The notes: generated from the letters alone by a model not told the origin. Counted from the stretch's first letter, positions 1-64,000 are shown. The stretch: 64,000 nt of DNA from an uncultured Acidobacteriota bacterium (GCA_937859595.1 CALMAH010000014.1:248001-312000); one strand, 5' to 3'. Numbers and translations are program-made.

Positions 1-1
1 C

Positions 2-1567
2 GGTACGCTGACGGAAAATAAGATGTTCGTCCGGGGGCTGGACGTAGAGGACGAGGCTCGTGCTGTGAGGGCAATGGTGCTGGCAAACGATGCGGACGAA
101 AGCGGCGAGATCGGAGACCCGCTTGAGCTAGCCTTGCTGGAATACGCCGAGAAGGCGGGTATCGACCTGAACGAACTGCGCTCCGAGTCTGAGCGGATAA
201 GCACACTGCCTTTTGACAGTTCGTACAAATTCATGCGGGTCACGGTGTCGGAAGAAGGAAAACAGGTCAGCTATCTGAAAGGTGCACCGGAGGTACTGCT
301 CGAACGGAGTGAGCTTGGCGAGAGTGAAAAAGGCGGGTGGCAGAGGCGGATAGAAGAACACGCAACGGAGGGCTTTCGTGTTCTGGCCGTCGGCGCTCGT
401 AACGGTGAAGGCGACGATGCGATCGAGTTTCTCGGTTTGATCAAACTGTGGGACCCGCCCAGGCCGGAGGTGCCGGACGCGATAAGGGAAGCCCGTGAAG
501 CCGGAATCAGGGTGATAATGGCGACGGGCGATCATCCGGAGACCGCAAAGGCGATCGCCGGAGAGATAGGCATTCCGGTCGGCGGAGTCCTTACCGGCAG
601 CGATGTCGGCTCAATGAGCGACGAGGAGCTTTCGGCGGCTCTTGAAAACACGACGATATTTGCCCGAGTCAACCCGGAACATAAACTGAGGCTGGTCGAG
701 ACGCTGAGATCAAACGGTGAGGTGGTCGCGATGACGGGCGACGGAGTAAACGATGCTCCGGCCCTGAAGCGTTCGGACGTTGGGGTTGCGATGGGACAGC
801 GCGGAAGCGACGTCTCGCGCGAAGTGGCGGACCTTGTCTTGATGGACGACAATTTCGCAACTATCGTAGCGGCGATCGAGGAAGGCCGCAGCATCTACGA
901 CAACATACAGAAATTCATCAGATTTCTGTTCTCCACCAATCTTGCTTTAGTTTTGCTTGTGGTTGGCGGTGCGTTCGGCTCGTTCTGGCTTGGGTTGACG
1001 GATGAGTTCGGCGGACTGCTGCTTCCGCTAACTGCGGTTCAATTGCTTTGGATAAACATCATTGCGGACGGCCCGCCGGCACTTGCGCTCGGGCTTGACC
1101 GGAACCCGGGCGTGATGAGGCAAATGCCGCGCGACCCGGAAGAACCGCTGCTCGACCGGCCGTCGATACGCTTTATTCTTTCAACAGGATTCTTCAAGGC
1201 CCTTATGGGCGGAGTCTTGCTTGTATTTCTTCCGCGGCTGGGTTACAGCCTTTTGGCGACGCGGACGGGAGTCTTTCTCTTTGAATCGATCGTTCAATTG
1301 GTAATGGCATATCCCTCAAGAAAGATCTCAGTGGTGCCAAGGTCAAATATCTTGCTGCATTTTGCTGTCATCCTCGGCACGGCATTGCAGATAGCAACGA
1401 TCTATCTGACCCCGTTGCGGACACTTCTGGGCCTCGAAAGCCTCGATATACGGGCAATGGCTCTGATTTTCGGCGCGATCCTGATAACTTGGGCCGCCGC
1501 GGAAACCTATCTTGCGTTCGACAGAACATATTGGGGCAATCCGCGAAGGCGTGTAAATTCGACCTGA
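2..1567 (+). CDS. P-type cation-transporting ATPase, C-terminal part (5' end outside window)
   Basis: The reading frame is open from base 2 and begins with GTLTENKM, the tail of the DKTGTLT phosphorylation motif, so the N-terminal actuator region and M1-M4 lie upstream of the window. What remains holds the nucleotide-binding domain with KGAPE, the TGDHPETA hinge motif, the MTGDGVNDAPAL Mg2+-binding loop and about six C-terminal membrane helices. Helix M6 reads LLWINIIADGPPAL, keeping the Asn and Asp that coordinate cation in P2-type pumps. This fits a P2A (Ca2+-like) pump at the inner membrane, but the ion cannot be fixed without M4. A CBS-pair protein and a Ca2+/cation antiporter follow closely, which suggests a divalent-cation operon. 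Confidence 0.93.
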   Translation, partial: GTLTENKMFVRGLDVEDEARAVRAMVLANDADESGEIGDPLELALLEYAEKAGIDLNELRSESERISTLPFDSSYKFMRVTVSEEGKQVSYLKGAPEVLLERSELGESEKGGWQRRIEEHATEGFRVLAVGARNGEGDDAIEFLGLIKLWDPPRPEVPDAIREAREAGIRVIMATGDHPETAKAIAGEIGIPVGGVLTGSDVGSMSDEELSAALENTTIFARVNPEHKLRLVETLRSNGEVVAMTGDGVNDAPALKRSDVGVAMGQRGSDVSREVADLVLMDDNFATIVAAIEEGRSIYDNIQKFIRFLFSTNLALVLLVVGGAFGSFWLGLTDEFGGLLLPLTAVQLLWINIIADGPPALALGLDRNPGVMRQMPRDPEEPLLDRPSIRFILSTGFFKALMGGVLLVFLPRLGYSLLATRTGVFLFESIVQLVMAYPSRKISVVPRSNILLHFAVILGTALQIATIYLTPLRTLLGLESLDIRAMALIFGAILITWAAAETYLAFDRTYWGNPRRRVNST

Positions 1568-1586
1568 GACGGTCCGGCAAAAAGTT

Positions 1587-2039
1587 ATGAATGTTGAGCA
1601 GATAATGTCTAAACCGGTGATCAAGATCTCCGAGGACGCGTCCTTGCAAGAGGCAGCGACGTTGATGCTGGAAAACGGGATCGGTTGTCTTCCGGTTGTT
1701 GGCGTCCGCGGTAAGATCGTCGGGGTGGTAACCGAGTCAAGTTTTACGGCGAAGGAAAAGGGCGTCCCTTTTTCGACGTTCAGGGCCCCGCAGCTGTTCG
1801 GCCGATGGCTATCTGAAGCGGGTGTGGAGAAGATCTATGCGGAAGCCCGAACGACCCGCGTCGGCGATGTGATGTCGGCACCGGCAGTCACGGTAGAAGA
1901 ACATGAGTCAATAAACCGAGCAGTTGAGCTTATGCTTGAGCACGACATAAACCGCATTCCGGTGGTAAAGGACGGGGAGCCGGTCGGGGTCGTTGCCCGG
2001 CACGACATGCTCCGGCTTCTTGCCGCCAGTGAACTGTAA
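1587..2039 (+). CDS. CBS-domain pair protein
   Basis: A 150-residue soluble protein made almost entirely of two CBS motifs. The first (about residues 7-55) has MLENGIGCLPVV and the second (about 92-148) has MLEHDINRIPVV. CBS pairs bind adenosyl ligands such as AMP, ATP or SAM and act as regulatory modules. It starts 19 bases after the P-type ATPase stop and ends 27 bases before the antiporter, so a shared transcript is likely and a role sensing energy state for cation transport is a reasonable inference. Its ligand cannot be read from the sequence. Confidence 0.9.
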   Translation: MNVEQIMSKPVIKISEDASLQEAATLMLENGIGCLPVVGVRGKIVGVVTESSFTAKEKGVPFSTFRAPQLFGRWLSEAGVEKIYAEARTTRVGDVMSAPAVTVEEHESINRAVELMLEHDINRIPVVKDGEPVGVVARHDMLRLLAASEL

Positions 2040-2066
2040 CCCCGGTCCGTAACATCAGTCGAAGGA

Positions 2067-2993
2067 ATGAACGATTATTTGCTCTTCGTCTTGGGGGTGA
2101 TAGCCGCGGGTGTGGGCGGTGAGTTCTTTGTACGCGGAGCCGTGGGACTGGCGAAATGGGCGAGAATACCTGCAGGGATCATCGGTGCAACGATAGCGGC
2201 CTTTGCGACCTCCAGCCCGGAATTAGCGATCGCGATCAATGCGTCGCTGGACGGCACCCCGCAGATCGCGCTTGGCGACGCACTCGGGGCAAACATTGTA
2301 AACATTAGTCTTATTCTCGGGATCGCTTTATTGATCTCGGTGATAAAGGTGCCGAGGGACATCGCCCGTAGAGACATTCCCGTGGCCGTGGCGGGACCGC
2401 TGCTGCTCGCTATCTTCGTAATGGATGGTGAGGTCTCGCGTTTCGAGGGAACACTACTTCTCCTCGTGTTTCTCGGGTGGATATACTTCGTTCTTCGACA
2501 CGTAAGAAAAAAGCGAAGTGAAACGACGGTCGAGATTTTGGGCGAGCACCGTCGTTGGCTGACAATCGTATCCGTAGTCGCAGGCTTGGGGTTGCTCGTA
2601 CTTGCAGGGGAACTGGTCGTTTCCGGAGCCAAAGGCATAGCCGCAACATACGGTATGGACGAATTCGTGATCGGCGCGACGGTGGTCGCGATCGGAACGA
2701 CAATGCCAGAGCTTGCGACGGTCATAATATCAAAGATCAAGGGCCACGACGAGGTAGGGATAGGAACCATTCTGGGCAGCAGTATCTTCAACAGCTATTG
2801 GATACTTTCGGTCGCCGCGTTAATCGAGCCGATCGGCCCGCTTCCGCTAAAAGAGCTTGCCGTGGTGCTGGGGTTTGCGGTCATTACCGCCGCGCTGACC
2901 GTGCCCGGAAGATACGGAAAGCTGGGAAGAGGCCGAGGCCTGATACTTGTTCTGCTGTATATCACGTATCTTGTGGCTGTGCTTACGAGCTAG
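2067..2993 (+). CDS. Calcium/sodium antiporter family (CaCA, YrbG-like) protein
   Basis: A 308-residue inner-membrane protein with about ten predicted helices and the two inverted alpha repeats of the CaCA superfamily. The first repeat reads GATIAAFATSSPELAIA and is followed by LGDALGANIVN. The second reads GATVVAIGTTMPELATV and is followed by IGTILGSSIFNS. The paired Pro-Glu residues are the cation-coordinating positions in the family. The protein exchanges a cation, usually Ca2+, for Na+ or H+. Position after the P-type ATPase and CBS genes supports cation homeostasis. Length matches bacterial YrbG-type members. Confidence 0.92.
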   Translation: MNDYLLFVLGVIAAGVGGEFFVRGAVGLAKWARIPAGIIGATIAAFATSSPELAIAINASLDGTPQIALGDALGANIVNISLILGIALLISVIKVPRDIARRDIPVAVAGPLLLAIFVMDGEVSRFEGTLLLLVFLGWIYFVLRHVRKKRSETTVEILGEHRRWLTIVSVVAGLGLLVLAGELVVSGAKGIAATYGMDEFVIGATVVAIGTTMPELATVIISKIKGHDEVGIGTILGSSIFNSYWILSVAALIEPIGPLPLKELAVVLGFAVITAALTVPGRYGKLGRGRGLILVLLYITYLVAVLTS

Positions 2994-3054
2994 GCCCCGA
3001 TTTTTGGAGTATCGAAGTTTGAATTTTGTGGAGGTTTGGATAGTCTATTTGTTT

Positions 3055-3110
3055 ACGCCGAGCCAGTGCGAACAGCTTGTCGCCCTCCTCGGGCGAAGGT
3101 GCTGATAAAT
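3055..3110 (+). promoter_or_regulatory. Structured leader upstream of nhaA, candidate cation riboswitch
   Basis: The 147-base gap before nhaA holds a compact fold. A 6-bp stem pairs 3080-3085 (TCGCCC) with 3091-3096 (GGGCGA) over a 5-base loop, and an outer 4-bp stem pairs CAGC at 3073-3076 with GCTG at 3101-3104. A conserved-looking purine-rich segment (GAAGGTGCTGATAA) lies on the 3' side. Leaders of nhaA genes are known to carry the nhaA-I and nhaA-II RNA motifs, reported as Li+-sensing riboswitches. Assignment here is by position and general shape only, because I cannot score the covariance model. Confidence 0.45.
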
Positions 3111-3140
3111 GAGAGAATGCGTACTTTCTGATACGAGTAT

Positions 3141-4403
3141 ATGAATCCGATCGTAAAAAGAATTGAGCCCCAGAGACTAACGAAGGCGTTCAAGGCCTTT
3201 TTTGACAGTGAGAAGTCAGGAGCGATCATCCTGGTCGTCTGTACGGTTATTTCGCTAACGATCGCCAATATCGTTGGCGAAGCATATCCGAATTTCTATC
3301 TCAAGACGTACCTGGGCGCCGGGCCGCTCAATCTGAGTATAGAACACTGGGTGAACGATGCCCTGATGGTCATCTTTTTCTTGCTGATCGGCCTTGAACT
3401 GGAACGGGAACTATATGCCGGCGAACTATCGAACGTGCGCAACGCTCTGCTTCCGATCTTTGCTGCGATCGGCGGCCTGGCGGTGCCCGCGGGCATTCAT
3501 TTTGCCTTTAACGCAGGAACGCCGACCCAGGCAGGTATCGGCATTCCGATGGCCACGGACATTGCGTTCGCGATCGGCGTGCTGGCCCTGCTAGGAAGCA
3601 AGGTGCCGGCGTCGCTAAAGGTGTTTCTGGTGGCACTTGCGGTGATGGACGACCTTGGGGCGATCATAATCATCGCGGTATTCTATACAGCTGAACTTCG
3701 GTTGGACGCGCTCGCGATCGCGCTCGGAACGTTCGCATTTCTCGTTGTGCTGAACCGGCTGCGGATAATGTCGCTACTTCCCTACGTCATCGGCGGGCTT
3801 GTGATGTGGTATTTTATGCTCCAATCCGGCGTTCACGCGACGATCGCAGGTGTCCTTTTGGCTTTCGCCATTCCATTTACGCATCGTCGCGACGACGAGA
3901 AGTCACCCTCGTACAGGCTGGAGCATTGGCTTCACAAACCTGTCGCATTTTTTGTGCTGCCAATATTTGCGCTTGCAAATACCGGGATCGTGGTCGGCGG
4001 CGACTGGGCATCTGATCTCACGTCGTCGAACAGCCTAGGAATTATTCTGGGCCTTTTTGTCGGCAAGCCGATCGGAATTACCGTGCTGGCGTTCATCGCC
4101 GTGATGATCGGTATCTGCAGGCTTCCGCTCGATCTGAAATGGAAGCACGTGTTCGGGGCCGGCATGTTGGGCGGGATCGGATTTACAATGTCGATCTTTA
4201 TTACAAACCTGGCATTCGTCGGCGGAGAGCCCGCCTTTGTGGCGAATACGGTGAATGCGTCGAAAATGGCTATTTTGGTTGCCTCGCTCAGCGCCGGTAT
4301 CGGTGGATATCTTTGGCTCTCGATACTGAGCAAGCGAGCGGCCGCGGGAACCGACGAAGACCTGATAAACTACGCCGAAGATGACGAAGAAGCCGTTGCG
4401 TGA
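3141..4403 (+). CDS. nhaA: Na+/H+ antiporter NhaA
   Basis: A 420-residue polytopic inner-membrane protein that swaps internal Na+ or Li+ for external H+ and so controls pH and salt. Family hallmarks are FFLLIGLELERELYAGEL, the MATDIAFAIGVLALLG helix, the adjacent aspartates in LAVMDDLGAI that bind Na+, and the GMLGGIGFTMSIFI helix near the end. The length is normal for NhaA, with a short acidic C-terminal tail. The ATG lacks a strong Shine-Dalgarno sequence, which fits control by the structured leader upstream. The next gene starts 9 bases after the stop. Confidence 0.96.
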   Translation: MNPIVKRIEPQRLTKAFKAFFDSEKSGAIILVVCTVISLTIANIVGEAYPNFYLKTYLGAGPLNLSIEHWVNDALMVIFFLLIGLELERELYAGELSNVRNALLPIFAAIGGLAVPAGIHFAFNAGTPTQAGIGIPMATDIAFAIGVLALLGSKVPASLKVFLVALAVMDDLGAIIIIAVFYTAELRLDALAIALGTFAFLVVLNRLRIMSLLPYVIGGLVMWYFMLQSGVHATIAGVLLAFAIPFTHRRDDEKSPSYRLEHWLHKPVAFFVLPIFALANTGIVVGGDWASDLTSSNSLGIILGLFVGKPIGITVLAFIAVMIGICRLPLDLKWKHVFGAGMLGGIGFTMSIFITNLAFVGGEPAFVANTVNASKMAILVASLSAGIGGYLWLSILSKRAAAGTDEDLINYAEDDEEAVA

Positions 4404-4412
4404 CAGACGGAT

Positions 4413-4871
4413 ATGAACCAAGGTTTCATCAGCGTGCCGTTCAAGACGGAGACCGCCCACGGATTTACCTCGGTGAACGGTGTAGCCAAATTCTCTGCGG
4501 CAGGGATCGTATTCGAGTTTGAATCGAAGTTCCTGGGCCTGCTGGGTGGCGGGGTTAAGGAAGCCCGACTGCCGATCGGTGAGATCCTCGATATAAAATT
4601 CAGGAAGCGATTTTTCAAACGCTCGGGAAAAATAGAGATCAGGACACGTACATATGCGACGCTTGCGACGTTGCCCAACGAAGACGGGAAAGTGACGCTA
4701 AAGCTCGGCCGCTACGATCTCGAGCGCGGTGAGGAAGCGGTAAGGCAGATCGAAAGAACGATAGAAGCACTTGCCCGGGACCTACCGCCGCCGCAAACCC
4801 CGGTCAGCCAACTATTCCTCGACGACACCGAAGACGAGACCCGCGAATTGAAAAAAGAAGCCGACAAATGA
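4413..4871 (+). CDS. Hypothetical protein, 152 aa
   Basis: I do not recognise a family. The product is soluble, with no signal peptide and no membrane segment. The first 120 residues alternate beta-prone stretches and look like a small beta-rich fold, perhaps PH- or GRAM-like: a hydrophobic-charged region (FRKRFFKRSGKIEIRTR) is followed by a helix (EEAVRQIERTIEAL). The last 30 residues are acidic and disordered. It starts 9 bases after nhaA, so it is probably cotranscribed, but no role in ion transport can be deduced. Confidence 0.75.
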   Translation: MNQGFISVPFKTETAHGFTSVNGVAKFSAAGIVFEFESKFLGLLGGGVKEARLPIGEILDIKFRKRFFKRSGKIEIRTRTYATLATLPNEDGKVTLKLGRYDLERGEEAVRQIERTIEALARDLPPPQTPVSQLFLDDTEDETRELKKEADK

Positions 4872-5013
4872 TCTGCGCATGCGGGCTATAAGACGACGAG
4901 CCGTAACAGACATTTTTTGATATCGATAGGCCCGCAGATTGGCCGGTACTGGCTTTCGATGCTATATTGTTGTTCTCAATCGACAGATCTATTTCCATAT
5001 TGGGGAGGGCTCT

Positions 5014-5286
5014 ATGCCAAAATATGTGATCGAACGTGAGATTCCCGGCGCGGGTTCGATGTCCGCAGAAGAACTCCACGGTGCGTCCGCTAAGTCCTGC
5101 GATGTCTTGAACAAACTCGGAGCAGAGATCCAATGGGTCCATAGTTATGTTACGGACGACAAGATCTATTGCGTCTACACCGCCCCGAACGCGGAGCTGA
5201 TCGAAGAGCACGCGCGGGAAAGCGGCTTTCCGGCAAACAATATTTCTGAGGTCAAGGCCCTAATAGACCCGACCCGAGCCTCATAG
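5014..5286 (+). CDS. DUF4242 small protein (SCO4226-like nickel-binding family)
   Basis: A 90-residue protein matching DUF4242, with MPKYVIEREIPGAG at the start and IQWVHSYVTDDKIYCVY in the centre. A member of this family from Streptomyces (SCO4226) is a ferredoxin-like nickel-binding protein, but most members have no known role. I chose the ATG at 5014 because GGGGAGGG lies 6 bases upstream; an in-frame extension from 4939 is not family-like. The gene stands alone, with about 140 bases before it and 370 after. Confidence 0.85.
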   Translation: MPKYVIEREIPGAGSMSAEELHGASAKSCDVLNKLGAEIQWVHSYVTDDKIYCVYTAPNAELIEEHARESGFPANNISEVKALIDPTRAS

Positions 5287-5657
5287 GTCGCAAGAGCGCC
5301 ATCAAGTGTCTTGCTTAACAACTTAAGCCGACCGTCCGGTGATATTTCCCGGAAGGCCTCATTCTGCCTTCCTGATCCCAAAACACTTAATTCCGAACCC
5401 ACGGAATCGCTTTCAGATCGACGACGATCAATTTCGGAGATCTCGATGAATCACGACCGCGCCTGAAGGGAAAAAGTGTTCACGTTTTCCGCCTTTTCGT
5501 TTCGATCTGATTGCGATGTTTGCGACTTGGCGTGGAAGGAAATGTCGATATCACGCAGCGGCACCAAACCCGCAAAGAAAAAACAAGTAAACGCTCAAGT
5601 CGGAATCCGAGATCAGTCAGAGACCGAAGACATTATCGGATGAGGGAGATAAAGTCT
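5287..5657. other. Intergenic region with one small hairpin
   Basis: No convincing gene is seen in these 371 bases. One 7-bp perfect hairpin (GGAAGGC at 5351-5357 with GCCTTCC at 5366-5372) lies 64 bases after the DUF4242 stop but has no T-run, so it is not a convincing intrinsic terminator. An in-frame upstream extension of the next gene exists from 5511, but its residues are basic and unlike a leader peptide. Confidence 0.4.
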
Positions 5658-6167
5658 ATGAAAGAACTCTTTTCTGCCAGGGCGTTGATGTGTACGAGTT
5701 TACTTCTCTTTGCCGTCCACGCTACCGGTTTGACGGGAAACGGACAGTCGCAGGCCATCAATTTTGACCTGAAAGACCAGAACGACAGACAGGTATCAGT
5801 AAAGTTCCCGAGTGACAGGGTAGCGATCCTGATCTTTGGGGACCGGAAGGGCTCGGAGCAGATCGACGGGTGGTCCGGACCGATATACAAGCGATACGGG
5901 AACAACATCTACCTTTTCGGTATCGCCTCTCTAACAGGCGTGCCCGGGGCCGCCCGCCCACTGGTCCGCCGGCTCATAAGGCGGCAAACGAACTTTCCGG
6001 TACTCCTGGACTGGGGCGGAAAGGTCTCGAAGGCCTATTCATACGAAGCCGGCAAGGCGACGGTCGTTATGGTGGGCAAGGACGGTCGAATACTAAGCCG
6101 TCGCACGGGAAAGGCCACAGTAGCCGAGATCAATAAACTATTCCGAGAAATCGATGCGAATCAGTAA
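5658..6167 (+). CDS. Secreted thioredoxin-fold (redoxin-like) protein without active-site cysteines
   Basis: A 169-residue protein with an N-terminal signal peptide (MKELFSARALMCTSLLLFAV then a cleavage region near GQSQA). The mature part resembles a redoxin or TlpA-like fold: FDLKDQNDRQVSVKFPSDRVAILIFGDRKG, then FPVLLDWGGKVSKAY, then VMVGKDGRILSRRTG. The position where peroxiredoxins and TlpA carry the CxxC or peroxidatic cysteine reads GDRKGSEQ, so no catalytic cysteine is visible and enzymatic redox activity is doubtful. The start at 5658 is preferred because of GAGGGA upstream and the signal peptide. Confidence 0.75.
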   Translation: MKELFSARALMCTSLLLFAVHATGLTGNGQSQAINFDLKDQNDRQVSVKFPSDRVAILIFGDRKGSEQIDGWSGPIYKRYGNNIYLFGIASLTGVPGAARPLVRRLIRRQTNFPVLLDWGGKVSKAYSYEAGKATVVMVGKDGRILSRRTGKATVAEINKLFREIDANQ

Positions 6168-6224
6168 CGTCGGCCGTAAATAGGTGAGAAATTTATACCC
6201 CTCTTACCCGATGGTCTTTGCTCG

Positions 6225-8417
6225 CTAGTTTTGTAAAGACACGCGGGGGTCTTGAACCGGCCTGATCTCATACTCCTTCGGCGGATCAGCGCCCAGCAAA
6301 TGGCGAACGAAATAGTCCCATCGCCGTCTCATCATGTAAAAATTGTCTGCCCCATAGCCATGGCGGGCGTTCGGGAAGATCAACAGGTCGAAGTCCTTGT
6401 TGGCCTTGATAAGTGCATCCACCACAAGGTAGGTGTTGTAGGGCGGAACATTGTCGTCCATCCCCCCATGGGCGAGCAATAACCTCCCTCTTAGGTTTTT
6501 TGCATAGATCTGGTTGGCCTGCTTCTCATAGTTGTCGCCCTTCAGAAGCCCGATGTAGCGCTCTCCCCAATCGTCCTCATAATTGCGATTGTCATGGTTG
6601 CCGGACTGGGCAACACCGACCTTGTAAAAATCCGGATATCTAAAGAGTGCTGCCGCCGTAGCGAACCCGCCGCCCGAATGGCCCCAAATTCCGACGCGAT
6701 CCAGGTCAAGATAGGGATAACGTTTTGCCAACTCGCGAATCCCCGCTATCTGGTCTTCCAGGGTATTGTCTGCCATATCGCCATAGCAGGAATCATGGAA
6801 CGACTTTGACCTTCCCGGATTACACGTACCGTCAATCACAACAACGATAAATCCCAACTCCGCAAGCGCCTGATGATCGCTCCTCGCGGCCGAAAAGGCT
6901 CTGCTCCCGACACCTCCCGCCTGCGGCCCGGGATAAATGTAATTGACCACGGGATATTTTCGTTTTTCGTCGAGGACGGACGGAGTGAACATGAGCCCGT
7001 AAAGATCCCATCGACCATCGCGGGACTTTACGGTCACGGGTGTAGGCGGCTTCCAGCCGGTGGCGGCGAGACGTGAGATATCACCACGTTCGAGCGTTTC
7101 GATAAGGTTCCCTTCCATATCGCGTACGGCAAGAATGGGAGGGACATCGGGCTTTGAGTAGCTGTCAACGAAATATCGACCGTTTGGAGCAAGAAATAGC
7201 TGATGATGTCCATCTTCGGGGGTCAAAAGCCTGAGACCGGAACCATCAAAGTTCACTCGGTAAAAATGAGAAAAATAGGGGACGCGGCCTTTTTCACGGC
7301 CGTTCGCTTCGAAAAATATCACACGGTTCTCGACGTCAACCCTTGCCACCCGCGTCACCACGAAGTCGCCCCTGGTGATCTGCACCTTCGGGCGTCCGGT
7401 CGTGAGGTCGTAAAGGTAAAGATGGCCCCAATCGTCGCGTTGCGAATACCAGATCGCCTCGTTTGTCAGGGGCAGGTATTTCCAGTTTATCTCGCCCCGT
7501 CCAGATTCGTACTGGGTTTCCACCACTTCCTCGAACACCTCCCGTACTTCTCCCGTCTGGGCGTCAGCGACCCGGAATTTCGCCTCCTTGTGGTCACGGG
7601 AGCTAGAAACGAAAGCGAGCTTGCGGCCGTCCGGGCTCCATTCATTGTCATCAAACGCTCCGGTGCAGGAGATATCGTCGCAAAGTGTGCCGCGACGCGG
7701 ATCGGGAGGGACCTTGATTTCGGTCAAGCGTCCGTTCTCAACATCTATTATCACGCGGCGGATCATGATGACCCTCTCATCCTGAGGTAGCGGATATTTC
7801 CAAGCCTCAAGCCGCGGCGCACCGACATTGGTTGTAACGAGATACATGTCACTTACGTGCCGCTGGTCCTGCTGATAAGTCGCGATCTTTTTCGAATCTG
7901 GGGACCAAAGGACTATAGGCCGATCGCTCTTTCGCCAGCCGGCATTGTCCGTCGCGTAACCAAAGTTTTCAATGCCGTCTTTGGTGAGCTGCGTCTCTTT
8001 TCCGGTTTCCACGTCCTTTAGCCAGAGGTTCCAGTCACGGATGAAGACGGAAAGCTTTCCATCGGGTGAGACAACCTCACGGCCGCTGCCCCGGCGTCCG
8101 AACTGGGGCGGGGGCGGGCCGAGGCCAAGTTCTTTCAGCGACCCTGCCGTACTGCGTGTCCGAGTGGCCGGGTCGAAAAGGACGAATTCGCGTCCGTCGG
8201 CCGTCAGGGCTTGGTACCATAGACGCCCGTCAGGAAGAAAGATGGGCCGGAGCCCTACACGATCGATCAGCGACGCGGTACGAAAGCCCAACATCCTCTC
8301 GGCCCTGACGTAATCCTCGGCGGTAACGTTTTGGGCTCCGCTATTGGACACGAACGGGACCAGGAGGAATAACAATGAAACACTGAGCGTCGCGAAACGA
8401 GAGGTACTTGTCTTCAT
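6225..8417 (-). CDS. Secreted S9 family peptidase (dipeptidyl peptidase IV type)
   Basis: A 730-residue exported serine peptidase. After a signal peptide (MKTSTSRFATLSVSLLFLLV) comes a beta-propeller of about 450 residues (repeats such as WSPDSKKIATYQ and WSPDGRKLAFVSS), as in DPP IV, then an alpha/beta hydrolase domain. The triad is visible: the serine in GHSGGG, the aspartate in HGGMDDNVPP and the histidine in ARHGYGA. Such enzymes clip dipeptides, often after proline, in the periplasm. The ATG at 8417 was chosen because it begins the signal peptide. It is transcribed away from the E2 gene and converges on the thioredoxin-like gene. Confidence 0.93.
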   Translation of the reverse strand: MKTSTSRFATLSVSLLFLLVPFVSNSGAQNVTAEDYVRAERMLGFRTASLIDRVGLRPIFLPDGRLWYQALTADGREFVLFDPATRTRSTAGSLKELGLGPPPPQFGRRGSGREVVSPDGKLSVFIRDWNLWLKDVETGKETQLTKDGIENFGYATDNAGWRKSDRPIVLWSPDSKKIATYQQDQRHVSDMYLVTTNVGAPRLEAWKYPLPQDERVIMIRRVIIDVENGRLTEIKVPPDPRRGTLCDDISCTGAFDDNEWSPDGRKLAFVSSSRDHKEAKFRVADAQTGEVREVFEEVVETQYESGRGEINWKYLPLTNEAIWYSQRDDWGHLYLYDLTTGRPKVQITRGDFVVTRVARVDVENRVIFFEANGREKGRVPYFSHFYRVNFDGSGLRLLTPEDGHHQLFLAPNGRYFVDSYSKPDVPPILAVRDMEGNLIETLERGDISRLAATGWKPPTPVTVKSRDGRWDLYGLMFTPSVLDEKRKYPVVNYIYPGPQAGGVGSRAFSAARSDHQALAELGFIVVVIDGTCNPGRSKSFHDSCYGDMADNTLEDQIAGIRELAKRYPYLDLDRVGIWGHSGGGFATAAALFRYPDFYKVGVAQSGNHDNRNYEDDWGERYIGLLKGDNYEKQANQIYAKNLRGRLLLAHGGMDDNVPPYNTYLVVDALIKANKDFDLLIFPNARHGYGADNFYMMRRRWDYFVRHLLGADPPKEYEIRPVQDPRVSLQN

Positions 8418-8560
8418 AATATGATTTCTGCGTATTCTAAACGCATCGCATCGCAAAACCAACCCCGAAACGGTATCGCTTTTTTTTGCAGCCTGATTTT
8501 AGTATCCTGAATGTTTGAAGTTGTTTTTTTTTCACCCGACGAAGTTAGAACGGAGTAACT

Positions 8561-10300
8561 ATGAGCGTAGAAGTCGTAATGCCGCAGATGGGCGAATCGA
8601 TAACCGAGGGAACCGTTTCGAAGTGGTTAAAACAGGTTGGCGAGAAGATCGAGAAGGATGAACCGATCCTTGAGATCTCGACCGACAAGGTGGATGCCGA
8701 GGTCCCGAGTCCGGCGGAAGGCGTTCTCCTTGAGATACGACACAATGAAGGGGACACTGTTGAGGTTGGCACGGTCGTGGCGGTCATCGGAGCGGAGGGT
8801 GAAACGGCAGCTACGAACGGGACGCATACATCTAAGGCCAAGACCTCGGCACCCACAAATGTTGAAAGTCAAAACGTTGAAGCTGACGAAGAGAAGGCGA
8901 GTGCGGCGGCGGCTAATACACCGCCTCCACCCTCAGGTCCCAGTGACGGGGGCGGTGCTGCGGTTGAGGTGGTGATGCCACAGATGGGCGAATCGATAAC
9001 GGAGGGGACCGTTTCGAAGTGGATAAAGGCTGTAGGCGACACAGTAGAAAAGGATGAACCGTTACTCGAGATATCAACCGACAAGGTCGATGCCGAGGTG
9101 CCTTCGCCAGCCGCCGGAACGCTTCTGGAAATATGGGTACAAGAAGGTGAAACTGTAGAGGTTGGGGCCGTAGTTGCAACAGTCGGGGCAGAGGGCGCGA
9201 CGCCCGCCGCAAGGCCGTCGGAACCTGATTCGGCGCCACGTCCGGCTGAGCCAAAGACCGAAGAGGTGGTGCCGGCTGCTGAAAAGACAGCATCGGCCGC
9301 GGCATCAACATCTGCGATAACGATGCCGGCAGAAAACGGCCAGGTAACGGTGGAAGACCTGCGGCGGACAAAGTCGAGTCCTCTGGTCCGGAGCATCGCG
9401 AAGAAGCACGGGATCGATATCTCACGCATACCGGGTTCGGGCATCAGCGGTCGCGTGACCAAAAGCGATATTCTCTCCTTTATCGAGACAGGTGCGGCCC
9501 TGCGACCGGAAGATCTTTTGAAGCCCGGAGCGGCGCGAGTTGTTCCTACAGATGTAGAAAGATCTGTTTATGTTCCAACACAGGTAACAGCATCTGCCGA
9601 AGATCGAATCGAGAAAATGTCCGTGATGCGAAAGAAGATCGCCGAGCACATGACATTTTCCAAGCAGACCTCAGCACATGTCACGAGCGTGTACGAGATC
9701 GACATGACGAACGTTCACAAGTTCCGCGAAAGGAGCAAATCGGAGTTTCAGGCACGCTACGGGACGAAACTCACCTATATGCCGTTCATCTTTCAGGCAC
9801 TAACGAATTCGATCCGCAAGCATCCGGTAGTAAACGCCCAAGTAGACGGAGAGAATATCATTTACAAAGGCGATGTGAATCTCGGGATGGCGGTCGCCCT
9901 AGATTGGGGGCTGATCGTTCCGGTGATCAAGAAAGCGGACACATTGTCGCTATCCGGACTGGCACTCGCCGCCAACGATCTGGCAGACCGGGCGCGGATG
10001 AAAAAACTGAATCCCGACGAAGTTACCGGTGGGACGTTTACGATAACAAATCCGGGTGTTTTTGGTGGACTATACGGAACGCCTATCATAAATCAGCCTC
10101 AGGTGGCGATCTTATGTGTCGGCACGATAGAAAAGCGGCCGCGGGTGTTCACTTCGCCTGAGGGTGACGATTATATCGCGATACGTCATATGGCGTATTT
10201 CGCTTTGACCTATGACCACAGGATCGTGGACGGGGCCGACGCTGAAAGATTCTTGTCTGACATGAAAAAATATCTCGAAACCGCGAAGTTTTCTCTCTAG
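8561..10300 (+). CDS. sucB: 2-oxoacid dehydrogenase complex E2 (dihydrolipoamide acyltransferase, two lipoyl domains)
   Basis: A 579-residue E2 subunit that carries acyl groups on lipoyl-lysine and passes them to CoA. Two nearly identical lipoyl domains sit at about 2-78 and 136-210, each with STDKVDAEVPSP; the lipoylated lysines are Lys43 and Lys175. Pro/Ala-rich linkers follow, then a peripheral subunit-binding domain at about 275-312 (SSPLVRSIAKKHGID) and the catalytic domain with YDHRIVDGADA (His553). The two-lipoyl layout and the MPQMGESITEGTVSKW start resemble the actinobacterial-type succinyltransferase, hence the symbol, but a branched-chain or pyruvate E2 is possible. No E1 or E3 gene is in the window. 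Confidence 0.9.
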   Translation: MSVEVVMPQMGESITEGTVSKWLKQVGEKIEKDEPILEISTDKVDAEVPSPAEGVLLEIRHNEGDTVEVGTVVAVIGAEGETAATNGTHTSKAKTSAPTNVESQNVEADEEKASAAAANTPPPPSGPSDGGGAAVEVVMPQMGESITEGTVSKWIKAVGDTVEKDEPLLEISTDKVDAEVPSPAAGTLLEIWVQEGETVEVGAVVATVGAEGATPAARPSEPDSAPRPAEPKTEEVVPAAEKTASAAASTSAITMPAENGQVTVEDLRRTKSSPLVRSIAKKHGIDISRIPGSGISGRVTKSDILSFIETGAALRPEDLLKPGAARVVPTDVERSVYVPTQVTASAEDRIEKMSVMRKKIAEHMTFSKQTSAHVTSVYEIDMTNVHKFRERSKSEFQARYGTKLTYMPFIFQALTNSIRKHPVVNAQVDGENIIYKGDVNLGMAVALDWGLIVPVIKKADTLSLSGLALAANDLADRARMKKLNPDEVTGGTFTITNPGVFGGLYGTPIINQPQVAILCVGTIEKRPRVFTSPEGDDYIAIRHMAYFALTYDHRIVDGADAERFLSDMKKYLETAKFSL

Positions 10301-10733
10301 TGCTTCTTGCACCGATCTCCCGGATCGACCAAGAGCACCTCATAACCTGTCGCCATGGGACACCGATTTGCCTACCAACGGGAACATGTATGGAAATGGT
10401 ACGAAATCGGCCAAGACCAAGAAATTTGTATAGAAAAAAGACATTTCGCTCGACTACGCGCGTTCATCGCGTAACTTCACTATTTACATAATTTCGGAGC
10501 ATTTTGCATAATTTCTGTCCGCTTGTATTGTGGGAGTCTGTTTGGCACGCCAATTGAGACAGAGAATGGGGAGATTCTGTATTAGCTGTCAAAAAGACGA
10601 TTGAAGGAAGAAATTTGAGGTTGTATTGCCCTCCCGGTTGCGGACAAAACAAACGTGCAACCAAGAAAAAGGTGACAACGTCTATTGTTCGGTTCGGGAG
10701 AGATAGAGGCAAAGAGATCAGAGGAGAAATAAT
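10301..10733. other. Intergenic region upstream of the OmpA-like gene
   Basis: This 433-base stretch has no credible gene. It contains a sigma-54-like site at 10542-10557 and a good Shine-Dalgarno sequence (AGAGGAG at about 10720) for the following gene. The first part (10310-10480) shows no recognisable signal. Confidence 0.5.
10542..10557 (+). promoter_or_regulatory. Candidate sigma-54 promoter
   Basis: TTGGCACGCCAATTGA matches the -24 half (TGGCAC) perfectly with correct spacing to TTG of the -12 half, but the usual TTGC reads TTGA. It would give a leader of roughly 165 bases for the OmpA-family gene. No activator gene is nearby, so this is a weak call. Confidence 0.3.
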
Positions 10734-11702
10734 ATGTTGAGGAAATTTTTCGGACTACTGATAGCGATGATCATCGCGACCACCGGCTTAATGGCCCAGG
10801 ACGTCCAACTCCGGGAGTTGGTAAATGGTCAGCGTTATAAGATAAAGGGCGTCATCGTTTCTAAAGAAGATGACAATACGTTCATAGTTCGTGATTCGGT
10901 AGGCATCGACTCACGGGTAGTTGTCGCGCCAAACGCAAGTATTCGACACAATGCCTTGTTTGGGGGTGACCGGTATCCGCCGGCGTCGCTCGTTCGCGGA
11001 CTGAATCTTGAAGTCGAGGGACGAGGCGATGCCAGCGGCAACCTCGCTGCGACGAGGATCCGATTTGACCGCAGCAATCTGCAAACGGCCCAATCGATCG
11101 ACACGCGAGTTGCGCCGGCTGAAGAACGTCTCACCGCAGCCGAGCAAAATGCTCAGCGGATCTCGGGACAGATCGATGAGTTGATGGCGATCTCGAACGC
11201 CGCGAGAGGCGGAGCACAGGCCGCACAGGAAACGGCAGATGCCGCCGTAGCGGGAGTGAACGCGACCAATCAGCGGATCTCGGCGCTGGACGAATACGTA
11301 GTTCAGAGCTCAGCGACTGTCAATTTCAGGGTGAATAGTGCGGTTCTTTCACCTGAGGCACGAGCTCAGCTTGATGAGGTAGCGGCCGCAGCAATGACCC
11401 TCAGGGGCTTTGTAATTGAGGTCACCGGGTTTGCATCGTCTGAAGGTAGTCCGCAGCGGAACAAGGAGCTCAGCGATCGCCGAGCACAGGCCGTGAAGGA
11501 CTATCTCATCCAAACCCACAACATACCTCTTCGTCGGTTTGGCACGTCATACGGCTACGGTATCTTGCAGCCGGTTGCGGACAATTCGACCCGTGAAGGA
11601 CGCGAAGCAAATCGCCGGGTCGAGGTCAAGCTGCTGGTCAGCCGAGGCTTGAATCAGAACGTTGAAGTTCGTCAGATGACCAACGACGACGACAACGACT
11701 GA
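10734..11702 (+). CDS. OmpA family outer-membrane/periplasmic protein
   Basis: A 322-residue protein with a signal peptide (MLRKFFGLLIAMIIATTGLMA), an N-terminal beta-rich domain of about 100 residues (IKGVIVSKEDDNTFIVRD, an OB-like look), an alanine/glutamine-rich helical spacer at about 130-190, and a C-terminal OmpA domain at about 205-310. That domain has VNFRVNSAVLSPEA, FASSEGSPQRNKELSDRRAQAV and REANRRVEVKLL, the pattern that binds peptidoglycan. It probably tethers the outer membrane to the wall. The tail NDDDND is acidic. A strong Shine-Dalgarno sequence (AGAGGAG) lies before the ATG. Confidence 0.9.
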   Translation: MLRKFFGLLIAMIIATTGLMAQDVQLRELVNGQRYKIKGVIVSKEDDNTFIVRDSVGIDSRVVVAPNASIRHNALFGGDRYPPASLVRGLNLEVEGRGDASGNLAATRIRFDRSNLQTAQSIDTRVAPAEERLTAAEQNAQRISGQIDELMAISNAARGGAQAAQETADAAVAGVNATNQRISALDEYVVQSSATVNFRVNSAVLSPEARAQLDEVAAAAMTLRGFVIEVTGFASSEGSPQRNKELSDRRAQAVKDYLIQTHNIPLRRFGTSYGYGILQPVADNSTREGREANRRVEVKLLVSRGLNQNVEVRQMTNDDDND

Positions 11703-11802
11703 TAGCCATAACCAGATGCGAAGGCTGGCGTCCGATTGATCATTGCGGCCGCCAGCCTTCCCTCCGAGGTTTGGCCTTCCCTCCAAATTCCCATTTCTTG
11801 AT

Positions 11803-12936
11803 ATGTACTACAACTTTGCTCTTACCAGGTTTGTCTCCACGATAGTTGTCACAATGGCGGTTTTTGCCGGTGCGGCAGCGCAGACCCCTACAAGACCTCC
11901 GGTAGAGGAAGATGAGGTGATCAGGGTAAGCTCAAGGCTTATCGTGGTGCCGGTTTCCGTGGTAAATGCGAACGGGGACGCTGTACGGGGCCTAAATGCC
12001 GGAGATTTTCGGCTGCAGGAAGAGGGACGGGTACAGGCGATAGACAGCGTTCTTCCTGCCGACGCTGTTCCGTTGGAGATCGGGCTGGTTTTTGATGTGT
12101 CGGCAAGCACGGACCGCATGTTCAAGTTTCAACAGGACACGGCAGCGAAATTTCTCAGGGAAGTAATGAGGGCAGACGATCGCGCGACAATTTATTCGAT
12201 AGGGATCAAGCCGAGGCTACTGGTTTCTAGAGCGCCTGCGCATACTGCGATCGAACACGTGTTAGCTATCCCGACAGAAAGAGAGAAAGAACCCACCGCC
12301 TTTTTTGATAGTATAAGTGCCGCCGCGGAACAACTGAACACAAACGCTCCTGCGGGCCGGCGTAAGGTGATCGTGGTGATCTCCGACGGCGAAGATAATT
12401 TCAGCCTCGGCGTTCAAAGAGCGCGCCGAGAAGAAGAGCGCAGAACAGTAGAGGGACGGACCACGCGAGCTAACGACGATGACCTGGCCGAGCTGAGGAC
12501 AATGGTTGTTCGCGCCCAGCAAAGATCGAAGTTAACCGAACGGGCTCGAGTGCTTCGCGGGCTGCAGGATGCGGACATCGTTCTCTATTCGATAAATCCT
12601 GCAGGAAGTTCATACCACCTGAATGAGATCAGTATTTTTGGGCAAGAGAACATGCAAACGTTCGCTGATGAAACTGGAGGAACTGCTTTCCTTCCGAGGT
12701 TCGCGCCGATAGACACTTCGGACCTCTATCAGAATGCAAATAATTCTCGCCGGAACACGGAGATACTCGAGCGAATATTCCGGCAACTAACGAGCGAGTT
12801 GCGGGCCCAATACCTGGTCCAATACTATTCGGACACGGACCATTCGGACGGCAAGTTTGTCCGGCTTTCCATATCGCTTGCCAATTCAGCCGGCAACAGG
12901 ATCAGGGCACGACAAGGTTACTTTGTACGGAATTAG
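11803..12936 (+). CDS. VWFA-related domain protein, acidobacterial type
   Basis: A 377-residue exported protein of the VWFA-related family (TIGR03436) that is greatly expanded in Acidobacteriota. It has a signal peptide (FVSTIVVTMAVFAGAAAQ), then an N-terminal segment typical of the family (LIVVPVSVVNANGDAVRGL and FRLQEEGR), then a von Willebrand A domain with the metal-site motif DVSASTD and VIVVISDGEDN. A charged arginine/glutamate-rich insert lies at about residues 225-265. The ATG at 11803 gives the best signal peptide, although an in-frame ATG at 11743 exists. Its stop overlaps the stop of the convergent gene by four bases. Function is unknown; adhesion or protein binding is typical. Confidence 0.92.
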   Translation: MYYNFALTRFVSTIVVTMAVFAGAAAQTPTRPPVEEDEVIRVSSRLIVVPVSVVNANGDAVRGLNAGDFRLQEEGRVQAIDSVLPADAVPLEIGLVFDVSASTDRMFKFQQDTAAKFLREVMRADDRATIYSIGIKPRLLVSRAPAHTAIEHVLAIPTEREKEPTAFFDSISAAAEQLNTNAPAGRRKVIVVISDGEDNFSLGVQRARREEERRTVEGRTTRANDDDLAELRTMVVRAQQRSKLTERARVLRGLQDADIVLYSINPAGSSYHLNEISIFGQENMQTFADETGGTAFLPRFAPIDTSDLYQNANNSRRNTEILERIFRQLTSELRAQYLVQYYSDTDHSDGKFVRLSISLANSAGNRIRARQGYFVRN

Positions 12937-13484
12937 TTGCCGGAGTTTTTTCTGAAATGTTCTATATCGACCTCACCGGTCCATGCGGGATCAAGTTGCT
13001 GAAAAGGCTCGTCTATCTCGTCGGTCCATGGCGGATCATTTTGCCGAAACGGCTCGTCAATCGGTATAGCCCCCATCACGACCGGAAGTTCTTTCTTCTT
13101 TTCCACGGTTCGGCACGGGCCACAATCAACGGCGGTAGCCTCAGAGACTGATACCGCGGCGACCCCTCCGAAAAACCCCGTAAATATCGAGAATGCGGCC
13201 GCAGCGACCTTGGAAACCCTCTGTTTCACCTTAGCCCAGCCGACCGGGCAGTCCTGTGTCAGGATCGTCCCGTCTGCCCGTCTGTAAAACCGAACGCACA
13301 ATCGCCCCTCGGAACTACGTAGCAGATCTTCGGCATCAGCCCTGGTCATTCCGGAAAGATTGTAAACATTTAGCTTACAGGCACCGCAATACCGTTTTCG
13401 GCCGTCACCGATCATTTCATTCCAATTAGCCGGGCAGGGACTGGCAACCCTCACATTTCCAAGCGGATCGTTCACAAAAGACAT
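12933..13484 (-). CDS. Hypothetical Cys-motif membrane protein, 183 aa
   Basis: I know this as a recurring hypothetical family without an assigned function. The N-terminal half carries a zinc-site-like set of cysteines: CPANWNEMIGDGRKRYCGAC, then VYNLSGMTRADAEDLL, then LCVRFYRRADGTILTQDCP. One hydrophobic segment (VAAAAFSIFTGFFGGVAAV, about residues 92-110) probably anchors it in the membrane. The last 55 residues hold a short internal duplication (IDEPFRQNDPPWTDE and IDEPFQQLDPAWTGE). The ATG is preceded by GGAG at a good distance. It converges with the VWFA gene. Confidence 0.8.
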   Translation of the reverse strand: MSFVNDPLGNVRVASPCPANWNEMIGDGRKRYCGACKLNVYNLSGMTRADAEDLLRSSEGRLCVRFYRRADGTILTQDCPVGWAKVKQRVSKVAAAAFSIFTGFFGGVAAVSVSEATAVDCGPCRTVEKKKELPVVMGAIPIDEPFRQNDPPWTDEIDEPFQQLDPAWTGEVDIEHFRKNSGN

Positions 13485-13561
13485 AACGTCACTCCATCGT
13501 TGCAGACTTCGGCAGTCGCCTTATTTGAATGAACGATGAGGCGTCCTTATATTTGCAACTT

Positions 13562-15247
13562 TTATTTGGGGGATCTTGAACGTCTGTACTTATGCGTTAT
13601 TGGCCTGCGGCGGCCGATGCCGATGGCGTTTTTTGAGATGATAAGGGTTGGCGGGAGCTGGCGGCGTTTGAATTCGTTTGATGGATGCTCGACCTTGTTA
13701 AGGATCCAGTAAACCCGGTCGGGATCGTGGCCTGCTTCGATCATTTCGGCAGGCGATGCCTTTTGCTCGAGGTACATTCTCAGTATGGGATCCATCAGCT
13801 CGTAAGGGGGAAGGCTATCCTGATCAAACTGGTTCGGTGCCAACTCGGCAGACGGTTTTTTGTCGATGATGACCTGCGGTATTAGCTCGCGGCCGTCATG
13901 TTTGTTTATGTGTCCGGCAATTTCCCACACTTCGGTTTTGAGCACATCGCCCAGTACGGCCAATCCGCCATTTGTATCGCCATACAGAGTGCAGTAACCA
14001 ACGGCGAGTTCCGATTTGTTCCCGGTCGAAAGCAGTAGGCGGCCTTCGGCATTTGAGATCGCCATAAGGATGACACCGCGGATACGCGACTGCATGTTTT
14101 CGGCTGCCAGCACCTCACCGCCGCGTGTCGGCTTATTAAGAGCCATTTGCCGCAGCAAGACCTCAAAAGTATCTGTGATCGGTTCCATCCGGCCTTCGCA
14201 GCCGAAATTGCGTATCAGCTTTTCGCTGTCGGTGATACTGCCTTCGGAGGAAAAGGGCGAGGGCATCATAACGCACAAAACATTCTCCGGCCCTAAAGCT
14301 TCGCAGGCCAATGCGGCGACCAGCGCCGAATCAATGCCACCGCTAAGGCCCAGCACTGCGTTTCTAAAACCATTCTTTCGCGCATAGTCGCGAATGCCCA
14401 GCACCAACGCCCTGCGGATCGATTCGAGTTCGTTTCCGGTGATCCCGCGAGCGTCAGGCTTGCGAACATCAAGCTCGACGGTTTCGACAAATTCCTCGAA
14501 TGAAGAGGCTTGGAGAATAATGTCGCCCTCTTCATCCGCAATAAGGCTTGAGCCGTCAAATATGATGCCGTCGTTTCCGCCCACCAGATTGACGAAGACT
14601 ATCGGGACGCGGTTTTCCCTGGCCCGGTGCGAGACCATCTCGCATCGCACACCTATCTTGCCCTTGTTGTACGGTGAGGCATTGAGCGCAACGATAAGCT
14701 CAGCTCCGTTCTCAATAACGATATCAGTGGGATCTTTTTCGTAAAGCCGCTCGCGCCAAAATGTCTTGTCGTTCCAGAAATCTTCGCAAACGACAACGCC
14801 GAGCTTGAATACGTCGCCGTCGCGTCGAGCGATCTCGACTATACCGTTAGGCTCAGTCTCAGGTTCAAAGTAACGCGGGTCATCGAAAACATCGTACTCG
14901 GGCAGCAGCGTCTTATCGACAAACCGGACAAGCTCGCCGTTTGAGATGACCGCTGCAGAGTTGAACAATCGCCGGCCGTCCGGGCTCTCGTTTGGCCGGA
15001 TCGTGCCGAGAACAGCCGTAATGCCTTCGGTCTTGGGAATTATTTGAGACAGCGGGTCGAGCGCGGCATGGATAATATCGCGATCTTGAAACCAATCCTG
15101 GGAGGTATAGCCATGAATGCAGACCTCTGGGAAAACAATCAAGTCAGACTCCGCCGACCTCGCCTTTTCGATCGCAGCCAGTATCTTTTCGACATTGCCG
15201 TTAATATCGCCGTTCGTCGTATTTATCTGGCCGATCGTAACCTTCAT
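13562..15247 (-). CDS. nadE: Glutamine-dependent NAD+ synthetase
   Basis: A 561-residue two-domain enzyme that amidates nicotinic acid adenine dinucleotide to NAD+. The N-terminal nitrilase-like glutaminase domain shows the Glu-Lys-Cys triad in VFPEVCIHGYTS, VDKTLLPEYDVF and VVCEDFWND. The C-terminal synthetase domain has the ATP-binding P-loop LSGGIDSAL, STGNKSELAVGYCTLYGD and the conserved GGLAVLGDVLKTEV. Ammonia is channelled between the domains in the family. The length is normal. The upstream neighbour on the same strand begins about 90 bases away and is unrelated. Confidence 0.96.
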   Translation of the reverse strand: MKVTIGQINTTNGDINGNVEKILAAIEKARSAESDLIVFPEVCIHGYTSQDWFQDRDIIHAALDPLSQIIPKTEGITAVLGTIRPNESPDGRRLFNSAAVISNGELVRFVDKTLLPEYDVFDDPRYFEPETEPNGIVEIARRDGDVFKLGVVVCEDFWNDKTFWRERLYEKDPTDIVIENGAELIVALNASPYNKGKIGVRCEMVSHRARENRVPIVFVNLVGGNDGIIFDGSSLIADEEGDIILQASSFEEFVETVELDVRKPDARGITGNELESIRRALVLGIRDYARKNGFRNAVLGLSGGIDSALVAALACEALGPENVLCVMMPSPFSSEGSITDSEKLIRNFGCEGRMEPITDTFEVLLRQMALNKPTRGGEVLAAENMQSRIRGVILMAISNAEGRLLLSTGNKSELAVGYCTLYGDTNGGLAVLGDVLKTEVWEIAGHINKHDGRELIPQVIIDKKPSAELAPNQFDQDSLPPYELMDPILRMYLEQKASPAEMIEAGHDPDRVYWILNKVEHPSNEFKRRQLPPTLIISKNAIGIGRRRPITHKYRRSRSPK

Positions 15248-15335
15248 TTTGATAGTTTCGGATAAACAGCACGAAGGAAGTCTCTAAAACGAACTGGAAA
15301 AGATGAGTCAAAACCAAGCACACTGTCATACCGGA

Positions 15336-16142
15336 TTAACTTTCAGCAAAATCGGTGGATTCGCTCCTTTTCACCATCGTCAGCCGGTTGCCGCGTTCGT
15401 TATAGACGACCTCGTCCATTATGTTGTAGATAAAAAGAACTCCGCGGCCGGACGTTTTGAAGAGATTTTCAGGGTCGAGCGGGTCGGGGATGTTATTAAC
15501 GTCAAATCCTTCGCCTTCATCCTCGATCGTAAAGCGTGCCTCTGTCGCCGAAACCGACGCGGCAACCCGCACAAGCTTATGAGCGTTGAACTTGTTCCCG
15601 TGCTTCACGGCATTTACAAACGCCTCGTCGAGTGCGATGAATAGGTTTGAGCGTTCGGGGCTTACAACACCGAGTTTTTCGACCCGCTTCATCAGATATT
15701 CGAGAACTATATGCATCAGCGAAAGCGCGCTTGGCAATTCGAACTCGATGCTTTCAAGGAGATCATGAACACGTTCTTCACTGTCAACGAACCTGATCTT
15801 ATAATCCAGGATCGTTGCTACTAGATCCTTTAGCTCGTCCTCGTCGAAGTCATCCCGTCGAAAATTGGCGGCGCAGATCTTAAAGGCTTTGATGTGCTCG
15901 CATTCGTAGGGCAAATGCGGATCAGGAAGGCAAGCGGGGACATCGCCATTAGCGGCTTCAGAGGGCCTGTTGTCGACATCCAGATCTGTGATAACAAGGT
16001 CGTAGTTCTCGATGTTCTCGACGGCTATAGCAGAACGGCGGTCTTCGACAACGTCAACATAATGGCCCGTATGAGTAAAAACCTCCTCAAGAGCGGAAGC
16101 CAGGTCATCATGGTCGTCAATTATCAAAATGCGTCTCTGCAT
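15336..16142 (-). CDS. Degenerate response-regulator receiver fused to an RsbW-like ATPase
   Basis: A 268-residue cytoplasmic protein. Residues 1-55 look like a receiver (RRILIIDDHDDLASALEEVF, then VITDLDVDN with the phospho-acceptor Asp). The middle is replaced by an unusual Pro-rich stretch (CLPDPHLPYE), and the normal KP pair before the last helix reads RRDDF, so the receiver is degenerate. The C-terminal half is a histidine-kinase-type ATPase of the anti-sigma kinase kind: N-box ALDEAFVNAVKHGN, G1 box DEGEGFDV and GRGVLFI. It may be a switch protein for a partner-switching or stress pathway. The ATG at 16142 begins the receiver fold. No sigma factor is adjacent. Confidence 0.85.
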   Translation of the reverse strand: MQRRILIIDDHDDLASALEEVFTHTGHYVDVVEDRRSAIAVENIENYDLVITDLDVDNRPSEAANGDVPACLPDPHLPYECEHIKAFKICAANFRRDDFDEDELKDLVATILDYKIRFVDSEERVHDLLESIEFELPSALSLMHIVLEYLMKRVEKLGVVSPERSNLFIALDEAFVNAVKHGNKFNAHKLVRVAASVSATEARFTIEDEGEGFDVNNIPDPLDPENLFKTSGRGVLFIYNIMDEVVYNERGNRLTMVKRSESTDFAES

Positions 16143-16228
16143 TGGATACCGTATCGCCAATATACCCTACGTTGAAGCAGTAGGCCTTGTTGCAAATAAT
16201 AACCTAACTTGTTACTACTTTTCTATCT

Positions 16229-16945
16229 GTGTCCGACCAATTTACACGTGTTTACGAATTTGGAGAGCTTGACAGATACAACTTCAAGCAGAAGTTTGTG
16301 ATCAGAACGGCCGGCCTCGTTTTCTATTGGATGGTCAGGCTGATCGGCAGGACTATCCGGTTTGAAACCGAGGGCCTGGAGCGATTTGACGAGATCGCCC
16401 GGGAAGGAAAGCTGCCGATCTACGCTTTCTGGCACGACAGAATAGTCTCGGGCACATATTATTTTCGCGATCGGGGCATAATCGTGCTTTCATCAACCAG
16501 CTTTGACAGCGAGTACACGGCTCGATGCATACAACGATTCGGGTTCGGCATAATCAAAGGATCGTCAACACGAGGCGGGATTCAGGCCCTGGTCGGCATG
16601 ATCAGGATGATGAAACAGGGCTTTGCAATGGCCTTCACGCTCGATGGGCCGAAAGGGCCTAGATATGAAGCAAAATCAGGACCCGTGCTTCTGGCGAAGA
16701 AAACGGGAAATCCGCTGGTCCCCTTTGTGATCGAATGTAAAAGGTTCTGGACCATAAAAAGCTGGGACCGCCTGCAGATACCAAAGCCCTTCACAAGGGC
16801 TCGATTGATGGTCGGCGAGCCTGTCTATGTAGAGCAGGACGCCCGAGACGAGCGGCTTGAGGAAAAACGACTGGAACTTCAGACAAGACTCGACAAGCTC
16901 GTCGAGGACGGGGAACGGTGGCGGAACTTTTCAGGGCAATCCTGA
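16229..16945 (+). CDS. Lysophospholipid acyltransferase-like protein (DUF374)
   Basis: A 238-residue protein of the DUF374 group of the LPLAT acyltransferase superfamily. The HX4D-like catalytic motif reads FWHDRIVSG, followed by STSFDSEYTA, GFGIIKGSSTRGG and the substrate motif TLDGPKGPRYEAKSG. An N-terminal hydrophobic helix (GLVFYWMVRLIG) suggests peripheral membrane attachment. Members are thought to acylate lipid A or other lipids at the inner membrane. Translation starts at a GTG. Its 3' end overlaps the convergent heme A synthase gene by 15 bases. Confidence 0.88.
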   Translation: MSDQFTRVYEFGELDRYNFKQKFVIRTAGLVFYWMVRLIGRTIRFETEGLERFDEIAREGKLPIYAFWHDRIVSGTYYFRDRGIIVLSSTSFDSEYTARCIQRFGFGIIKGSSTRGGIQALVGMIRMMKQGFAMAFTLDGPKGPRYEAKSGPVLLAKKTGNPLVPFVIECKRFWTIKSWDRLQIPKPFTRARLMVGEPVYVEQDARDERLEEKRLELQTRLDKLVEDGERWRNFSGQS

Positions 16946-17872
16946 GACAGCTGACCGGTCAGGTCGTCTGTCCGCCAGAAAATAGCTCGCACATAGAAGC
17001 ACGAAAGCGATCCATATGGCATCTGCCAGAAGCAGATGTCCGACCTGCATAACGATCGGCCCGAGCATCAACAGCGTCGCCGCCCCGAAAGCAACCTGCA
17101 CCAATACAAGGATCGAAACAATATTTGACCACCACGAGACCGAGGGGTTATTGCCCGAACGCGATTTGAGCCAGCCGGCGACGAAGATCACAAATACACT
17201 GACAAGTATAGACAGTATCGGATGGCTGAGCCTTAGCCTTACCAGAATATCCGAACCCGCGTCGAAATCTTTCGCTATTCCCTCGACAATAGAAGCGGAC
17301 GGAAAAAGCATGTTGCTGAGAGCGGCAAGCGATCCGCTGAGGCCCACCAGCAACAACCCGATCACCGAAAGGACAACGAGCAGCATTGCAATCCGATCAC
17401 GATGATAACCAAACTTACGATCGCCGGTGGCAAGCCAGGCGGTAAGTGAAAGTGCGGCAAGCAGTATGAATGTGTTTATGAGATGACCCATTGCCCAAAA
17501 GGGCCGATAGGGCGTAACGGCGTCGGCCGTGTTTCCGGTGAGTACAAGACCGGCTCCCACCAAGGCTTCGGTCACGATAAATACGAACGATACGACTGCG
17601 GCCTTTCGTATCAAGTGTCCTTTTGGAAATTTCCTGAACGCCCAGACGACAAGGGCAAGAACTACGAGAAACGCGATGCCGCTGGTAACCCGGTGTGAGA
17701 ATTCGATAACGGTCTTGAATTCCGGAGCAGAAGGGATTATCTCACCGTGACAGGTAAGCCAATGCTGGCCGCAACCGTCGCCGGATCTGGACGCACGCAG
17801 AAAAACGCCCCAGAGGACAACGAGTATGTTGTATCCCAAAGCAAACCATGCGAATTTTGTGAAACGGTTCAT
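16931..17872 (-). CDS. ctaA: Heme A synthase (COX15/CtaA family)
   Basis: A 313-residue protein with about eight membrane helices that oxidises heme O to heme A for aa3-type cytochrome oxidase. The conserved histidines are seen in EFSHRVTSG, MGHLINTF, LSHPILSI and QVGHLLLADA. A cysteine pair in the first outer loop (DGCGQHWLTCHG) matches the CtaA form that needs a redox-active pair. The start at 17872 places MNRFTKFAWFALGYN at the N-terminus. Cytochrome oxidase genes are not in the window. Confidence 0.93.
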   Translation of the reverse strand: MNRFTKFAWFALGYNILVVLWGVFLRASRSGDGCGQHWLTCHGEIIPSAPEFKTVIEFSHRVTSGIAFLVVLALVVWAFRKFPKGHLIRKAAVVSFVFIVTEALVGAGLVLTGNTADAVTPYRPFWAMGHLINTFILLAALSLTAWLATGDRKFGYHRDRIAMLLVVLSVIGLLLVGLSGSLAALSNMLFPSASIVEGIAKDFDAGSDILVRLRLSHPILSILVSVFVIFVAGWLKSRSGNNPSVSWWSNIVSILVLVQVAFGAATLLMLGPIVMQVGHLLLADAIWIAFVLLCASYFLADRRPDRSAVSGLP

Positions 17873-17976
17873 ATGGCGCCGATGGCCCGGCACCGATCCG
17901 GGCGAATATATTGCATTGATAGTAGAATACCACTTTGGGAAGAGTCGCCGAACCCGGTGGATATCAGCACAACTGA

Positions 17977-18162
17977 ATGGAAGATGAACATTATTTCATT
18001 TGTCCGTATTGCGGTGAGAACATATCGATGGTCATCGATATGACCGTCCGCCGGCAGCGATATTTCGAGGATTGTGAGGTCTGCTGTAAACCGATCTTGA
18101 TAGACTACACGGCAGACAATGACAAATTGATGTATTTTGAGGCTGCGACGGCAGATGAGTGA
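17977..18162 (+). CDS. CPXCG motif-containing cysteine-rich protein
   Basis: A 61-residue protein with CPYCG at residues 9-13 and CEVC at about 33-36, a four-cysteine zinc-ribbon-like set that defines the CPXCG family. Its role is unknown. The stop overlaps the start of tlyA, so the two are very likely translated from one transcript. Confidence 0.85.
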   Translation: MEDEHYFICPYCGENISMVIDMTVRRQRYFEDCEVCCKPILIDYTADNDKLMYFEAATADE

Positions 18163-18931
18163 CAAATCCAAAAGCGAAGAGCAAGCACTATCGGCGAAGA
18201 AGCGCCGGGTGGATGTGATGCTGGTGGAGCAGGGGCTGGCCGATTCGCGTAACAAAGCGCAGGCGATGGTGATGGCGGGCGTAGTTCTTGCGAATGAACG
18301 CCGGGTAGATAAGCCCTCGGAGGCGTTTGCCGCTGACGTCGTGCTTCGCATCAAGGGTGACACTCCCGAGGCACGATATGTGAGCCGCGGAGGGCTGAAG
18401 CTGGAAAAAGCCCTTGAGACATTCGGCATCGATCCGACAGGAATGGATTGCATCGACATCGGCAGTTCGACAGGCGGATTCACGGACTGCCTGTTGCAGC
18501 ACGGGGCGGCACATGTGACCTCGATAGATGCGGGCACAAACCAACTTGCCTGGAAGCTAAGGGACGATCCGAGGGTCGAGGTGCGAGAGAATACAAATGC
18601 TCGCGAGCTCAAGCCGGATGGCCTGGAACGCAGATTTGATCTTGCTGTTATAGATGTCTCGTTCATCTCGGTCACGAAGATATTGCCGGTGGTGCCCGGG
18701 CTGCTAAATGAACGCGGACGGATCATCGTTCTGATTAAGCCGCAGTTCGAGGTCGGCCGCGGAGAAGTAGGCAAAGGCGGCATAGTCCGCGATGCGGAAA
18801 AACACAAGCGGGTGGTGGAAGAGATAAATGCGTGTGCGGCCAGCATTGGCCTGAAGCCGGCAGGCGTGATCGATTCACCGATATTGGGTGCCGAAGGAAA
18901 CAAGGAATTCCTTGCGCTGTATGAAAGATAA
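18155..18931 (+). CDS. tlyA: TlyA family rRNA 2'-O-methyltransferase
   Basis: A 258-residue enzyme with an N-terminal S4 RNA-binding domain (RVDVMLVEQGLADSRNKAQA) and a C-terminal FtsJ-like methyltransferase domain with the SAM motif CIDIGSSTGGFTDCLL. VIDVSFISVTKI and LIKPQFEVGRGEVGKGGIV carry the Asp and Lys of the catalytic set. The family 2'-O-methylates cytidines in 16S and/or 23S rRNA; whether this one does one or both cannot be read here. The ATG at 18155 overlaps the upstream stop, and its own stop overlaps the next start. Confidence 0.93.
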   Translation: MSDKSKSEEQALSAKKRRVDVMLVEQGLADSRNKAQAMVMAGVVLANERRVDKPSEAFAADVVLRIKGDTPEARYVSRGGLKLEKALETFGIDPTGMDCIDIGSSTGGFTDCLLQHGAAHVTSIDAGTNQLAWKLRDDPRVEVRENTNARELKPDGLERRFDLAVIDVSFISVTKILPVVPGLLNERGRIIVLIKPQFEVGRGEVGKGGIVRDAEKHKRVVEEINACAASIGLKPAGVIDSPILGAEGNKEFLALYER

Positions 18932-19115
18932 CAAGCCGGAGACAAAAGAGCCGAAGGAGTTTGTTGAAGGAGTTCATTTCTATTTCGAGAACGGACTGAT
19001 GGTGCTGACCGAACGGTTTCTCCTCGAACGCGGATACTGCTGCGGCAGCGGATGCCGGCATTGCCCTTATCCAAAGGACGAGGATCAGAGCAGAAATTCT
19101 TCGAGCTCATTGTGA
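18921..19115 (+). CDS. DUF5522 small cysteine-motif protein
   Basis: A 64-residue protein with the signature GYCCGSGCRHCPYP, a cluster of cysteines that probably binds a metal. The region FVEGVHFYFENGLMVLTERF matches the usual N-terminal half of DUF5522. It begins inside the end of tlyA (overlap 11 bases), giving a three-gene overlapping unit. Its 3' end runs 31 bases into the end of the convergent arsR gene. Confidence 0.85.
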   Translation: MKDNKPETKEPKEFVEGVHFYFENGLMVLTERFLLERGYCCGSGCRHCPYPKDEDQSRNSSSSL

Positions 19116-19654
19116 GCCTGATATCTGCGGACGGGTCCCGGTGGAATGGCCTCCACTATTTCTCCTTCCATCACATCTTCGATCACCTCCGCCGTTTTCC
19201 CTGCCCTGGTCTTTTTTTGCTGTTTTTCTTTCTGTACAGAAATTTCATTTGTCGCTTCTTTTGCATCGAGAAAATCCATAGGCGTACGGGCTATCTGGAC
19301 AAGCAGTTCGGGGGTGCAACAGACCTTCTCATATTTTTCGAGATCGATCTGCATATCGTCCATCTCAGAAAGCCAGTCCAGCATGGCCTGCATAGAACGG
19401 CGGCCGCCCTCGTCTTCAGGCCAAGTGATGCTGTAGTGCATCCACTTCCCGTCACGACGTGCCTGAACCAGCCCGGCCTTGCGGAGATAGGCAAGGTGGC
19501 GCGAGATCTTTGGCTGGCTCTCGCCAAGTATCTCGCTAAAAAAACAGACGCATACCTCGCTTGTACGCATCAGGTTGAGCAAGCGAAGCCGGGTCTTGTC
19601 CGCAAGTGCCATATAGAATTGTTCCATGTAGCCAAGGTCGATCTCATCTGCCAT
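19085..19654 (-). CDS. arsR: ArsR family arsenite-responsive repressor
   Basis: A 189-residue winged-helix repressor. LADKTRLRLLNLMRTSEVCVCFFSEI carries the CxC metal site of classical ArsR (normally ELCVCDL), and the recognition helix reads ESQPKISRHLAYLRKAGLV. Another vicinal Cys pair (EKVCC) sits at about residue 111. The C-terminal 70 residues are charged and longer than usual. It releases operator DNA when As(III) binds. It is divergent from the arsI gene, with a palindromic operator between them, so it should control both itself and the ars operon. Confidence 0.93.
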   Translation of the reverse strand: MADEIDLGYMEQFYMALADKTRLRLLNLMRTSEVCVCFFSEILGESQPKISRHLAYLRKAGLVQARRDGKWMHYSITWPEDEGGRRSMQAMLDWLSEMDDMQIDLEKYEKVCCTPELLVQIARTPMDFLDAKEATNEISVQKEKQQKKTRAGKTAEVIEDVMEGEIVEAIPPGPVRRYQAHNELEEFLL

Positions 19655-19686
19655 AATAAAAAAATATCACAGATCGATAAATTTGT

Positions 19687-19715
19687 CTTGACAAATATGT
19701 CAGATAGGAATATAT
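19687..19715 (+). promoter_or_regulatory. Strong sigma-70-like promoter of the ars operon
   Basis: TTGACA at 19687-19692 and TATATT at 19710-19715 are separated by 17 bases, an almost ideal housekeeping promoter firing toward arsI. The palindrome at 19722-19733 lies at the expected start of transcription, so repressor binding would block initiation. Confidence 0.8.
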
Positions 19716-19721
19716 TCGCCT

Positions 19722-19745
19722 TAACATATATGTTATTGCATATAT
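19722..19745. promoter_or_regulatory. Putative ArsR operator
   Basis: AACATATATGTT (19722-19733) is a perfect 12-base palindrome and is followed by a second CATATATG at 19738-19745. The pair sits just after the -10 box of the ars promoter and between the divergent arsR and arsI genes. A related pair occurs before the ACR3 gene. Confidence 0.65.
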
Positions 19746-19769
19746 GATCCTAAACATGAGGTGACCATT

Positions 19770-20378
19770 ATGTCAGAAAACAATATCATATCCCTTAAGC
19801 CGCATATATCTTTGAACGTCAAGAACGTTGAAGAAAGCGTTGGTTTCTATTCCAAACTCTTCGGCATCGAGCCGATGAAGTTTATAAAAGGGAACACGAC
19901 CACCCACTCTATCGTCCGCGAGCAAGCGGGTGAAGAAAGCGAAAAGCCGAGGTTCGGGTATGCCAAGTTTGACGTGGAGAACCCGCCGCTCAATCTGGTG
20001 CTGAACGAAGTGCCGTTCACCGAAGGCGGATCGCTCTCGCATCTTGGGATACAGGTGGCATCGACCGACGATGTCATAAAGACGAAGCAACGATGGATCG
20101 AGGCGGGTCTGCTGACCGTGGACGAGATGCAGGTTGACTGCTGCTACGCCCTGCAGGACAAGACCTGGGCCCGCGACCCGGACGGCAACGAGTGGGAGGT
20201 TTTCGTGGTGCTCGAAAATACGGAACCTGCGGCCGAGGGTTGTGCCTGCGGCGAAAAGGTGACACATGCCGAGCTTGCACCTGCCGAGGCAGCAGCGGCC
20301 GGATCCGGCGCTGTTGAGTGTTGCACTCCGAGCCAGAAAGCGACTACCATTGGCGCGACTTCTCAACCCTGTTGCTAG
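19770..20378 (+). CDS. arsI: ArsI/CadI family metalloenzyme (C-As lyase type)
   Basis: A 202-residue vicinal-oxygen-chelate protein. The metal ligands fit His12 (KPHISLNV), His91 (LSHLGIQV) and Glu143 (EWEVFVV), and the arsenic-binding vicinal cysteines are Cys124-Cys125 in DCCYALQDK. In known ArsI these cleave the C-As bond of trivalent organoarsenicals using Fe(II) and O2. Beyond residue 150 an extra tail carries CACG, ECC and a terminal CC, perhaps an added metal-binding arm. The ATG at 19770 has GAGGTG upstream. It is the first gene of the ars operon. Confidence 0.9.
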   Translation: MSENNIISLKPHISLNVKNVEESVGFYSKLFGIEPMKFIKGNTTTHSIVREQAGEESEKPRFGYAKFDVENPPLNLVLNEVPFTEGGSLSHLGIQVASTDDVIKTKQRWIEAGLLTVDEMQVDCCYALQDKTWARDPDGNEWEVFVVLENTEPAAEGCACGEKVTHAELAPAEAAAAGSGAVECCTPSQKATTIGATSQPCC

Positions 20379-20390
20379 AAAGGAGGCCTG

Positions 20391-21560
20391 ATGGGCGAAC
20401 ACTCTTTCTTTACCCTGTCGGTACATGCCGGCGAAGACCGCGAGGCGAACTTCGGAGCACTGTCCGTTCCGATCTACCCGGCGTCGGTCTTCGCCTTTAC
20501 CGATGCCGAGGAAGGCATCGCGATACACAACTACGAACGACCCGGCTATTTCTACGGACGGCTTGGCAATCCTACGGTCTCGGCCCTTGAAAAGGCTATG
20601 GCCGAACTGGAGGGTGCCGATGATGCGATCGGTTTTGCTTCGGGTATGGCCGCTATCTCGGCGGCGATATTGACGGCGGCTAAAACCGGCGATCATATCG
20701 TGGCGCCGGAGTCGATGTATTCGACGACCACGAATCTGCTCCGGCATATCGCCGAGCGGTTCGACATCGAAACTACTTTTGTCGATGCGACCGAGGCGGG
20801 TGCCTATGCCGCAGCCATTCGGCCCGAGACAAAGCTTTTCTGGATAGAGACGCCATCGAATCCGCTGGTCGGCATAACGGACATTCGCCGTGTAACCGCC
20901 GTCGCGAAAGAGCATGGCGTAATGACCGTTGCCGACAACACTTTTGCGACGCCTTTCAATCAGCAGCCGATCGAACTCGGCTGCGATGCCGTGATCCATA
21001 GCGCCACGAAATACCTTGGCGGGCACAGCGATCTGACCGCCGGGGTTTTGGCCGGCAAGGCAGATTTTGTCGATAGGGCCCGTCATGGGCAAGCTAAACT
21101 TTTCGGCGGCAACATTGCTCCGCAGGTCGCGTGGCTCGTACTTCGCGGGATAAAGACATTGGCGCTCAGAATGGAGCGGCACAATGCCAATGCGATGCAG
21201 TTGGCGACGGACCTCACGGGACATCCCAAAGTCTCGGCGGTTCACTATCCGGGGCTGGAAGGGCACAAGGGTCATGCTATCGCTGCCTCCCAGATGCGCG
21301 GATTCGGCGGGATGATGGGTGTCGATGTCGGGACCGCCGAGGCGGCGAAGGATCTTGTAAACAAACTGAGGGTCTGCACCTTTGCAACATCGCTTGGCGG
21401 GGTTGAGACCCTGGTGCAGCCGGTCGCGCTGATGACCCACGCGACGCTTTCTGCCGAAGAAAGAGCGAGGGCCGGGGTGTCCGACGGGCTGCTGCGGATC
21501 TCCGTAGGAATAGAGGACATAAATGATATACGGCAGGACATATATGATGCATTAGCATAG
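20391..21560 (+). CDS. PLP-dependent C-S enzyme (cystathionine gamma-synthase / methionine gamma-lyase family)
   Basis: A 389-residue fold-type I PLP enzyme. Lys207 in SATKYLGGHSD should hold the cofactor. SGMAAISA, ETPSNPLVGI, ADNTFATP and SLGGVETL are family motifs, and YGRLGNPT is the phosphate-binding loop. The lyase-typical Cys near Tyr110 reads MYSTT, so a strict methionine gamma-lyase is less likely than an O-acetylhomoserine sulfhydrylase or cystathionine synthase/lyase. It starts 12 bases after arsI with GGAGG upstream, so it belongs to the ars operon. Supplying thiols or handling a sulfur- or arsenic-containing amino acid are both inferences. Confidence 0.85.
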   Translation: MGEHSFFTLSVHAGEDREANFGALSVPIYPASVFAFTDAEEGIAIHNYERPGYFYGRLGNPTVSALEKAMAELEGADDAIGFASGMAAISAAILTAAKTGDHIVAPESMYSTTTNLLRHIAERFDIETTFVDATEAGAYAAAIRPETKLFWIETPSNPLVGITDIRRVTAVAKEHGVMTVADNTFATPFNQQPIELGCDAVIHSATKYLGGHSDLTAGVLAGKADFVDRARHGQAKLFGGNIAPQVAWLVLRGIKTLALRMERHNANAMQLATDLTGHPKVSAVHYPGLEGHKGHAIAASQMRGFGGMMGVDVGTAEAAKDLVNKLRVCTFATSLGGVETLVQPVALMTHATLSAEERARAGVSDGLLRISVGIEDINDIRQDIYDALA

Positions 21561-21577
21561 TTGGGGTATCTATCAAT

Positions 21578-22171
21578 ATGGAACATCTTGTAATTCTCGG
21601 ATTTGTATTTCTTAATCTTTTCATGATCGTCGGAGCGGTGGACATGTTCTATTTTCATTTCTGGAAGTATAAACTCCATACGCGGCCCGAATCTCGATAC
21701 GAGCACAAGCTGCACATGACATTCGCATTTCTGATGGTGCCGGTCGCGTTTCTGCTCTACTTTCAGAACTTCGGCGGCTACGCTCTGTGGGCGGGGGTTT
21801 TCTTTGTCGCTGCTACGCTCGTAACGGAAATGCTCGACGTTTTCTCGGAAGGGGACAGCCGGGCGTCGCTTGGCGGCCTGACGACAGGCGAATATTCGCT
21901 GCACGTCGCGGCCACCATACTGAAGGTGGCCTCCTTTGCGTTCATTTTTGCCGCAAAACCGGCCGAAGCCTGGAGCGTGGCCTCGCCCGCATTGCTTGGG
22001 AGCTATGGATATATGGGGGAGATGATCGCCATCAAGGTGATGGGGGGCAGCCTGCTGATCGGTGTGCTTCATGCTGCATTGCTCAACTCGAGGATAGCTT
22101 CCGTAAACTGCCGGACGGTATGCGATGTTGTCGGATGCAAGCGATTTTCGTGCTGCGCTCCGGCAGCGTAA
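21578..22171 (+). CDS. Unknown five-helix membrane protein of the ars operon with Cys-rich tail
   Basis: I do not recognise the family. The 197 residues hold five predicted helices at about 3-26, 48-66, 68-87, 106-126 and 151-170. A loop after helix 1 is rich in His, Arg and aromatic residues (FHFWKYKLHTRPESRYEHKL), and LGGLTTGEYSLH precedes helix 4. The last 23 residues contain five cysteines (CRTVCDVVGC, then CC), a likely soft-metal site. It lies 17 bases after the PLP gene and before ACR3. Position and cysteines suggest arsenic handling or transport at the membrane; no activity can be assigned. Confidence 0.8.
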   Translation: MEHLVILGFVFLNLFMIVGAVDMFYFHFWKYKLHTRPESRYEHKLHMTFAFLMVPVAFLLYFQNFGGYALWAGVFFVAATLVTEMLDVFSEGDSRASLGGLTTGEYSLHVAATILKVASFAFIFAAKPAEAWSVASPALLGSYGYMGEMIAIKVMGGSLLIGVLHAALLNSRIASVNCRTVCDVVGCKRFSCCAPAA

Positions 22172-22248
22172 TGTCTTAAAGGGGACGCGGCAAAGAGCGG
22201 CGGCCCGTTCATCTAAAGTTAACAGGTTTCGGTTTGAATATATCTGCC

Positions 22249-22270
22249 CAGCCATATACGCTTTAACGCA
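22249..22270. promoter_or_regulatory. Second ArsR-like operator before the ACR3 gene
   Basis: CATATACG (22249-22256) and GCATATAG are separated by a short spacer, the same arrangement as CATATATG with GCATATATG in the main operator. The site lies within the 105-base gap between the membrane protein gene and ACR3, just before its ATG, and could give internal control of the efflux gene. Confidence 0.45.
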
Positions 22271-22276
22271 TATAGG

Positions 22277-23347
22277 ATGAAAAGTGCGACTGAAATTACC
22301 GACCCGGCCAAAAAGCTCTCCTTTCTTGACCGATTTCTTACGCTTTGGATATTCGCCGCGATGGCTCTTGGCGTGGGGATAGGGTATTTCGTGACGGGAG
22401 CCCCGGAGTTCATAAACCGGTTCAACCTTGGGACGACCAACATACCGATCGCGATCGGGCTTATCCTGATGATGTACCCGCCGCTCGCCAAGGTGAAGTA
22501 CGAGGAACTCCCGTCGGTCTTCAGGAACACAAAGATACTTGGGCTTTCGCTGGTGCAAAACTGGGTGATCGGCCCCTTTCTGATGTTCTTTCTGGCGATC
22601 GCTTTTCTTTTCGATAAACCGGAGTACATGATCGGGCTGATAATGATCGGCATAGCCCGATGTATCGCGATGGTCATCGTCTGGAACGATCTGGCAATGG
22701 GCGACAACGAATATGTTGCGGGACTGGTGGCCTTTAACAGCATCTTTCAGGTACTCTTTTACAGCATTTATGCCTACGTGTTTGTGACGGTGCTGCCGCC
22801 GCTGTTCGGCGTAACGGGAGCTGAAGTTGATATCAGCATCGGGCAAATAGCGGAGAGCGTGTTGATCTATCTCGGAATTCCCTTTTTTGCCGGGATGGCG
22901 ACACGTTTTCTGCTGGTCAGGGCAAAGGGCCGCGAATGGTATGACACGGTATTCATCCCAAAGATCAGCCCGATAACGCTTGTGGCCCTGCTCTTTACGA
23001 TAGTGGTGATGTTCAGCTATAAGGGGCAGTTGATAGTCGAGATACCGTTCGATGTGGTGCGGATAGCGATACCGCTGGTGCTGTACTTTGTGATAATGTT
23101 CTTTTCCGCATTCTTTCTCGCCAAGAAGGCGGGAGCGGACTATCCGAAAAGCACTTCGCTGGCATTTACCGCCGCCGGCAATAATTTCGAGCTTGGCATT
23201 GCCGTTGCGATAGCGGTCTTCGGGATCAATTCGGGGGTCGCATTTGCCGCTGTGATCGGGCCGCTGGTGGAGGTGCCGGTGCTGATATTGCTGGTGCGAG
23301 TGGCGCTCAGACAGCGGAGCAGATTCTCCGAGACGGCATCGATCTGA
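22277..23347 (+). CDS. arsB: ACR3 arsenite efflux permease
   Basis: A 356-residue ten-helix inner-membrane carrier of the ACR3 (BART superfamily) type, which exports arsenite. The essential cysteine is Cys129 in [17 protein letters not shown], and the conserved glutamate of helix 9 is in [30 protein letters not shown] is another family signature. The gene follows a 105-base gap with an operator-like site and is 6 bases ahead of arsC. ArsC reduces arsenate and this pump removes the product. Confidence 0.96.
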
Positions 23348-23353
23348 TCCAAT

Positions 23354-23800
23354 ATGGACCACACGAGAAAAAGCATACTTGTTCTCTGTACGGGAAATTC
23401 GGCACGTTCGCAGATGGCGGAGGGAATATTCCGCGACGCATTCGGCAGCGAATTTGACGTTTTCAGCGCCGGCACGGAGCCGAGCTTTGTCCGCCCCGAA
23501 GCGATAGAAGCAATGGCCGAGATCGGCATCGATATCTCGCATCACAGGTCGAAATCCGCGGATGAATTTGCTGACCGAGAGATCGACTATGTGCTGACGG
23601 TCTGTGACAACGCCCGAGAGAATTGTTCCTATTTCCCTGCCCGGACGCGTCTGATACATCATGCCTTTGAGGATCCGGCGGCGGTAGAGGGCGATGAGGC
23701 CGAGCGGCTTGCGGCATTTCGCCGTGTCCGCGACCGGATACGCGACTATGCGGCGTCGGGCTTTGCTAACGATGCCGGAATAAAAGCTAGCGGCAAATAG
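23354..23800 (+). CDS. arsC: Thioredoxin-coupled arsenate reductase
   Basis: A 148-residue low-molecular-weight phosphatase-fold enzyme. The P-loop is CTGNSARS with nucleophile Cys12, and the relay cysteines are Cys84 and Cys91 (CDNARENC). This spacing fits that of the thioredoxin-dependent plasmid pI258 reductase. It converts arsenate to arsenite in the cytoplasm for export by ACR3. The gene starts 6 bases after ACR3 and ends the operon, with a terminator 62 bases downstream. Confidence 0.95.
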   Translation: MDHTRKSILVLCTGNSARSQMAEGIFRDAFGSEFDVFSAGTEPSFVRPEAIEAMAEIGIDISHHRSKSADEFADREIDYVLTVCDNARENCSYFPARTRLIHHAFEDPAAVEGDEAERLAAFRRVRDRIRDYAASGFANDAGIKASGK

Positions 23801-23861
23801 CCTCGATCTATCGCCTAGTTGTATCCGATTGCACAACATTTGTTGCATCTCTTTTCAAAAT

Positions 23862-23888
23862 AGTTGGGGCCAAATTTCAGCCCCAACT
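23862..23888. terminator. Bidirectional intrinsic terminator
   Basis: AGTTGGGGC (23862-23870) pairs perfectly with GCCCCAACT (23880-23888). The stem is flanked by A-rich and T-containing runs on both sides and lies between the convergent arsC and AAA+ genes, so it can end transcription from either side. Confidence 0.75.
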
Positions 23889-23911
23889 TTGCAACGTCTG
23901 CCTGGGAAGGC

Positions 23912-25120
23912 CTAGACGTCGTTGTTCTCGCTTTTTGATCTGCTCATCTCGGTTGCTGCCTCAGCCTGTGGGAGCGGAACCCCCGCGGCGTCCGACTTTA
24001 CCAGCGGAGCATCTTCACTCTCCTCCGGCAGCGGATCGGAAACGATCATCTTGCCGGCCTGTTTTGTAAACGTGAGCACTTTTTTCTCATCGTCAAAATC
24101 AACGGTCACCAGATCACCGGTCTCGACCTGTTCGGTGGCGACCAGGTTAGACAACGGATAGACAAGGAAACGCTCGATAGAACGCTTCAGGTGGCGTGCG
24201 CCATATTTCAGGTCGATGCCCTCGGAGAGCAGGAAATCTTTTGCCCCTTCGGAACACTCGAAAATGAACTTTGTTCCGGCGGACTGAGTTATACGGTCCT
24301 GGACAAGGTTGAGTTCGATGTCGAGTATCCTGCGGAGGTGGTGTTCCTTAAGGCTGCGGAAGACCACGACCTTATCGATACGGTTCATGAACTCGGGTGA
24401 GAATTTCCTCTTTGCCGCCTCGAGCGCCGTGCGGTAGATCTTTGTATCGATCTCGGTATCCTCTTTCGGTTTGCCGGATTTTGTCGGTGCAAAGCCGATG
24501 CCTCCGGAGATCATATCGGACATTTCTCGGGCGCCGAGGTTTGACGTCATTATCACGATGGTCCGAGAAAAATCGACGCGTCGGTTGTCGCCAAGGGTAA
24601 GCGTGGCCTTGTCGAGGATGCCGAGCAGAAGCTGCCAGAGCGAATCAGACGCTTTTTCGATCTCGTCAAAGAGAACGAAGGTTAGCTTTGTATCTTCGGT
24701 ATGCGCCTTGTCCAGATTTTCCTGGGTCAACATCGGCGAGGTCTCGCGATGGCCGAGGTAGCCCGGAGGCGAACCGATGAGCTTGGCGATCTCGTGCGAA
24801 TGCTGGAACTCGGCGCAATCGATCTTTACGACCGTGTGCGGATCGTCGAACAGGACCTCGGATGCAGCTTCGACGACGCGGGTCTTACCGGAACCGGTAG
24901 GCCCGAGAAACAACATGGTGCCGATCGGCCGCGCGGGGTTGTTCATCCCTGCGAGGTAGATCTGGAACAGGCCGCTCATACGGCGGACCGCCCGCTCCTG
25001 GCCGACGATAAGCTGCGAAAGCTTGTCTTCAAACTCTGCCGCACGGGGGCTTTTGCGGTCTGGATCAAGCAGGATAACTTTCCCGCCCGTATCCTTTTTC
25101 TTTGCTGTTTCACTCTTCAT
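23912..25120 (-). CDS. Single-ring AAA+ ATPase resembling the ClpB/ClpC second domain
   Basis: A 402-residue AAA+ protein with one ATPase domain: Walker A LGPTGSGKT, pore-loop region GSPPGYLGHRE, Walker B FVLFDEIEKA, sensor 1 TSNLGA, arginine finger FSPEFMNRID and sensor 2 KYGARHLKRSIE in a ClpB D2-small domain. It lacks the Clp N-domain, the first ATPase ring, the middle coiled coil and an IGF-type ClpP-binding loop, so it is neither ClpB, ClpC nor ClpX. The last 45 residues are acidic and disordered. It may be an unfoldase with a dedicated partner. The ATG at 25120 has AGGGAG upstream. Confidence 0.88.
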   Translation of the reverse strand: MKSETAKKKDTGGKVILLDPDRKSPRAAEFEDKLSQLIVGQERAVRRMSGLFQIYLAGMNNPARPIGTMLFLGPTGSGKTRVVEAASEVLFDDPHTVVKIDCAEFQHSHEIAKLIGSPPGYLGHRETSPMLTQENLDKAHTEDTKLTFVLFDEIEKASDSLWQLLLGILDKATLTLGDNRRVDFSRTIVIMTSNLGAREMSDMISGGIGFAPTKSGKPKEDTEIDTKIYRTALEAAKRKFSPEFMNRIDKVVVFRSLKEHHLRRILDIELNLVQDRITQSAGTKFIFECSEGAKDFLLSEGIDLKYGARHLKRSIERFLVYPLSNLVATEQVETGDLVTVDFDDEKKVLTFTKQAGKMIVSDPLPEESEDAPLVKSDAAGVPLPQAEAATEMSRSKSENNDV

Positions 25121-25494
25121 CGAGGTTTTCTCCCTATTGCTCTGCAAACGACCGATGTGGGCCTCTGTTGCCTACATTCGACGTTCCCGAAAGATCGGAT
25201 CCGCATAAACCGTTGCCCGCAGACGTTTTGCGATCCGCCGGACCCGTCGTCACTAAAGATGATTTCAAGCTTTTAATCGTTGGCTGGACATTGAACTGTG
25301 GAAGGTTTGTCCGTTCAGAAAACGGGGGCTTCGTCCCCTTTTCTATTTTTCTCATAAATCCAAAATTATTTCAACAGGAATTTGGAAAACGAGCCGATTA
25401 TCAATATAGCGCAAAGCGGGCCGGATGCTAATCGTACGGCGGGCAGTCGATCTAAGGATTTCAAAGAACCAAACGGACGGCAGCGTCGGCCATC
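25121..25494. other. Intergenic region upstream of the AAA+ gene
   Basis: These 374 bases hold no convincing gene. They must contain the minus-strand promoter of the AAA+ gene; an AT-rich tract at about 25340-25380 is a possible site, but no clear -35/-10 pair stands out. The 3' end of the hypothetical protein gene begins at 25495. Confidence 0.4.
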
Positions 25495-26127
25495 TCAAAA
25501 CGGGTTGAGCCGCGACCAGATCGTCTGGTCGATAAAGTAGCGTGCATAGACGCCGCGGCGTGCCTGATAGGCATCGTGGATCAGCCGCCAGGCGGCCTGA
25601 TAAATAATGGGCAAAGCGGATTGGCCGCCGAGCGAGGCGACATTAACCTGACGCATTATAAAGTTTGGCAGGGCATAGCAATGTTGGCCGCACCAGCGGA
25701 GTATCTCGGAGTAGGCCCAGTTGTAGCTGCCCTGCTCGCTGAGCCGTGCGCGCGTAAAGCCCTCGTCGTTCCAGAGTTCGTTGTAGATGAACTTGACGGC
25801 GCCGCGAGGTGCGTGATTTTCGAGCAGTGTGCGGGCGATGCGAAGATTATTATCGAGCCCGAGTCCGCGATCGAATCCGCGATCGAGCCGGCGGACCGAC
25901 GGGAAATCCCAAAAGCGGTCGGAGATATGGCGGTTGCAGGCGTCTATCGCCGCGCGAACACGGACACGGTCCAGGTCGCCGGGATGGCGGCCGCTGCCCG
26001 GACGCGAGCCGCTGTAGCCGAGTTCCAGGTTTTCAGTATATTCGGTATTTAGCCCGCTGAGAAGCGCGTTCATATAACGGTTATGATCGTACCGGTGGGG
26101 GTAAGCGTCTCTCATGTAATCGGGCAT
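25495..26127 (-). CDS. Hypothetical protein, 210 aa
   Basis: I do not recognise a family. The product is soluble and rich in Arg, Tyr and Asn, with no signal peptide. The N-terminal 60 residues (MPDYMRDAYPHRYDHNRYMN and GYSGSRPGSGRHPG) look disordered. The rest has helix-prone, aromatic-rich segments such as YNWAYSEILRWCGQHCYAL and SALPIIYQAAWRLIHDAYQ. It lies between the AAA+ gene and inositol-phosphate synthase on the same strand, about 370 and 64 bases away respectively. The ribosome-binding site is weak. Confidence 0.65.
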   Translation of the reverse strand: MPDYMRDAYPHRYDHNRYMNALLSGLNTEYTENLELGYSGSRPGSGRHPGDLDRVRVRAAIDACNRHISDRFWDFPSVRRLDRGFDRGLGLDNNLRIARTLLENHAPRGAVKFIYNELWNDEGFTRARLSEQGSYNWAYSEILRWCGQHCYALPNFIMRQVNVASLGGQSALPIIYQAAWRLIHDAYQARRGVYARYFIDQTIWSRLNPF

Positions 26128-26191
26128 ATCTCGGGTTCAAAGCCTCCCATAGACCTGACGAGGCAGGGACGATAAATTTGCTGCGCGGCAG

Positions 26192-27508
26192 TTAATCATA
26201 ATACTCCAGCCCGAGATGGGTTATCAGGTCTTCGCCGGCCATATGGCGAAGAGTGTTCTTCAATTTCATCAGCTGGATGAACAGATCATGCTCGGGATAA
26301 AGCCCGGGGGCGGTCTGCGGCGCCTTGAAATAGAACGAGAGCCACTCCTGAATGCCGCGCATCCCGGCACGCTGAGCAAGATCGAGAAAGAGCGCGAGGT
26401 CGAGAGCAAGCGGGGCGGCGAGTATGGAATCGCGGCAGAGGAAATCGATCTTTATCTGCATCTTGTAACCGAGCCAGCCGAAGATGTCAATGTTGTCCCA
26501 GCCCTCTTTGTTATCGCCGCGTGGCGGATAGTAATTTATACGGACGACGTGTGAGAAATCGTCGTAAAGCTCGGGGTAAACTTCGGGCTGGAGGATGTGT
26601 TCGAGCACGGAGAGCTTTGATTCTTCCTTGGTCTTGAAGTTTTCGGGGTCGTCGAGCACTTCGCCGTCGCGATTGCCGAGGATGTTGGTGGAATACCATC
26701 CGTCGAGGCCGAGCATACGAGCCTTGAGCCCGGGTGCGAGGATGGTCTTCATCAGCGTCTGGCCGGTCTTGAAATCTTTGCCGCAGATGGGCACGCCGCT
26801 GTCTTCCGCGAGCGTAGTAAGAGCGGGAATATCGACCGACAGGTTAGGTGCGCCATTGGCAAAGGGTACCCCTGAACGGATGGCCGCGTAGGCGTAGATC
26901 ATTGACGGGGCGATGGCCGGATGGCTGTCATAGAGTCCTTTTTCGAAAGCCTCGATGGTGAGATGGACGTCGGATTCTTCAAGAAAGATCTCGGTGGAAG
27001 CCGCCCAGACCATAACCAGCCGGTCGCAGCCTTTATCGCTTTTGAATTTTGCGATGTCCTCGATGAGCTGTTCGGCAAGCTCCATCTTGTTCTTCCCTGA
27101 TTTTACGTTCTCACCGTGAAGCCTCTTGACGTAATTCTGTTCAAAGACGGCCGGCATCGGCCGGAGCGAGGAGAGCGGTTCGGCGACCTGGTCCAGCAGG
27201 TCGCGTTCGAGCACGCCGGCCTTTTTTGCCGCTTCGAAGGCATTGTCAGAAAAGATGTCCCACGCGCCGAAGACGATATCTTCGAGCGAGGCGAGCGGGA
27301 CCAGGTCCTTAATGTGAGGCACGCGGCCCTCGGTCCGCTTGCCCAGCCGGATGGTGCCCATCTGTGTAAGTGAGCCAACGGGCTGTGAGATGCCGAGGCG
27401 GACGGCCTCGACACCTGCAACAAATGTTGTACTGACGGCACCAAGGCCGACCAGCAAAATTCCAAGTTTTCCGTCTGCGGGAGCGATGTCCACGCCTTTA
27501 TTTGTCAT
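26192..27508 (-). CDS. ino1: Inositol-3-phosphate synthase
   Basis: A 438-residue NAD+-dependent enzyme that converts glucose 6-phosphate to inositol 3-phosphate. The dinucleotide fold opens with GILLVGLGAVSTTFVAG. Catalytic-domain motifs include GKDFKTGQTLMKT, GWYSTNILGNRDG and the DFLCRDSILAAPLALDLA lysine-free terminal region. The product feeds inositol phospholipids or compatible solutes. The ATG at 27508 begins the family-like N-terminus and overlaps the end of the KilA-N gene by 11 bases, so the two seem to be translationally coupled. Confidence 0.93.
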   Translation of the reverse strand: MTNKGVDIAPADGKLGILLVGLGAVSTTFVAGVEAVRLGISQPVGSLTQMGTIRLGKRTEGRVPHIKDLVPLASLEDIVFGAWDIFSDNAFEAAKKAGVLERDLLDQVAEPLSSLRPMPAVFEQNYVKRLHGENVKSGKNKMELAEQLIEDIAKFKSDKGCDRLVMVWAASTEIFLEESDVHLTIEAFEKGLYDSHPAIAPSMIYAYAAIRSGVPFANGAPNLSVDIPALTTLAEDSGVPICGKDFKTGQTLMKTILAPGLKARMLGLDGWYSTNILGNRDGEVLDDPENFKTKEESKLSVLEHILQPEVYPELYDDFSHVVRINYYPPRGDNKEGWDNIDIFGWLGYKMQIKIDFLCRDSILAAPLALDLALFLDLAQRAGMRGIQEWLSFYFKAPQTAPGLYPEHDLFIQLMKLKNTLRHMAGEDLITHLGLEYYD

Positions 27509-28346
27509 TTTCTTTCTGCGAAAGCAGGTTTTGCTTTCTCTCCATATATCCAACCCTGCGGTCGGAGGTCAATATCTTCATTTGGTGGATCGCTATCTGA
27601 TTGAGCCTTTGAAGCCTTTCGCCTGGCGGCAAACCTTCATTTAGGAACAAGGCATTGAAATTCTCAAGATTTGACAGGCAGACAAGCTGAGAAACATTGG
27701 CTTCATCACGAATATTCCCTCGTTTCTTCGGGTTTTCCCTCCGCCATTCGGCCGCTGTTTTACCAAAAAGGGCCATATTGAGAATGTCGGCCTCAGAGGC
27801 ATAGATCCTGTTGACCTGTGTCCCGGAAAGTTCCGGCGGTATCAGGTTTTCTTTTATCGCGTCTGTGTGTATGCGGTAATTTATCTTTGTCAGATTTCGT
27901 TTTATGTCCCAATCGAGCTGTCTTTGTTCGGTTGCTTTTAGACGTTGGAACTCCTTTATGAGGTAAAGTTTGAATTCGACCGAAACCCACGAGGCGAATT
28001 CAAAAGCAATGTCCTTGTGGGCATAGGTTCCACCGTACCTTCCGGTCTTTGAGATAATGCCTATGGCTCCGGTTTTTTTTATCCATTGCTTTGGAGTAAG
28101 CGTAAAACTGTTCAGTCCGGCCTGCATTTTAATCCCGTCGAATTCGACGGGATTAAAACCCGGATTATTTATCTTTTCCCAAATTCCGACAAACTCAATA
28201 GTATTACGGTTACGAAGCCAGTTTCTTATCAGATCATCAGTGCGCTCCGAATCTTTGAATCGCGCAATGTCGGTCAAAGAAATGTAGTCCTCTTTGTTCA
28301 GGAACTGCAGTCTGATTTCGTTGTTAAGCACTGTAATCCTGGCCAT
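27498..28346 (-). CDS. KilA-N domain protein
   Basis: A 282-residue protein with an N-terminal KilA-N DNA-binding domain. Signature segments are DYISLTDIARFKDSERTDD, LIRNWLRNRNTIEFVGIWE, FTLTPKQWIKKTGAIGI and GRYGGTYAHKDIAFEFASWV. The C-terminal half is a helical region found with such chromosomal KilA-N proteins (FGKTAAEWRRENPKKRGNIRD). The family is common on phages and mobile elements but also occurs alone in chromosomes. Base composition is more AT-rich than in its neighbours, hinting at transfer. It overlaps the start of ino1 by 11 bases on the same strand. Confidence 0.88.
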   Translation of the reverse strand: MARITVLNNEIRLQFLNKEDYISLTDIARFKDSERTDDLIRNWLRNRNTIEFVGIWEKINNPGFNPVEFDGIKMQAGLNSFTLTPKQWIKKTGAIGIISKTGRYGGTYAHKDIAFEFASWVSVEFKLYLIKEFQRLKATEQRQLDWDIKRNLTKINYRIHTDAIKENLIPPELSGTQVNRIYASEADILNMALFGKTAAEWRRENPKKRGNIRDEANVSQLVCLSNLENFNALFLNEGLPPGERLQRLNQIAIHQMKILTSDRRVGYMERKQNLLSQKENDK

Positions 28347-28641
28347 ATCGTCGTATTTACCGGGTCGAATCCGACCCCTTTGAACCAACCACTGAAGAAA
28401 CCGAATAAAAAATCATAGCCTTACGAATATGTTAAGGCAAACTTTCGATTGCGGAATGCGGATTGCGGATCGCGGAATGGTGTCCGGGGAATGGGCCTAT
28501 GGGACAGGTAGGACGTATGTGACAGATAAGACACATGTAACAGACAGGACACTGCCATCTCTGATTTGTTTTCTCTCCTCGTTCAACATTCTTCATTCTT
28601 CATTCCGCATTCCGCGTTCTGCATTCCGCATTTGACCGGGT
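28347..28641. repeat. Intergenic GCGGATTGCGGAAT-type short repeats
   Basis: Between KilA-N and the terminase, 28447-28480 is built of GCGGAATGCGGATTGCGGAT-type units and 28598-28633 of the complementary ATTCCGCATTCCGC type, so the two blocks are inverted to each other. A run of related TGACAGATAAGACACATGTA-like units (28498-28552) lies between. Units of the same family also lie inside the terminase gene. Confidence 0.7.
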
Positions 28642-30825
28642 TTACCAGGCATAGGCATTTCTCTTTGTTCCTTCGCCGAGCATTCGGAAGGCGATGGAGA
28701 CGGCGTCGATCTGGTCGTCGTGGCGGCCGTTGGGGAACGCGACGAGCTCCTCGATGAAATCATCTATCCATGCGCCGCGGACAAGGGCGATCTTTCCGGC
28801 CTCTGCGTGGTTTGCCCAGGCGAGCGATCGGGTGATCTTGTCGGAATCGACGCGGACGGCCCTGAGCGGGATGTGGGAGAACCCGCGCCGGTCGGTGATG
28901 TCATCGACGATGGCCGTGCCGTGGATCGCGGATTCGATGCCGTGGGAAGTGTTCTTTTCCTCATCCATCCGGCCGAGTATGTAGCGGCGCTGTGTGGGGA
29001 ACGCAATGCGTCCGCGAAAGCCATCGGCGATGTAAAAAGTGCCGTCCTTGCCCTTTGCCACGCGAAAGCTGGCGGTGCGGTCGGCGGTGGTGCGGGTGGA
29101 GACGGCCAGATCGTAACCGCGGCACCATCGGAGGCCGGGCGGGGCGGATTCGACGATGCGGGTGAACCACGCCCGCTTGAATATGCCGCCTTCGGCGGGC
29201 GATGGCTGCTGCTGGTAGAGCGAGGCAAAGGAATAGCTGCCGATGTGCTCCTTTCGTTCGAGCAGGTCGGCGACGGAAAAGCGTTCGGGCCAGAGAGCCT
29301 CGAGGGAATGCGGAATGTGGAACGCGGAATTCTCGATTGCGGATTTCGGAATGCGGATTGCGGAATTCGTGGTGCGAGTGTTCTCGGTATTGACAGGCGA
29401 GTTTGCAACACCGGTTTCTGTTCCATCGGCAGCGGTCTCGCAGTTTCTTATACTTTCTTCATTGGAGGAAATCCGCGATCCGCAATCCCCATTCCGCAAT
29501 TTGGACGCCTCCGGCGGTGTTGACAGGGCGGGGAGGGGCAAGAACCCACCCGCTGACGCAGGTGGTACTGACAGGGTTGGGAGGGGAGTTGTTTGATCTA
29601 CCACCCCGTCGGCTTCGCCGCCACCCCTCCTATCCAGGAGGGGAGGGTGAGAGAGCGCGGGGAGGGAGAGGACCTCCCATTGCTCGCCGCCGGCGTCCAT
29701 ATCGCGGAGCAGGCGTCCGGCGATGTCGTCCTCGTGCCAGCGGGTCTGGATCAGGATCATGGCGGCGCCGGGCTCAAGCCGGGTGGTGATGTCGTCACGA
29801 AACCATGCCCAGGCGGCATCGCGGCGGTTGAGGCTCTCGGCATGGGCACGCGATTTTATGGGGTCGTCGATGATGACCAGATCGCCGCCAAAACCGGTGA
29901 TGCCCGCGCCGACGCCCACCGCCTTTACACCGCCGCCGACAGCGGTCTCCCACTCGGACATGGTGTTTATGGAGCGGGCACGGGGAAACATGGGACGTTG
30001 CGGATTGCGGATCTGATCAGGTGGCCCGCCGCATACCTGCGGCGGTTCTGACACATTCCTTGGCCCGGCGGAGGACAAGAACCCACCCGCTGACGCAGGT
30101 GGTTCTGACTCGGAGAGGACGCTGCGGATGGAGCGCGAGAATTTGTTTGCCAGGTTCTGGTTGTAGCTGCCGATGATGACGCGTGTCTCGGGCCGCTGCC
30201 GGAGCCGCCACGCGGCATAGCGAATGGTGACGAGTTCGGATTTGCCGTGACGCGGCGGCATCATTATCATCAGCCGGCGGTTTTCGCCTTTGGTGATGCG
30301 GTTAAGAGCATCATAAATGATCTTCTGGTGGCGGGCGTCCCACTGCATCCTGGGAGCGGTCTCGCGAAGCCATGCCTCGAAGTCAGCCGACGGGTCGATT
30401 TCGGATTGCGGAATGCGGATTGCGGAATTTTCGGTTGGAACGTTTTCGGTTCTATTTGGTTCGTTTGTATTTGAAGGGACGTTTAGTTCGTTTGTGTTGG
30501 AAAAAGTGGTAGATAGGTTTTCTGGTTCGGTGCGACTGAACCCGTCTTCTTCGATTTGTTGATATTTGGGAATCCGCAATCCGCATTCCGCATTCCGCAA
30601 TCGCTCGGCCCAGCCAAAGCGTTCGATCCAGCCGGTCGCTTCCCGGCCGCGATTTTTACGGTTATAGAAAACGCGGCGAGAAAAGGTGGGAAACCCGAGG
30701 GCACGCATCTCGGATTCGATCCGGCGATGGTGCTTTCCGCCGTATTTGATGAAGAGTTCGAGGGCCTTTTCGCGAGCGTCGCCGCCAGTGCAGGTGCTGT
30801 TCTCGGTGGGGCAGGAGGGCTTCAT
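28642..30825 (-). CDS. Phage-type terminase large subunit with repeat-derived insertions
   Basis: A 727-residue protein with a terminase ATPase domain (Walker A-like MMPPRHGKSE, Walker B DLVIIDDPIK, then ILIQTRWHEDDIAGRLL) and a C-terminal nuclease domain with acidic residues in YDLAVSTRTTADRTAS and GRHDDQIDAVSIAFRML. Large terminases cut and pump phage DNA. At least five stretches are translated dispersed repeats rather than protein: about residues 75-90, 130-145, 240-280, 400-440 and 460-510 (for example LLDRRGGGEADGVV and NSAIRIPKSAIENSA). The frame stays open through all of them. No portal, capsid or tail gene is nearby, so it is a lone relic or a domesticated copy. Confidence 0.85.
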   Translation of the reverse strand: MKPSCPTENSTCTGGDAREKALELFIKYGGKHHRRIESEMRALGFPTFSRRVFYNRKNRGREATGWIERFGWAERLRNAECGLRIPKYQQIEEDGFSRTEPENLSTTFSNTNELNVPSNTNEPNRTENVPTENSAIRIPQSEIDPSADFEAWLRETAPRMQWDARHQKIIYDALNRITKGENRRLMIMMPPRHGKSELVTIRYAAWRLRQRPETRVIIGSYNQNLANKFSRSIRSVLSESEPPASAGGFLSSAGPRNVSEPPQVCGGPPDQIRNPQRPMFPRARSINTMSEWETAVGGGVKAVGVGAGITGFGGDLVIIDDPIKSRAHAESLNRRDAAWAWFRDDITTRLEPGAAMILIQTRWHEDDIAGRLLRDMDAGGEQWEVLSLPALSHPPLLDRRGGGEADGVVDQTTPLPTLSVPPASAGGFLPLPALSTPPEASKLRNGDCGSRISSNEESIRNCETAADGTETGVANSPVNTENTRTTNSAIRIPKSAIENSAFHIPHSLEALWPERFSVADLLERKEHIGSYSFASLYQQQPSPAEGGIFKRAWFTRIVESAPPGLRWCRGYDLAVSTRTTADRTASFRVAKGKDGTFYIADGFRGRIAFPTQRRYILGRMDEEKNTSHGIESAIHGTAIVDDITDRRGFSHIPLRAVRVDSDKITRSLAWANHAEAGKIALVRGAWIDDFIEELVAFPNGRHDDQIDAVSIAFRMLGEGTKRNAYAW
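29304..29366. repeat. GCGGATTGCGGAAT-type repeat block inside the terminase gene
   Basis: Several units of GGAATGCGGA, GGAACGCGGA and GGATTGCGGA lie head to tail within the terminase coding sequence. Further blocks of the same family lie at 29470-29501, 29999-30014, 30400-30430 and 30568-30603. All are read through in frame and give NSAIRIP-like peptides. Confidence 0.75.
29543..29572. repeat. AACCCACC...GGTGGTACTGAC palindromic repeat, copy 1 (second copy at 30080-30109)
   Basis: This 30-base element and the one at 30080-30109 differ at one position (GGTGGTACTG against GGTGGTTCTG). The core CACCCGCTGACGCAGGTG is nearly self-complementary. Both lie inside the terminase gene and encode the same peptide, PPASAGGF. 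Confidence 0.75.
29598..29648. repeat. ACCACCCCGTC/GGAGGGG palindromic repeat, copy in the terminase gene
   Basis: The element starts with CTACCACCCCGTC and ends with a hairpin CCCCTCCTATCCAGGAGGGG. It recurs at 31496-31546 and 31710-31772 inside the GH57 gene. Here it is translated as LLDRRGGGEADGVV. Confidence 0.8.
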
Positions 30826-31400
30826 AGATCAACCGCGGGCAGGCACGATGCCCGACCCACGCCGAGTCTATTAAAATATGTGTGTTCAGGTAAACGGCAA
30901 TTTGCGCGATATGCACGATTTGCATGAAATGCAAGGGGGGGCGGAATTGAGAATTGAGAATTTAGGCGTTTTGCGGCTTTGCCGCGATGATGTGCAAAAG
31001 GGCTTGGAGATTGTGTCAAAACGCCTCCGCGAAGCGACAATTAGCCACGCCATTTATGGCGTGGTCAACAGGGATCAGCAGATCCCAGCCCGTTTTAACG
31101 GGCTTAAATGCTGCGGCTTCAGCCATTTAAGAAAAAGGACGTTAAAACGCCCTTCGCAGATACTTCTCATCTCAACCACGCCATAAATGGCGTGGCTATC
31201 TGCCCTTCGGGGTTTTGCCACGGCCTCGTTGCCCTTCCGGGATGGGCTATTTTTTAAGGAAGCGGCTGCGCCGCCGGTGTCTGCCGCCCGCTAAAGCGGG
31301 CTGGGAGATCTATTGAGCAGGCTCTCCGGCAAGGCAGAGCCTTGCCGCACATCATGGCGGCGAAGCCGCACAGGCTCATCATAACGGCCTAGGCGTATTA
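30826..31400. other. Intergenic repeat field between GH57 and terminase genes
   Basis: No gene is credible here. The 575 bases hold two REP-like palindromes (31045-31064 and 31176-31195, core CCACGCC...GGCGTGG), a GACGTTAAAACGCCC unit at about 31138, a GCCCGTTTTAACGGGC palindrome at about 31087, and a 9-bp perfect hairpin CGGCAAGGC/GCCTTGCCG at 31327-31347. The REP units are of the family that surrounds the RAYT gene at 34.8 kb. Confidence 0.75.
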
Positions 31401-33110
31401 TCAGGTTTGATAAATACGGAAATCGAGTTCGGGAAAGATGTTGTCGCGGGCTTCGATCTCGGTGAGGAGGGCGAGTTGTTCGGGGGTAAGGGAATCTACC
31501 ACCCCGTCAGCTTCGCTGCCACCCCTCCTATCCAGGAGGGGAGCCTGAGGAAGCATGTCGGCGAGGAGGTTGAAGCGGTGGATGTGGGACTGAAAGCGGC
31601 GGGAGGAATATTCGACCGTGGTGCCCTGGTAGATCTGGAATGCCCAGTCGGAGGATTGGGCGAGGAGGAGTTCGCGGGCCATTTGGTTGAGGATGCGCGA
31701 CGGAGAGAGAACCACCCCGTCAGCCTCGGCAGAAGACGCCGATGCTGCCACCCCTCCTTCGTAAGGAGGGGAGCTTTTGAACTTGTTTGCGAGTTCGGTC
31801 ATGCGGCGTTCGGCATCGTGCTGGTAGGGATACATCCACGAATTGCCTTCGTTTAGCCAGACCTTGTAATAGCCGGCCTCGCCCCAGCTTGAGGCGGTGG
31901 GCTGCTGGACCTGGATGGGCAATTCGCTGTCCAGAAAATCGCCGGGGGTGACGGCGGCGATCTCCGACTGGTCCCAGTGGAGTTTGCGAAACAGAAAATC
32001 GATGAACTGCGGCCCTTCGTACCACCAATGGCCAAAAAGCTCGGCGTCATAGGGCGAGACGACCAGCGGAGGATGCCCGCCAAAGGTCTCGCGGAGCTTG
32101 CGGGCCTGGGCGATGCGCTCGCCGATGAAGTGCATCGCATTTTCGGCGGCCTTTTCGGTGGCCAGCGCCGGGATGTAGGGCTGCTTGTGCTGCTGGGGAA
32201 CGCCGCGGCCGGTGATGCGGTGATATTTCAGTCCCAGATGGCGGCGGTTGCCGTCCTCGTGCAGATGCGGTTTTAGATATTCGTGGGGCAGGTCCCAGCC
32301 GATGTCGCGGTAAAATTCGCGATAGAGATCATTGCCCGGATAGCCGATCTCGGCAGACCAGACCTGGCGGCTGGTATCGACATCGCGTGCAAAAACGGCG
32401 ACGCCATTCGGACACACGACCGGTGCGTGGACGCCGTATTTCGGACGCGGGTCGCCATAGAGAATGGCGTGGGTATCGGCGATGAAATATTCGATGCCGG
32501 CGTCTTTCAGAAGGTCCTCGATGCCGGGTTCGTAGGCACACTCGGCCAGCCAGATGCCGCGCGGGCGGCGGCGGAAATGCTTCTGATAATTAGCGACGGC
32601 GATCTCGATCTGCGCCCGGCGAGATTCGGGTGTGGAGACGAGCGGCAGAAAGCCGTGGGTCGCGCAGCAGGTGATGATCTCAAGCACGCCTTTGTCCTGA
32701 AGCTCGCGGAAAGCATTGACAAGATTGCGTTTATAGCGATCGTTCCAGAGGCCGAGCGATGCCCGGAGGTTTCGCGCGTACATAAGGGCGACGTCGTGAA
32801 ACTCCATAGCCTCTTGCCGCGTTCGGTGCACTTCCTTTTCAGCAAGCTCGAGCAGATTTTCGAGATGGCGAGTGTAGCGCGTCTGGAGAAGTTCATCGGC
32901 AAGCATCTCGCACAGCGGCGGCGAGACGTTCATCGCCAGGCGCGGCCTGGCCCCGGCCTCGTGCAGGTTTTGAAAGATAAAGATAAGCGGGAGATAGACC
33001 TCGGTGATCGCCTCGAAGAGCCAGTCTTCCTCAAGAAATTCGGGATACTCGGGGTGCCTGACGAATGGCAGGTGGGCGTGGAGGATGAGGCTGAAATATC
33101 CGGTCGGCAT
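31401..33110 (-). CDS. GH57 1,4-alpha-glucan branching enzyme with two in-frame repeat insertions
   Basis: A 569-residue glycoside hydrolase family 57 enzyme of glycogen synthesis. It opens with FSLILHAHLPFVRHPEYPE; the nucleophile glutamate is in IWLAECAYEPG and the acid aspartate in SPYDAELFGHWWYEGP. The C-terminal helical domain has NQMARELLLAQSSDWAF and ARDNIFPELDFRIY. Two short stretches are repeat-derived: about residues 446-470 (PPYEGGVAASAS, then EADGVV) and about 522-540 (PLLDRRGGSEADGVV). Both fall in linkers between conserved blocks, so the enzyme is probably still active. A DUF4912 gene lies upstream on the same strand, a common pairing. Confidence 0.92.
   Translation of the reverse strand: MPTGYFSLILHAHLPFVRHPEYPEFLEEDWLFEAITEVYLPLIFIFQNLHEAGARPRLAMNVSPPLCEMLADELLQTRYTRHLENLLELAEKEVHRTRQEAMEFHDVALMYARNLRASLGLWNDRYKRNLVNAFRELQDKGVLEIITCCATHGFLPLVSTPESRRAQIEIAVANYQKHFRRRPRGIWLAECAYEPGIEDLLKDAGIEYFIADTHAILYGDPRPKYGVHAPVVCPNGVAVFARDVDTSRQVWSAEIGYPGNDLYREFYRDIGWDLPHEYLKPHLHEDGNRRHLGLKYHRITGRGVPQQHKQPYIPALATEKAAENAMHFIGERIAQARKLRETFGGHPPLVVSPYDAELFGHWWYEGPQFIDFLFRKLHWDQSEIAAVTPGDFLDSELPIQVQQPTASSWGEAGYYKVWLNEGNSWMYPYQHDAERRMTELANKFKSSPPYEGGVAASASSAEADGVVLSPSRILNQMARELLLAQSSDWAFQIYQGTTVEYSSRRFQSHIHRFNLLADMLPQAPLLDRRGGSEADGVVDSLTPEQLALLTEIEARDNIFPELDFRIYQT
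31496..31546. repeat. ACCACCCCGTC/GGAGGGG palindromic repeat inside GH57, copy near the C-terminus
   Basis: It is nearly identical to the copy at 29598-29648 in the terminase gene, differing by single bases in the central GGCTTCGCCGCC part. It is translated as PLLDRRGGSEADGVV. Confidence 0.8.
31710..31772. repeat. ACCACCCCGTC/GGAGGGG palindromic repeat inside GH57, longer copy
   Basis: It has the same ends as the other two copies but a 12-base longer centre (AGAAGACGCCGATGC) and a different hairpin loop (TTCGTAA). It is translated as PPYEGGVAASASSAEADGVV. Confidence 0.75.
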
Positions 33111-33215
33111 AGGATCGGTCGGCAGCTGGCAACTGCCAATTGCAACCTTAGTTACAACTACATAAGAACAAAAGACCAGCCGCCAGTTGTCAGTTACGAG
33201 CCTCCAGCCGGCAGA

Positions 33216-34340
33216 TCACAGATTGCTCGCAGAGCTAATAGGCCCGAGCCTGTCGAGCCGGTCAAAGCCGCGGGGACGTGTTCTCAGCCGTTTTGGGAAA
33301 TTGACCAGGCTGGAGCCGAAGACGGCGGGGCCGGTCTCTTCGTATTCCTCGGCGATCAGCTCCTCTTCGTCGATATCGAATTCGGCCTTTAGCGCGGCGA
33401 GGGCATTTTCGCGCGAGATGTTGTCGATGGCCGACTGGAGCACGGCAAAGAGGCGTTCGCCGATGCGGAAGCGGAGGTCTTCGAGCGTGGCACCGGCCGC
33501 GAGCAGGGTCAGCGCATAGCGCACATCGTCGGCATCGAGGCCCTCAAGATCGGCCGCGGGATTTCCGGTCAGGCGGGCAAATGCGGCGTAGGATGAGCGT
33601 TCGGCCTGTTCGATATTATCGCCGGCGATGGCCACGTCAAAAGCATCCTGCCGGAATCCGGCCACGTCCAGCACCTGTGCAAATTTTTGTGCCGGGATGC
33701 GCCAATCGGCCTCGGAAGCGGCTCGGGGCGAAGGGCTTTTACGCGGCGTGTTGACCGTATTCGAATAAAGCACGCGGACAAAGGGGCGGTTGGGGGCATA
33801 AAAGCCGATCTCGGCGCGGTATTCGCCGCCCGATTCGACACTGAACCACCAATTGCCCTCGGCGTCGATGGGGTGCAGCTCTTCGGCATCACGCCGGATA
33901 TCGACCAGGCGAAGCGCGAGCGTGTAATTTGCCGTGGAAGCACCGAGTGCACGGTTTAACGTCTGCCATGGGTTGGCACGCATCGACCAATAGAAATAGA
34001 GGCGGTTCGGCGACTGGATCTGGAGCCGGGCGCGGTCGTCACGCCGGAGCCGCGGCAGCCGAGGCGTCGCAAGCTCGCGGAAAACGGGCGAAAGCTCCGT
34101 TTCGGCACCGTCTTCGGCGTCTCCGGTTGTTTTGGCGTTCAATCCTGTTGCTTCAGCCGGTAAGGTTTCGGGGGCATCGTCCTCTTTAGCAAACGGTTCG
34201 GCAATGAATTCCGGTGCCGCCGAAGCCTCATGCCCGACGCGGATCAGCTCCGCAGATGACACGCCGCCCTCGTCCTCAAGCACGAATCCTGTCTCTTCAC
34301 TATCGGCCGCCTCAGCAGCCAATTTTTTATCTACACCCAT
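33216..34340 (-). CDS. DUF4912 domain protein
   Basis: A 374-residue cytoplasmic protein. The N-terminal 100 residues are acidic and low in complexity. The DUF4912 domain spans about 125-220, with RARLQIQSPNRLYFYWSMR, NWWFSVESGGEYRAEIGFY and RPFVRVLYSN, a beta-rich module that resembles a carbohydrate-binding fold. A helical C-terminal part follows. Such proteins often sit next to GH57 glucan enzymes, as here, so a role in glycogen metabolism is likely but unproven. I chose the ATG at 34340 (MGVDKKLAAEAADSEE) over an upstream hydrophobic extension. Confidence 0.85.
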   Translation of the reverse strand: MGVDKKLAAEAADSEETGFVLEDEGGVSSAELIRVGHEASAAPEFIAEPFAKEDDAPETLPAEATGLNAKTTGDAEDGAETELSPVFRELATPRLPRLRRDDRARLQIQSPNRLYFYWSMRANPWQTLNRALGASTANYTLALRLVDIRRDAEELHPIDAEGNWWFSVESGGEYRAEIGFYAPNRPFVRVLYSNTVNTPRKSPSPRAASEADWRIPAQKFAQVLDVAGFRQDAFDVAIAGDNIEQAERSSYAAFARLTGNPAADLEGLDADDVRYALTLLAAGATLEDLRFRIGERLFAVLQSAIDNISRENALAALKAEFDIDEEELIAEEYEETGPAVFGSSLVNFPKRLRTRPRGFDRLDRLGPISSASNL

Positions 34341-34773
34341 ATAAATACCCTCTATAAAATAGCGCAAAAGGCAAAAGGGCATTATGAGGTTTTGACGGGA
34401 AAGTTACAAGGATGAAACCCGGCCGGGGTTGAGGAAAGGACGTTAAAACGCCCTAGCAGATGGTTCGCGATCTCCAACCACGCCATAAATGGCGTGGCTA
34501 TTTGCCCTTCGGGGTTTTGCCACGGCCTCTTAACGACGTGGCTACTTGCCCTGCGGGGTTTTGCCATGGCCTCTTAACGACGTGGCTAGTTGGACTGTGG
34601 GATTGGGGTAATTGGCCGGCAATCTTAGTCTTGGCAGATGGGTGTTTGAAGAAAATTAATAATAGGTGACTAAGAGAATTCGAGATCCGCGAAGCGGCAC
34701 ATAGCCACGTCGTTTATGGCGTGGTCAGCATCAGCATACAAAAAGAATAGGGCGTTTTAACGTCCTTTTCCCA
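34341..34773. other. Intergenic REP repeat field downstream of the RAYT gene
   Basis: No gene is seen. The stretch holds REP palindromes at 34478-34497 and 34705-34724, partial CTCTTAACGACGTGGCTA units at about 34526 and 34572, and a GGGCGTTTTAACGTCC unit at 34750-34766 just beyond the 3' end of the RAYT gene. Confidence 0.75.
34435..34508. repeat. 74-base REP-containing direct repeat, left copy
   Basis: It is identical, base for base, to 35216-35289. It contains GACGTTAAAACGCCC and the REP palindrome CCACGCCATAAATGGCGTGG. The two copies enclose the RAYT gene. Confidence 0.85.
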
Positions 34774-35196
34774 TCAGCCAACTTCAGAGAATCTCTCGAG
34801 CCGTTCGTAAACAGATCCGTTTCGATGGTGCTCCTTTTGATTCCTGATATATTCCACAACCCACGGCAGATCCTTTGTGCCGAATGTGACGATGCCGTAG
34901 CCGCGTTGCCACTGCAGAGCTTTAGGCTGGACCTCATGATTGATGTAATAGGAACTCGAACCTTTTAATTTTCCTACCCAATCCGATACCAGAACGTCTG
35001 GCTGTAAACTCACGCCTATGTGAACGTGCGTACTGATTCCTCCGACGGCGTGTAATCTAGCTCCGGGGGTCTGCAGAATCCTGTGGGTTAGATACTGATA
35101 AAGACGGTTCTCTATACTTTCGGTTATCATCGGCAGGCTCGATTTCGTATGCCAAGTGATATGAAAATTTATCTCGGAATAGACGGCGTCTGACAT
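34774..35196 (-). CDS. REP-associated tyrosine transposase (RAYT, IS200-like)
   Basis: A 140-residue single-strand transposase of the Y1 (HUH) class. It shows the fold start EINFHITWHTK, the HUH motif THVHIGV and a helix GSVYERLERF with the family-typical WQRGYGIVTF segment before it. The catalytic tyrosine is expected in the helix EYIRNQKEHH. Such enzymes nick and rejoin REP hairpins. The gene lies between two identical 74-base REP-bearing repeats, with more REP copies nearby, which is the normal RAYT setting. Confidence 0.88.
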   Translation of the reverse strand: MSDAVYSEINFHITWHTKSSLPMITESIENRLYQYLTHRILQTPGARLHAVGGISTHVHIGVSLQPDVLVSDWVGKLKGSSSYYINHEVQPKALQWQRGYGIVTFGTKDLPWVVEYIRNQKEHHRNGSVYERLERFSEVG

Positions 35197-35215
35197 TTCG
35201 GCTAAAGCATAACAA

Positions 35216-35289
35216 AAAGGACGTTAAAACGCCCTAGCAGATGGTTCGCGATCTCCAACCACGCCATAAATGGCGTGGCTATTTGCCCT
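35216..35289. repeat. 74-base REP-containing direct repeat, right copy
   Basis: Exact duplicate of 34435-34508. Its REP palindrome is at 35259-35278, just upstream of the RAYT gene on its coding strand. Confidence 0.85.
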
Positions 35290-35355
35290 GCGGGTTTGGA
35301 GTATATGTGCTGCGAAGGCCCCGGCATATCAACCGCAAACTGAGGGTTTGCCGGA

Positions 35356-36177
35356 TCAGAGCAGGTTTTCGGCGGATTTGATGCGGATATCGATGCGGCC
35401 GAACGACGTGTTGATAGACGAGCGGACGGGGACTCGGCGGCGGTCGTCGGTTATCCAGATGGTCATTCCGCCTTCCTGTTCGATCATGCGGCCGGGGCCG
35501 AAGACCTGAGGTTCGACCTTGAGACACCAGACGCGGCCGATGGCGGTGCGGATACGTTCGCGGCCGGTCACCTTTACGGGGACGCGATAGACAAGGCCCG
35601 AATCGCTAACGGTGATCTCAAACTCCTTGCCGATCTCGAGCGGGAGCATACGAAGCTGATAGATACCTGAGATCAGATCGTGGGTCTCGCCTTCGAGTTC
35701 TGAGGCGATGGTGCGCGGCGGGCGCATCGGCTCTTTGGGGTCGGTCTCAACGTAGGTGACGCGGCGCTGGGAATAGTCAAAATTTGCCTCGCTGTTTCGG
35801 ACGCGGTCTTTCTGGATATCGACCTTTACGGTACGCTGGGCAAAGAAGTCGCGGCGGTCAACCGTGGAATCGATCTCCTGGCGAAAGCTGAAACGGAAGA
35901 GGCTGATAAGCGTTCCCTTTGAGCGAGCCTCGGCGCGGATCCAGAGGTCTTCGCTCTCGGGCGAGTTGTTCACGGTAAACGTGAGCTCGCCGATGGAGAC
36001 GCTGATGATGCGGCTGAGCTTGCCGTCGTAAACCAGTTTTTCACCGACGCGAAAAGGCATCGGCGGAGGCGCAGGCCGATCGTCGCTGATGCCGTTGTGT
36101 TGGGCCACGGCAGCGGTCCCCAACAGGAGAGACGCGAGAACGAGCGGCAGAAAACGAGTAAAGATATTTCGGTTCAT
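35356..36177 (-). CDS. DUF3108 exported protein
   Basis: A 273-residue protein with a signal peptide (FTRFLPLVLASLLLGTAAVA) and a DUF3108 beta-rich domain: PFRVGEKLVYDGKLSRI, FRQEIDSTVDRRDFFAQR, HDLISGIYQLRMLPLE and MTIWITDDRRRVPVRS. The family is periplasmic and of unknown function, possibly lipid- or polymer-binding. It starts at the ATG at 36177. It follows the methyltransferase-like gene by 12 bases on the same strand and is likely cotranscribed with it. Confidence 0.85.
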   Translation of the reverse strand: MNRNIFTRFLPLVLASLLLGTAAVAQHNGISDDRPAPPPMPFRVGEKLVYDGKLSRIISVSIGELTFTVNNSPESEDLWIRAEARSKGTLISLFRFSFRQEIDSTVDRRDFFAQRTVKVDIQKDRVRNSEANFDYSQRRVTYVETDPKEPMRPPRTIASELEGETHDLISGIYQLRMLPLEIGKEFEITVSDSGLVYRVPVKVTGRERIRTAIGRVWCLKVEPQVFGPGRMIEQEGGMTIWITDDRRRVPVRSSINTSFGRIDIRIKSAENLL

Positions 36178-36189
36178 CGGAGATCTCAC

Positions 36190-36747
36190 TCAGCCAAATA
36201 CGGCCATCCGGACAACGAGAGCGGCAAGCCCAAGCACGAGGCCGATGGCCGCCTGATATTCCCGATGTCCCAAGTATAACCCAAAATCGAAGCCGGCATC
36301 CATTTTTCCATCTTTTTTCCAGGGGGTAAGCCGAGGAAGAAAGAGCGGGACGTTTTTGGCAAATTCATCGAAATCGGCCCCGAATGCACGCTTTAGGTCT
36401 TGCTCTTCGACGCGCATAACGGGCAAATAGATGCCAATGAAGAGGGCGGCGGTGACCAAAGCCAGCCACCAGACCCCCGCCGCCACGGTAAAACCGACCG
36501 CCAGGACAAAGCTGCCGAGATAGAGAGGGTTGCGGGTAAAGGCGTAGGGGCCGGTTACGGCAAGCTGCTCATATTTGCGGATGTGGCCCGCGGCCCAGGC
36601 CCGGATCAGCAGGCCGACAAGCGCGACCCCGCCGCCCACAGCCAGCGTAAAAGCGGTCGGCCGCGCAAGCAGCAAAAAGACCGCCGCCAGCACAAAACCG
36701 AGCGGTACGCGAAATCGCTGGAGCAGACGTTTTTTCTCACTTACCAT
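36190..36747 (-). CDS. Isoprenylcysteine carboxyl methyltransferase-like membrane protein
   Basis: A 185-residue protein with about five membrane helices and the ICMT/PEMT core: AVTGPYAFTRNPLYLGSFV and RVEEQDLKRAFGADFDEFAK. These bind SAM and the lipid-like substrate in related enzymes. The bacterial substrate is unknown. It is upstream of the DUF3108 gene. Confidence 0.87.
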   Translation of the reverse strand: MVSEKKRLLQRFRVPLGFVLAAVFLLLARPTAFTLAVGGGVALVGLLIRAWAAGHIRKYEQLAVTGPYAFTRNPLYLGSFVLAVGFTVAAGVWWLALVTAALFIGIYLPVMRVEEQDLKRAFGADFDEFAKNVPLFLPRLTPWKKDGKMDAGFDFGLYLGHREYQAAIGLVLGLAALVVRMAVFG

Positions 36748-37056
36748 TTTTTATTTCTCTTGTGTGACCTCTCATTTCTCAATGCCTGCTGCCCACGGCC
36801 GACTTCTGACTTACCGATATCCAATTAACCCAGATCACGCATTAAGGCCTTTGTTGATACTGTTTTTGCTTTGCGTTCCTTGCGGCTTTGCGTGAAACCG
36901 GCTTTTTCCACGCAAAGACGCCAAGTTCGCAAAGAGTATTCTCAAAGAAGAGAAAGAATCAACATCATAGTTTCTAATGCGTAATCCGGGATCAACAATC
37001 TCCAATTAGCAATTAACAATTCTGAATTCTCAATTCCGATTTCTCAAGTCTTATAC
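36748..37056. other. Intergenic region filled by a palindromic element
   Basis: The 309 bases between the heptosyltransferase 3' end and the methyltransferase-like gene hold the element at 36828-36990 and short simple TCTCAATT / CCAATTAGCAATT-type repeats at about 37000-37045. No gene is visible. Confidence 0.7.
36828..36990. mobile_element. MITE-like palindromic element, family 1 copy 1
   Basis: The ends ACCCAGATCACGCATTA and TAATGCGTAATCCGGG are near-perfect inverted repeats and the whole 163-base unit folds back on itself. The centre carries TTTCCACGCAAAGACGCCAA. A shorter copy lies at 60675-60821. It has no coding capacity. Confidence 0.75.
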
Positions 37057-38085
37057 CTAACTGACGAGGCGTTGTTTTACGGCGGTGAAGACGGTGTCGG
37101 GGGTGATGTCCATGCAGATCCACTTGTCACAGGTGCGGCGGTGGCAATCGATGCGGCAGCCGATGTCGGTGCGTTCGACGCAGATGTCGTCGGGGTCGAG
37201 CGAGCCGTTTCGCCACCACTCGGTGGGGCCGAAGATGCCGACGACGGGTGCTCCGGCGGCAACGGCAAGGTGCGTTGGGCCGGTGTCGCCGCCGACATAG
37301 ACGGCCGCATGGCGGGCAAGCTCGTAAAAGCCTTTCAGGCTGGGGCGGACGGCGATGGCCCGGCCGCTTTTTGAAGCCGCGAGCAGGCGATCTGCAAGCT
37401 CATCTTCGCCGGGGCCGACAGAGACGAGCGGGACGATGCCGAGTTCATCCCAGATGCGGTCGGCAAGTTCGCCGTATTTTTCGGCATGCCAGAGCTTTGT
37501 GACCCAGCCGCCGGCGGGATTGAGGATGGCATAGCGGCCGCCAACGCGGGTGAGCAGAGCGGCGGCCTCAGAGCGATGTGCCTCGGTGGTGGCGATGGGA
37601 AACTCGGGGCGTTCGACCTGCGGATCGAATCCGAGTGCGGCACCGGCAAGCATCAGATTTTTTCGGATGACGTGGGTGCGGTCCGGAATATCGACGGTGC
37701 TGTTAAAAAAAACACGGGCGGCGGGTTCGCGGAGTGTTCGCCGCGAAAACCCCCAACGGCGGCGTGCGCCTGAGATGCGTGCGACGGCGGCCGATTTTAT
37801 CAGGCCCTGGAGATCGATGGCGACATCGTAACCACCGCGGCGAAGCCCGCCGGCCTGGGCGCGGATGGCGGAAACGAGTTCGCGGACGGAGCGGTCTCCG
37901 AGGCCGCGCGTGTCGAGTTCGATCAACTCGTCAAGGAGCGGATCTCCGCGAAGCACCTCGGCATATCGGCGATCCACGACCCACGAGATGTGCAGCCCGG
38001 GTTTACGTTCGCGTGCGGCGGCCAGCGCGGGCAATGTGTGGACAATGTCGCCGATGGAGCTGAGCTTTACAAAAAGGACACGCAC
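37057..38085 (-). CDS. waaC: Lipopolysaccharide heptosyltransferase I-like GT9
   Basis: A 342-residue glycosyltransferase family 9 protein. It opens with the family start MRVLFVKLSSIGDIVHTLPA and contains LNPAGGWVTKLWHAEKYGEL, VGGDTGPTHLAVAAGAPVVG and a C-terminal Cys-rich segment (CRIDCHRRTCDKWICMD). GT9 adds heptose to LPS inner core from ADP-heptose at the cytoplasmic face. The GTG at 38085 was chosen because the family begins there; the open frame continues upstream to a TTG at 38166 without family similarity. No other LPS gene is adjacent. Confidence 0.88.
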   Translation of the reverse strand: MRVLFVKLSSIGDIVHTLPALAAARERKPGLHISWVVDRRYAEVLRGDPLLDELIELDTRGLGDRSVRELVSAIRAQAGGLRRGGYDVAIDLQGLIKSAAVARISGARRRWGFSRRTLREPAARVFFNSTVDIPDRTHVIRKNLMLAGAALGFDPQVERPEFPIATTEAHRSEAAALLTRVGGRYAILNPAGGWVTKLWHAEKYGELADRIWDELGIVPLVSVGPGEDELADRLLAASKSGRAIAVRPSLKGFYELARHAAVYVGGDTGPTHLAVAAGAPVVGIFGPTEWWRNGSLDPDDICVERTDIGCRIDCHRRTCDKWICMDITPDTVFTAVKQRLVS

Positions 38086-38174
38086 GGACTCAAGTTTAAA
38101 CGTTTTCCGGAGAAAAGGCTCAAAAGACCGCTTTATTTTCGGGCCGGGAACCACGCGGGCCGGCAATGTTCAGA

Positions 38175-39389
38175 CTAGATAACCCGCCACCACGGAACCG
38201 CAAGAACATCAGGCGCGATCCAATCCGTTTCTTTGCCGGTGTAAAGGAGAAGCGATGCCCGTGCCTTGTCTCCGTATTCGGCACGAAACGAACGCAGGCT
38301 TTTTGTATCGCTAAGACGAAGCCGGGAAGCAGATTTTATCTCGATCGGCAAGAGCTGCCCCCCTGCCTCTACGACAAGATCGACCTCTTCGCCGGATCGC
38401 GTCCGCCAATAATAGACCTCGGCCCGCTCGATACGTGAATCGCGCCACGCGAGCAGATCGTTCAGTACAAGGTTTTCCAGATACTCGCCCCCGGGCTTAT
38501 CCTCGCCGGTGAGATGAAGTGCTACCCCGGTATCACCCCAATAGAGCTTTGGAGACCTGACCAGCTGTTTTGTACGATTGGCCGACCACGCGGGGAGCCG
38601 AACGAGCATATAGGAGGTCTCCAGCAGATTAAGGTAGCGGTGTGCCGTGGGTTGTGAAAGAGCAACATCACGTCCAAGATCGGCCTGATTGAGGATCCCG
38701 CCGATCCGGTAGCAGGCCGCCCTCATCAGCCTGCGAAAATCCGGAAGAGCTTCGATAGCCGAGAGATACTGAAGGTCGCGTTCGAGATATGTCCGGATAT
38801 AGCCGTCAAACCATATGGCCCGCTCCTGGGCGCCGGCCAGATCAAGGGCCGGTGTCGGGAAGCCTCCCCTCGATGCCAAGAGCCTCCAGTCTTCGGGTTT
38901 GGAATTGCCGTCACCGATAAGTTCGGCCCATTTGTCTTCCGGCGTTGCCAGCAGGTCCTCCCAGATCCCACATTTTCCCTCTCCCAGCTGCTCGCGGCGG
39001 GTCATCGGCCAGAGGGTAAGGTAGCTGGCCCGCCCTGCAAGAGACTCGGAAATGCGGTTCATTAGCAGCAGATTTGCAGAACCGGTCAAAAGGAACCTTC
39101 CGGGAGTTCGCTTACGGTCGATCTCGAGTTTGACGGCGTTGAGAATACTCGGCTCACGCTGGACCTCATCAAGAGTAACCGGCCGGTTCCCGCCGATAAG
39201 GAGACCGGGGTCACTTTGTGCGGACTCAAGGACGTCGAGATCGTCTAGAGAATAGAATTTACGTTCTTCCGGCAGGAGTTCTCTGGCAAGCGTGCTCTTG
39301 CCGGTTTGCCTTGCACCCATCACAACCACAGCGGGCATCACCCGCAGACGTTCGGCAAGGCTTTTTTCAACGAGCCTGGGCAACGGCAT
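38175..39389 (-). CDS. AAA/DUF4143 ATP-binding protein
   Basis: A 404-residue protein with an N-terminal AAA_14 ATPase (Walker A VMGARQTGKST, Walker B PVTLDEVQREPS, then FLLTGSANLLL) and a C-terminal DUF4143 domain with a nuclease-like core (EVYYWRTRSGEEVDLVVEAG and PIEIKSASRLR). A winged-helix-like segment (DLGRDVALSQPTAHRYLNLL) lies between. The family is widespread and of unclear function, often linked to mobile or defence DNA. The ATG at 39389 is preferred; a GTG at 39398 lies within a palindrome that overlaps the start. Confidence 0.88.
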   Translation of the reverse strand: MPLPRLVEKSLAERLRVMPAVVVMGARQTGKSTLARELLPEERKFYSLDDLDVLESAQSDPGLLIGGNRPVTLDEVQREPSILNAVKLEIDRKRTPGRFLLTGSANLLLMNRISESLAGRASYLTLWPMTRREQLGEGKCGIWEDLLATPEDKWAELIGDGNSKPEDWRLLASRGGFPTPALDLAGAQERAIWFDGYIRTYLERDLQYLSAIEALPDFRRLMRAACYRIGGILNQADLGRDVALSQPTAHRYLNLLETSYMLVRLPAWSANRTKQLVRSPKLYWGDTGVALHLTGEDKPGGEYLENLVLNDLLAWRDSRIERAEVYYWRTRSGEEVDLVVEAGGQLLPIEIKSASRLRLSDTKSLRSFRAEYGDKARASLLLYTGKETDWIAPDVLAVPWWRVI

Positions 39390-39392
39390 TCT

Positions 39393-39429
39393 ATTCACAA
39401 TGTGAATTATATTTATTCACACCATGAAT
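39393..39429. promoter_or_regulatory. Two palindromic operator-like sites before the AAA/DUF4143 gene
   Basis: ATTCACAATGTGAAT (39393-39407) is an inverted repeat with perfect 7-base arms. ATTCACACCATGAAT (39415-39429) is a related site with 5-base arms. Their centres are 22 bases apart, about two helical turns, and they abut the start codon, as expected of a repressor site controlling this gene. Confidence 0.55.
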
Positions 39430-39564
39430 TGCAATGAGATCTCTCTAGATATCACAGTATGAAGCGGGAGCTTTCGGCCAGCGGAGGCGGCCCTGCTCTG
39501 CTTTTTATAGTGAGGCAGGCTATTTTGCCGCAGGCGGAAACTGCGATAATTTAATGAGGAATAA

Positions 39565-41631
39565 ATGATAGCGTCGTTTTTACTTATCGCGTTGGTCACG
39601 GCCGGGGGGTTTGCGCTGACCTATCGCCTTTCGAAGGACGAGCCGCTTATCTGGCGGCTGGCGGCGGGGTGCATCGCGGGTTCGGCCATTTTCGGGACGG
39701 CGGGGCTTCTGTTCGGCGGGCTGATGGGGTTTGGCGTGCCGGCGGCCGGGCTTTCGTTCGTGGCGGTGCTGCTGCTGCTGCTGATATTTCGCGACAAGGC
39801 GGCCAGGCAGACGCTCCGGAGCGAATGGCTGCGCGGAAAGAGCCGTGCGACGGCACCGGGCAAGGGCCGGGCGCTCGGGTTTTTCTATTACGCGTTCTTC
39901 GCGGCGATGCTGCTCTTCTTTTTCGACCGGGCGATGATCGAGACGGACTCGGGGATATTTACCGGCGGCTCGCAGAACCTCGGCGACCTGCCGTTTCACC
40001 TCGGGGCGATCTTTGCGTTTACCGAGGGCGGCGTTTTCCCGCCGGAGAATCCCAATTTTGCGGGTGTAAAATTTACTTATCCATTTATCGCGGACCTGAT
40101 AACGGCGATGTTCGTCAAATTGGGCATCGGTGTGCGCGAAGCGATGCTGGCGCAGAACCTGGCGTGGGCGCTGTCGCTGCTGGTGCTGCTTGAGCGGTTC
40201 GTTTTTCGGCTGGTCAACGACCGGCTGGCCGCTCGGCTGGCCCCGCCGCTGCTTTTCTTTTCAGGCGGGCTGGGGTTCATCTATTTCTTCTCTGACTTTT
40301 TTGCACAATCGCGCGGGTTTACCGACTTTCTTTGGAATCTGCCGACCGACTATACGATCGGCGAGCGTTTCCGCTGGGGAAATTCGCTGACGACGCTGTT
40401 CATGACACAGCGGAGCCTGCTGCTCGGGATGCCGCTGACGATATTGGTGCTCGGTTTGCTGTGGTCGATCTTTAGCGAGAACACCGGCCAACGGGACGAA
40501 GAGACGACAACGGAAAAGAGCGGCATATCGTTTACGACGGTCTCGTTTTCGCCTGCGCTGTTCATTTACGGTTTGCTGGCAGGGACGCTGGTTCTGATAC
40601 ATCTGCACAGCCTGGCGGTGCTATTCGTGGCGTGCGTTCTTCTGATGGCGATGAGACCGGAAAAGGTGCGCCTGCTGCAGTACGTCGCATTCGGCATCTG
40701 CGTTTCGGCGGTGGCGGTACCGATGCTGCTGTGGTCGATGAGCGGATCGGCGACGAACGCGAGCGAATTTATCGGCTGGCATTTTGGGTGGGACAAGCGC
40801 GAGGACAATTTTCTTTGGTTTTGGCTAAAGAACACCGGGCTTGTGATCCCGCTGGTGGCGGTGGGGCTTTATCTAATGTTTGAAGTGGTACGTCCGCCCG
40901 CGAACGCCGTCGCCGAACCGGAGCTGAAACCGAGCGCGAAGAAAAAGAAGAAAGCGAAAGAGAAGCCGACTGCAGCGGGACCGACGCCGACGAACGCACG
41001 CAGCCTATTGATGTTTTACGTGCCCTTTGCTGCCATTTTTATGATCTGCAACGCGGCAAAGCTGGCTCCGTGGGAGTGGGACAACATCAAGCTGCTGATC
41101 TATTGGTATCTGGTGTCGATACCATTTATCGCATATGCGGTGAGCTTTGCGTGGCGGCAGGCGGGAGCGTGGAAGGGCGTTGCGGCCGCGGCTTTCGCTT
41201 TACTGATATTCAGCGGCTCTCTGGACGTTTGGCGGACGCTTTCGGGGGCGGTGAACTATGAGATATTTTCGGCGGACGCGGTGGAGGCGGCCGAAAAGAT
41301 AAAGGACGCGACGGAAAAGGACTCGCTTTTTCTGAATGCACCGACGTATAACTCGACCGTGGTGTTGACCGGGCGGCGGTCGCTGATGCGGTATTCGGGG
41401 CATCTGCAATCGCACGGTATCGACTATCGGCAGCGCGAGGCGGACGTGAAAACGATGTATGCGGGCGGGCCTCAGGCGGAGAAGCTGCTGCGGGAATACG
41501 GGATAGAATATGTGCTGATCTCACAGGAAGAGCGGAACACACTGCAGGCGAACGAGGAATTTTTCAGCCGTTTTCCGGTAGTGGTGGAGACGGGACAGAA
41601 TAAGGTGGTCAAGGTGAGAAATGAGAAGTGA
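39565..41631 (+). CDS. Polytopic membrane protein, probable GT-C-type glycosyltransferase
   Basis: A 688-residue inner-membrane protein with about 13 predicted helices. The first outer loop holds GGSQNLGDLPFHLGAIFAF, where a D-x-P-x-H arrangement recalls the acidic catalytic loop of GT-C enzymes; ENPNFAGVKFTYPFIADLI follows. A lysine-rich cytoplasmic loop (KPSAKKKKKAKEK) lies at about 455-475. The C-terminal soluble part (SLFLNAPTYNSTVVLTGRRS, then EYGIEYVLISQEE) is typical of large GT-C-like proteins. The ATG has GAGGA 5 bases upstream. The next gene is a second GT-C protein, so both may act on one lipid-linked sugar pathway. Confidence 0.75.
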   Translation: MIASFLLIALVTAGGFALTYRLSKDEPLIWRLAAGCIAGSAIFGTAGLLFGGLMGFGVPAAGLSFVAVLLLLLIFRDKAARQTLRSEWLRGKSRATAPGKGRALGFFYYAFFAAMLLFFFDRAMIETDSGIFTGGSQNLGDLPFHLGAIFAFTEGGVFPPENPNFAGVKFTYPFIADLITAMFVKLGIGVREAMLAQNLAWALSLLVLLERFVFRLVNDRLAARLAPPLLFFSGGLGFIYFFSDFFAQSRGFTDFLWNLPTDYTIGERFRWGNSLTTLFMTQRSLLLGMPLTILVLGLLWSIFSENTGQRDEETTTEKSGISFTTVSFSPALFIYGLLAGTLVLIHLHSLAVLFVACVLLMAMRPEKVRLLQYVAFGICVSAVAVPMLLWSMSGSATNASEFIGWHFGWDKREDNFLWFWLKNTGLVIPLVAVGLYLMFEVVRPPANAVAEPELKPSAKKKKKAKEKPTAAGPTPTNARSLLMFYVPFAAIFMICNAAKLAPWEWDNIKLLIYWYLVSIPFIAYAVSFAWRQAGAWKGVAAAAFALLIFSGSLDVWRTLSGAVNYEIFSADAVEAAEKIKDATEKDSLFLNAPTYNSTVVLTGRRSLMRYSGHLQSHGIDYRQREADVKTMYAGGPQAEKLLREYGIEYVLISQEERNTLQANEEFFSRFPVVVETGQNKVVKVRNEK

Positions 41632-41653
41632 GAATTGAGAATTGAGAATTGTA

Positions 41654-41738
41654 ACGGTGAGCGGTGAGCGGTGAGTGGTGGGCGGTTGGCGGTGGGCGGT
41701 GGGCGATGAGCGGTTAGCGGTGAGCGGTGAGCAGTAAG
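41654..41738. repeat. G-rich 7-base tandem repeat at the start of the Agl23-like gene
   Basis: Roughly eleven units of the form GCGGTGA, GTGGGCG or GCGGTTA lie head to tail and run into the GTG start codon of the next gene at 41727. An AGAATTGAGAATTGAGAATT repeat (41630-41650) lies immediately before. Confidence 0.8.
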
Positions 41739-43517
41739 CAGTACAAAACGGGATCAACCGGAACAGGGCGGTTCGATATCGGCTGGCTGGCGAGCTGTGC
41801 GGCGATAACGGCGCTGGCATTCTTTCTGCGTTTCTACTGGCTGGCGCTGAAACCCTTTCACCACGACGAGGGGGTGAACGGCTGGTTTCTGACAAATCTT
41901 TTCCGCACGGGGGTTTACAAATACGACCCGGAGAACTATCACGGCCCGACGCTCTATTACATCTCGCTTGCTTTTTCGAAGGCCTTTGGGCTGGATACGG
42001 TGACCGTGAGGTGGAGCGTGGCGGTGTGGGGCGTGCTGATAGTCGTGCTGGCGTTCTATCTGCGGCCGTATCTGGGCAGGATCGGCTCGCTGGCGGCGGC
42101 GGCGTTTCTGGCGCTCTCGCCGGGGATGGTCTTTATCTCACGCTATTTTATCCACGAGATCTTTTTTGTTTTTCTGAGCCTGACGATCGTGATGTCGGTC
42201 GTTTATTTTATCGAGCGGCGGAAAGCGGGGCCATTTGCGATCGGGTGGATGTTCCTGTTGCTGCTGGTCTGTTTTCTTCCATCGGCGCTGAACCTGGCGC
42301 GGGTGATAGCGGGCGAGGGCAGCGATAATTTCGTTTACATCGCGGTGACGGTGTTTGCGCTGGAGGCCGTGCTGGTCTTTTTTGTGGTGTGGATGCTGGC
42401 GGCCTGGCGGGACGGGCGGCCGATATATTTTCTGCTGGCTATGGCCTCGGTCGCGCTTTTCTTTGCGACGAAGGAGACGGCGTTTATCACGCTGGGTACG
42501 ATGGCGATTGCCGTACTTCTCGTCTGGCTCTGGCGAAGAAATATGGCCGCTACGCTGGACAAGGGCGGCGAGGACGACATAGCGGACGCGGGGCTCAACG
42601 GGGAGAATTTTCGCGAAGCGATAGGGACCGGCGCCGACAGGTGGTTGATATGGACGGCGGGCATTCTGATGCTGATATATGTTTTCGTGTTGTTCTTCTC
42701 GTCGTTCTTTACGTATCCGGAGGGGGTGAAAAAAGCGTTAGAGGCATACGCCATATGGACCAAGACCGGAACCCGGGACCACACGGACAACGGCTGGCAA
42801 GCCTATCTGGAATGGGCGTGGCAGGTAGAGGCCCCGATAGTGCTGCTCTCGGCTGTCGGGACGGCCATCGCGTTCCTAAAGGCGAGGCACCGCTTTGCGA
42901 TGTTTGCGGGGCTGTGGACGCTGGGGCTGTTTCTTGCATACTCGATAATTCCATATAAGACGCCGTGGCTGGCGCTGTCGTTCATATTGCCGGCGTGCCT
43001 GGCGGCGGGATACGCGATAAACGAGATAGCAAAATACGGCGGCAGGAACGGGATCGCGGCGGCAGCGGCCATCGGGACGGCGGCCTGCGGAGTGCTGGCA
43101 TATCAGACATATGACCACAATTTCGTCCGCTATGATGACGAGAAGATGCCCTACGTCTATGCCCACACTCGGCGCGAATTTCTGGACATGGTGGCTGACA
43201 TAGAACGCTTTGCGGAGGCCAGCGGAAAGGGGGAAAAGGCGGCGGTGGACATAGTCTCGCCGGACTACTGGCCGCTGGTGTGGTATCTGCGCGACTACAG
43301 AGAGGCCGTCTTTCACGGCCAGCTCGTCGACCGCTCAAGCGCCGAGATGATAGTCGCAAAACGACGCGACCAGGAAAACGACGTGACCGCCCGCTATTCG
43401 GCAAACTATGCGTACTATGGGACTTACGGCCTCCGCCCGGGTGTGGAACTGATGCTGCTGGTAAGAAAGGACCTGGTGGGAAGCGAAGGGGTGGAGTTGT
43501 ATAAGATAGGAGACTAG
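41727..43517 (+). CDS. Agl23-like GT-C membrane protein (TIGR03663 family)
   Basis: A 596-residue protein with about 12 helices. The N-terminal region WLALKPFHHDEGVNGWFLTN is the hallmark of TIGR03663, with the acidic pair expected to bind metal and sugar phosphate; YHGPTLYYISLAFSK follows. Family 39-type enzymes move sugars from polyprenyl phosphate onto acceptors at the outer face, and archaeal Agl23 is linked to lipid-linked glycan handling. Translation must begin at the GTG at 41727 or close to it, since an in-frame stop lies just upstream within the tandem repeats. Downstream is a MITE. Confidence 0.85.
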   Translation: MSSKQYKTGSTGTGRFDIGWLASCAAITALAFFLRFYWLALKPFHHDEGVNGWFLTNLFRTGVYKYDPENYHGPTLYYISLAFSKAFGLDTVTVRWSVAVWGVLIVVLAFYLRPYLGRIGSLAAAAFLALSPGMVFISRYFIHEIFFVFLSLTIVMSVVYFIERRKAGPFAIGWMFLLLLVCFLPSALNLARVIAGEGSDNFVYIAVTVFALEAVLVFFVVWMLAAWRDGRPIYFLLAMASVALFFATKETAFITLGTMAIAVLLVWLWRRNMAATLDKGGEDDIADAGLNGENFREAIGTGADRWLIWTAGILMLIYVFVLFFSSFFTYPEGVKKALEAYAIWTKTGTRDHTDNGWQAYLEWAWQVEAPIVLLSAVGTAIAFLKARHRFAMFAGLWTLGLFLAYSIIPYKTPWLALSFILPACLAAGYAINEIAKYGGRNGIAAAAAIGTAACGVLAYQTYDHNFVRYDDEKMPYVYAHTRREFLDMVADIERFAEASGKGEKAAVDIVSPDYWPLVWYLRDYREAVFHGQLVDRSSAEMIVAKRRDQENDVTARYSANYAYYGTYGLRPGVELMLLVRKDLVGSEGVELYKIGD

Positions 43518-43668
43518 TGCTTTGTAACCGGGATAGTTAAATTTAGCTTTTGAAAGACTTTGCGATCTTTGCGTTAGATCTTTCACGCAAAGCCCGCAAA
43601 GGCCGCAAAGAAAGACAAAAGTTTTTATAAAGTCATTTAAGTTACATTAGTCATTTAAGTTACAGAAC
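43516..43668. mobile_element. MITE-like palindromic element, family 2 copy 1
   Basis: It starts AGTGCTTTGTAAC and ends with GTTACA-type sequence, with ACGCAAAGCCCGCAAAG in the centre and two tandem AGTCATTTAAGTTACA units at its right end. Relatives lie at 53378-53501 and 53563-53690. It overlaps the stop codon of the Agl23-like gene and abuts the toxin remnant. Confidence 0.7.
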
Positions 43669-43669
43669 A

Positions 43670-43762
43670 TCAGGCAGTGGGTCTCAGCAGCCGCTTGAAA
43701 CCGGCTTGTTCGAAGTGGTGGTCGGCGGTTAGTGCGTCAGAGATACGCAGATCGTCCATCAT
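43670..43762 (-). pseudogene. Remnant of a PIN-domain toxin (C-terminal 30 residues)
   Basis: The minus strand encodes RISDALTADHHFEQAGFKRL before a TGA, which is the typical end of a PIN-domain toxin (normally ALT-DHHF-QAGF). The remaining 100 or so residues, including the first acidic active-site residues, are missing. The fragment overlaps the antitoxin stop directly, so a deletion joined the antitoxin to the toxin tail. The right edge of the MITE lies at its end. Confidence 0.75.
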
Positions 43763-44000
43763 CTCTCAAGTCACGAGCCAGGGCTTCACCAATATATTGG
43801 TCGTGGCGTTCGGCAAGGTCGGGAATACCGCTGTCAATGACGCCGATCATCTTATCGAGCGGGTCGTCACGCAGCGGTTCGGAGCGGTTCGGCAGTTTAT
43901 CGAGCGCGACATCCTCTACACGCCGGCCCTGCTCGTTAGCGGTCTCAGCCGGCTTTTCATAAATATTTTCGGGAACTTCTATGGTCAATGAATGGGTCAC
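43737..44000 (-). CDS. Antitoxin-like protein (orphan)
   Basis: An 87-residue protein that begins VTHSLTIEVPENIYEKPAE, a typical start of antitoxins paired with PIN toxins, then VEDVALDKLPNRSE. I chose the GTG at 44000, which has AAAGGTGGT before it, over an upstream ATG. The C-terminus (DLRDDGRSAYL) probably differs from the ancestral end because of the deletion that removed most of the toxin. With no intact toxin it is likely a relic. Confidence 0.65.
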   Translation of the reverse strand: MTHSLTIEVPENIYEKPAETANEQGRRVEDVALDKLPNRSEPLRDDPLDKMIGVIDSGIPDLAERHDQYIGEALARDLRDDGRSAYL

Positions 44001-44083
44001 GGCACCACCTTTACCGGAATTTAGCATAGTCGCCGCGTCCCGTTCATGATAGTTTCTCAACAACGGGCCAACTACGACAGGGC

Positions 44084-45316
44084 ATGAACGGGGGCCAGGA
44101 CTCGGGTGCGGAAATTGCGTATTCGTGTTCGGATGATATGAACGACAGCGGGACAGGGGTGCAGCCGGCTACGGAGCGTGTGGCGGCGGACGTTATTGGC
44201 GGCAGCGGGCCGACGGTAATGGTCTTTGGCGGGCTTCACGGCAACGAGGCGGCGGGGCTAAAGGCGATCAGGCGGATGGCGGAGCCGCTGGAGGAGCTAA
44301 GGGACAAGCTGCGGGGCCGGGTGCTGCTGCTGGCGGGAAACCGGCGTGCGCTCGATCGCGGCGTGCGGTTCATTGACAGCGATCTCAACCGCCACTGGAC
44401 GGACGAGAACATCACGCGGAGCGACCCCGACTCTGCGATCCCGCCGCAGATGTCCGAAGACCTGGAACAGCGGGAACTGCTTGCGATAATCACGCCTGCG
44501 ATCGCGGAGGCGCGGGGCGAGGTCTATGCTATCGACCTGCATTCCACATCGGCGGAGGGCGTGCCCTTTGCGACGGTCGGCGACACGATGCGGAACCGGC
44601 GTTTTGCCCAGAGCCTGCCGGTGACCATACTGCTCGGGATCGAGGAACAGCTCGAAGGCACGCTACTTGAATACCTAAATAACATCGGAGCTGTAACACT
44701 CGGGTTTGAAGGCGGGCAGCACTATGCCGAAAAGACCGCCAGGACACATGAAGCGCTTGTGTGGCTTTCACTTATATCGGCGGGTGTCATAGCCCGCGAG
44801 GATCTGCCGGATGCGGAGCTTCACGCAGAGACCGTGAAAAATGCCACAGGAAGCCCGCGGATCTTAGAAGTGCGGTATCGGCACGCGATAGGCGAAGAGG
44901 ACGATTTTTCGATGAATCCGGGTTATGAGAACTTTCAGCCTGTCAAGAGAGGCCAGCATGTCGCAGACGGACGGTTTGGCCCGATAAAGGCGCCGGAAAG
45001 CGGGCTAATACTGATGCCGCTATACCAAAAGCTCGGCGAGGACGGATTTTTTATCGGGCGGGAGATAAGCCCCTTCTGGCTCTGGCTTTCGGCGATACTC
45101 AGGCGGATGAGGATACCGGACCTGGTTCATTTTCTTCCGGGCGTACATTCGACGGACGAGGGCCGCGAGGTGCTAAGGGTGGATACGGGCGTGGCGAGGC
45201 TCTTTCCGCTGCAGGTCTTCCACCTGCTCGGATTCAGAAAACTTCGCTGGCACGACCGCAGCCTTTTCGTCAGCCGGCGGCGACACGACCTGCACAGCCC
45301 GTTTGCCGACAGGTGA
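44084..45316 (+). CDS. Succinylglutamate desuccinylase/aspartoacylase family zinc hydrolase
   Basis: A 410-residue M14-related deacylase. The zinc ligands are expected in VFGGLHGNEAAG (His and Glu) and in AIDLHSTSAEG (His); DSDLNRHWTDE and LGFEGGQHY carry further conserved residues. The C-terminal 150 residues form the usual beta domain plus an extension (FFIGREISPFWLWLSAILRRM). Family members remove acyl groups from amino acids or peptides in the cytoplasm. The start is uncertain; ATG codons at 44084 and 44138 are both possible. A GCS2-type ligase follows after 57 bases, which suggests a shared pathway. Confidence 0.85.
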   Translation: MNGGQDSGAEIAYSCSDDMNDSGTGVQPATERVAADVIGGSGPTVMVFGGLHGNEAAGLKAIRRMAEPLEELRDKLRGRVLLLAGNRRALDRGVRFIDSDLNRHWTDENITRSDPDSAIPPQMSEDLEQRELLAIITPAIAEARGEVYAIDLHSTSAEGVPFATVGDTMRNRRFAQSLPVTILLGIEEQLEGTLLEYLNNIGAVTLGFEGGQHYAEKTARTHEALVWLSLISAGVIAREDLPDAELHAETVKNATGSPRILEVRYRHAIGEEDDFSMNPGYENFQPVKRGQHVADGRFGPIKAPESGLILMPLYQKLGEDGFFIGREISPFWLWLSAILRRMRIPDLVHFLPGVHSTDEGREVLRVDTGVARLFPLQVFHLLGFRKLRWHDRSLFVSRRRHDLHSPFADR

Positions 45317-45373
45317 CCGGCCGGGCGCAGATCTCTCACAGAGACATGCCGAGGGAGTGCGGCACGAGAAGTT

Positions 45374-47347
45374 ATGGGAGACAAGACGGTACATCAGACC
45401 TCGGACGAGGCCCAGATCAGAGAATTTACAAAGGCGGTATTGAACGACCTGCACGCGATGGAAGAGATGCTGCGTTCGGGATCGCTGGAGCCGCACGCAC
45501 GGCGGATAGGGGCCGAACAGGAGATGTTCCTGGTCGATTCTTCGCTGCACCCGGCGGCATATTCCGAACAGGCGATAGCGGCGTCCGGCGACCCCCGGCT
45601 GACGACGGAGATAGGGCAATTCAACCTTGAAGCGAATCTGACCCCGAGAGAGCTTGGCGGCGACTGTCTGCGAAGGATGGAGCAGGAGCTGGAAGAGGTC
45701 ATCGGCGAGGTAAAACATGTGATGCGGCAGCGGCGAGGCGAGGTGGTGCTCTGCGGGATATTGCCTACGATACAGGGCTCAGACCTAAAGGAGCAGAACC
45801 TGACACCACAGCCGCGCTATGCGGAACTCAACCGTGTGTTGACGGCGCTGCACGGCGACGACCGGTTTGTCCACATTAAGGGACTTGACGAGATAAGGCT
45901 CTATCACAAGGACACCTTTATTGAATTTTGCAACACGAGCTTTCAGGTCCATCTACAGCCGCCGATAGCGGAATTTACGAACGCCTATAACTGGGCACAG
46001 GCGATCTCGGCTCCGGTGCTGGCCCCGGCGGTCAATTCCCCGCTGCTGCTGGCTCACCGGCTCTGGCACGAAACGCGGCTTGCCCTGTTTCAACACGCCG
46101 TGGACGAACGCTCGCAGATACATCATGAGCGGAGCCGCCCGGCACGCGTAACGTTCGGGCGCAGCTGGGTGAACGATTCGATCGTGGAGATATTTCACGA
46201 GGACGTGGCTCGTTTCCGGATAATCCTGACACGCGACCTGGAAGAAAACTCGATGGAGACGCTAAGGCGGGGCGGGGTGCCGAGGCTAAAGGCCTGGAGC
46301 ATGCACAACGGCACCGTCTGGCGATGGAACCGTCCGTGCTATGGGATAATGAACGGCAAGCCGGGGCTGAGGATAGAGGCCCGCTATCTGCCGGCGGGGC
46401 CAACGATACTCGACGAGATGGCGAATGCGGCGTTCTTTATCGGGCTGATGGAGGCGCTGCCGCGCGAATTTGGCGACGTGAGAATGAGAATGTCATTTGA
46501 CGACGCGAAGACCAATTTTTTCACTGTGGCGAGGTACGGGCTGCGGTCGCAGATAACCTGGCTTGACGGGCGTTCGCACAGCACACCGCAGCTGATCCTG
46601 GACGAGCTGCTGCCGCTGGCCCGCCAGGGTCTGGAGCGCGCGGGGATAGACGGAGAGGACATTGGCCGCTATCTCGGCACGCTTGAGGAGCGTGTGGAAC
46701 GCGAGATGAGCGGGGCACGCTGGATGCTGGATTCGATAGCAAGGATGGACCCGGCGGCGAAGCAGAACGTAAGGATGAGGACGCTGGTGGCGGCGATGGT
46801 AGAGAACCAGAACGCGCGGCTGCCGCTGCACGAATGGCCGCTGGCCACGATAAGGGACCGCTCAGAATGGATAGATAATTTTCGAACGGTGGAGCAATTT
46901 ATGTCGCGCGATCTTTTTACGGTAAGGCCCGGAGACGTGCTTGACCTGGCGGCGAGCCTGATGGAATGGAAACACGTCCGCCACGTACCTGTAGAGGACG
47001 ACCAGGGGCGGCTGGTGGGGCTGATCTCGCATCGCGACCTGCTCTCGCTGCTGGCGACGGAACGCGAGCGGGCGGCGGGCGACCTGCTGGTCTCGGACGT
47101 GATGAAGACGGAGCTGGCGACGATACCGCCGGAGACGCGGACGCTGGACGCACTTTATATGATGCGCGAGCGGGGCATCGGATGTCTGCCGGTCTGCAGA
47201 GACGGGAAATTGGTGGGAATGATAACCGCTCACGATTTTTTGACGGTCTCGACACGGCTGCTGGAAGAGCGGCTTCGCCAGGAAGAGCTGGGTCCGGAGC
47301 CTACTTCCGACGAGCTTAGAGCGGAGAACGCGGTGGGCGGACAATGA
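45374..47347 (+). CDS. GCS2-type carboxylate-amine ligase fused to a CBS pair
   Basis: A 657-residue fusion. Residues 1-480 belong to the glutamate-cysteine ligase GCS2 group: RRIGAEQEMFLVDSS, TEIGQFNLEANLTP, TSFQVHLQPP, SMHNGTVWRWNRP and RIEARYLPAGPT, which bind ATP, metal and an amino acid. Residues about 512-640 are two CBS motifs (MEWKHVRHVPVEDDQGRLVG and MRERGIGCLPVCRDGKLVG). The enzyme should join an amino acid carboxylate to an amine with ATP; the substrates are unknown. The CBS pair suggests control by adenine nucleotides or SAM. It follows a deacylase gene. Confidence 0.87.
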   Translation: MGDKTVHQTSDEAQIREFTKAVLNDLHAMEEMLRSGSLEPHARRIGAEQEMFLVDSSLHPAAYSEQAIAASGDPRLTTEIGQFNLEANLTPRELGGDCLRRMEQELEEVIGEVKHVMRQRRGEVVLCGILPTIQGSDLKEQNLTPQPRYAELNRVLTALHGDDRFVHIKGLDEIRLYHKDTFIEFCNTSFQVHLQPPIAEFTNAYNWAQAISAPVLAPAVNSPLLLAHRLWHETRLALFQHAVDERSQIHHERSRPARVTFGRSWVNDSIVEIFHEDVARFRIILTRDLEENSMETLRRGGVPRLKAWSMHNGTVWRWNRPCYGIMNGKPGLRIEARYLPAGPTILDEMANAAFFIGLMEALPREFGDVRMRMSFDDAKTNFFTVARYGLRSQITWLDGRSHSTPQLILDELLPLARQGLERAGIDGEDIGRYLGTLEERVEREMSGARWMLDSIARMDPAAKQNVRMRTLVAAMVENQNARLPLHEWPLATIRDRSEWIDNFRTVEQFMSRDLFTVRPGDVLDLAASLMEWKHVRHVPVEDDQGRLVGLISHRDLLSLLATERERAAGDLLVSDVMKTELATIPPETRTLDALYMMRERGIGCLPVCRDGKLVGMITAHDFLTVSTRLLEERLRQEELGPEPTSDELRAENAVGGQ

Positions 47348-47473
47348 AACCCTGCGGCCGCCCCGGCCGTATCAGTCCACAATAATAGCGAATGAATAAG
47401 TGCCCGCCGCAGGCCTCCGGGGTCCGCAGACGGGCTATGCTCTCACGCTCTTCATGATCGACAGAGGCAATAT

Positions 47474-48460
47474 ATGAACTTGAGATATTTTATCCTGCTG
47501 CTATTTCTTTTCGCGCTCGGGAATGGGTCTGCGGCCGCTCAGACGGCGTCGCCGATAATGATAGTGCTCAACAAAGCGGACAACGACGCTGTGTTCGTCG
47601 ATCCGGTCGCGATGAAAGTGCTCGGCAAGGTGGCGGTGGGCACAGGGCCGCACGAAGTGGTGTTTTCGGAAGACGGCAGGCTGGCATTTGCGGTGAACTA
47701 TGGTGCGCAGACGCCCGGCAACAGCATCTCGGTGCTGGACGTGGCCGCAAGAAAAGAACTGCGTCGGGTGGACCTGGGGCCGTTGATGCGTCCGCACGGG
47801 ATACAGGTGATCGGCGGAAAGGCCTATTTCACGGCCGAGACCAACCGGGCGATAGCAAGATACGATCCGGAAGCGAACAAGGTGGACTGGATAATGGGAA
47901 CAGGCCAGAACGGTTCGCACATGATAGCGGGCAGCCGCGACCAGAGGCGATTTTACACCGCGAATATCGGCTCGGACACGGTGACGGCATTCATGTTTCA
48001 AAATGTGCCGCCGGCGGGTTCGCAGATAGTGCAGATACCGACGGGACGGCAGCCGGAAGCGATAGATATGTCGCCGGACGGCAAAGAGGTCTGGGTGGGG
48101 CTGAACCAGGACGGCGGCATCGATGTGATAGACACGGCGACGAACAAGGTGGTGCGGCGCGTGGACCTGGGCGGGCGGCCATATCGAGTTCGCTTTACGC
48201 CGGATGGGAAATATGTGGTCAATCCGACGTGGCCGTCGAATGAACTCATCATCGTGGACGCCGCTACAAAAGAGATCGTAAAACGCATCAAGATGGAAAG
48301 CGTGCCTTTTGGGATAGATTTCACACGCGACGGCAAATATGCCTTTGTGACCGCGATAAAACCCGACCTGGTTTACAAAGTAAACCTTGAGACGGGTACC
48401 ATAGAGGGCAGCGTTGAGACCGGCAACCAGCCGGACGGCATCGCCCTGTTCGGGATGTAA
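47474..48460 (+). CDS. Exported YncE/YVTN-type beta-propeller protein
   Basis: A 328-residue protein with a signal peptide (YFILLLFLFALGNGSAAAQ) and about seven propeller repeats, such as VGTGPHEVVFSEDGRLAFAV, IPTGRQPEAIDMSPDGKEVW and LGGRPYRVRFTPDGKYVV. Function is unknown; such folds bind ligands or proteins in the periplasm. AGAGG lies before the ATG. A terminator follows. Confidence 0.88.
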   Translation: MNLRYFILLLFLFALGNGSAAAQTASPIMIVLNKADNDAVFVDPVAMKVLGKVAVGTGPHEVVFSEDGRLAFAVNYGAQTPGNSISVLDVAARKELRRVDLGPLMRPHGIQVIGGKAYFTAETNRAIARYDPEANKVDWIMGTGQNGSHMIAGSRDQRRFYTANIGSDTVTAFMFQNVPPAGSQIVQIPTGRQPEAIDMSPDGKEVWVGLNQDGGIDVIDTATNKVVRRVDLGGRPYRVRFTPDGKYVVNPTWPSNELIIVDAATKEIVKRIKMESVPFGIDFTRDGKYAFVTAIKPDLVYKVNLETGTIEGSVETGNQPDGIALFGM

Positions 48461-48803
48461 CCCCCTTAAGATCAACTAATTAGCGGGCACCGGGAAGCGG
48501 CCAGAAACGGTCTCTTCCGGGGTGTCCGCTTTTGTTTTCGCGAGTCGGCGATACTCTTGTTTTTCTTCCTTTACCTCTTTGGGACATCGGAACCGCAAAG
48601 CCATCCGTCCGGGAAAACTGTCTATTCTTGTAACCGGTCCGTCCCGCGGGCGTCAGTAATTATTAGACGTGTGTAATTTTTATTCATTATTCATATACGC
48701 ACGTTGCGGGCCGCGGTGCGGCTTTTGACAATACGAACCGTGCCGCGGCATTGGACCGGGGAGCGGCAAACTGCCGCAATACTTTTAATTAGGAGAAGGA
48801 AAG
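48461..48803. other. Intergenic region with terminator and upstream part of the LRR gene
   Basis: The first 80 bases hold the intrinsic terminator at 48482-48537. The rest shows only an AT-rich tract (48660-48700) that may contain the LRR gene promoter. A good Shine-Dalgarno sequence (AGGAG at about 48791) precedes the next ATG. Confidence 0.5.
48482..48537 (+). terminator. Intrinsic terminator of the beta-propeller gene
   Basis: AGCGGGCACC and CGGGAAG on the left pair with CTTCCGG and GGTGTCCGCT on the right, with one G-U pair, followed by TTTTGTTTT. Confidence 0.8.
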
Positions 48804-49307
48804 ATGAGAGCAATAATTCTAACGTCAATGATCATCTGTTTGGGGATAGTTTCGGCGGCTGCCAACGTGAATAGAGAAGAAGCGGCGGTAGCGGCAATAA
48901 AGGAACTTGGCGGAACGGTGGAATATGGCGAGGGCAGACGGGCAAGGAACGTTGTCAGTGTTGACCTAAGCGGAAGCAAAGCGGGAAACGCGGACCTGCG
49001 ACACCTGGTGGGGCTGAAATACGTAAGAGACCTCAACCTGAGCGGCACTTCGATCTCGACCGGCACGCAGTACATCGCTTTTTTGAAAGAGCTAAGGACG
49101 CTGGACCTTTCGGGAACAAACGTGGACGACGACAATCTCGCACGGCTGTCGAATCTCAAAAAGCTTGAGAAGATCTCGCTTCGCGGGACTGCGGTAACGG
49201 AAGAGGGCGTGAGATCGATCGCCCGCATCTCAACGCTGAAGACGATCGACATCGCAAGGGCACAAACGGCGGATGCCGCGTTGCAGCTGGTGTCTATGCT
49301 CTTTTGA
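48804..49307 (+). CDS. Exported leucine-rich-repeat protein
   Basis: A 167-residue protein with a signal peptide (IILTSMIICLGIVSAAA) and four or five LRR units of 23-24 residues, for example VVSVDLSGSKAGNADLRHLV, LRTLDLSGTNVDDDNLARLS and LEKISLRGTAVTEEGVRSIA. The repeats form a short solenoid that probably binds protein. A strong ribosome-binding site precedes it and a terminator follows, so it is a monocistronic unit. Confidence 0.87.
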   Translation: MRAIILTSMIICLGIVSAAANVNREEAAVAAIKELGGTVEYGEGRRARNVVSVDLSGSKAGNADLRHLVGLKYVRDLNLSGTSISTGTQYIAFLKELRTLDLSGTNVDDDNLARLSNLKKLEKISLRGTAVTEEGVRSIARISTLKTIDIARAQTADAALQLVSMLF

Positions 49308-49327
49308 TATGGCCCCAACCAGGATAC

Positions 49328-49365
49328 GGCCCGGGACAGAACGTTTCCGGGCCTTTATTTTTATT
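49328..49365 (+). terminator. Intrinsic terminator of the LRR gene
   Basis: GGCCCGG (49328-49334) pairs perfectly with CCGGGCC (49347-49353), followed by TTTATTTTTATT. Confidence 0.85.
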
Positions 49366-49442
49366 GTGATGTGGGTGGATAATTCGAGGAACGGCAGCTT
49401 GCGGCCGCCGTTCCGTTGATAAAGATCAGAATAATTTGGGGC

Positions 49443-52400
49443 TTACGGCAAAGTGTTCCAGGCCGGGACGACAACGCGTATCGGGCTTGAGCGGTTGCCT
49501 ACATTATCGTCCGCAAAGGCCTCGACGACCTTCGCCGTCGGCAAGTGAAGAAAGAATGTCCCGGTGTATATCTGGAACGGCCCCGTTTCACCGACACGAT
49601 AGTAAACCGTCTGCACTCCGGACTCGGTGTCAGCAGCGTTGATGGTGATCAACCGCCCCTGTCCCGTCCTGTGGCTATACTCCAGACTAACCAAAGGAGC
49701 AGTTACGTCCTGAGCCGCCGTCCCAGTAACCCGAACGTGCGCCGGAACAACCGTATCATACGTCCCATCGCCATTCGAATCGTAGCTTAGGTCTGGCACC
49801 CCTTGCGGATTGAACGTAAGCAAACATTCCACATTTGGCGGAAGATCCAGATCGATATAGCGAATCGCCAGATTCGGCGAGCTATTACCGACCCCCTTGA
49901 GCACCTCGATATCAATCGAATCTGTCCCTGTCATGAATTTGATGGTGTATTCGCCTATGTCTGCGGGCAGAGATAACCCGTGATAGCCGATATTGACCTC
50001 GTCGGCATAAATTCCGCCGTGATAGCCCACGCCTGGAACTGAGAGTTCGAAACCGTCATCGCCAAGAGGAGTGTTGGTGTTACCCTCATTGTCAGTAATA
50101 TCCAAACGGTCAACTCCTTCGATTGTAGCGTAGTACATCTCCACTTTCGGCGGCGTCTGTGCGCCGGTGGGGACTCCTTTATCCAAAATTACCATCTTCA
50201 TTGCTGCCTCCGTATTTTGATGTAGAGTACCACCAACCAATGCCTGATTTGGCAATTCCAGGATTTCCAAAACCTCTTCAAGTATCTCAGTTGCCTTAAC
50301 CAAACCGAGGTGTTCGTAAGCTTCGTCTTGTGAAGAACTCTCTGACACAAATCCTATGACAGTTGCATTCGGCGCGTTAAAATTCAGCCCACTCGGGCAG
50401 TTCGCGATTTCACACCTTTCTGCACTCAGCCTCGGCACAGTCTTGTCCCCTGGACCGAGTTTTGATCGAATCCGAAGGTCAAGGCGTGTAACCGATAGCG
50501 GTTTCTTTGCAATCGGCCGGGCTACGATCTGTTCAATAGTGTCGGCCCCTCTACGCTCGCCGAATATGTGAAAATAATCGACTCCGCTAGTATCGCCTCG
50601 CCAGTCATCCTGACCTGCAAAGCCATGAAACAATTCATTGTTAAGATAGGGTGCGGTCGGAAATCGATCATTGAAGAACTCGAATATTTGTGGGTAGTCA
50701 TACTCCTCGGGAAACGTGCCGTTCCCATTTATATCGAAGGTTTCTTCCGCAAAGGGGCTCCCGCCTAAGTCAAAGTATGCTTCTGAGGGCAAAAGCTCGT
50801 GCGCAGCAAGTGATTCGATCGCTATATTCTTAACTCTTGGAGGCGAGGCTCGTAGTGCAGTTTTACCAAGAATGCCTTCGAGGGATTTAGGTTTTCCGGT
50901 TTCGATAACTTGCAGAGCTTCCGGTGCCCCAAGAAACGGTGAGCCAATCGAAATCATTTTCCGAACGCTATGGTCTTGCGGATTTGAAATTATGTAGCGA
51001 CGTGCAAGCAACCCGCCCATACTGTGTGCGACGAGATCGACCTTGGTTCCGGGATGAAATTTCTGTATGCAGCCGATATAGTCCTTTAGCTTTTGCGCAT
51101 TCTCAATGTTACTGAGTCGCCAGTCATATGCGAACACAAACAGCGTGGGTGAGTTAAATCGCTGTTGCAAATCACAGCCTTGCGTGGTTCGCCTACCCGG
51201 AATACCATCAACCAAATATTCTCTGAGACCACCTGACACCCCCAGCGTCTGCAATAACGGACCGTAGATTGGCTTTAGCTCTCCTGGAAGAAGGTAACGA
51301 ATAACGTCTGTGGCAATAATGTTGGCATTGTTTGATGGCAGCAATCTGTCAAGGTTGCTCCCAGTGAAAATAGATGGTCCCAACCCCGGCCATCGCTCTG
51401 GCGGCGTGCCGCTACCGGTTACTTCGGCCAGTCTGCTTCCCGTTATGCCCGGAATAAAAATAACAGGAGTTCCGGCGCGTTCTGCTCGGACGATCAGGTT
51501 GCCATTATTTGTGACTAGGTGAAAGGCGAGGCGGTGGTCGCCGGGGCTTTGGGCTGTTGAGCCGGGAGTTCTGACGCCTGCCAGATGGTCATATACATTG
51601 ATGGCCGTGACGGTGCGTCCGTCGACCGTGTCGCCTAACTGTATGACCGGAACCGGAACGGCGGGGCGTTCGCGAAGTACGCCGCCTACATTTTTGATCT
51701 GTGTCGTGACCGTCCATAATCCTGGCTGATCGCTGAACGGACGGTTTGGGTTGTCGCTGGCCACGTTTGGGGTTCCCTGAAATGAGACAACGAATATATC
51801 GTCTTCGATTCCCTTTGCCCCGGCTTCCTGATGCGTAACGGCGATCCGATCCAACTGGTCAAACGAACTGAAAACTATCGGCGTGCCGCCCGTGGTAAAA
51901 CCAAGCTCGCCCGGCATGCAGGTCTCTCCGGGGTCGCACCAGCCGTCATCGTTGCCGCCCGGGGCAGAAATATCTTCGATAAGCCTTCCCGCGAGCCTGA
52001 CTATTTGCCGGGTGCCCTTGTCCTCGTCTATCTCAATAGAAGCAAAAATGCCCGGCCCGGGATTTGTGCCCAATGCATCGGCCCCGACCTGATTCAGGTC
52101 GCCGTAAAATGTGATCACCTCATTTGTTTTACTGATCGCAGGACTTTGCCCAACCGATGTAAAGCCGTCAATTATGCCTGCTATGACATCGGATTTGGCC
52201 AGATCGTATGAATATATCATTATCGGGTCTGTCTGGTTTGCTCCTGCACGAAGAACAATATCTCCGTAGTTGCTGATCGTTGGTCGAAGAGAATCGCCGG
52301 TCGAAGGAAACTGCAATAATGAAAAATGCGGCCTGATCCCTGTTGTAAGGATCGTGGTGTCGTTTCCGATACGGGTTACATAAACCGGCTGCCCGAAATT

Positions 52401-52943
52401 GTTGATGCTTATCGAGCTGGCATATATCTGATTGAAATCATTGAAACCACCCGCACCGTTTGCTGCCGCCACAAGCGTATAATCGCTCACATCGTTTATT
52501 CGACGCAGGAAATTTTGCGCAGGCGTGGTGCCGGAAATAAATGTTTGTTGGATAACTTGCCGGAAATCGTTTATCTTTACTCTGCCTCCGACAAAGTTGA
52601 TCGGATTACCGCTGAACTCCGGCATCAGGTCAACATTCGACTGGCCTATTCGGCTCAGGAATACGGTTCCGCCGCCTGTGGTAAATCTTCCGGAAAAGGC
52701 AACATCACCAAAATCATTGATCGAAGGTGCTGCAAACACTTGTAGATTTGAACTGCTCGCCTCGACGATCTCATAACGATAGAACTTTCTGGGTTCAGTC
52801 TGCGAGAATCCTGCCTGAACCAACACTAATAACAATAAAGCGCTAATCGCTCTTAAATTTTCATCTGCGTACTCCTTACAATATGCAAGGAAGAAACCGG
52901 AAACGAACAGGACCTTTTGCATAGACCGCATCGGTTTCTCCAT
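49443..52943 (-). CDS. Very large secreted lipase/acyltransferase-like protein, start region frameshifted
   Basis: A protein of up to 1166 residues. A hydrophobic export segment (ISALLLLVLVQAGFS) is followed by about 420 residues of repeated INNFGQ / INDFGD / ISNYGD motifs that look like a propeller. The centre is an alpha/beta hydrolase of the LCAT type, with TPVIFIPGITGSRLAEV and the nucleophile motif VAHSMGGLLARRYI. The C-terminal 300 residues are beta-rich. The natural start seems to be the ATG at 52864, which has TAAGGAG in front, but that frame stops after three codons; one more A in the run of four would restore MKNLRAIS. The open frame instead reaches 52943. Confidence 0.8.
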   Translation of the reverse strand: MEKPMRSMQKVLFVSGFFLAYCKEYADENLRAISALLLLVLVQAGFSQTEPRKFYRYEIVEASSSNLQVFAAPSINDFGDVAFSGRFTTGGGTVFLSRIGQSNVDLMPEFSGNPINFVGGRVKINDFRQVIQQTFISGTTPAQNFLRRINDVSDYTLVAAANGAGGFNDFNQIYASSISINNFGQPVYVTRIGNDTTILTTGIRPHFSLLQFPSTGDSLRPTISNYGDIVLRAGANQTDPIMIYSYDLAKSDVIAGIIDGFTSVGQSPAISKTNEVITFYGDLNQVGADALGTNPGPGIFASIEIDEDKGTRQIVRLAGRLIEDISAPGGNDDGWCDPGETCMPGELGFTTGGTPIVFSSFDQLDRIAVTHQEAGAKGIEDDIFVVSFQGTPNVASDNPNRPFSDQPGLWTVTTQIKNVGGVLRERPAVPVPVIQLGDTVDGRTVTAINVYDHLAGVRTPGSTAQSPGDHRLAFHLVTNNGNLIVRAERAGTPVIFIPGITGSRLAEVTGSGTPPERWPGLGPSIFTGSNLDRLLPSNNANIIATDVIRYLLPGELKPIYGPLLQTLGVSGGLREYLVDGIPGRRTTQGCDLQQRFNSPTLFVFAYDWRLSNIENAQKLKDYIGCIQKFHPGTKVDLVAHSMGGLLARRYIISNPQDHSVRKMISIGSPFLGAPEALQVIETGKPKSLEGILGKTALRASPPRVKNIAIESLAAHELLPSEAYFDLGGSPFAEETFDINGNGTFPEEYDYPQIFEFFNDRFPTAPYLNNELFHGFAGQDDWRGDTSGVDYFHIFGERRGADTIEQIVARPIAKKPLSVTRLDLRIRSKLGPGDKTVPRLSAERCEIANCPSGLNFNAPNATVIGFVSESSSQDEAYEHLGLVKATEILEEVLEILELPNQALVGGTLHQNTEAAMKMVILDKGVPTGAQTPPKVEMYYATIEGVDRLDITDNEGNTNTPLGDDGFELSVPGVGYHGGIYADEVNIGYHGLSLPADIGEYTIKFMTGTDSIDIEVLKGVGNSSPNLAIRYIDLDLPPNVECLLTFNPQGVPDLSYDSNGDGTYDTVVPAHVRVTGTAAQDVTAPLVSLEYSHRTGQGRLITINAADTESGVQTVYYRVGETGPFQIYTGTFFLHLPTAKVVEAFADDNVGNRSSPIRVVVPAWNTLP

Positions 52944-53034
52944 AGAAAGAGGTTGTGCCCCCGCTATGTTTTACGCTAAGATGTGTTTGCTAATGTTAAA
53001 CGCATCTGTTGTCCTAAACACGGCAGAGGCTGTT

Positions 53035-53205
53035 AAAAACAAGCAAGCCCTGAGGGTTATCGTAAGTAACCTTCAGGGCGTTTCTTGTTTGGAAAAATGA
53101 TTGCTTTGCTGACGTCTCAGCCGGGCTCGCCGTCTTTGGGAGACGTTTATCCGGGCATTCAAAATGGGAGCGTGGGCAAAGCATTATTACTATTCAAAAC
53201 TTTTG
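53035..53205 (-). ncRNA. Putative structured small RNA or lipase leader/attenuator
   Basis: Downstream of a good minus-strand promoter the transcript would fold in two parts. In the first, TGCTTTGC (53183-53176) pairs with GCAAAGCA (53109-53102 region) and encloses ACGTCTC paired with GAGACGT. In the second, a strong hairpin with GCCCTGA and GGTTA in the stem ends in a T-run (CTTGTTTTT), as in an intrinsic terminator. The predicted RNA is about 170 bases. It could be a free RNA or a switch ahead of the lipase gene 90 bases further on. I could not match it to a known family. Confidence 0.5.
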
Positions 53206-53211
53206 CCGAGT

Positions 53212-53241
53212 ATAGTACCGCTCCCCAGTCATAAGTGTCAA
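53212..53241 (-). promoter_or_regulatory. Sigma-70-like promoter, minus strand
   Basis: On the minus strand TTGACA (53241-53236) and TACTAT (53217-53212) are separated by 18 bases. Transcription would start near 53205 and run toward the structured segment and the lipase gene. Confidence 0.65.
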
Positions 53242-53377
53242 GAGTTTTTTCCATATTAGAAATGTACTGCAGAAATTGAATGCCGATGGTGCGGCATGAG
53301 CGTGCATGTTAAGAATATGCCGCTCCTGCGGAGCTTGGGGTTGCGGCGGGCATCGTATTTATAAACACCATGCTCCT

Positions 53378-53501
53378 AGTGCTTTGTAACTGAAATAATT
53401 AGACAAAGCTTTGCGGCCTTTGCGTGAGATCTTTCACGCCAAGCCCGCCAAGTTCGCAAAGGAAGACAAAAGTTTTCTTATAGTAATTTAGGTTACAGAG
53501 T
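53378..53501. mobile_element. MITE-like palindromic element, family 2 copy 2
   Basis: It begins AGTGCTTTGTAAC and ends GGTTACAGAGT, giving inverted ends, with TTTCACGCCAAGCCCGCC in the centre. It is a relative of the element at 43516-43668. Confidence 0.75.
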
Positions 53502-53562
53502 ATGAGCGGGGCTAAAACCCGAGATCAATGTCGCAGGTCTGACCCCCGATCTCTATTTAGAG

Positions 53563-53690
53563 ATAATTAGACAAAGCTTTGCGGCCTTTGCGTGAGATCT
53601 TTCACGCCAAGCCCGCCAAGTTCGCAAAGGAAGACGAAAGTTTTCTTATAGTAATTTAGGTTACAAAGTATGAGCGGGGCTAAAACCCGA
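53563..53690. mobile_element. MITE-like palindromic element, family 2 copy 3
   Basis: It is nearly identical to the part of copy 2 from ATAATTAGACAAAGC onward and includes the trailing GAGCGGGGCTAAAACCCGA, so the two form a direct repeat of about 125 bases. The left end (AGTGCTTTGTAAC) is missing. Confidence 0.75.
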
Positions 53691-53839
53691 AATAGTTCTT
53701 TTCACGGAGCTAAAACCCGAGATCGTTCTTTTCAAACAGCCTCATCTGACTCGGCACGCAACGCATCCGGAACGGTCAACCCGGCCAAATATCGAGAACT
53801 CAAGAACCAGATCCGACAAACCGACGTATCAACTGCGTC

Positions 53840-55051
53840 ATGCTAAAAACCAAATCAATATTTAGAGCGGCGATAGCGATAATTGCCGCGTTCTCGTTTG
53901 CGAGCGGGCAAGGGGCCGCCGAGCATCGCGCACCCGATGCTCAACTGAGGCAGAGCCTTCAGAAAAAACTGGACGAATGGCACGCGGCGGGGAAATTTCC
54001 GGGGGCGACACTTGGCGTGGTGCTGGCAAACGGCGAGTCGTTTGGGCTGGCGGCCGGCTTTTCGGACGCAGAGGCCAAAACAAGGATGAGGCCAAATGAC
54101 CGGATGCTGGCCGGAAGCGTCGGGAAGACATTTGCGGCGGCGGTCGCACTTCAGCTTGCGGATGAAGGCAAGATCGACCTGGATGCAAAGATCGAGAAAT
54201 ATCTGGGAAAGGAAACGTGGTTCGCGCGGCTGCCGAATGCGCGGGACATCACCATCCGGCAATTGATGAACCACACAAGCGGGCTAGTGCGATATGAATT
54301 CAAGCCGGAATTTGTCCGCGACCTGTTGTCGGGGCCGGACAAAGACTGGAAACCGATAGAGCAGACCGCCTATGTCTTTGACGAAAAGCCTCCGTTCGAA
54401 GCCGGCAAGGGATGGGAATATTCCGATACGAACTACATTGTGCTCGGAATGATAATGGAAAAGGTGACGGGCAGAGCATTTTACGATCTGGCGGACGAGC
54501 GGCTGATAAAGAGATACAAGCTGGCCGGGACGACGCCATCCTACGGGCCGAAGATCGACGGGCTGATCCAGGGCTATGCCGGCGAGCAGAATATATTCAA
54601 CGTCCGAAACCGGATGATCGAGGACGGGAGGCTGCCGTTCAATCCGAAATTCGAATGGACCGGCGGCGGGTATGTATCGACCTCGGAAGACCTGGCTCGC
54701 TGGGCCCGGCTGCTCTACGGCGGCGATGTGCTGAAACCGGCGATGAAGAAAGAGATGCTCGACGGTGTGGCTGCCAGACTGGGGCCAAATGCCAGATACG
54801 GCCTCGGCGTTATCATAAGGCCGACCGATGCCGGTATGAGCTACGGCCATAGCGGATTTTTCCCCGGCTATCTGACCGATATGATGTACTTCCCGGAAAA
54901 GGACATCGCCATCGCGGTCCAGGTAAACACAAGCGTCGGGCAAACGCTCGGCAAACCGCTCAGCCGTCTGCTGGCGGAAATGGCCGAGGCGATCGAAGGG
55001 CCCCGCAAAATAGACACAGGCCGTGCGGAGACCGGGCGACTGGAAAACTGA
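53840..55051 (+). CDS. Exported serine hydrolase, class C beta-lactamase family (first of two)
   Basis: A 403-residue exported protein with a signal peptide (AAIAIIAAFSFASG). The SxxK catalytic pair is Ser93-Lys96 in GSVGKTFA. The second motif is at WEYSDTNYIVLG, where YSD replaces the usual YSN, and the third box is GHSGFFPGY. GYVSTSEDLARWARLL is a further family segment. Such proteins are penicillin-recognising esterases, D-amino-acid peptidases or beta-lactamases; the substrate is unknown. The ribosome-binding site is weak. A related gene follows after 39 bases. Confidence 0.88.
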   Translation: MLKTKSIFRAAIAIIAAFSFASGQGAAEHRAPDAQLRQSLQKKLDEWHAAGKFPGATLGVVLANGESFGLAAGFSDAEAKTRMRPNDRMLAGSVGKTFAAAVALQLADEGKIDLDAKIEKYLGKETWFARLPNARDITIRQLMNHTSGLVRYEFKPEFVRDLLSGPDKDWKPIEQTAYVFDEKPPFEAGKGWEYSDTNYIVLGMIMEKVTGRAFYDLADERLIKRYKLAGTTPSYGPKIDGLIQGYAGEQNIFNVRNRMIEDGRLPFNPKFEWTGGGYVSTSEDLARWARLLYGGDVLKPAMKKEMLDGVAARLGPNARYGLGVIIRPTDAGMSYGHSGFFPGYLTDMMYFPEKDIAIAVQVNTSVGQTLGKPLSRLLAEMAEAIEGPRKIDTGRAETGRLEN

Positions 55052-55090
55052 GACCGGTGCTACAATGTTGGACACCGAACGAGAAAAATC

Positions 55091-56254
55091 ATGAAAAACA
55101 GATCTGCTAAAGCATTATTGAGCGCCACCTTGATCTTGGGCGCGGCGTTTGCGGCGGGCACCATCCCGGCAACGGGCCAGGCACCGGGACTTACGAAAGA
55201 AAAGATCGAGGCGATCGAAAAGCTCGTCTCGGCTGAACGCGACGAGCAAAAGATACCGGGGCTTTCGGTGGCGATAGGCGTCGGCGGCAAGATAGTTTTC
55301 GAACAGGGCTTTGGGCTGGCGGACCTGGAAAATGATGTCCGTGCGACGGCAGCGACGCGATATCGCACGGCCTCGATCGCAAAACCGATGACGGCGGTGG
55401 CGGTGATGCAGCTTGCAGCCGCGGGAAAGCTGGACCTGGACGCGGACATCCGCAAATATTGTCCGGCCTTTCCGGAAAAGAAATGGCCGGTAACGGCTCG
55501 TCAGCTTTTGGCCCATCTGGGCGGCGTCCGACACTATAACCGGCCAGGGGAGGCATCGGGAACGGAGTTTTATCCGAGCGTGGCCGCTTCGCTAGCACTC
55601 TTTAAGGACGAGCCTCTGCTCCACGAACCGGGGACGCGATATCATTACACCACATACGGTTATACGGTGCTCGGATGTGCGATAGAGGGTGCTTCGGGGG
55701 AAAGTTATGAGGCAATAATGGCCCGGTCGGTCTTTGGACCGGCGGGTATGACGAGGACCGTTATCGACAGCCACCAGGCTGTGATCGCGAACCGTTCGCG
55801 GGGCTATTCGATGCTGAACGATGCCGCCTACAGGCAGCTTTCGGACGATCTGAAGAAGGTGCTTCGGCCGAACGAGGTCTATAACGCACAGCTCCACGAC
55901 ACGAGCATGAAGATACCCGGCGGGGGCCTGCTTTCGACCTCGGGCGACCTTGTGAGATTTGCGTTCGCAGCAGGCGACGGTAAATTGCTCGACAGCAAGT
56001 GGCGGGAATTGATGTGGACGCGGCAGCGGACCACCGGCGGCGAAGATCTGCCCTACGGGCTGGGGTGGGGCATAAACGTTATCGACGGCGGGATAAGGCT
56101 GATCGGGCACAGCGGAAGCCAGGCGGGCACCTCAACATTTCTTGCGTACGCGCGGGACCGGGGCGTTGCGGTGGCGGTGATGTGCAACCGCGACGGGGCC
56201 AGTGCAAACCGGATAACGCTGCGGCTGCTGGAGATAATGACACGGGAGGAATAG
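55091..56254 (+). CDS. Exported serine hydrolase, class C beta-lactamase family (second of two)
   Basis: A 387-residue protein with an export signal (ALLSATLILGAAFAAG). Catalytic Ser95 and Lys98 are in TASIAKPMTA, the tyrosine box is HYTTYGYTVLG, and the third box reads GHSGSQAG. GGGLLSTSGDLVRFAFA is the conserved loop. It shares the fold with the preceding protein but is not a recent duplicate. It is probably cotranscribed with the gene before and with the M20 hydrolase 100 bases after. Confidence 0.9.
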   Translation: MKNRSAKALLSATLILGAAFAAGTIPATGQAPGLTKEKIEAIEKLVSAERDEQKIPGLSVAIGVGGKIVFEQGFGLADLENDVRATAATRYRTASIAKPMTAVAVMQLAAAGKLDLDADIRKYCPAFPEKKWPVTARQLLAHLGGVRHYNRPGEASGTEFYPSVAASLALFKDEPLLHEPGTRYHYTTYGYTVLGCAIEGASGESYEAIMARSVFGPAGMTRTVIDSHQAVIANRSRGYSMLNDAAYRQLSDDLKKVLRPNEVYNAQLHDTSMKIPGGGLLSTSGDLVRFAFAAGDGKLLDSKWRELMWTRQRTTGGEDLPYGLGWGINVIDGGIRLIGHSGSQAGTSTFLAYARDRGVAVAVMCNRDGASANRITLRLLEIMTREE

Positions 56255-56354
56255 GCCGCTCGGGCGGGCAAAGCGGTTTTGTGAACAACGCGGTATTGGC
56301 AATCCGGCGTTCTGAGAATACAATATTCCCACTTAACGCTTTCCGGAGACATCA

Positions 56355-57641
56355 ATGAAACTTTTCCTTAGCTTGCTTTTTGTTATGACACTGACCGCAA
56401 CACCAGCCGCCGCAACCGACATGAGCCGCGAGATAGAGGCCGCCACAATGAAGCTGATGCCAAAGGTGATCGAATGGCGGCGGCACGTCCATCAATACCC
56501 GGAGCTCGGCAACCGGGAGTTCAAGACGGCGAAATTCGTAGAAGACCATCTGCGGGGGCTCGGGATGGAGGTCCGTACGGGGATCGCCCATACGGGCGTG
56601 GTCGGGATCTTGAGAGGCGGGCAGCCGGGGCCTGTGATCGGGCTGCGTGCGGATATGGACGCGCTGCCCGTGACGGAAAGGAACGATCTGCCGTTCCGCT
56701 CGCGCGAGACGGCGGAATATGCGGGCAACACGGTCGGTGTGATGCACGCCTGCGGGCACGATGCACACGTGGCGATGCTGATGGGCGCGGCAGAGGTGCT
56801 GGCCGGGATGAAGGACAAGATAAAGGGCACGGTCGTCTTTATCTTTCAGCCGGCGGAAGAGGGGCCGCCCCCGGGTGAAGAGGGCGGTGCCGAACTGATG
56901 GTGAAAGAGGGCGTGATGAACGACCCGAAGATAGAGGCCATTTTCGGGATACACATAAATTCGCGGACCGAGGCCGGGACGATCAAATATAAACCGGGTT
57001 CGATAATGGCCGCCAGCGACTGGTTCGAGATAAAGGTAAAAGGCCGCCAGACCCACGGCGCGTATCCCTGGCTGGGGACGGACCCGATAGCGGCGGCGAC
57101 GCAGATCTATACGGGACTGCAGATGATAGTGGCCCGGCAATCTGACCTGCCAAAAGCGCCGGTGGTGATAACGGTAGGGCGGATAAGCGGCGGGGTGCGC
57201 GAGAACATCATCCCGGAAGAACTGGTGATGGCGGGGACGATCAGGACGCTGGACGCCGAGATGCAGAAAGACGTCCACGAGCGGATCCGCCGGACGGCAA
57301 CGAGCATCGCCGAGAGCATGGGGGCGAGCGTTGAGATAAATATCGAGACAAAGGCACCGGTGACCCACAACACGCCGGAACTGGTGGAGCGGATGCTGCC
57401 CTCGCTGCACAAGGCGGCCGGGCGTGAGAACGTAACGATGGGCGAATGGGTGACGGGGGCGGAGGATTTCTCATTTTTCCAGACGGTGCCGTCATTTTAT
57501 TTCTTTGTCGGAGGGATGCCGAAGGGAATGGACCCCAAGGACGCCCCGCCGCACCACACGCCGGATTTTTACATTGACGACAGCAGGCTTGACGTAGGCG
57601 TAAAGGCATTTGCGAACATCGTCTTTGACTATCCGCAATAG
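56355..57641 (+). CDS. Exported M20 family amidohydrolase
   Basis: A 428-residue zinc hydrolase with a signal peptide (KLFLSLLFVMTLTATPAAA). The metal and catalytic motifs are LRADMDALPV, MHACGHDAHVAMLMGAA and PAEEGPPPGEEGGA, as in hippurate or N-acyl-amino-acid amidohydrolases. The dimerisation domain starts around GRQTHGAYPWLGTDPI. It cleaves an acyl-amino acid or peptide amide in the periplasm. With the two serine hydrolases upstream it suggests a peptide or peptidoglycan-fragment breakdown cluster. Confidence 0.92.
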   Translation: MKLFLSLLFVMTLTATPAAATDMSREIEAATMKLMPKVIEWRRHVHQYPELGNREFKTAKFVEDHLRGLGMEVRTGIAHTGVVGILRGGQPGPVIGLRADMDALPVTERNDLPFRSRETAEYAGNTVGVMHACGHDAHVAMLMGAAEVLAGMKDKIKGTVVFIFQPAEEGPPPGEEGGAELMVKEGVMNDPKIEAIFGIHINSRTEAGTIKYKPGSIMAASDWFEIKVKGRQTHGAYPWLGTDPIAAATQIYTGLQMIVARQSDLPKAPVVITVGRISGGVRENIIPEELVMAGTIRTLDAEMQKDVHERIRRTATSIAESMGASVEINIETKAPVTHNTPELVERMLPSLHKAAGRENVTMGEWVTGAEDFSFFQTVPSFYFFVGGMPKGMDPKDAPPHHTPDFYIDDSRLDVGVKAFANIVFDYPQ

Positions 57642-57699
57642 CAAGAACGCCCAGGGCCGTACAGCGGTCTCGTGAGGCCATCGCAAAAGGAGGCAGAAG

Positions 57700-58341
57700 A
57701 TGAAGGTTTGCCGCACGTGCCACAGCGCATTCCCAGACGGATATCAGAACTGTCCGAAAGACGGTTCGCGGCTGGAGCAGCAGATGCTCTTCGGGCACCA
57801 GCAGACCGCACGCGAAGGCTCGTCAAAGATGATCTTTATCGTGGCGGGGGTCGCCGGGATCGCGTTTGTCTTTGTCATGGCCATCGCGTTACTGACGGCC
57901 TTCTTTCTGCTGCGACAGCCGTCGAACGCGGGGCCGGAGGCGGAGGCTGAAAGGCTGGTGACGCTGCCGACGGTGGACAATGCGGAACCGGTAGAGGAAG
58001 ACGATGCCGGCAAGCCCGATGAAAGCCGGAAAGGAGAGCCGACAGACAAGCGGCCGGAGCAGATCTCGGGCGGAGTGCTCAACGGAAAGGCCAAGAAGCT
58101 TCCCAAACCGGACTATTCGCCGGCTGCAAAAGCGGTGAAAGCGGAAGGGCTGGTCACCGTTCAGGTCCTTGTTGACACAAAGGGAAAGGTCGCCTTTGCA
58201 ACAGCCGTGAGCGGGCACCCGTTACTGAGGCCCGCGGCGGTCAAGGCGGCGAAGGCGGCTGAATTTGCCCCGACAACGTTGTCGGGAAAGCCGGTCGAGG
58301 TGTCCGGCGTGTTGACATACAACTTTGTCGCTCCCGATTGA
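57700..58341 (+). CDS. Zinc-ribbon membrane protein with TonB C-terminal domain
   Basis: A 213-residue protein with an N-terminal zinc ribbon (CRTCHSAFPDGYQNCPKDGS) in the cytoplasm, one membrane helix (IFIVAGVAGIAFVFVMAIAL) and a periplasmic acidic linker. The C-terminal TonB-like domain is at about 130-213 (PDYSPAAKAVKAEGLVTVQV, then VSGHPLLRPAAVKAAKAAEF). TonB domains contact outer-membrane receptors, but the missing PDZ-like contacts and the zinc ribbon make this an atypical energy transducer. The next gene has the same N-terminal layout. Confidence 0.85.
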   Translation: MKVCRTCHSAFPDGYQNCPKDGSRLEQQMLFGHQQTAREGSSKMIFIVAGVAGIAFVFVMAIALLTAFFLLRQPSNAGPEAEAERLVTLPTVDNAEPVEEDDAGKPDESRKGEPTDKRPEQISGGVLNGKAKKLPKPDYSPAAKAVKAEGLVTVQVLVDTKGKVAFATAVSGHPLLRPAAVKAAKAAEFAPTTLSGKPVEVSGVLTYNFVAPD

Positions 58342-58409
58342 AATCTCCCCAAATGATGCTAGAATCCGGTTAGCTTTCCCAAACCGCAATATCGATCCGG
58401 AACCAGCCT

Positions 58410-59201
58410 ATGAAATATTGCCCGACCTGCGAGACACGCTACGACGAGGAAATTTTACGTTTTTGTATGAAAGACGGTACTCCGCTGGTTGATGAGGAAG
58501 AGCCGAACTTTATCCAGATGCCGAGCGAGAGCCTGGAGCAGCCGATCGAGGACGAGCCGGACGAGGTGACCATTGTCAGAAAGGCGCCGGTGGTGCCGAT
58601 ACCGCCGCCGAGCCTGGACGAAGAAGACGAGACACCGCCGCAGCCGGAGCCGCCGTCCCAGCGGATAGTTGTGCCGATGGCCGCGCCGCCGCAGCCGGAA
58701 CCGCCGAGAGCCCGCGTAGTGCCCTATCAGGAGCCGCCGAGAAGGCCGAACACATTTCTGGTGGTGATCTTGACGATGTTCGGGACGACAGCATTGCTCG
58801 GAATGGGTGCGCTGGGTTTTTGGCTGTTGACACGCGGGACGGCCGAGAACGCGAACGTCAATATCAACGCAAACTTTGCGAATCAGGACCTGAACGTAAA
58901 TTCCAATCTGGGGCTTAATGGCAATTTTGATTTTAACGGCATCGGAAACTTCAACACGAACATCGGCAACACAAATAGCGACACGAACGCAAACCTAAAG
59001 ACGCCGACGCCGACACCCACTCAGACCCCAACACCCACGCCGACACCGACGCCGACCGAAAAACCCGACCCGACGCCGACACTCACGCCGACACCGACAC
59101 CGGTCAGGACGCCGCTGCCGACGCCTTCGCCGACGATAATCAGGCCCGGGTCGAGCCCGAGCCCACCGCCGGCGACACCCGACAACAGAATGAGCCAATA
59201 G
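58410..59201 (+). CDS. Zinc-ribbon membrane protein with Asn-rich and Thr-Pro repeat tail
   Basis: A 263-residue protein with an N-terminal zinc ribbon (MKYCPTCETRYDEEILRFCM), a long proline- and glutamate-rich segment and one helix (TFLVVILTMFGTTALLGMGA). The periplasmic tail is of two kinds: an Asn-rich stretch (ENANVNINANFANQDLNVNS) and a run of TPTPTP units at about 196-245. The low-complexity tail looks like a wall-spanning spacer. It follows the TonB-like gene by 68 bases and shares its ribbon-helix-tail design. Confidence 0.85.
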   Translation: MKYCPTCETRYDEEILRFCMKDGTPLVDEEEPNFIQMPSESLEQPIEDEPDEVTIVRKAPVVPIPPPSLDEEDETPPQPEPPSQRIVVPMAAPPQPEPPRARVVPYQEPPRRPNTFLVVILTMFGTTALLGMGALGFWLLTRGTAENANVNINANFANQDLNVNSNLGLNGNFDFNGIGNFNTNIGNTNSDTNANLKTPTPTPTQTPTPTPTPTPTEKPDPTPTLTPTPTPVRTPLPTPSPTIIRPGSSPSPPPATPDNRMSQ

Positions 59202-59207
59202 CCTCGA

Positions 59208-60584
59208 TCAACCGCCGAGTTCGTACGCCGCCATGACCGCCTTTCGCGGATCTACGACGCCCCAGCCCTGGCGGTCCACTTCGTAGTGGGGCAGGCGTTC
59301 GGCCGTGGTGATGAGTATACGCTTGATCTGCTGAGGCGAGAGCGATGGGTTTGCCTCGACCATCTGTGCGACGATCGAAGAAACGATGGGGGCGGAGAAC
59401 GATGTGCCGTCAACGTACTTGTAGTGTTTGGTGATGACGTTTTCGTGGCGGCGCTTGAGAGCGATGATCTGGCGTACGGTGTGAACGTGACGGTCGAGAG
59501 CGGCGTCGAGTTCGCCATCGACGCCCTCGTGGTCACGGATGATCTGGTGAAGGTCGCCGTCGTCGCTCTTGTCCAGAGCCTCGAGCAATGACGCCTGTTG
59601 GGCGGTGGGCGTGTTCGGCAAAATGGGGGCAGGCACCCAGATCGATGGAGCGATGACCTCAGGTTTTTGCAGGCCGTCGATAGTGGGGCCGTACGAGGAT
59701 CGGTACATGCCGCGGCGGGCGCGGTTCAACGAATTCTTGTCGTCGAGGCCGCCGACGGCTATCGCCGATGGAGCGCTCGCGGGAGGCACGACCGGATGGT
59801 CAGGCAGATGGCCCGAATTCCCTACCGCACAGACGACCGTTATGCCCTCGGCGGTACAGCGTTCGACGGCCTGCGAGAGCGGGTCGGTCAGGTAATGCTG
59901 AACGTCGTCACCGCCTGCGGAGATATTGATGACGCGAACACCAAAGCGGTCTTTGTTTCTGAGCACCCATTCGAGTCCGTCGAGGATATTCTGATCGGTA
60001 ATGCGGCCGGTGCGGGCAAGTTTTACGAGAACAACATCTGCATCTGGTGCAATGCCGCGATAGAATCCGTTCGAAAGCGAACCGTTGCCGGCCGCCACGA
60101 CCGAGGTCATCATGCCGTGCCAGCTTGCGACATCGGGCTGAAACAGTGAGCTGAGGTCGCCATCCTCGCGAAGCAGGTCGCGATAGCCGACGATGCGGTT
60201 CTTCGGCGTGGTCAGATCGACATGCGGATAAAAGCCGGAATCGAGAAAAGCGATGGTGACGCCGCGTCCCGTGAACCGCTCGTCGGCATCAAGCCGGAGC
60301 GGGGTCGAGAGCACGTGAGAACCGTCTTTTTGAACCGCCGCGTCCTTTACGATCTGATCCTTTGCCTTTTCAAAAAGCCGGAGACAGCGTGAGCAGACGG
60401 CCTGGAACTCTGCCGTATCGGGAGCATTTGCACCGATCAGCCGTTGGAGATCGTCGTCAAGTACGCGCATCGGGACAAATTCGTCCAGCGTCTCGCGCGA
60501 ACAGACCGGACAGACACTCTCGCCCGCCGCGATGTCTGCACTGGTCTTGTGTCTGGAGAAAAAAGAGGTTTCCTGCGGGGTCAT
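59208..60584 (-). CDS. Cytoplasmic S8 subtilisin-family peptidase with N-terminal Cys motifs
   Basis: A 458-residue serine peptidase with the triad Asp115 (FLDSGFYPHVDL), His156 (WHGMMTSVVAAG) and Ser395 (GTSFSAPIVSS); Asn256 in VGNSGHLPDH is the oxyanion residue. There is no signal peptide. Residues 25-28 (CPVC) and 64-67 (CSRC) form a possible zinc site. Between Asn256 and Ser395 a charged helical insert of about 70 residues (310-385) is present. It is likely an intracellular protease, not an exported degradative one. Confidence 0.9.
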   Translation of the reverse strand: MTPQETSFFSRHKTSADIAAGESVCPVCSRETLDEFVPMRVLDDDLQRLIGANAPDTAEFQAVCSRCLRLFEKAKDQIVKDAAVQKDGSHVLSTPLRLDADERFTGRGVTIAFLDSGFYPHVDLTTPKNRIVGYRDLLREDGDLSSLFQPDVASWHGMMTSVVAAGNGSLSNGFYRGIAPDADVVLVKLARTGRITDQNILDGLEWVLRNKDRFGVRVINISAGGDDVQHYLTDPLSQAVERCTAEGITVVCAVGNSGHLPDHPVVPPASAPSAIAVGGLDDKNSLNRARRGMYRSSYGPTIDGLQKPEVIAPSIWVPAPILPNTPTAQQASLLEALDKSDDGDLHQIIRDHEGVDGELDAALDRHVHTVRQIIALKRRHENVITKHYKYVDGTSFSAPIVSSIVAQMVEANPSLSPQQIKRILITTAERLPHYEVDRQGWGVVDPRKAVMAAYELGG

Positions 60585-60984
60585 TTTCAGCTAGACAAGT
60601 TTTCCACAAGCCGCCTTCAAATGCAATTTGAGTAGCCCCGGCAGACTGGAACAAAGGGAGCCAAGGCAGATCTAACCCAGATTACGCATTAAGGGCTTTG
60701 TTGATACTGTTTTTGCTTTGCGTGAAACCGGCTTTTTCCACGCAAAGACGCCAAGTTCGCAAAGAGTATTCGCAAAGAAGAGAAAGAATCAACATCATAG
60801 TTTCTAATGTGTAATCCGGGTTTAAGGAAATTTTGTCTTTGCTCGACAATTTGGGAACACTACAAATCCGAACGGGATACGAATATATATATAGAGTCTC
60901 AGAAAACGCGCTCCCATATGGAGGAGTGGCTGGTATTTGACCGAGATAATGAAAGCGGGAAAGTGGCGAAATGTAAGGGCATTT
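60585..60984. other. Intergenic region carrying a MITE-like element
   Basis: The 400 bases hold the element at 60675-60821. A plus-strand open frame from 60807 begins inside it, encodes no recognisable family and is not called. Base composition becomes AT-rich here and stays so up to about 63.1 kb. Confidence 0.6.
60675..60821. mobile_element. MITE-like palindromic element, family 1 copy 2
   Basis: It is a near-copy of 36828-36990, 147 bases long, lacking a 16-base segment (TTCCTTGCGGCTTTGC) of copy 1. The ends ACCCAGATTACGCATTA and TAATGTGTAATCCGGGT are inverted. Confidence 0.8.
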
Positions 60985-61575
60985 CTATCTATGCGCCCTC
61001 AAAGCCTCGCTTATATGCTTTGCAAACCGAAGCACACTCGCGGTTTCGCCAAAAATATGAACATGAAATCTACCGATACTGAATGTCAGAGATGATCTTG
61101 CTCCCTTCTTGTCTCGTGGCCTGAGATAAGAACCATTATCCCCAAACTCAGACATATCTTTTCCTTCGATTCCAGCCGAAATATATTCAATGTCCTTGCT
61201 CTTCTCGAAAGATGATCTTGCCTGTTCAGCGGATGTATAGGCATTTATAGAAATGTCAATCTCTTTCTCTTTATATTTCCAACGCCTAAAAGAAGTTTCG
61301 CTCCGCGACGAAGATCGGTCCAGTACCAGCTTCCATTCCGGTTCCTTTTCTTTGATAAGGAATTCGGTACGGGAATTCAATAGCGAACCGACATCTGTTT
61401 GTTCTGTATTCTCCACTTTTTCCGGCGGCGTAGGCTGTACCGACACGATCTGCTTTGAGTCTTGCTGCGGTGTCATTTCCCCTGCGCTCTTGAATAAGAA
61501 ATCTTGTCCGGCTACTATTGAAATAACTAAAGCAACAACCGCGAAAACTATTATCGCAGGAACTAATAATTTCAT
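60985..61575 (-). CDS. Membrane-anchored hypothetical protein, tandem paralogue A
   Basis: A 196-residue protein with one N-terminal helix (MKLLVPAIIVFAVVALVISI) and a periplasmic domain of unknown family (EKEPEWKLVLDRSSSRSETS, then KYKEKEIDISINAYTSAEQA, then SFEKSKDIEYISAGIEGKDM). It is homologous along its length to the gene at 61847-62434. I chose the ATG at 61575, which has GGGAGG in front; the longer frame from 61749 has no family match. It is AT-rich relative to the window. Confidence 0.75.
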   Translation of the reverse strand: MKLLVPAIIVFAVVALVISIVAGQDFLFKSAGEMTPQQDSKQIVSVQPTPPEKVENTEQTDVGSLLNSRTEFLIKEKEPEWKLVLDRSSSRSETSFRRWKYKEKEIDISINAYTSAEQARSSFEKSKDIEYISAGIEGKDMSEFGDNGSYLRPRDKKGARSSLTFSIGRFHVHIFGETASVLRFAKHISEALRAHR

Positions 61576-61707
61576 AATATCCCTCCCAGAATGATATACG
61601 CACTTCATCCGATCCGCCAGATCGGTGCCGGCATTTTTGAGCAGACGTAAGCGCCCGAAGATGCTCTCCCCAGGAAAAATTTGAGTTTTGCGGACTTTTG
61701 GCCGAGT

Positions 61708-61770
61708 AGCGCGATCTTTGAGTGACGATCTCGCGCTTTTTACCCCCAAATCTAAGACTTTTGGGGGTCG
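61708..61770 (+). terminator. Two adjacent hairpins with T-runs on the plus strand
   Basis: AGCGCGA (61708-61714) pairs with TCGCGCT (61731-61737), followed by TTTT. ACCCCCAAA (61742-61750) pairs with TTTGGGGGT (61760-61768), followed by CGTTTTTGC. Both would terminate plus-strand transcripts, yet no plus-strand gene lies upstream. Confidence 0.5.
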
Positions 61771-61846
61771 TTTTTGCTTTATTTGAATTTTTCGCCTGTT
61801 TCTGTCGTTTCCACCGCTTATTCACCGCGTCACTGCTTCACCCCCG

Positions 61847-62434
61847 CTACAACGCCCGCAACACTGCTTCAATATGCTTTGCAAACCGCAGGACATCGGA
61901 TGTTTCTCCTGTGATAAGGACATGAAATTTTCCTATGCTAAATGTAAGCGAGGATGGTATTGGTCTTCCGTCATTGGATCTTAAGAAAGCTCCTTCATCG
62001 CCAAACTCTTCTATTTCGCGGCCCGGCGAACCAGATGAAACCCAGAGTAAACTCTTGCTTTTTTCGAAGGTTCGTTTTGCTTGTTCTACTGTTTCATAAG
62101 CATTAGTTGAAACAGTTACTTCTTTGTCTCTATATGTCCATACTCTGTAGGAAGTCTCAGTCCAGGAAGCCCAATCATTCTTCACCAATTTCCATTCCGG
62201 TTCCTTTTCTTTGATCAGGCTTTCGATTCGGGCATTCAATAGCGAACCGACATCTGTTTGTTTTGCATTTTCGTCTTTTTCCGGCGGCGTAGGCTGTGCC
62301 GATACGGTCTGTTTCGAGCCTTGCGTAGAGGTCGTTTCCGATGTGTTCTTGTATAAAAACCCTTGACTGGCTGCTATTGAAATCACCAATGAAGCGACCA
62401 CGAAAACTAATGATGTCGGAACCAACAATTTCAT
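61847..62434 (-). CDS. Membrane-anchored hypothetical protein, tandem paralogue B
   Basis: A 195-residue protein homologous to the one at 60985-61575: the same helix (MKLLVPTSLVFVVASLVISI), the same TPPEKDEN linker and the domain EKEPEWKLVKNDWASWTETS, then WVSSGSPGREIEEFGDEGAF, then FSIGKFHVLITGETSDVLRF. The two copies are well diverged, so the duplication is not recent. Function is unknown. The ATG at 62434 has GGAGGAG upstream. Confidence 0.75.
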   Translation of the reverse strand: MKLLVPTSLVFVVASLVISIAASQGFLYKNTSETTSTQGSKQTVSAQPTPPEKDENAKQTDVGSLLNARIESLIKEKEPEWKLVKNDWASWTETSYRVWTYRDKEVTVSTNAYETVEQAKRTFEKSKSLLWVSSGSPGREIEEFGDEGAFLRSNDGRPIPSSLTFSIGKFHVLITGETSDVLRFAKHIEAVLRAL

Positions 62435-62551
62435 ACTACATCTCCTCCTCTGACATGAACGCCTCATCATAAAATAAACTGTTTTCCTATCAAACTGATA
62501 GATAAAGTTCTTGTCAAAAAAAAATTATTAGTTGTCAAAAACAATCATTCC

Positions 62552-62902
62552 TTACCAATAAACCGAATTTGATCGGTTTAACGCCCAGGAATTCTTTCGA
62601 TATTGGGTTGGGGTAGTACCGTATTTCTTCTTGAAATCACGTGCAAAATGACTGTCATTAGTCAGGCCGATTTCGTAGCCGATTTGCTTTATTTGCTTGA
62701 ACCCGTTCTCAAGAAGTTCCCGGGCTTTTTCAAGACGAAGGTTTTTAAGGTATGCTTTTGGAGACATTCCCGTCTCACTTTTGAAGAGCTTTTGAAAATG
62801 TGACTCTGAAAGTTCGATGATGATCGCCATCTCTTCAACGGTCCAATCATGATTCCAATTTTCTCTGATTTTTTCGATAATGTGAAAGATCCTTCCATCC
62901 AT
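62552..62902 (-). CDS. AraC family HTH transcriptional regulator, short form
   Basis: A 116-residue protein consisting of only the AraC double helix-turn-helix domain: WTVEEMAIIIELSESHFQKL, then SETGMSPKAYLKNLRLEKA, then QIGYEIGLTNDSHFARDF and KKYGTTPTQYRKN. The usual N-terminal sensor domain is absent. I chose the ATG at 62902, which has GGAGG in front; an open frame reaches 63013 but its residues do not match a known domain. It lies in the AT-rich patch just before the tandem paralogues and may regulate them. Confidence 0.85.
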   Translation of the reverse strand: MDGRIFHIIEKIRENWNHDWTVEEMAIIIELSESHFQKLFKSETGMSPKAYLKNLRLEKARELLENGFKQIKQIGYEIGLTNDSHFARDFKKKYGTTPTQYRKNSWALNRSNSVYW

Positions 62903-63117
62903 TGAGAGGGTTCCTCCGTGTAACCTGTTAGGACAAAAGCGGTTGAAGGACTGTAGGAGCCCCTTCCCAAAAAGATCAAGAAGATCGAGTTCAACACCCA
63001 ACACTCTGTGCATCTGCGGGTCAAATCAGAACAGGTTCTTCAGAAGCTCGAAGACGCAGTGTGACATCGTTTGGTAACATACGATGCTGAGGGACCGGAG
63101 GCCCCGAGCGGATCATA

Positions 63118-63903
63118 ATGACGGATGGGAAAAAGACAGGGTTGGCACTTTCGGGCGGCGGTGCGAGGGGTTTTGCTCATATAGGCGTGCTGAGGGCCCT
63201 GGAGGAAGCCGGGATCGAGATAGGTGCGATCGCGGGGACCTCGGCGGGGGCGCTGGTCGGCGGGGCCTATGCGGCGGGGCTGGACGCAGGCCGGATACTG
63301 GAGATGGGGCGCGGGGTGAGCTGGTTTGGGATATCGAGCTTTTCCTATTCGCCCCGAGGATTGTTATCAAATGCGGCGTTGGGCCGGTACATAGAAGAGT
63401 ATTTTCCGGTAAAGCGGTTTGAGGAACTGCGGATACCCTTTGCGGCGGTCGCCTGCGACCTGAAGACCGAGGAAGAGGTGGTATTTAAGAAAAAAGGCGA
63501 TCTGGCAACGGCGATAAGGGCGAGCTGTGCGATACCGGGTGTTTTCGTGCCGGTGGACGACGGCACAGGCCGCGATCTGGTGGACGGCGGCGTGACCTCG
63601 CCGATGCCGACGCGGGCAGTGAAAAAGCTTGGGGCTGAGACGATCATCGCCGTTGACCTGCTGACCTGCGGATCGAATTTTGCCTCGTCTCCCTCAACGC
63701 TGATCGGGACCTTTGTGCAATCGGCGATGATGGCGATAAGAACAGCGTCAAAAAACCAGCACTACCGCGCCGCGGTGGTCATAGAGCCGCAGATAGCACA
63801 CATAAGGCCGGATGAGATAAAGAGAATGGATGAACTCGTCGAACTTGGGTATAAAGCGGCGATGGAAAAGATGGACGAGATATTGCAGGCAACGGGCAAA
63901 TAA
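63118..63903 (+). CDS. Patatin-like phospholipase (RssA/NTE-type)
   Basis: A 261-residue patatin-fold lipase or esterase. The oxyanion motif GGGARGFAHIGVL, the nucleophile motif GTSAGALVG (Ser in GxSxG) and the catalytic Asp in DLVDGGVTSPMPT make up the Ser-Asp dyad. It has no signal peptide, so it acts in the cytoplasm or at the inner membrane. Length fits the short RssA-like group. Its upstream neighbour diverges from it. Confidence 0.93.
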   Translation: MTDGKKTGLALSGGGARGFAHIGVLRALEEAGIEIGAIAGTSAGALVGGAYAAGLDAGRILEMGRGVSWFGISSFSYSPRGLLSNAALGRYIEEYFPVKRFEELRIPFAAVACDLKTEEEVVFKKKGDLATAIRASCAIPGVFVPVDDGTGRDLVDGGVTSPMPTRAVKKLGAETIIAVDLLTCGSNFASSPSTLIGTFVQSAMMAIRTASKNQHYRAAVVIEPQIAHIRPDEIKRMDELVELGYKAAMEKMDEILQATGK

Positions 63904-63959
63904 TCGCAGAACCGCATTTGCCAAACGAGCCGGAGACCGTCATCATTAAAAGCTGGTAA

Positions 63960-63992
<33 letters not shown>

Positions 63993-64000
63993 GATACGAT

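Follow-up and report, generated by a model that had tools for sequence, protein, structure and literature searches.

A recurrent bacterial gene pair of an AstE/AspA-type zinc hydrolase and a GCS2-fold ligase with a fused CBS pair: a candidate make-and-break cycle on an amide

We analysed a stretch of 64,000 nucleotides of DNA from an uncultured Acidobacteriota bacterium (hereafter the window), in which two neighbouring genes encode a predicted zinc amide hydrolase of the AstE/AspA type and a carboxylate-amine ligase with the GCS2 fold (that of YbdK and plant glutamate-cysteine ligase, GCL) and a pair of CBS domains. The two genes are paired far beyond chance, and because the pair recurs across many unrelated bacteria it very likely represents a real two-enzyme system. 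No description of it was found in the open-access literature that we searched; within that literature it is an undescribed, recurrent pair built from known parts.

The two genes and their products

The first gene (44084..45316, + strand) encodes a protein of 410 aa that we classify as a predicted AstE/AspA-type zinc amide hydrolase. It matches the Pfam family PF24827 (AstE_AspA_cat) with 60.8 bits against a cut-off of 25, the match defining a catalytic domain at residues 42-213 (44207..44722, +). The AF2 model (pLDDT 86.9) is nearest in fold to DoeB (6twm, VIA Z 23.1) and AstE (1yw6, 21.7), followed by CphZ (8ein, 20.5) and aspartoacylase (2gu2, 20.0). The HxxE zinc motif, GGLHGNE with H52-E55 (44237..44248, +), is invariant and aligns with GGTHGNE in aspartoacylase. 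The zinc ligands H52, E55, and H153 and the catalytic glutamate E209 are identical in 22/22 relatives, as are R95, N102, and R103; in the alignment, these three correspond to the residues with which aspartoacylase holds its substrate's carboxylate. The protein probably cuts an amide bond. It has its fold, zinc motif, and DLNR motif in common with the AstE/DoeB/aspartoacylase family, CphZ included, but the identity is only about 15-20%, and hydrolases of the window type differ further by their link to a GCS2-CBS ligase and, in most members, by an extension at the C-terminus (about residues 330-410). It also scores below the curated NCBIfam models for aspartoacylase (50.6 bits vs 180), AstE (35.7 vs 305.65), and DoeB (14.5 vs 402.7). 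Its start codon is uncertain: conservation begins at about residue 34 and residues 1-31 are modelled with low confidence, and translation may in fact begin a few dozen codons further downstream.

On the same strand, after a gap of 57 nt (45317..45373, +) in which no terminator-like site was found on the + strand, follows the second gene (45374..47347, +). Its product of 657 aa is a carboxylate-amine ligase of the GCS2 fold (AF2 model, pLDDT 89.9, pTM 0.88). The ligase domain, residues 25-482 (45446..46819, +), superposes best on 1tt4 (VIA Z 36.2) and E. coli YbdK (1r8g, 35.7), then on the plant GCL (2gwc, 31.0) and 3ig5 (28.5). It contains GhExE, the metal/ATP signature of carboxylate-amine ligases (PMC2588565), as G46-A-E48-Q-E50 (45509..45523, +); G46, E48, and E50 are invariant in 47/47 aligned ligases, and so are E79, E86, H193, and the pair E335-x-R337; YbdK has matching motifs for all of these. 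The GCS2 half reaches 17.9-19.8 bits with Pfam PF04107 and thus stays under the gathering cut-off of 21, which is a curation threshold and no biochemical feature; we therefore file the protein as GCS2-like by fold and signature and not as a Pfam GCS2 member. GCS2 is matched at E 0.01 or better by 12 of 13 members of the ligase family (best E 1.1e-9). A profile of the GCS2 half found no matches among PDB sequences, and hhalign of the ligase against a single E. coli YbdK and a single GshA gave nothing significant, so the kinship with GCS2 rests on the Pfam matches of relatives, the fold, and the motifs. The window ligase thus resembles YbdK and plant GCL in fold, GhExE, and other catalytic motifs, yet is set apart from them by its length of 657 aa, extra segments, the CBS pair, and the hydrolase partner.

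The C-terminal part (residues about 504-634; 46883..47275, +) holds two CBS repeats (PF00571, 96.7 bits); in the model, the fold of residues 501-635 is closest to 2o16 (VIA Z 19.7) and to AcuB with AMP (9s52, 19.3). The likeness to AcuB extends to sequence (about 33% identity), fold (Z 19-20), and the Arg-His nucleotide residues: by alignment, Arg33-His34 of AcuB apparently correspond to R536/H537 of the ligase, R536 being present in 47/47 ligases and H537 in 34/47, with Tyr in the remaining 13. The [ST]xxD ribose motif is weak in CBS1 (D555 in 5/47) and mostly kept in CBS2, so that the pair likely has only one canonical nucleotide site. AcuB binds AMP/ADP and is reported to be an energy-charge sensor (PMC13121692); it has an ACT domain as well and regulates a partner protein, whereas the CBS pair of the window is fused to the enzyme. 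This pair is a probable sensor of adenine nucleotides, i.e. of cell energy. An earlier note on this DNA had proposed energy or SAM control. Structure rank and residues give the adenine-nucleotide part the better support and the SAM part less, with the SAM/MTA-bound CBS pairs of MJ0100 obtaining good structural scores too. The same note had recognised a ligase, a CBS pair, and a zinc deacylase, an anatomy upheld by the PF24827 and CBS scores and the GCS2 fold.

Co-occurrence and gene order

Among 247 Acidobacteriota genomes, both genes occur in 28, the ligase only in 19, the hydrolase only in 5, and neither in 195 (Fisher p 1.6e-19; called hydrolases score at least 156 bits and the background no more than 40); the corresponding numbers are 33, 14, 1, and 151 for 199 Planctomycetota genomes (p 2.1e-25) and 23, 11, 0, and 25 for the nearest relatives (p 2e-8), p-values that ignore the shared ancestry of the genomes within each survey and hence overstate their independence. 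The neighbourhood survey called for in the earlier note, which had claimed the pairing and had named rare co-occurrence in advance as the outcome that would speak against it, thus favours the pair in all three samples, both genes being present in 28/33 hydrolase-bearing genomes of Acidobacteriota and 33/34 of Planctomycetota. The 14 to 19 ligase-positive genomes per phylum without hydrolase indicate that the ligase can work without it.

The two genes are also often adjacent. In the genus of the window, the hydrolase lies directly upstream of the ligase (or a ligase fragment) in 18/20 hydrolase-bearing genomes. By their coordinates, 16 of the 28 pairs in Acidobacteriota adjoin, 8 in each gene order, and 27/36 hydrolase genes in Planctomycetota come immediately after the ligase. 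At least 585 ligase relatives were obtained by scanning public genomes, and 80 loci were kept; the hydrolase adjoins the ligase in 27 of these 80, distributed over Acidobacteriota, Planctomycetota, Myxococcota, Gemmatimonadota, Krumholzibacteriia, Bacteroidota, and Balneolota. The order is hydrolase-ligase in the genus of the window and ligase-hydrolase elsewhere, and in several loci the ligase stop and the hydrolase start share an ATGA-type overlap of 4 nt. Since both opposite orders occur, the genes appear to have been joined more than once.

A variant arrangement is seen in Balneolaceae, where two tandem GCS2-CBS ligase paralogs (ca. 45% identical) are followed by one hydrolase (L095 7001-10882; L100 7001-10872; L110 7001-10871). 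Both paralogs possess the full catalytic set, which suggests either a heteromer or two different products.

Hydrolases with other partners

Members of the hydrolase family that lie away from a GCS2-CBS ligase are informative on the kind of partner. In three loci, L129 (Acidobacteriota), L190, and L191 (both Planctomycetota), the hydrolase gene overlaps by 4-11 nt that of a PGM1-like peptide ligase, ATP-grasp/PGM1_C (identified by Pfam in L129 and L190, and by homology, 671 bits, in L191); in another three (L127, L128, L136) a stand-alone GCS2 gene is found near the hydrolase. Genome G403 has both kinds of arrangement: one hydrolase after a GCS2-CBS ligase and a second before an ATP-grasp ligase. 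For several other unlinked hydrolases, no ligase was recognised in the vicinity. The partners found beside this hydrolase family have in common that they are ATP-dependent amidoligases. A quick tree places the hydrolases linked to ATP-grasp genes in a single supported subclade with nine members (SH-aLRT 99), and they are probably a paralogous branch; as the subclade is separate, the exchange of partner may point to a paralog that acts on another substrate. The earlier note had described an ATP-grasp protein as the usual partner in such ligase-hydrolase pairs and as missing here. The flanking window genes that were searched indeed gave no ATP-grasp match, but the usual partner of this hydrolase family is the GCS2-CBS ligase, ATP-grasp genes being found beside only 3 hydrolase genes.

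Other neighbours of these hydrolases deserve a brief mention. At L127 (8029-10372), in a genome that lacks the GCS2-CBS ligase, the gene after the hydrolase encodes a homologue of deoxyhypusine synthase (PF01916, 224.8 bits), an unusual neighbour in bacteria. A P-loop protein of ca. 300 aa (HPr-kinase-like by eye) recurs near stand-alone GCS2 genes and the hydrolase in one acidobacterial family (L127 7369-7938 and 12162-13067; L136 2605-3519; L138 10247-11188); the L138 copy has no Pfam match. At L184 (7390-10285) a polyphosphate kinase 2 gene (PF03976) starts 10 nt after the hydrolase, possibly another energy link. Finally, a hydrolase relative on contig C41 of genome G185 (G185:C41, within L131), a genome without the ligase, has one TAG inside the match; it is possibly a decaying gene, or the TAG may be a C-terminal stop.

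Proposed function and alternatives

We lean towards an adenylate-gated cycle in which a single carboxyl-bearing amide is made by one enzyme and broken by the other. The ligase would phosphorylate a carboxylate with ATP, probably one on the side chain of glutamate or aspartate, and couple the activated group with an amino acid, through its amine, or with a similar carboxyl-bearing amine; the hydrolase would cleave the same amide and give back both halves. The hydrolase keeps the carboxylate-binding set of its family and would cleave an amide with a carboxylate on its amine part. The AcuB-like CBS pair would bind adenine nucleotides and set the ligase activity by the energy charge, so that the product would accumulate at plentiful energy and be recovered when energy is short. 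From the likeness to AcuB, the simplest reading is that the adenylate state throttles the ATP-using half; we infer the direction of this control, as we do adenylate binding and a bond shared by both enzymes. Within the AspA family, the cyanophycin dipeptide hydrolase is known to cleave an isopeptide bond that an amidoligase has made (PMC10206079), and cyanophycin synthetase with CphZ provides a make/break precedent to which the window pair may be likened. A further precedent is a second new family of GCS2-sized carboxylate-amine ligases, which have a thiol peptidase or a gamma-glutamyl cyclotransferase as neighbour (PMC2588565): there too the ligase gene is linked to that of an amide-breaking enzyme, but the ligase family and the hydrolases are others and a CBS pair is not reported.

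More tentatively, and with less confidence than in the cycle itself, we entertain the wider notion of a widespread cycle in which the energy-sensing GCS2-CBS ligase and its dedicated AspA-type hydrolase turn over a new storage or buffering amide, the hydrolase family being able to combine with amidoligases of unrelated fold as well. If true, this would be an uncharacterised two-enzyme cycle, with a ligase tied directly to an energy sensor, in hundreds of genomes of several phyla, and it would give a function to a ligase family that is unnamed in the curated libraries searched. The pair is a defined set of enzymes for substrate discovery, and the occasional pairing of the hydrolase with unrelated amidoligases offers a handle on the bond that is cut.

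Three other readings compete with the make-and-break cycle. The first, which we regard as unlikely though as the one deserving most attention, is a sequential pathway: the ligase would join an N-acylated amino acid or peptide, and the hydrolase would deprotect it, the two acting on different bonds. DoeB, AstE, and aspartoacylase, nearest to the hydrolase in fold, all remove N-acyl groups, and co-occurrence and adjacency fit this pathway equally well. However, a non-exhaustive search recognised no N-acyltransferase among the recurrent neighbours, and the retention of the hydrolase while the type of ligase swaps fits turnover of a bond somewhat better.

Second, the ligase may be an ordinary gamma-glutamylcysteine ligase serving a low-molecular-weight thiol, with the hydrolase recycling gamma-Glu-Cys or acting on an unrelated acyl amino acid. 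This would agree with the YbdK and plant GCL fold and with the intact catalytic set, but several observations make it improbable. The genome of the window has no match to the ATP-binding domain of glutathione synthetase (GSH-S_ATP, the type that was searched) and its contig C30 bears a GCS2 gene of canonical type (206 bits) besides the ligase, for which reasons ordinary glutathione synthesis is an unlikely role for the ligase in this organism. In addition, neither a CBS fusion nor an AspA-type hydrolase is, to our knowledge, part of the known GCL systems.

Least probable of the three is a peptide or protein tag, in which amino acids attached by the ligase to the C-terminus or a side chain of a protein would be trimmed off by the hydrolase, as PafA and Dop do with Pup: the fold superfamily takes in PafA and Dop (Z 17.7-19.2) and the deoxyhypusine synthase homologue adjoins the hydrolase at L127, but the fold is much nearer to that of the small-molecule ligases YbdK and GCL (Z 31-36), the hydrolase is closest in fold to enzymes with small-molecule substrates, and no small conserved tag-like gene recurs in the general neighbourhood clusters. 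PafA and Dop do resemble the window pair in their opposed make and break activities and in a ligase of the same broad carboxylate-amine ligase fold (PMC2588565); they have one common fold and a protein tag, whereas the zinc hydrolase of the window is unrelated to its ligase, and no gene for a tag was recognised.

Other neighbouring genes

We claim no third core gene, since in the neighbourhood clusters the neighbours vary by lineage. They include a universal stress protein, a sensor kinase with an NtrC-type regulator, an FNR-like regulator, multihaem cytochromes, PntB, a dihydrolipoamide-dehydrogenase-like protein, SRAP, and a nitroreductase. Longest-ORF calls in GC-rich loci include antisense false genes; the matches used here are only those with support from a profile or from homology. 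The PADLOC models (systems known by 2023) matched neither the hydrolase nor the ligase.

Downstream of the ligase in the window lies a gene for a YncE-like beta-propeller protein (47474-48460, +) that may be co-transcribed with it; L027 and L028, two loci from congeners, have a homologue in the same region. Further on, an 1166-aa protein (49443-52943, -) contains an LCAT/lipase-like alpha/beta hydrolase domain (PF02450, 58 bits) and long sequence without a match outside it.

In two other loci of the genus of the window (L030 5930-13703; L033 6146-13975), the hydrolase-ligase pair is followed by a protein of ca. 118 aa without a Pfam match, and beyond it by a CRP/FNR-like regulator, a multihaem cytochrome (both recognised by eye), and a large protein that is likely located in the outer membrane. 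Such multihaem cytochromes also occur near the hydrolase genes of another family within the class (L036, L038), and a link of the pair to respiration is possible. A gamma-glutamyltranspeptidase-like gene, again recognised by eye, comes directly after the ligase in L099 (2454-4172) and is located upstream in L100 (3700-5256) and L110 (3008-4591).
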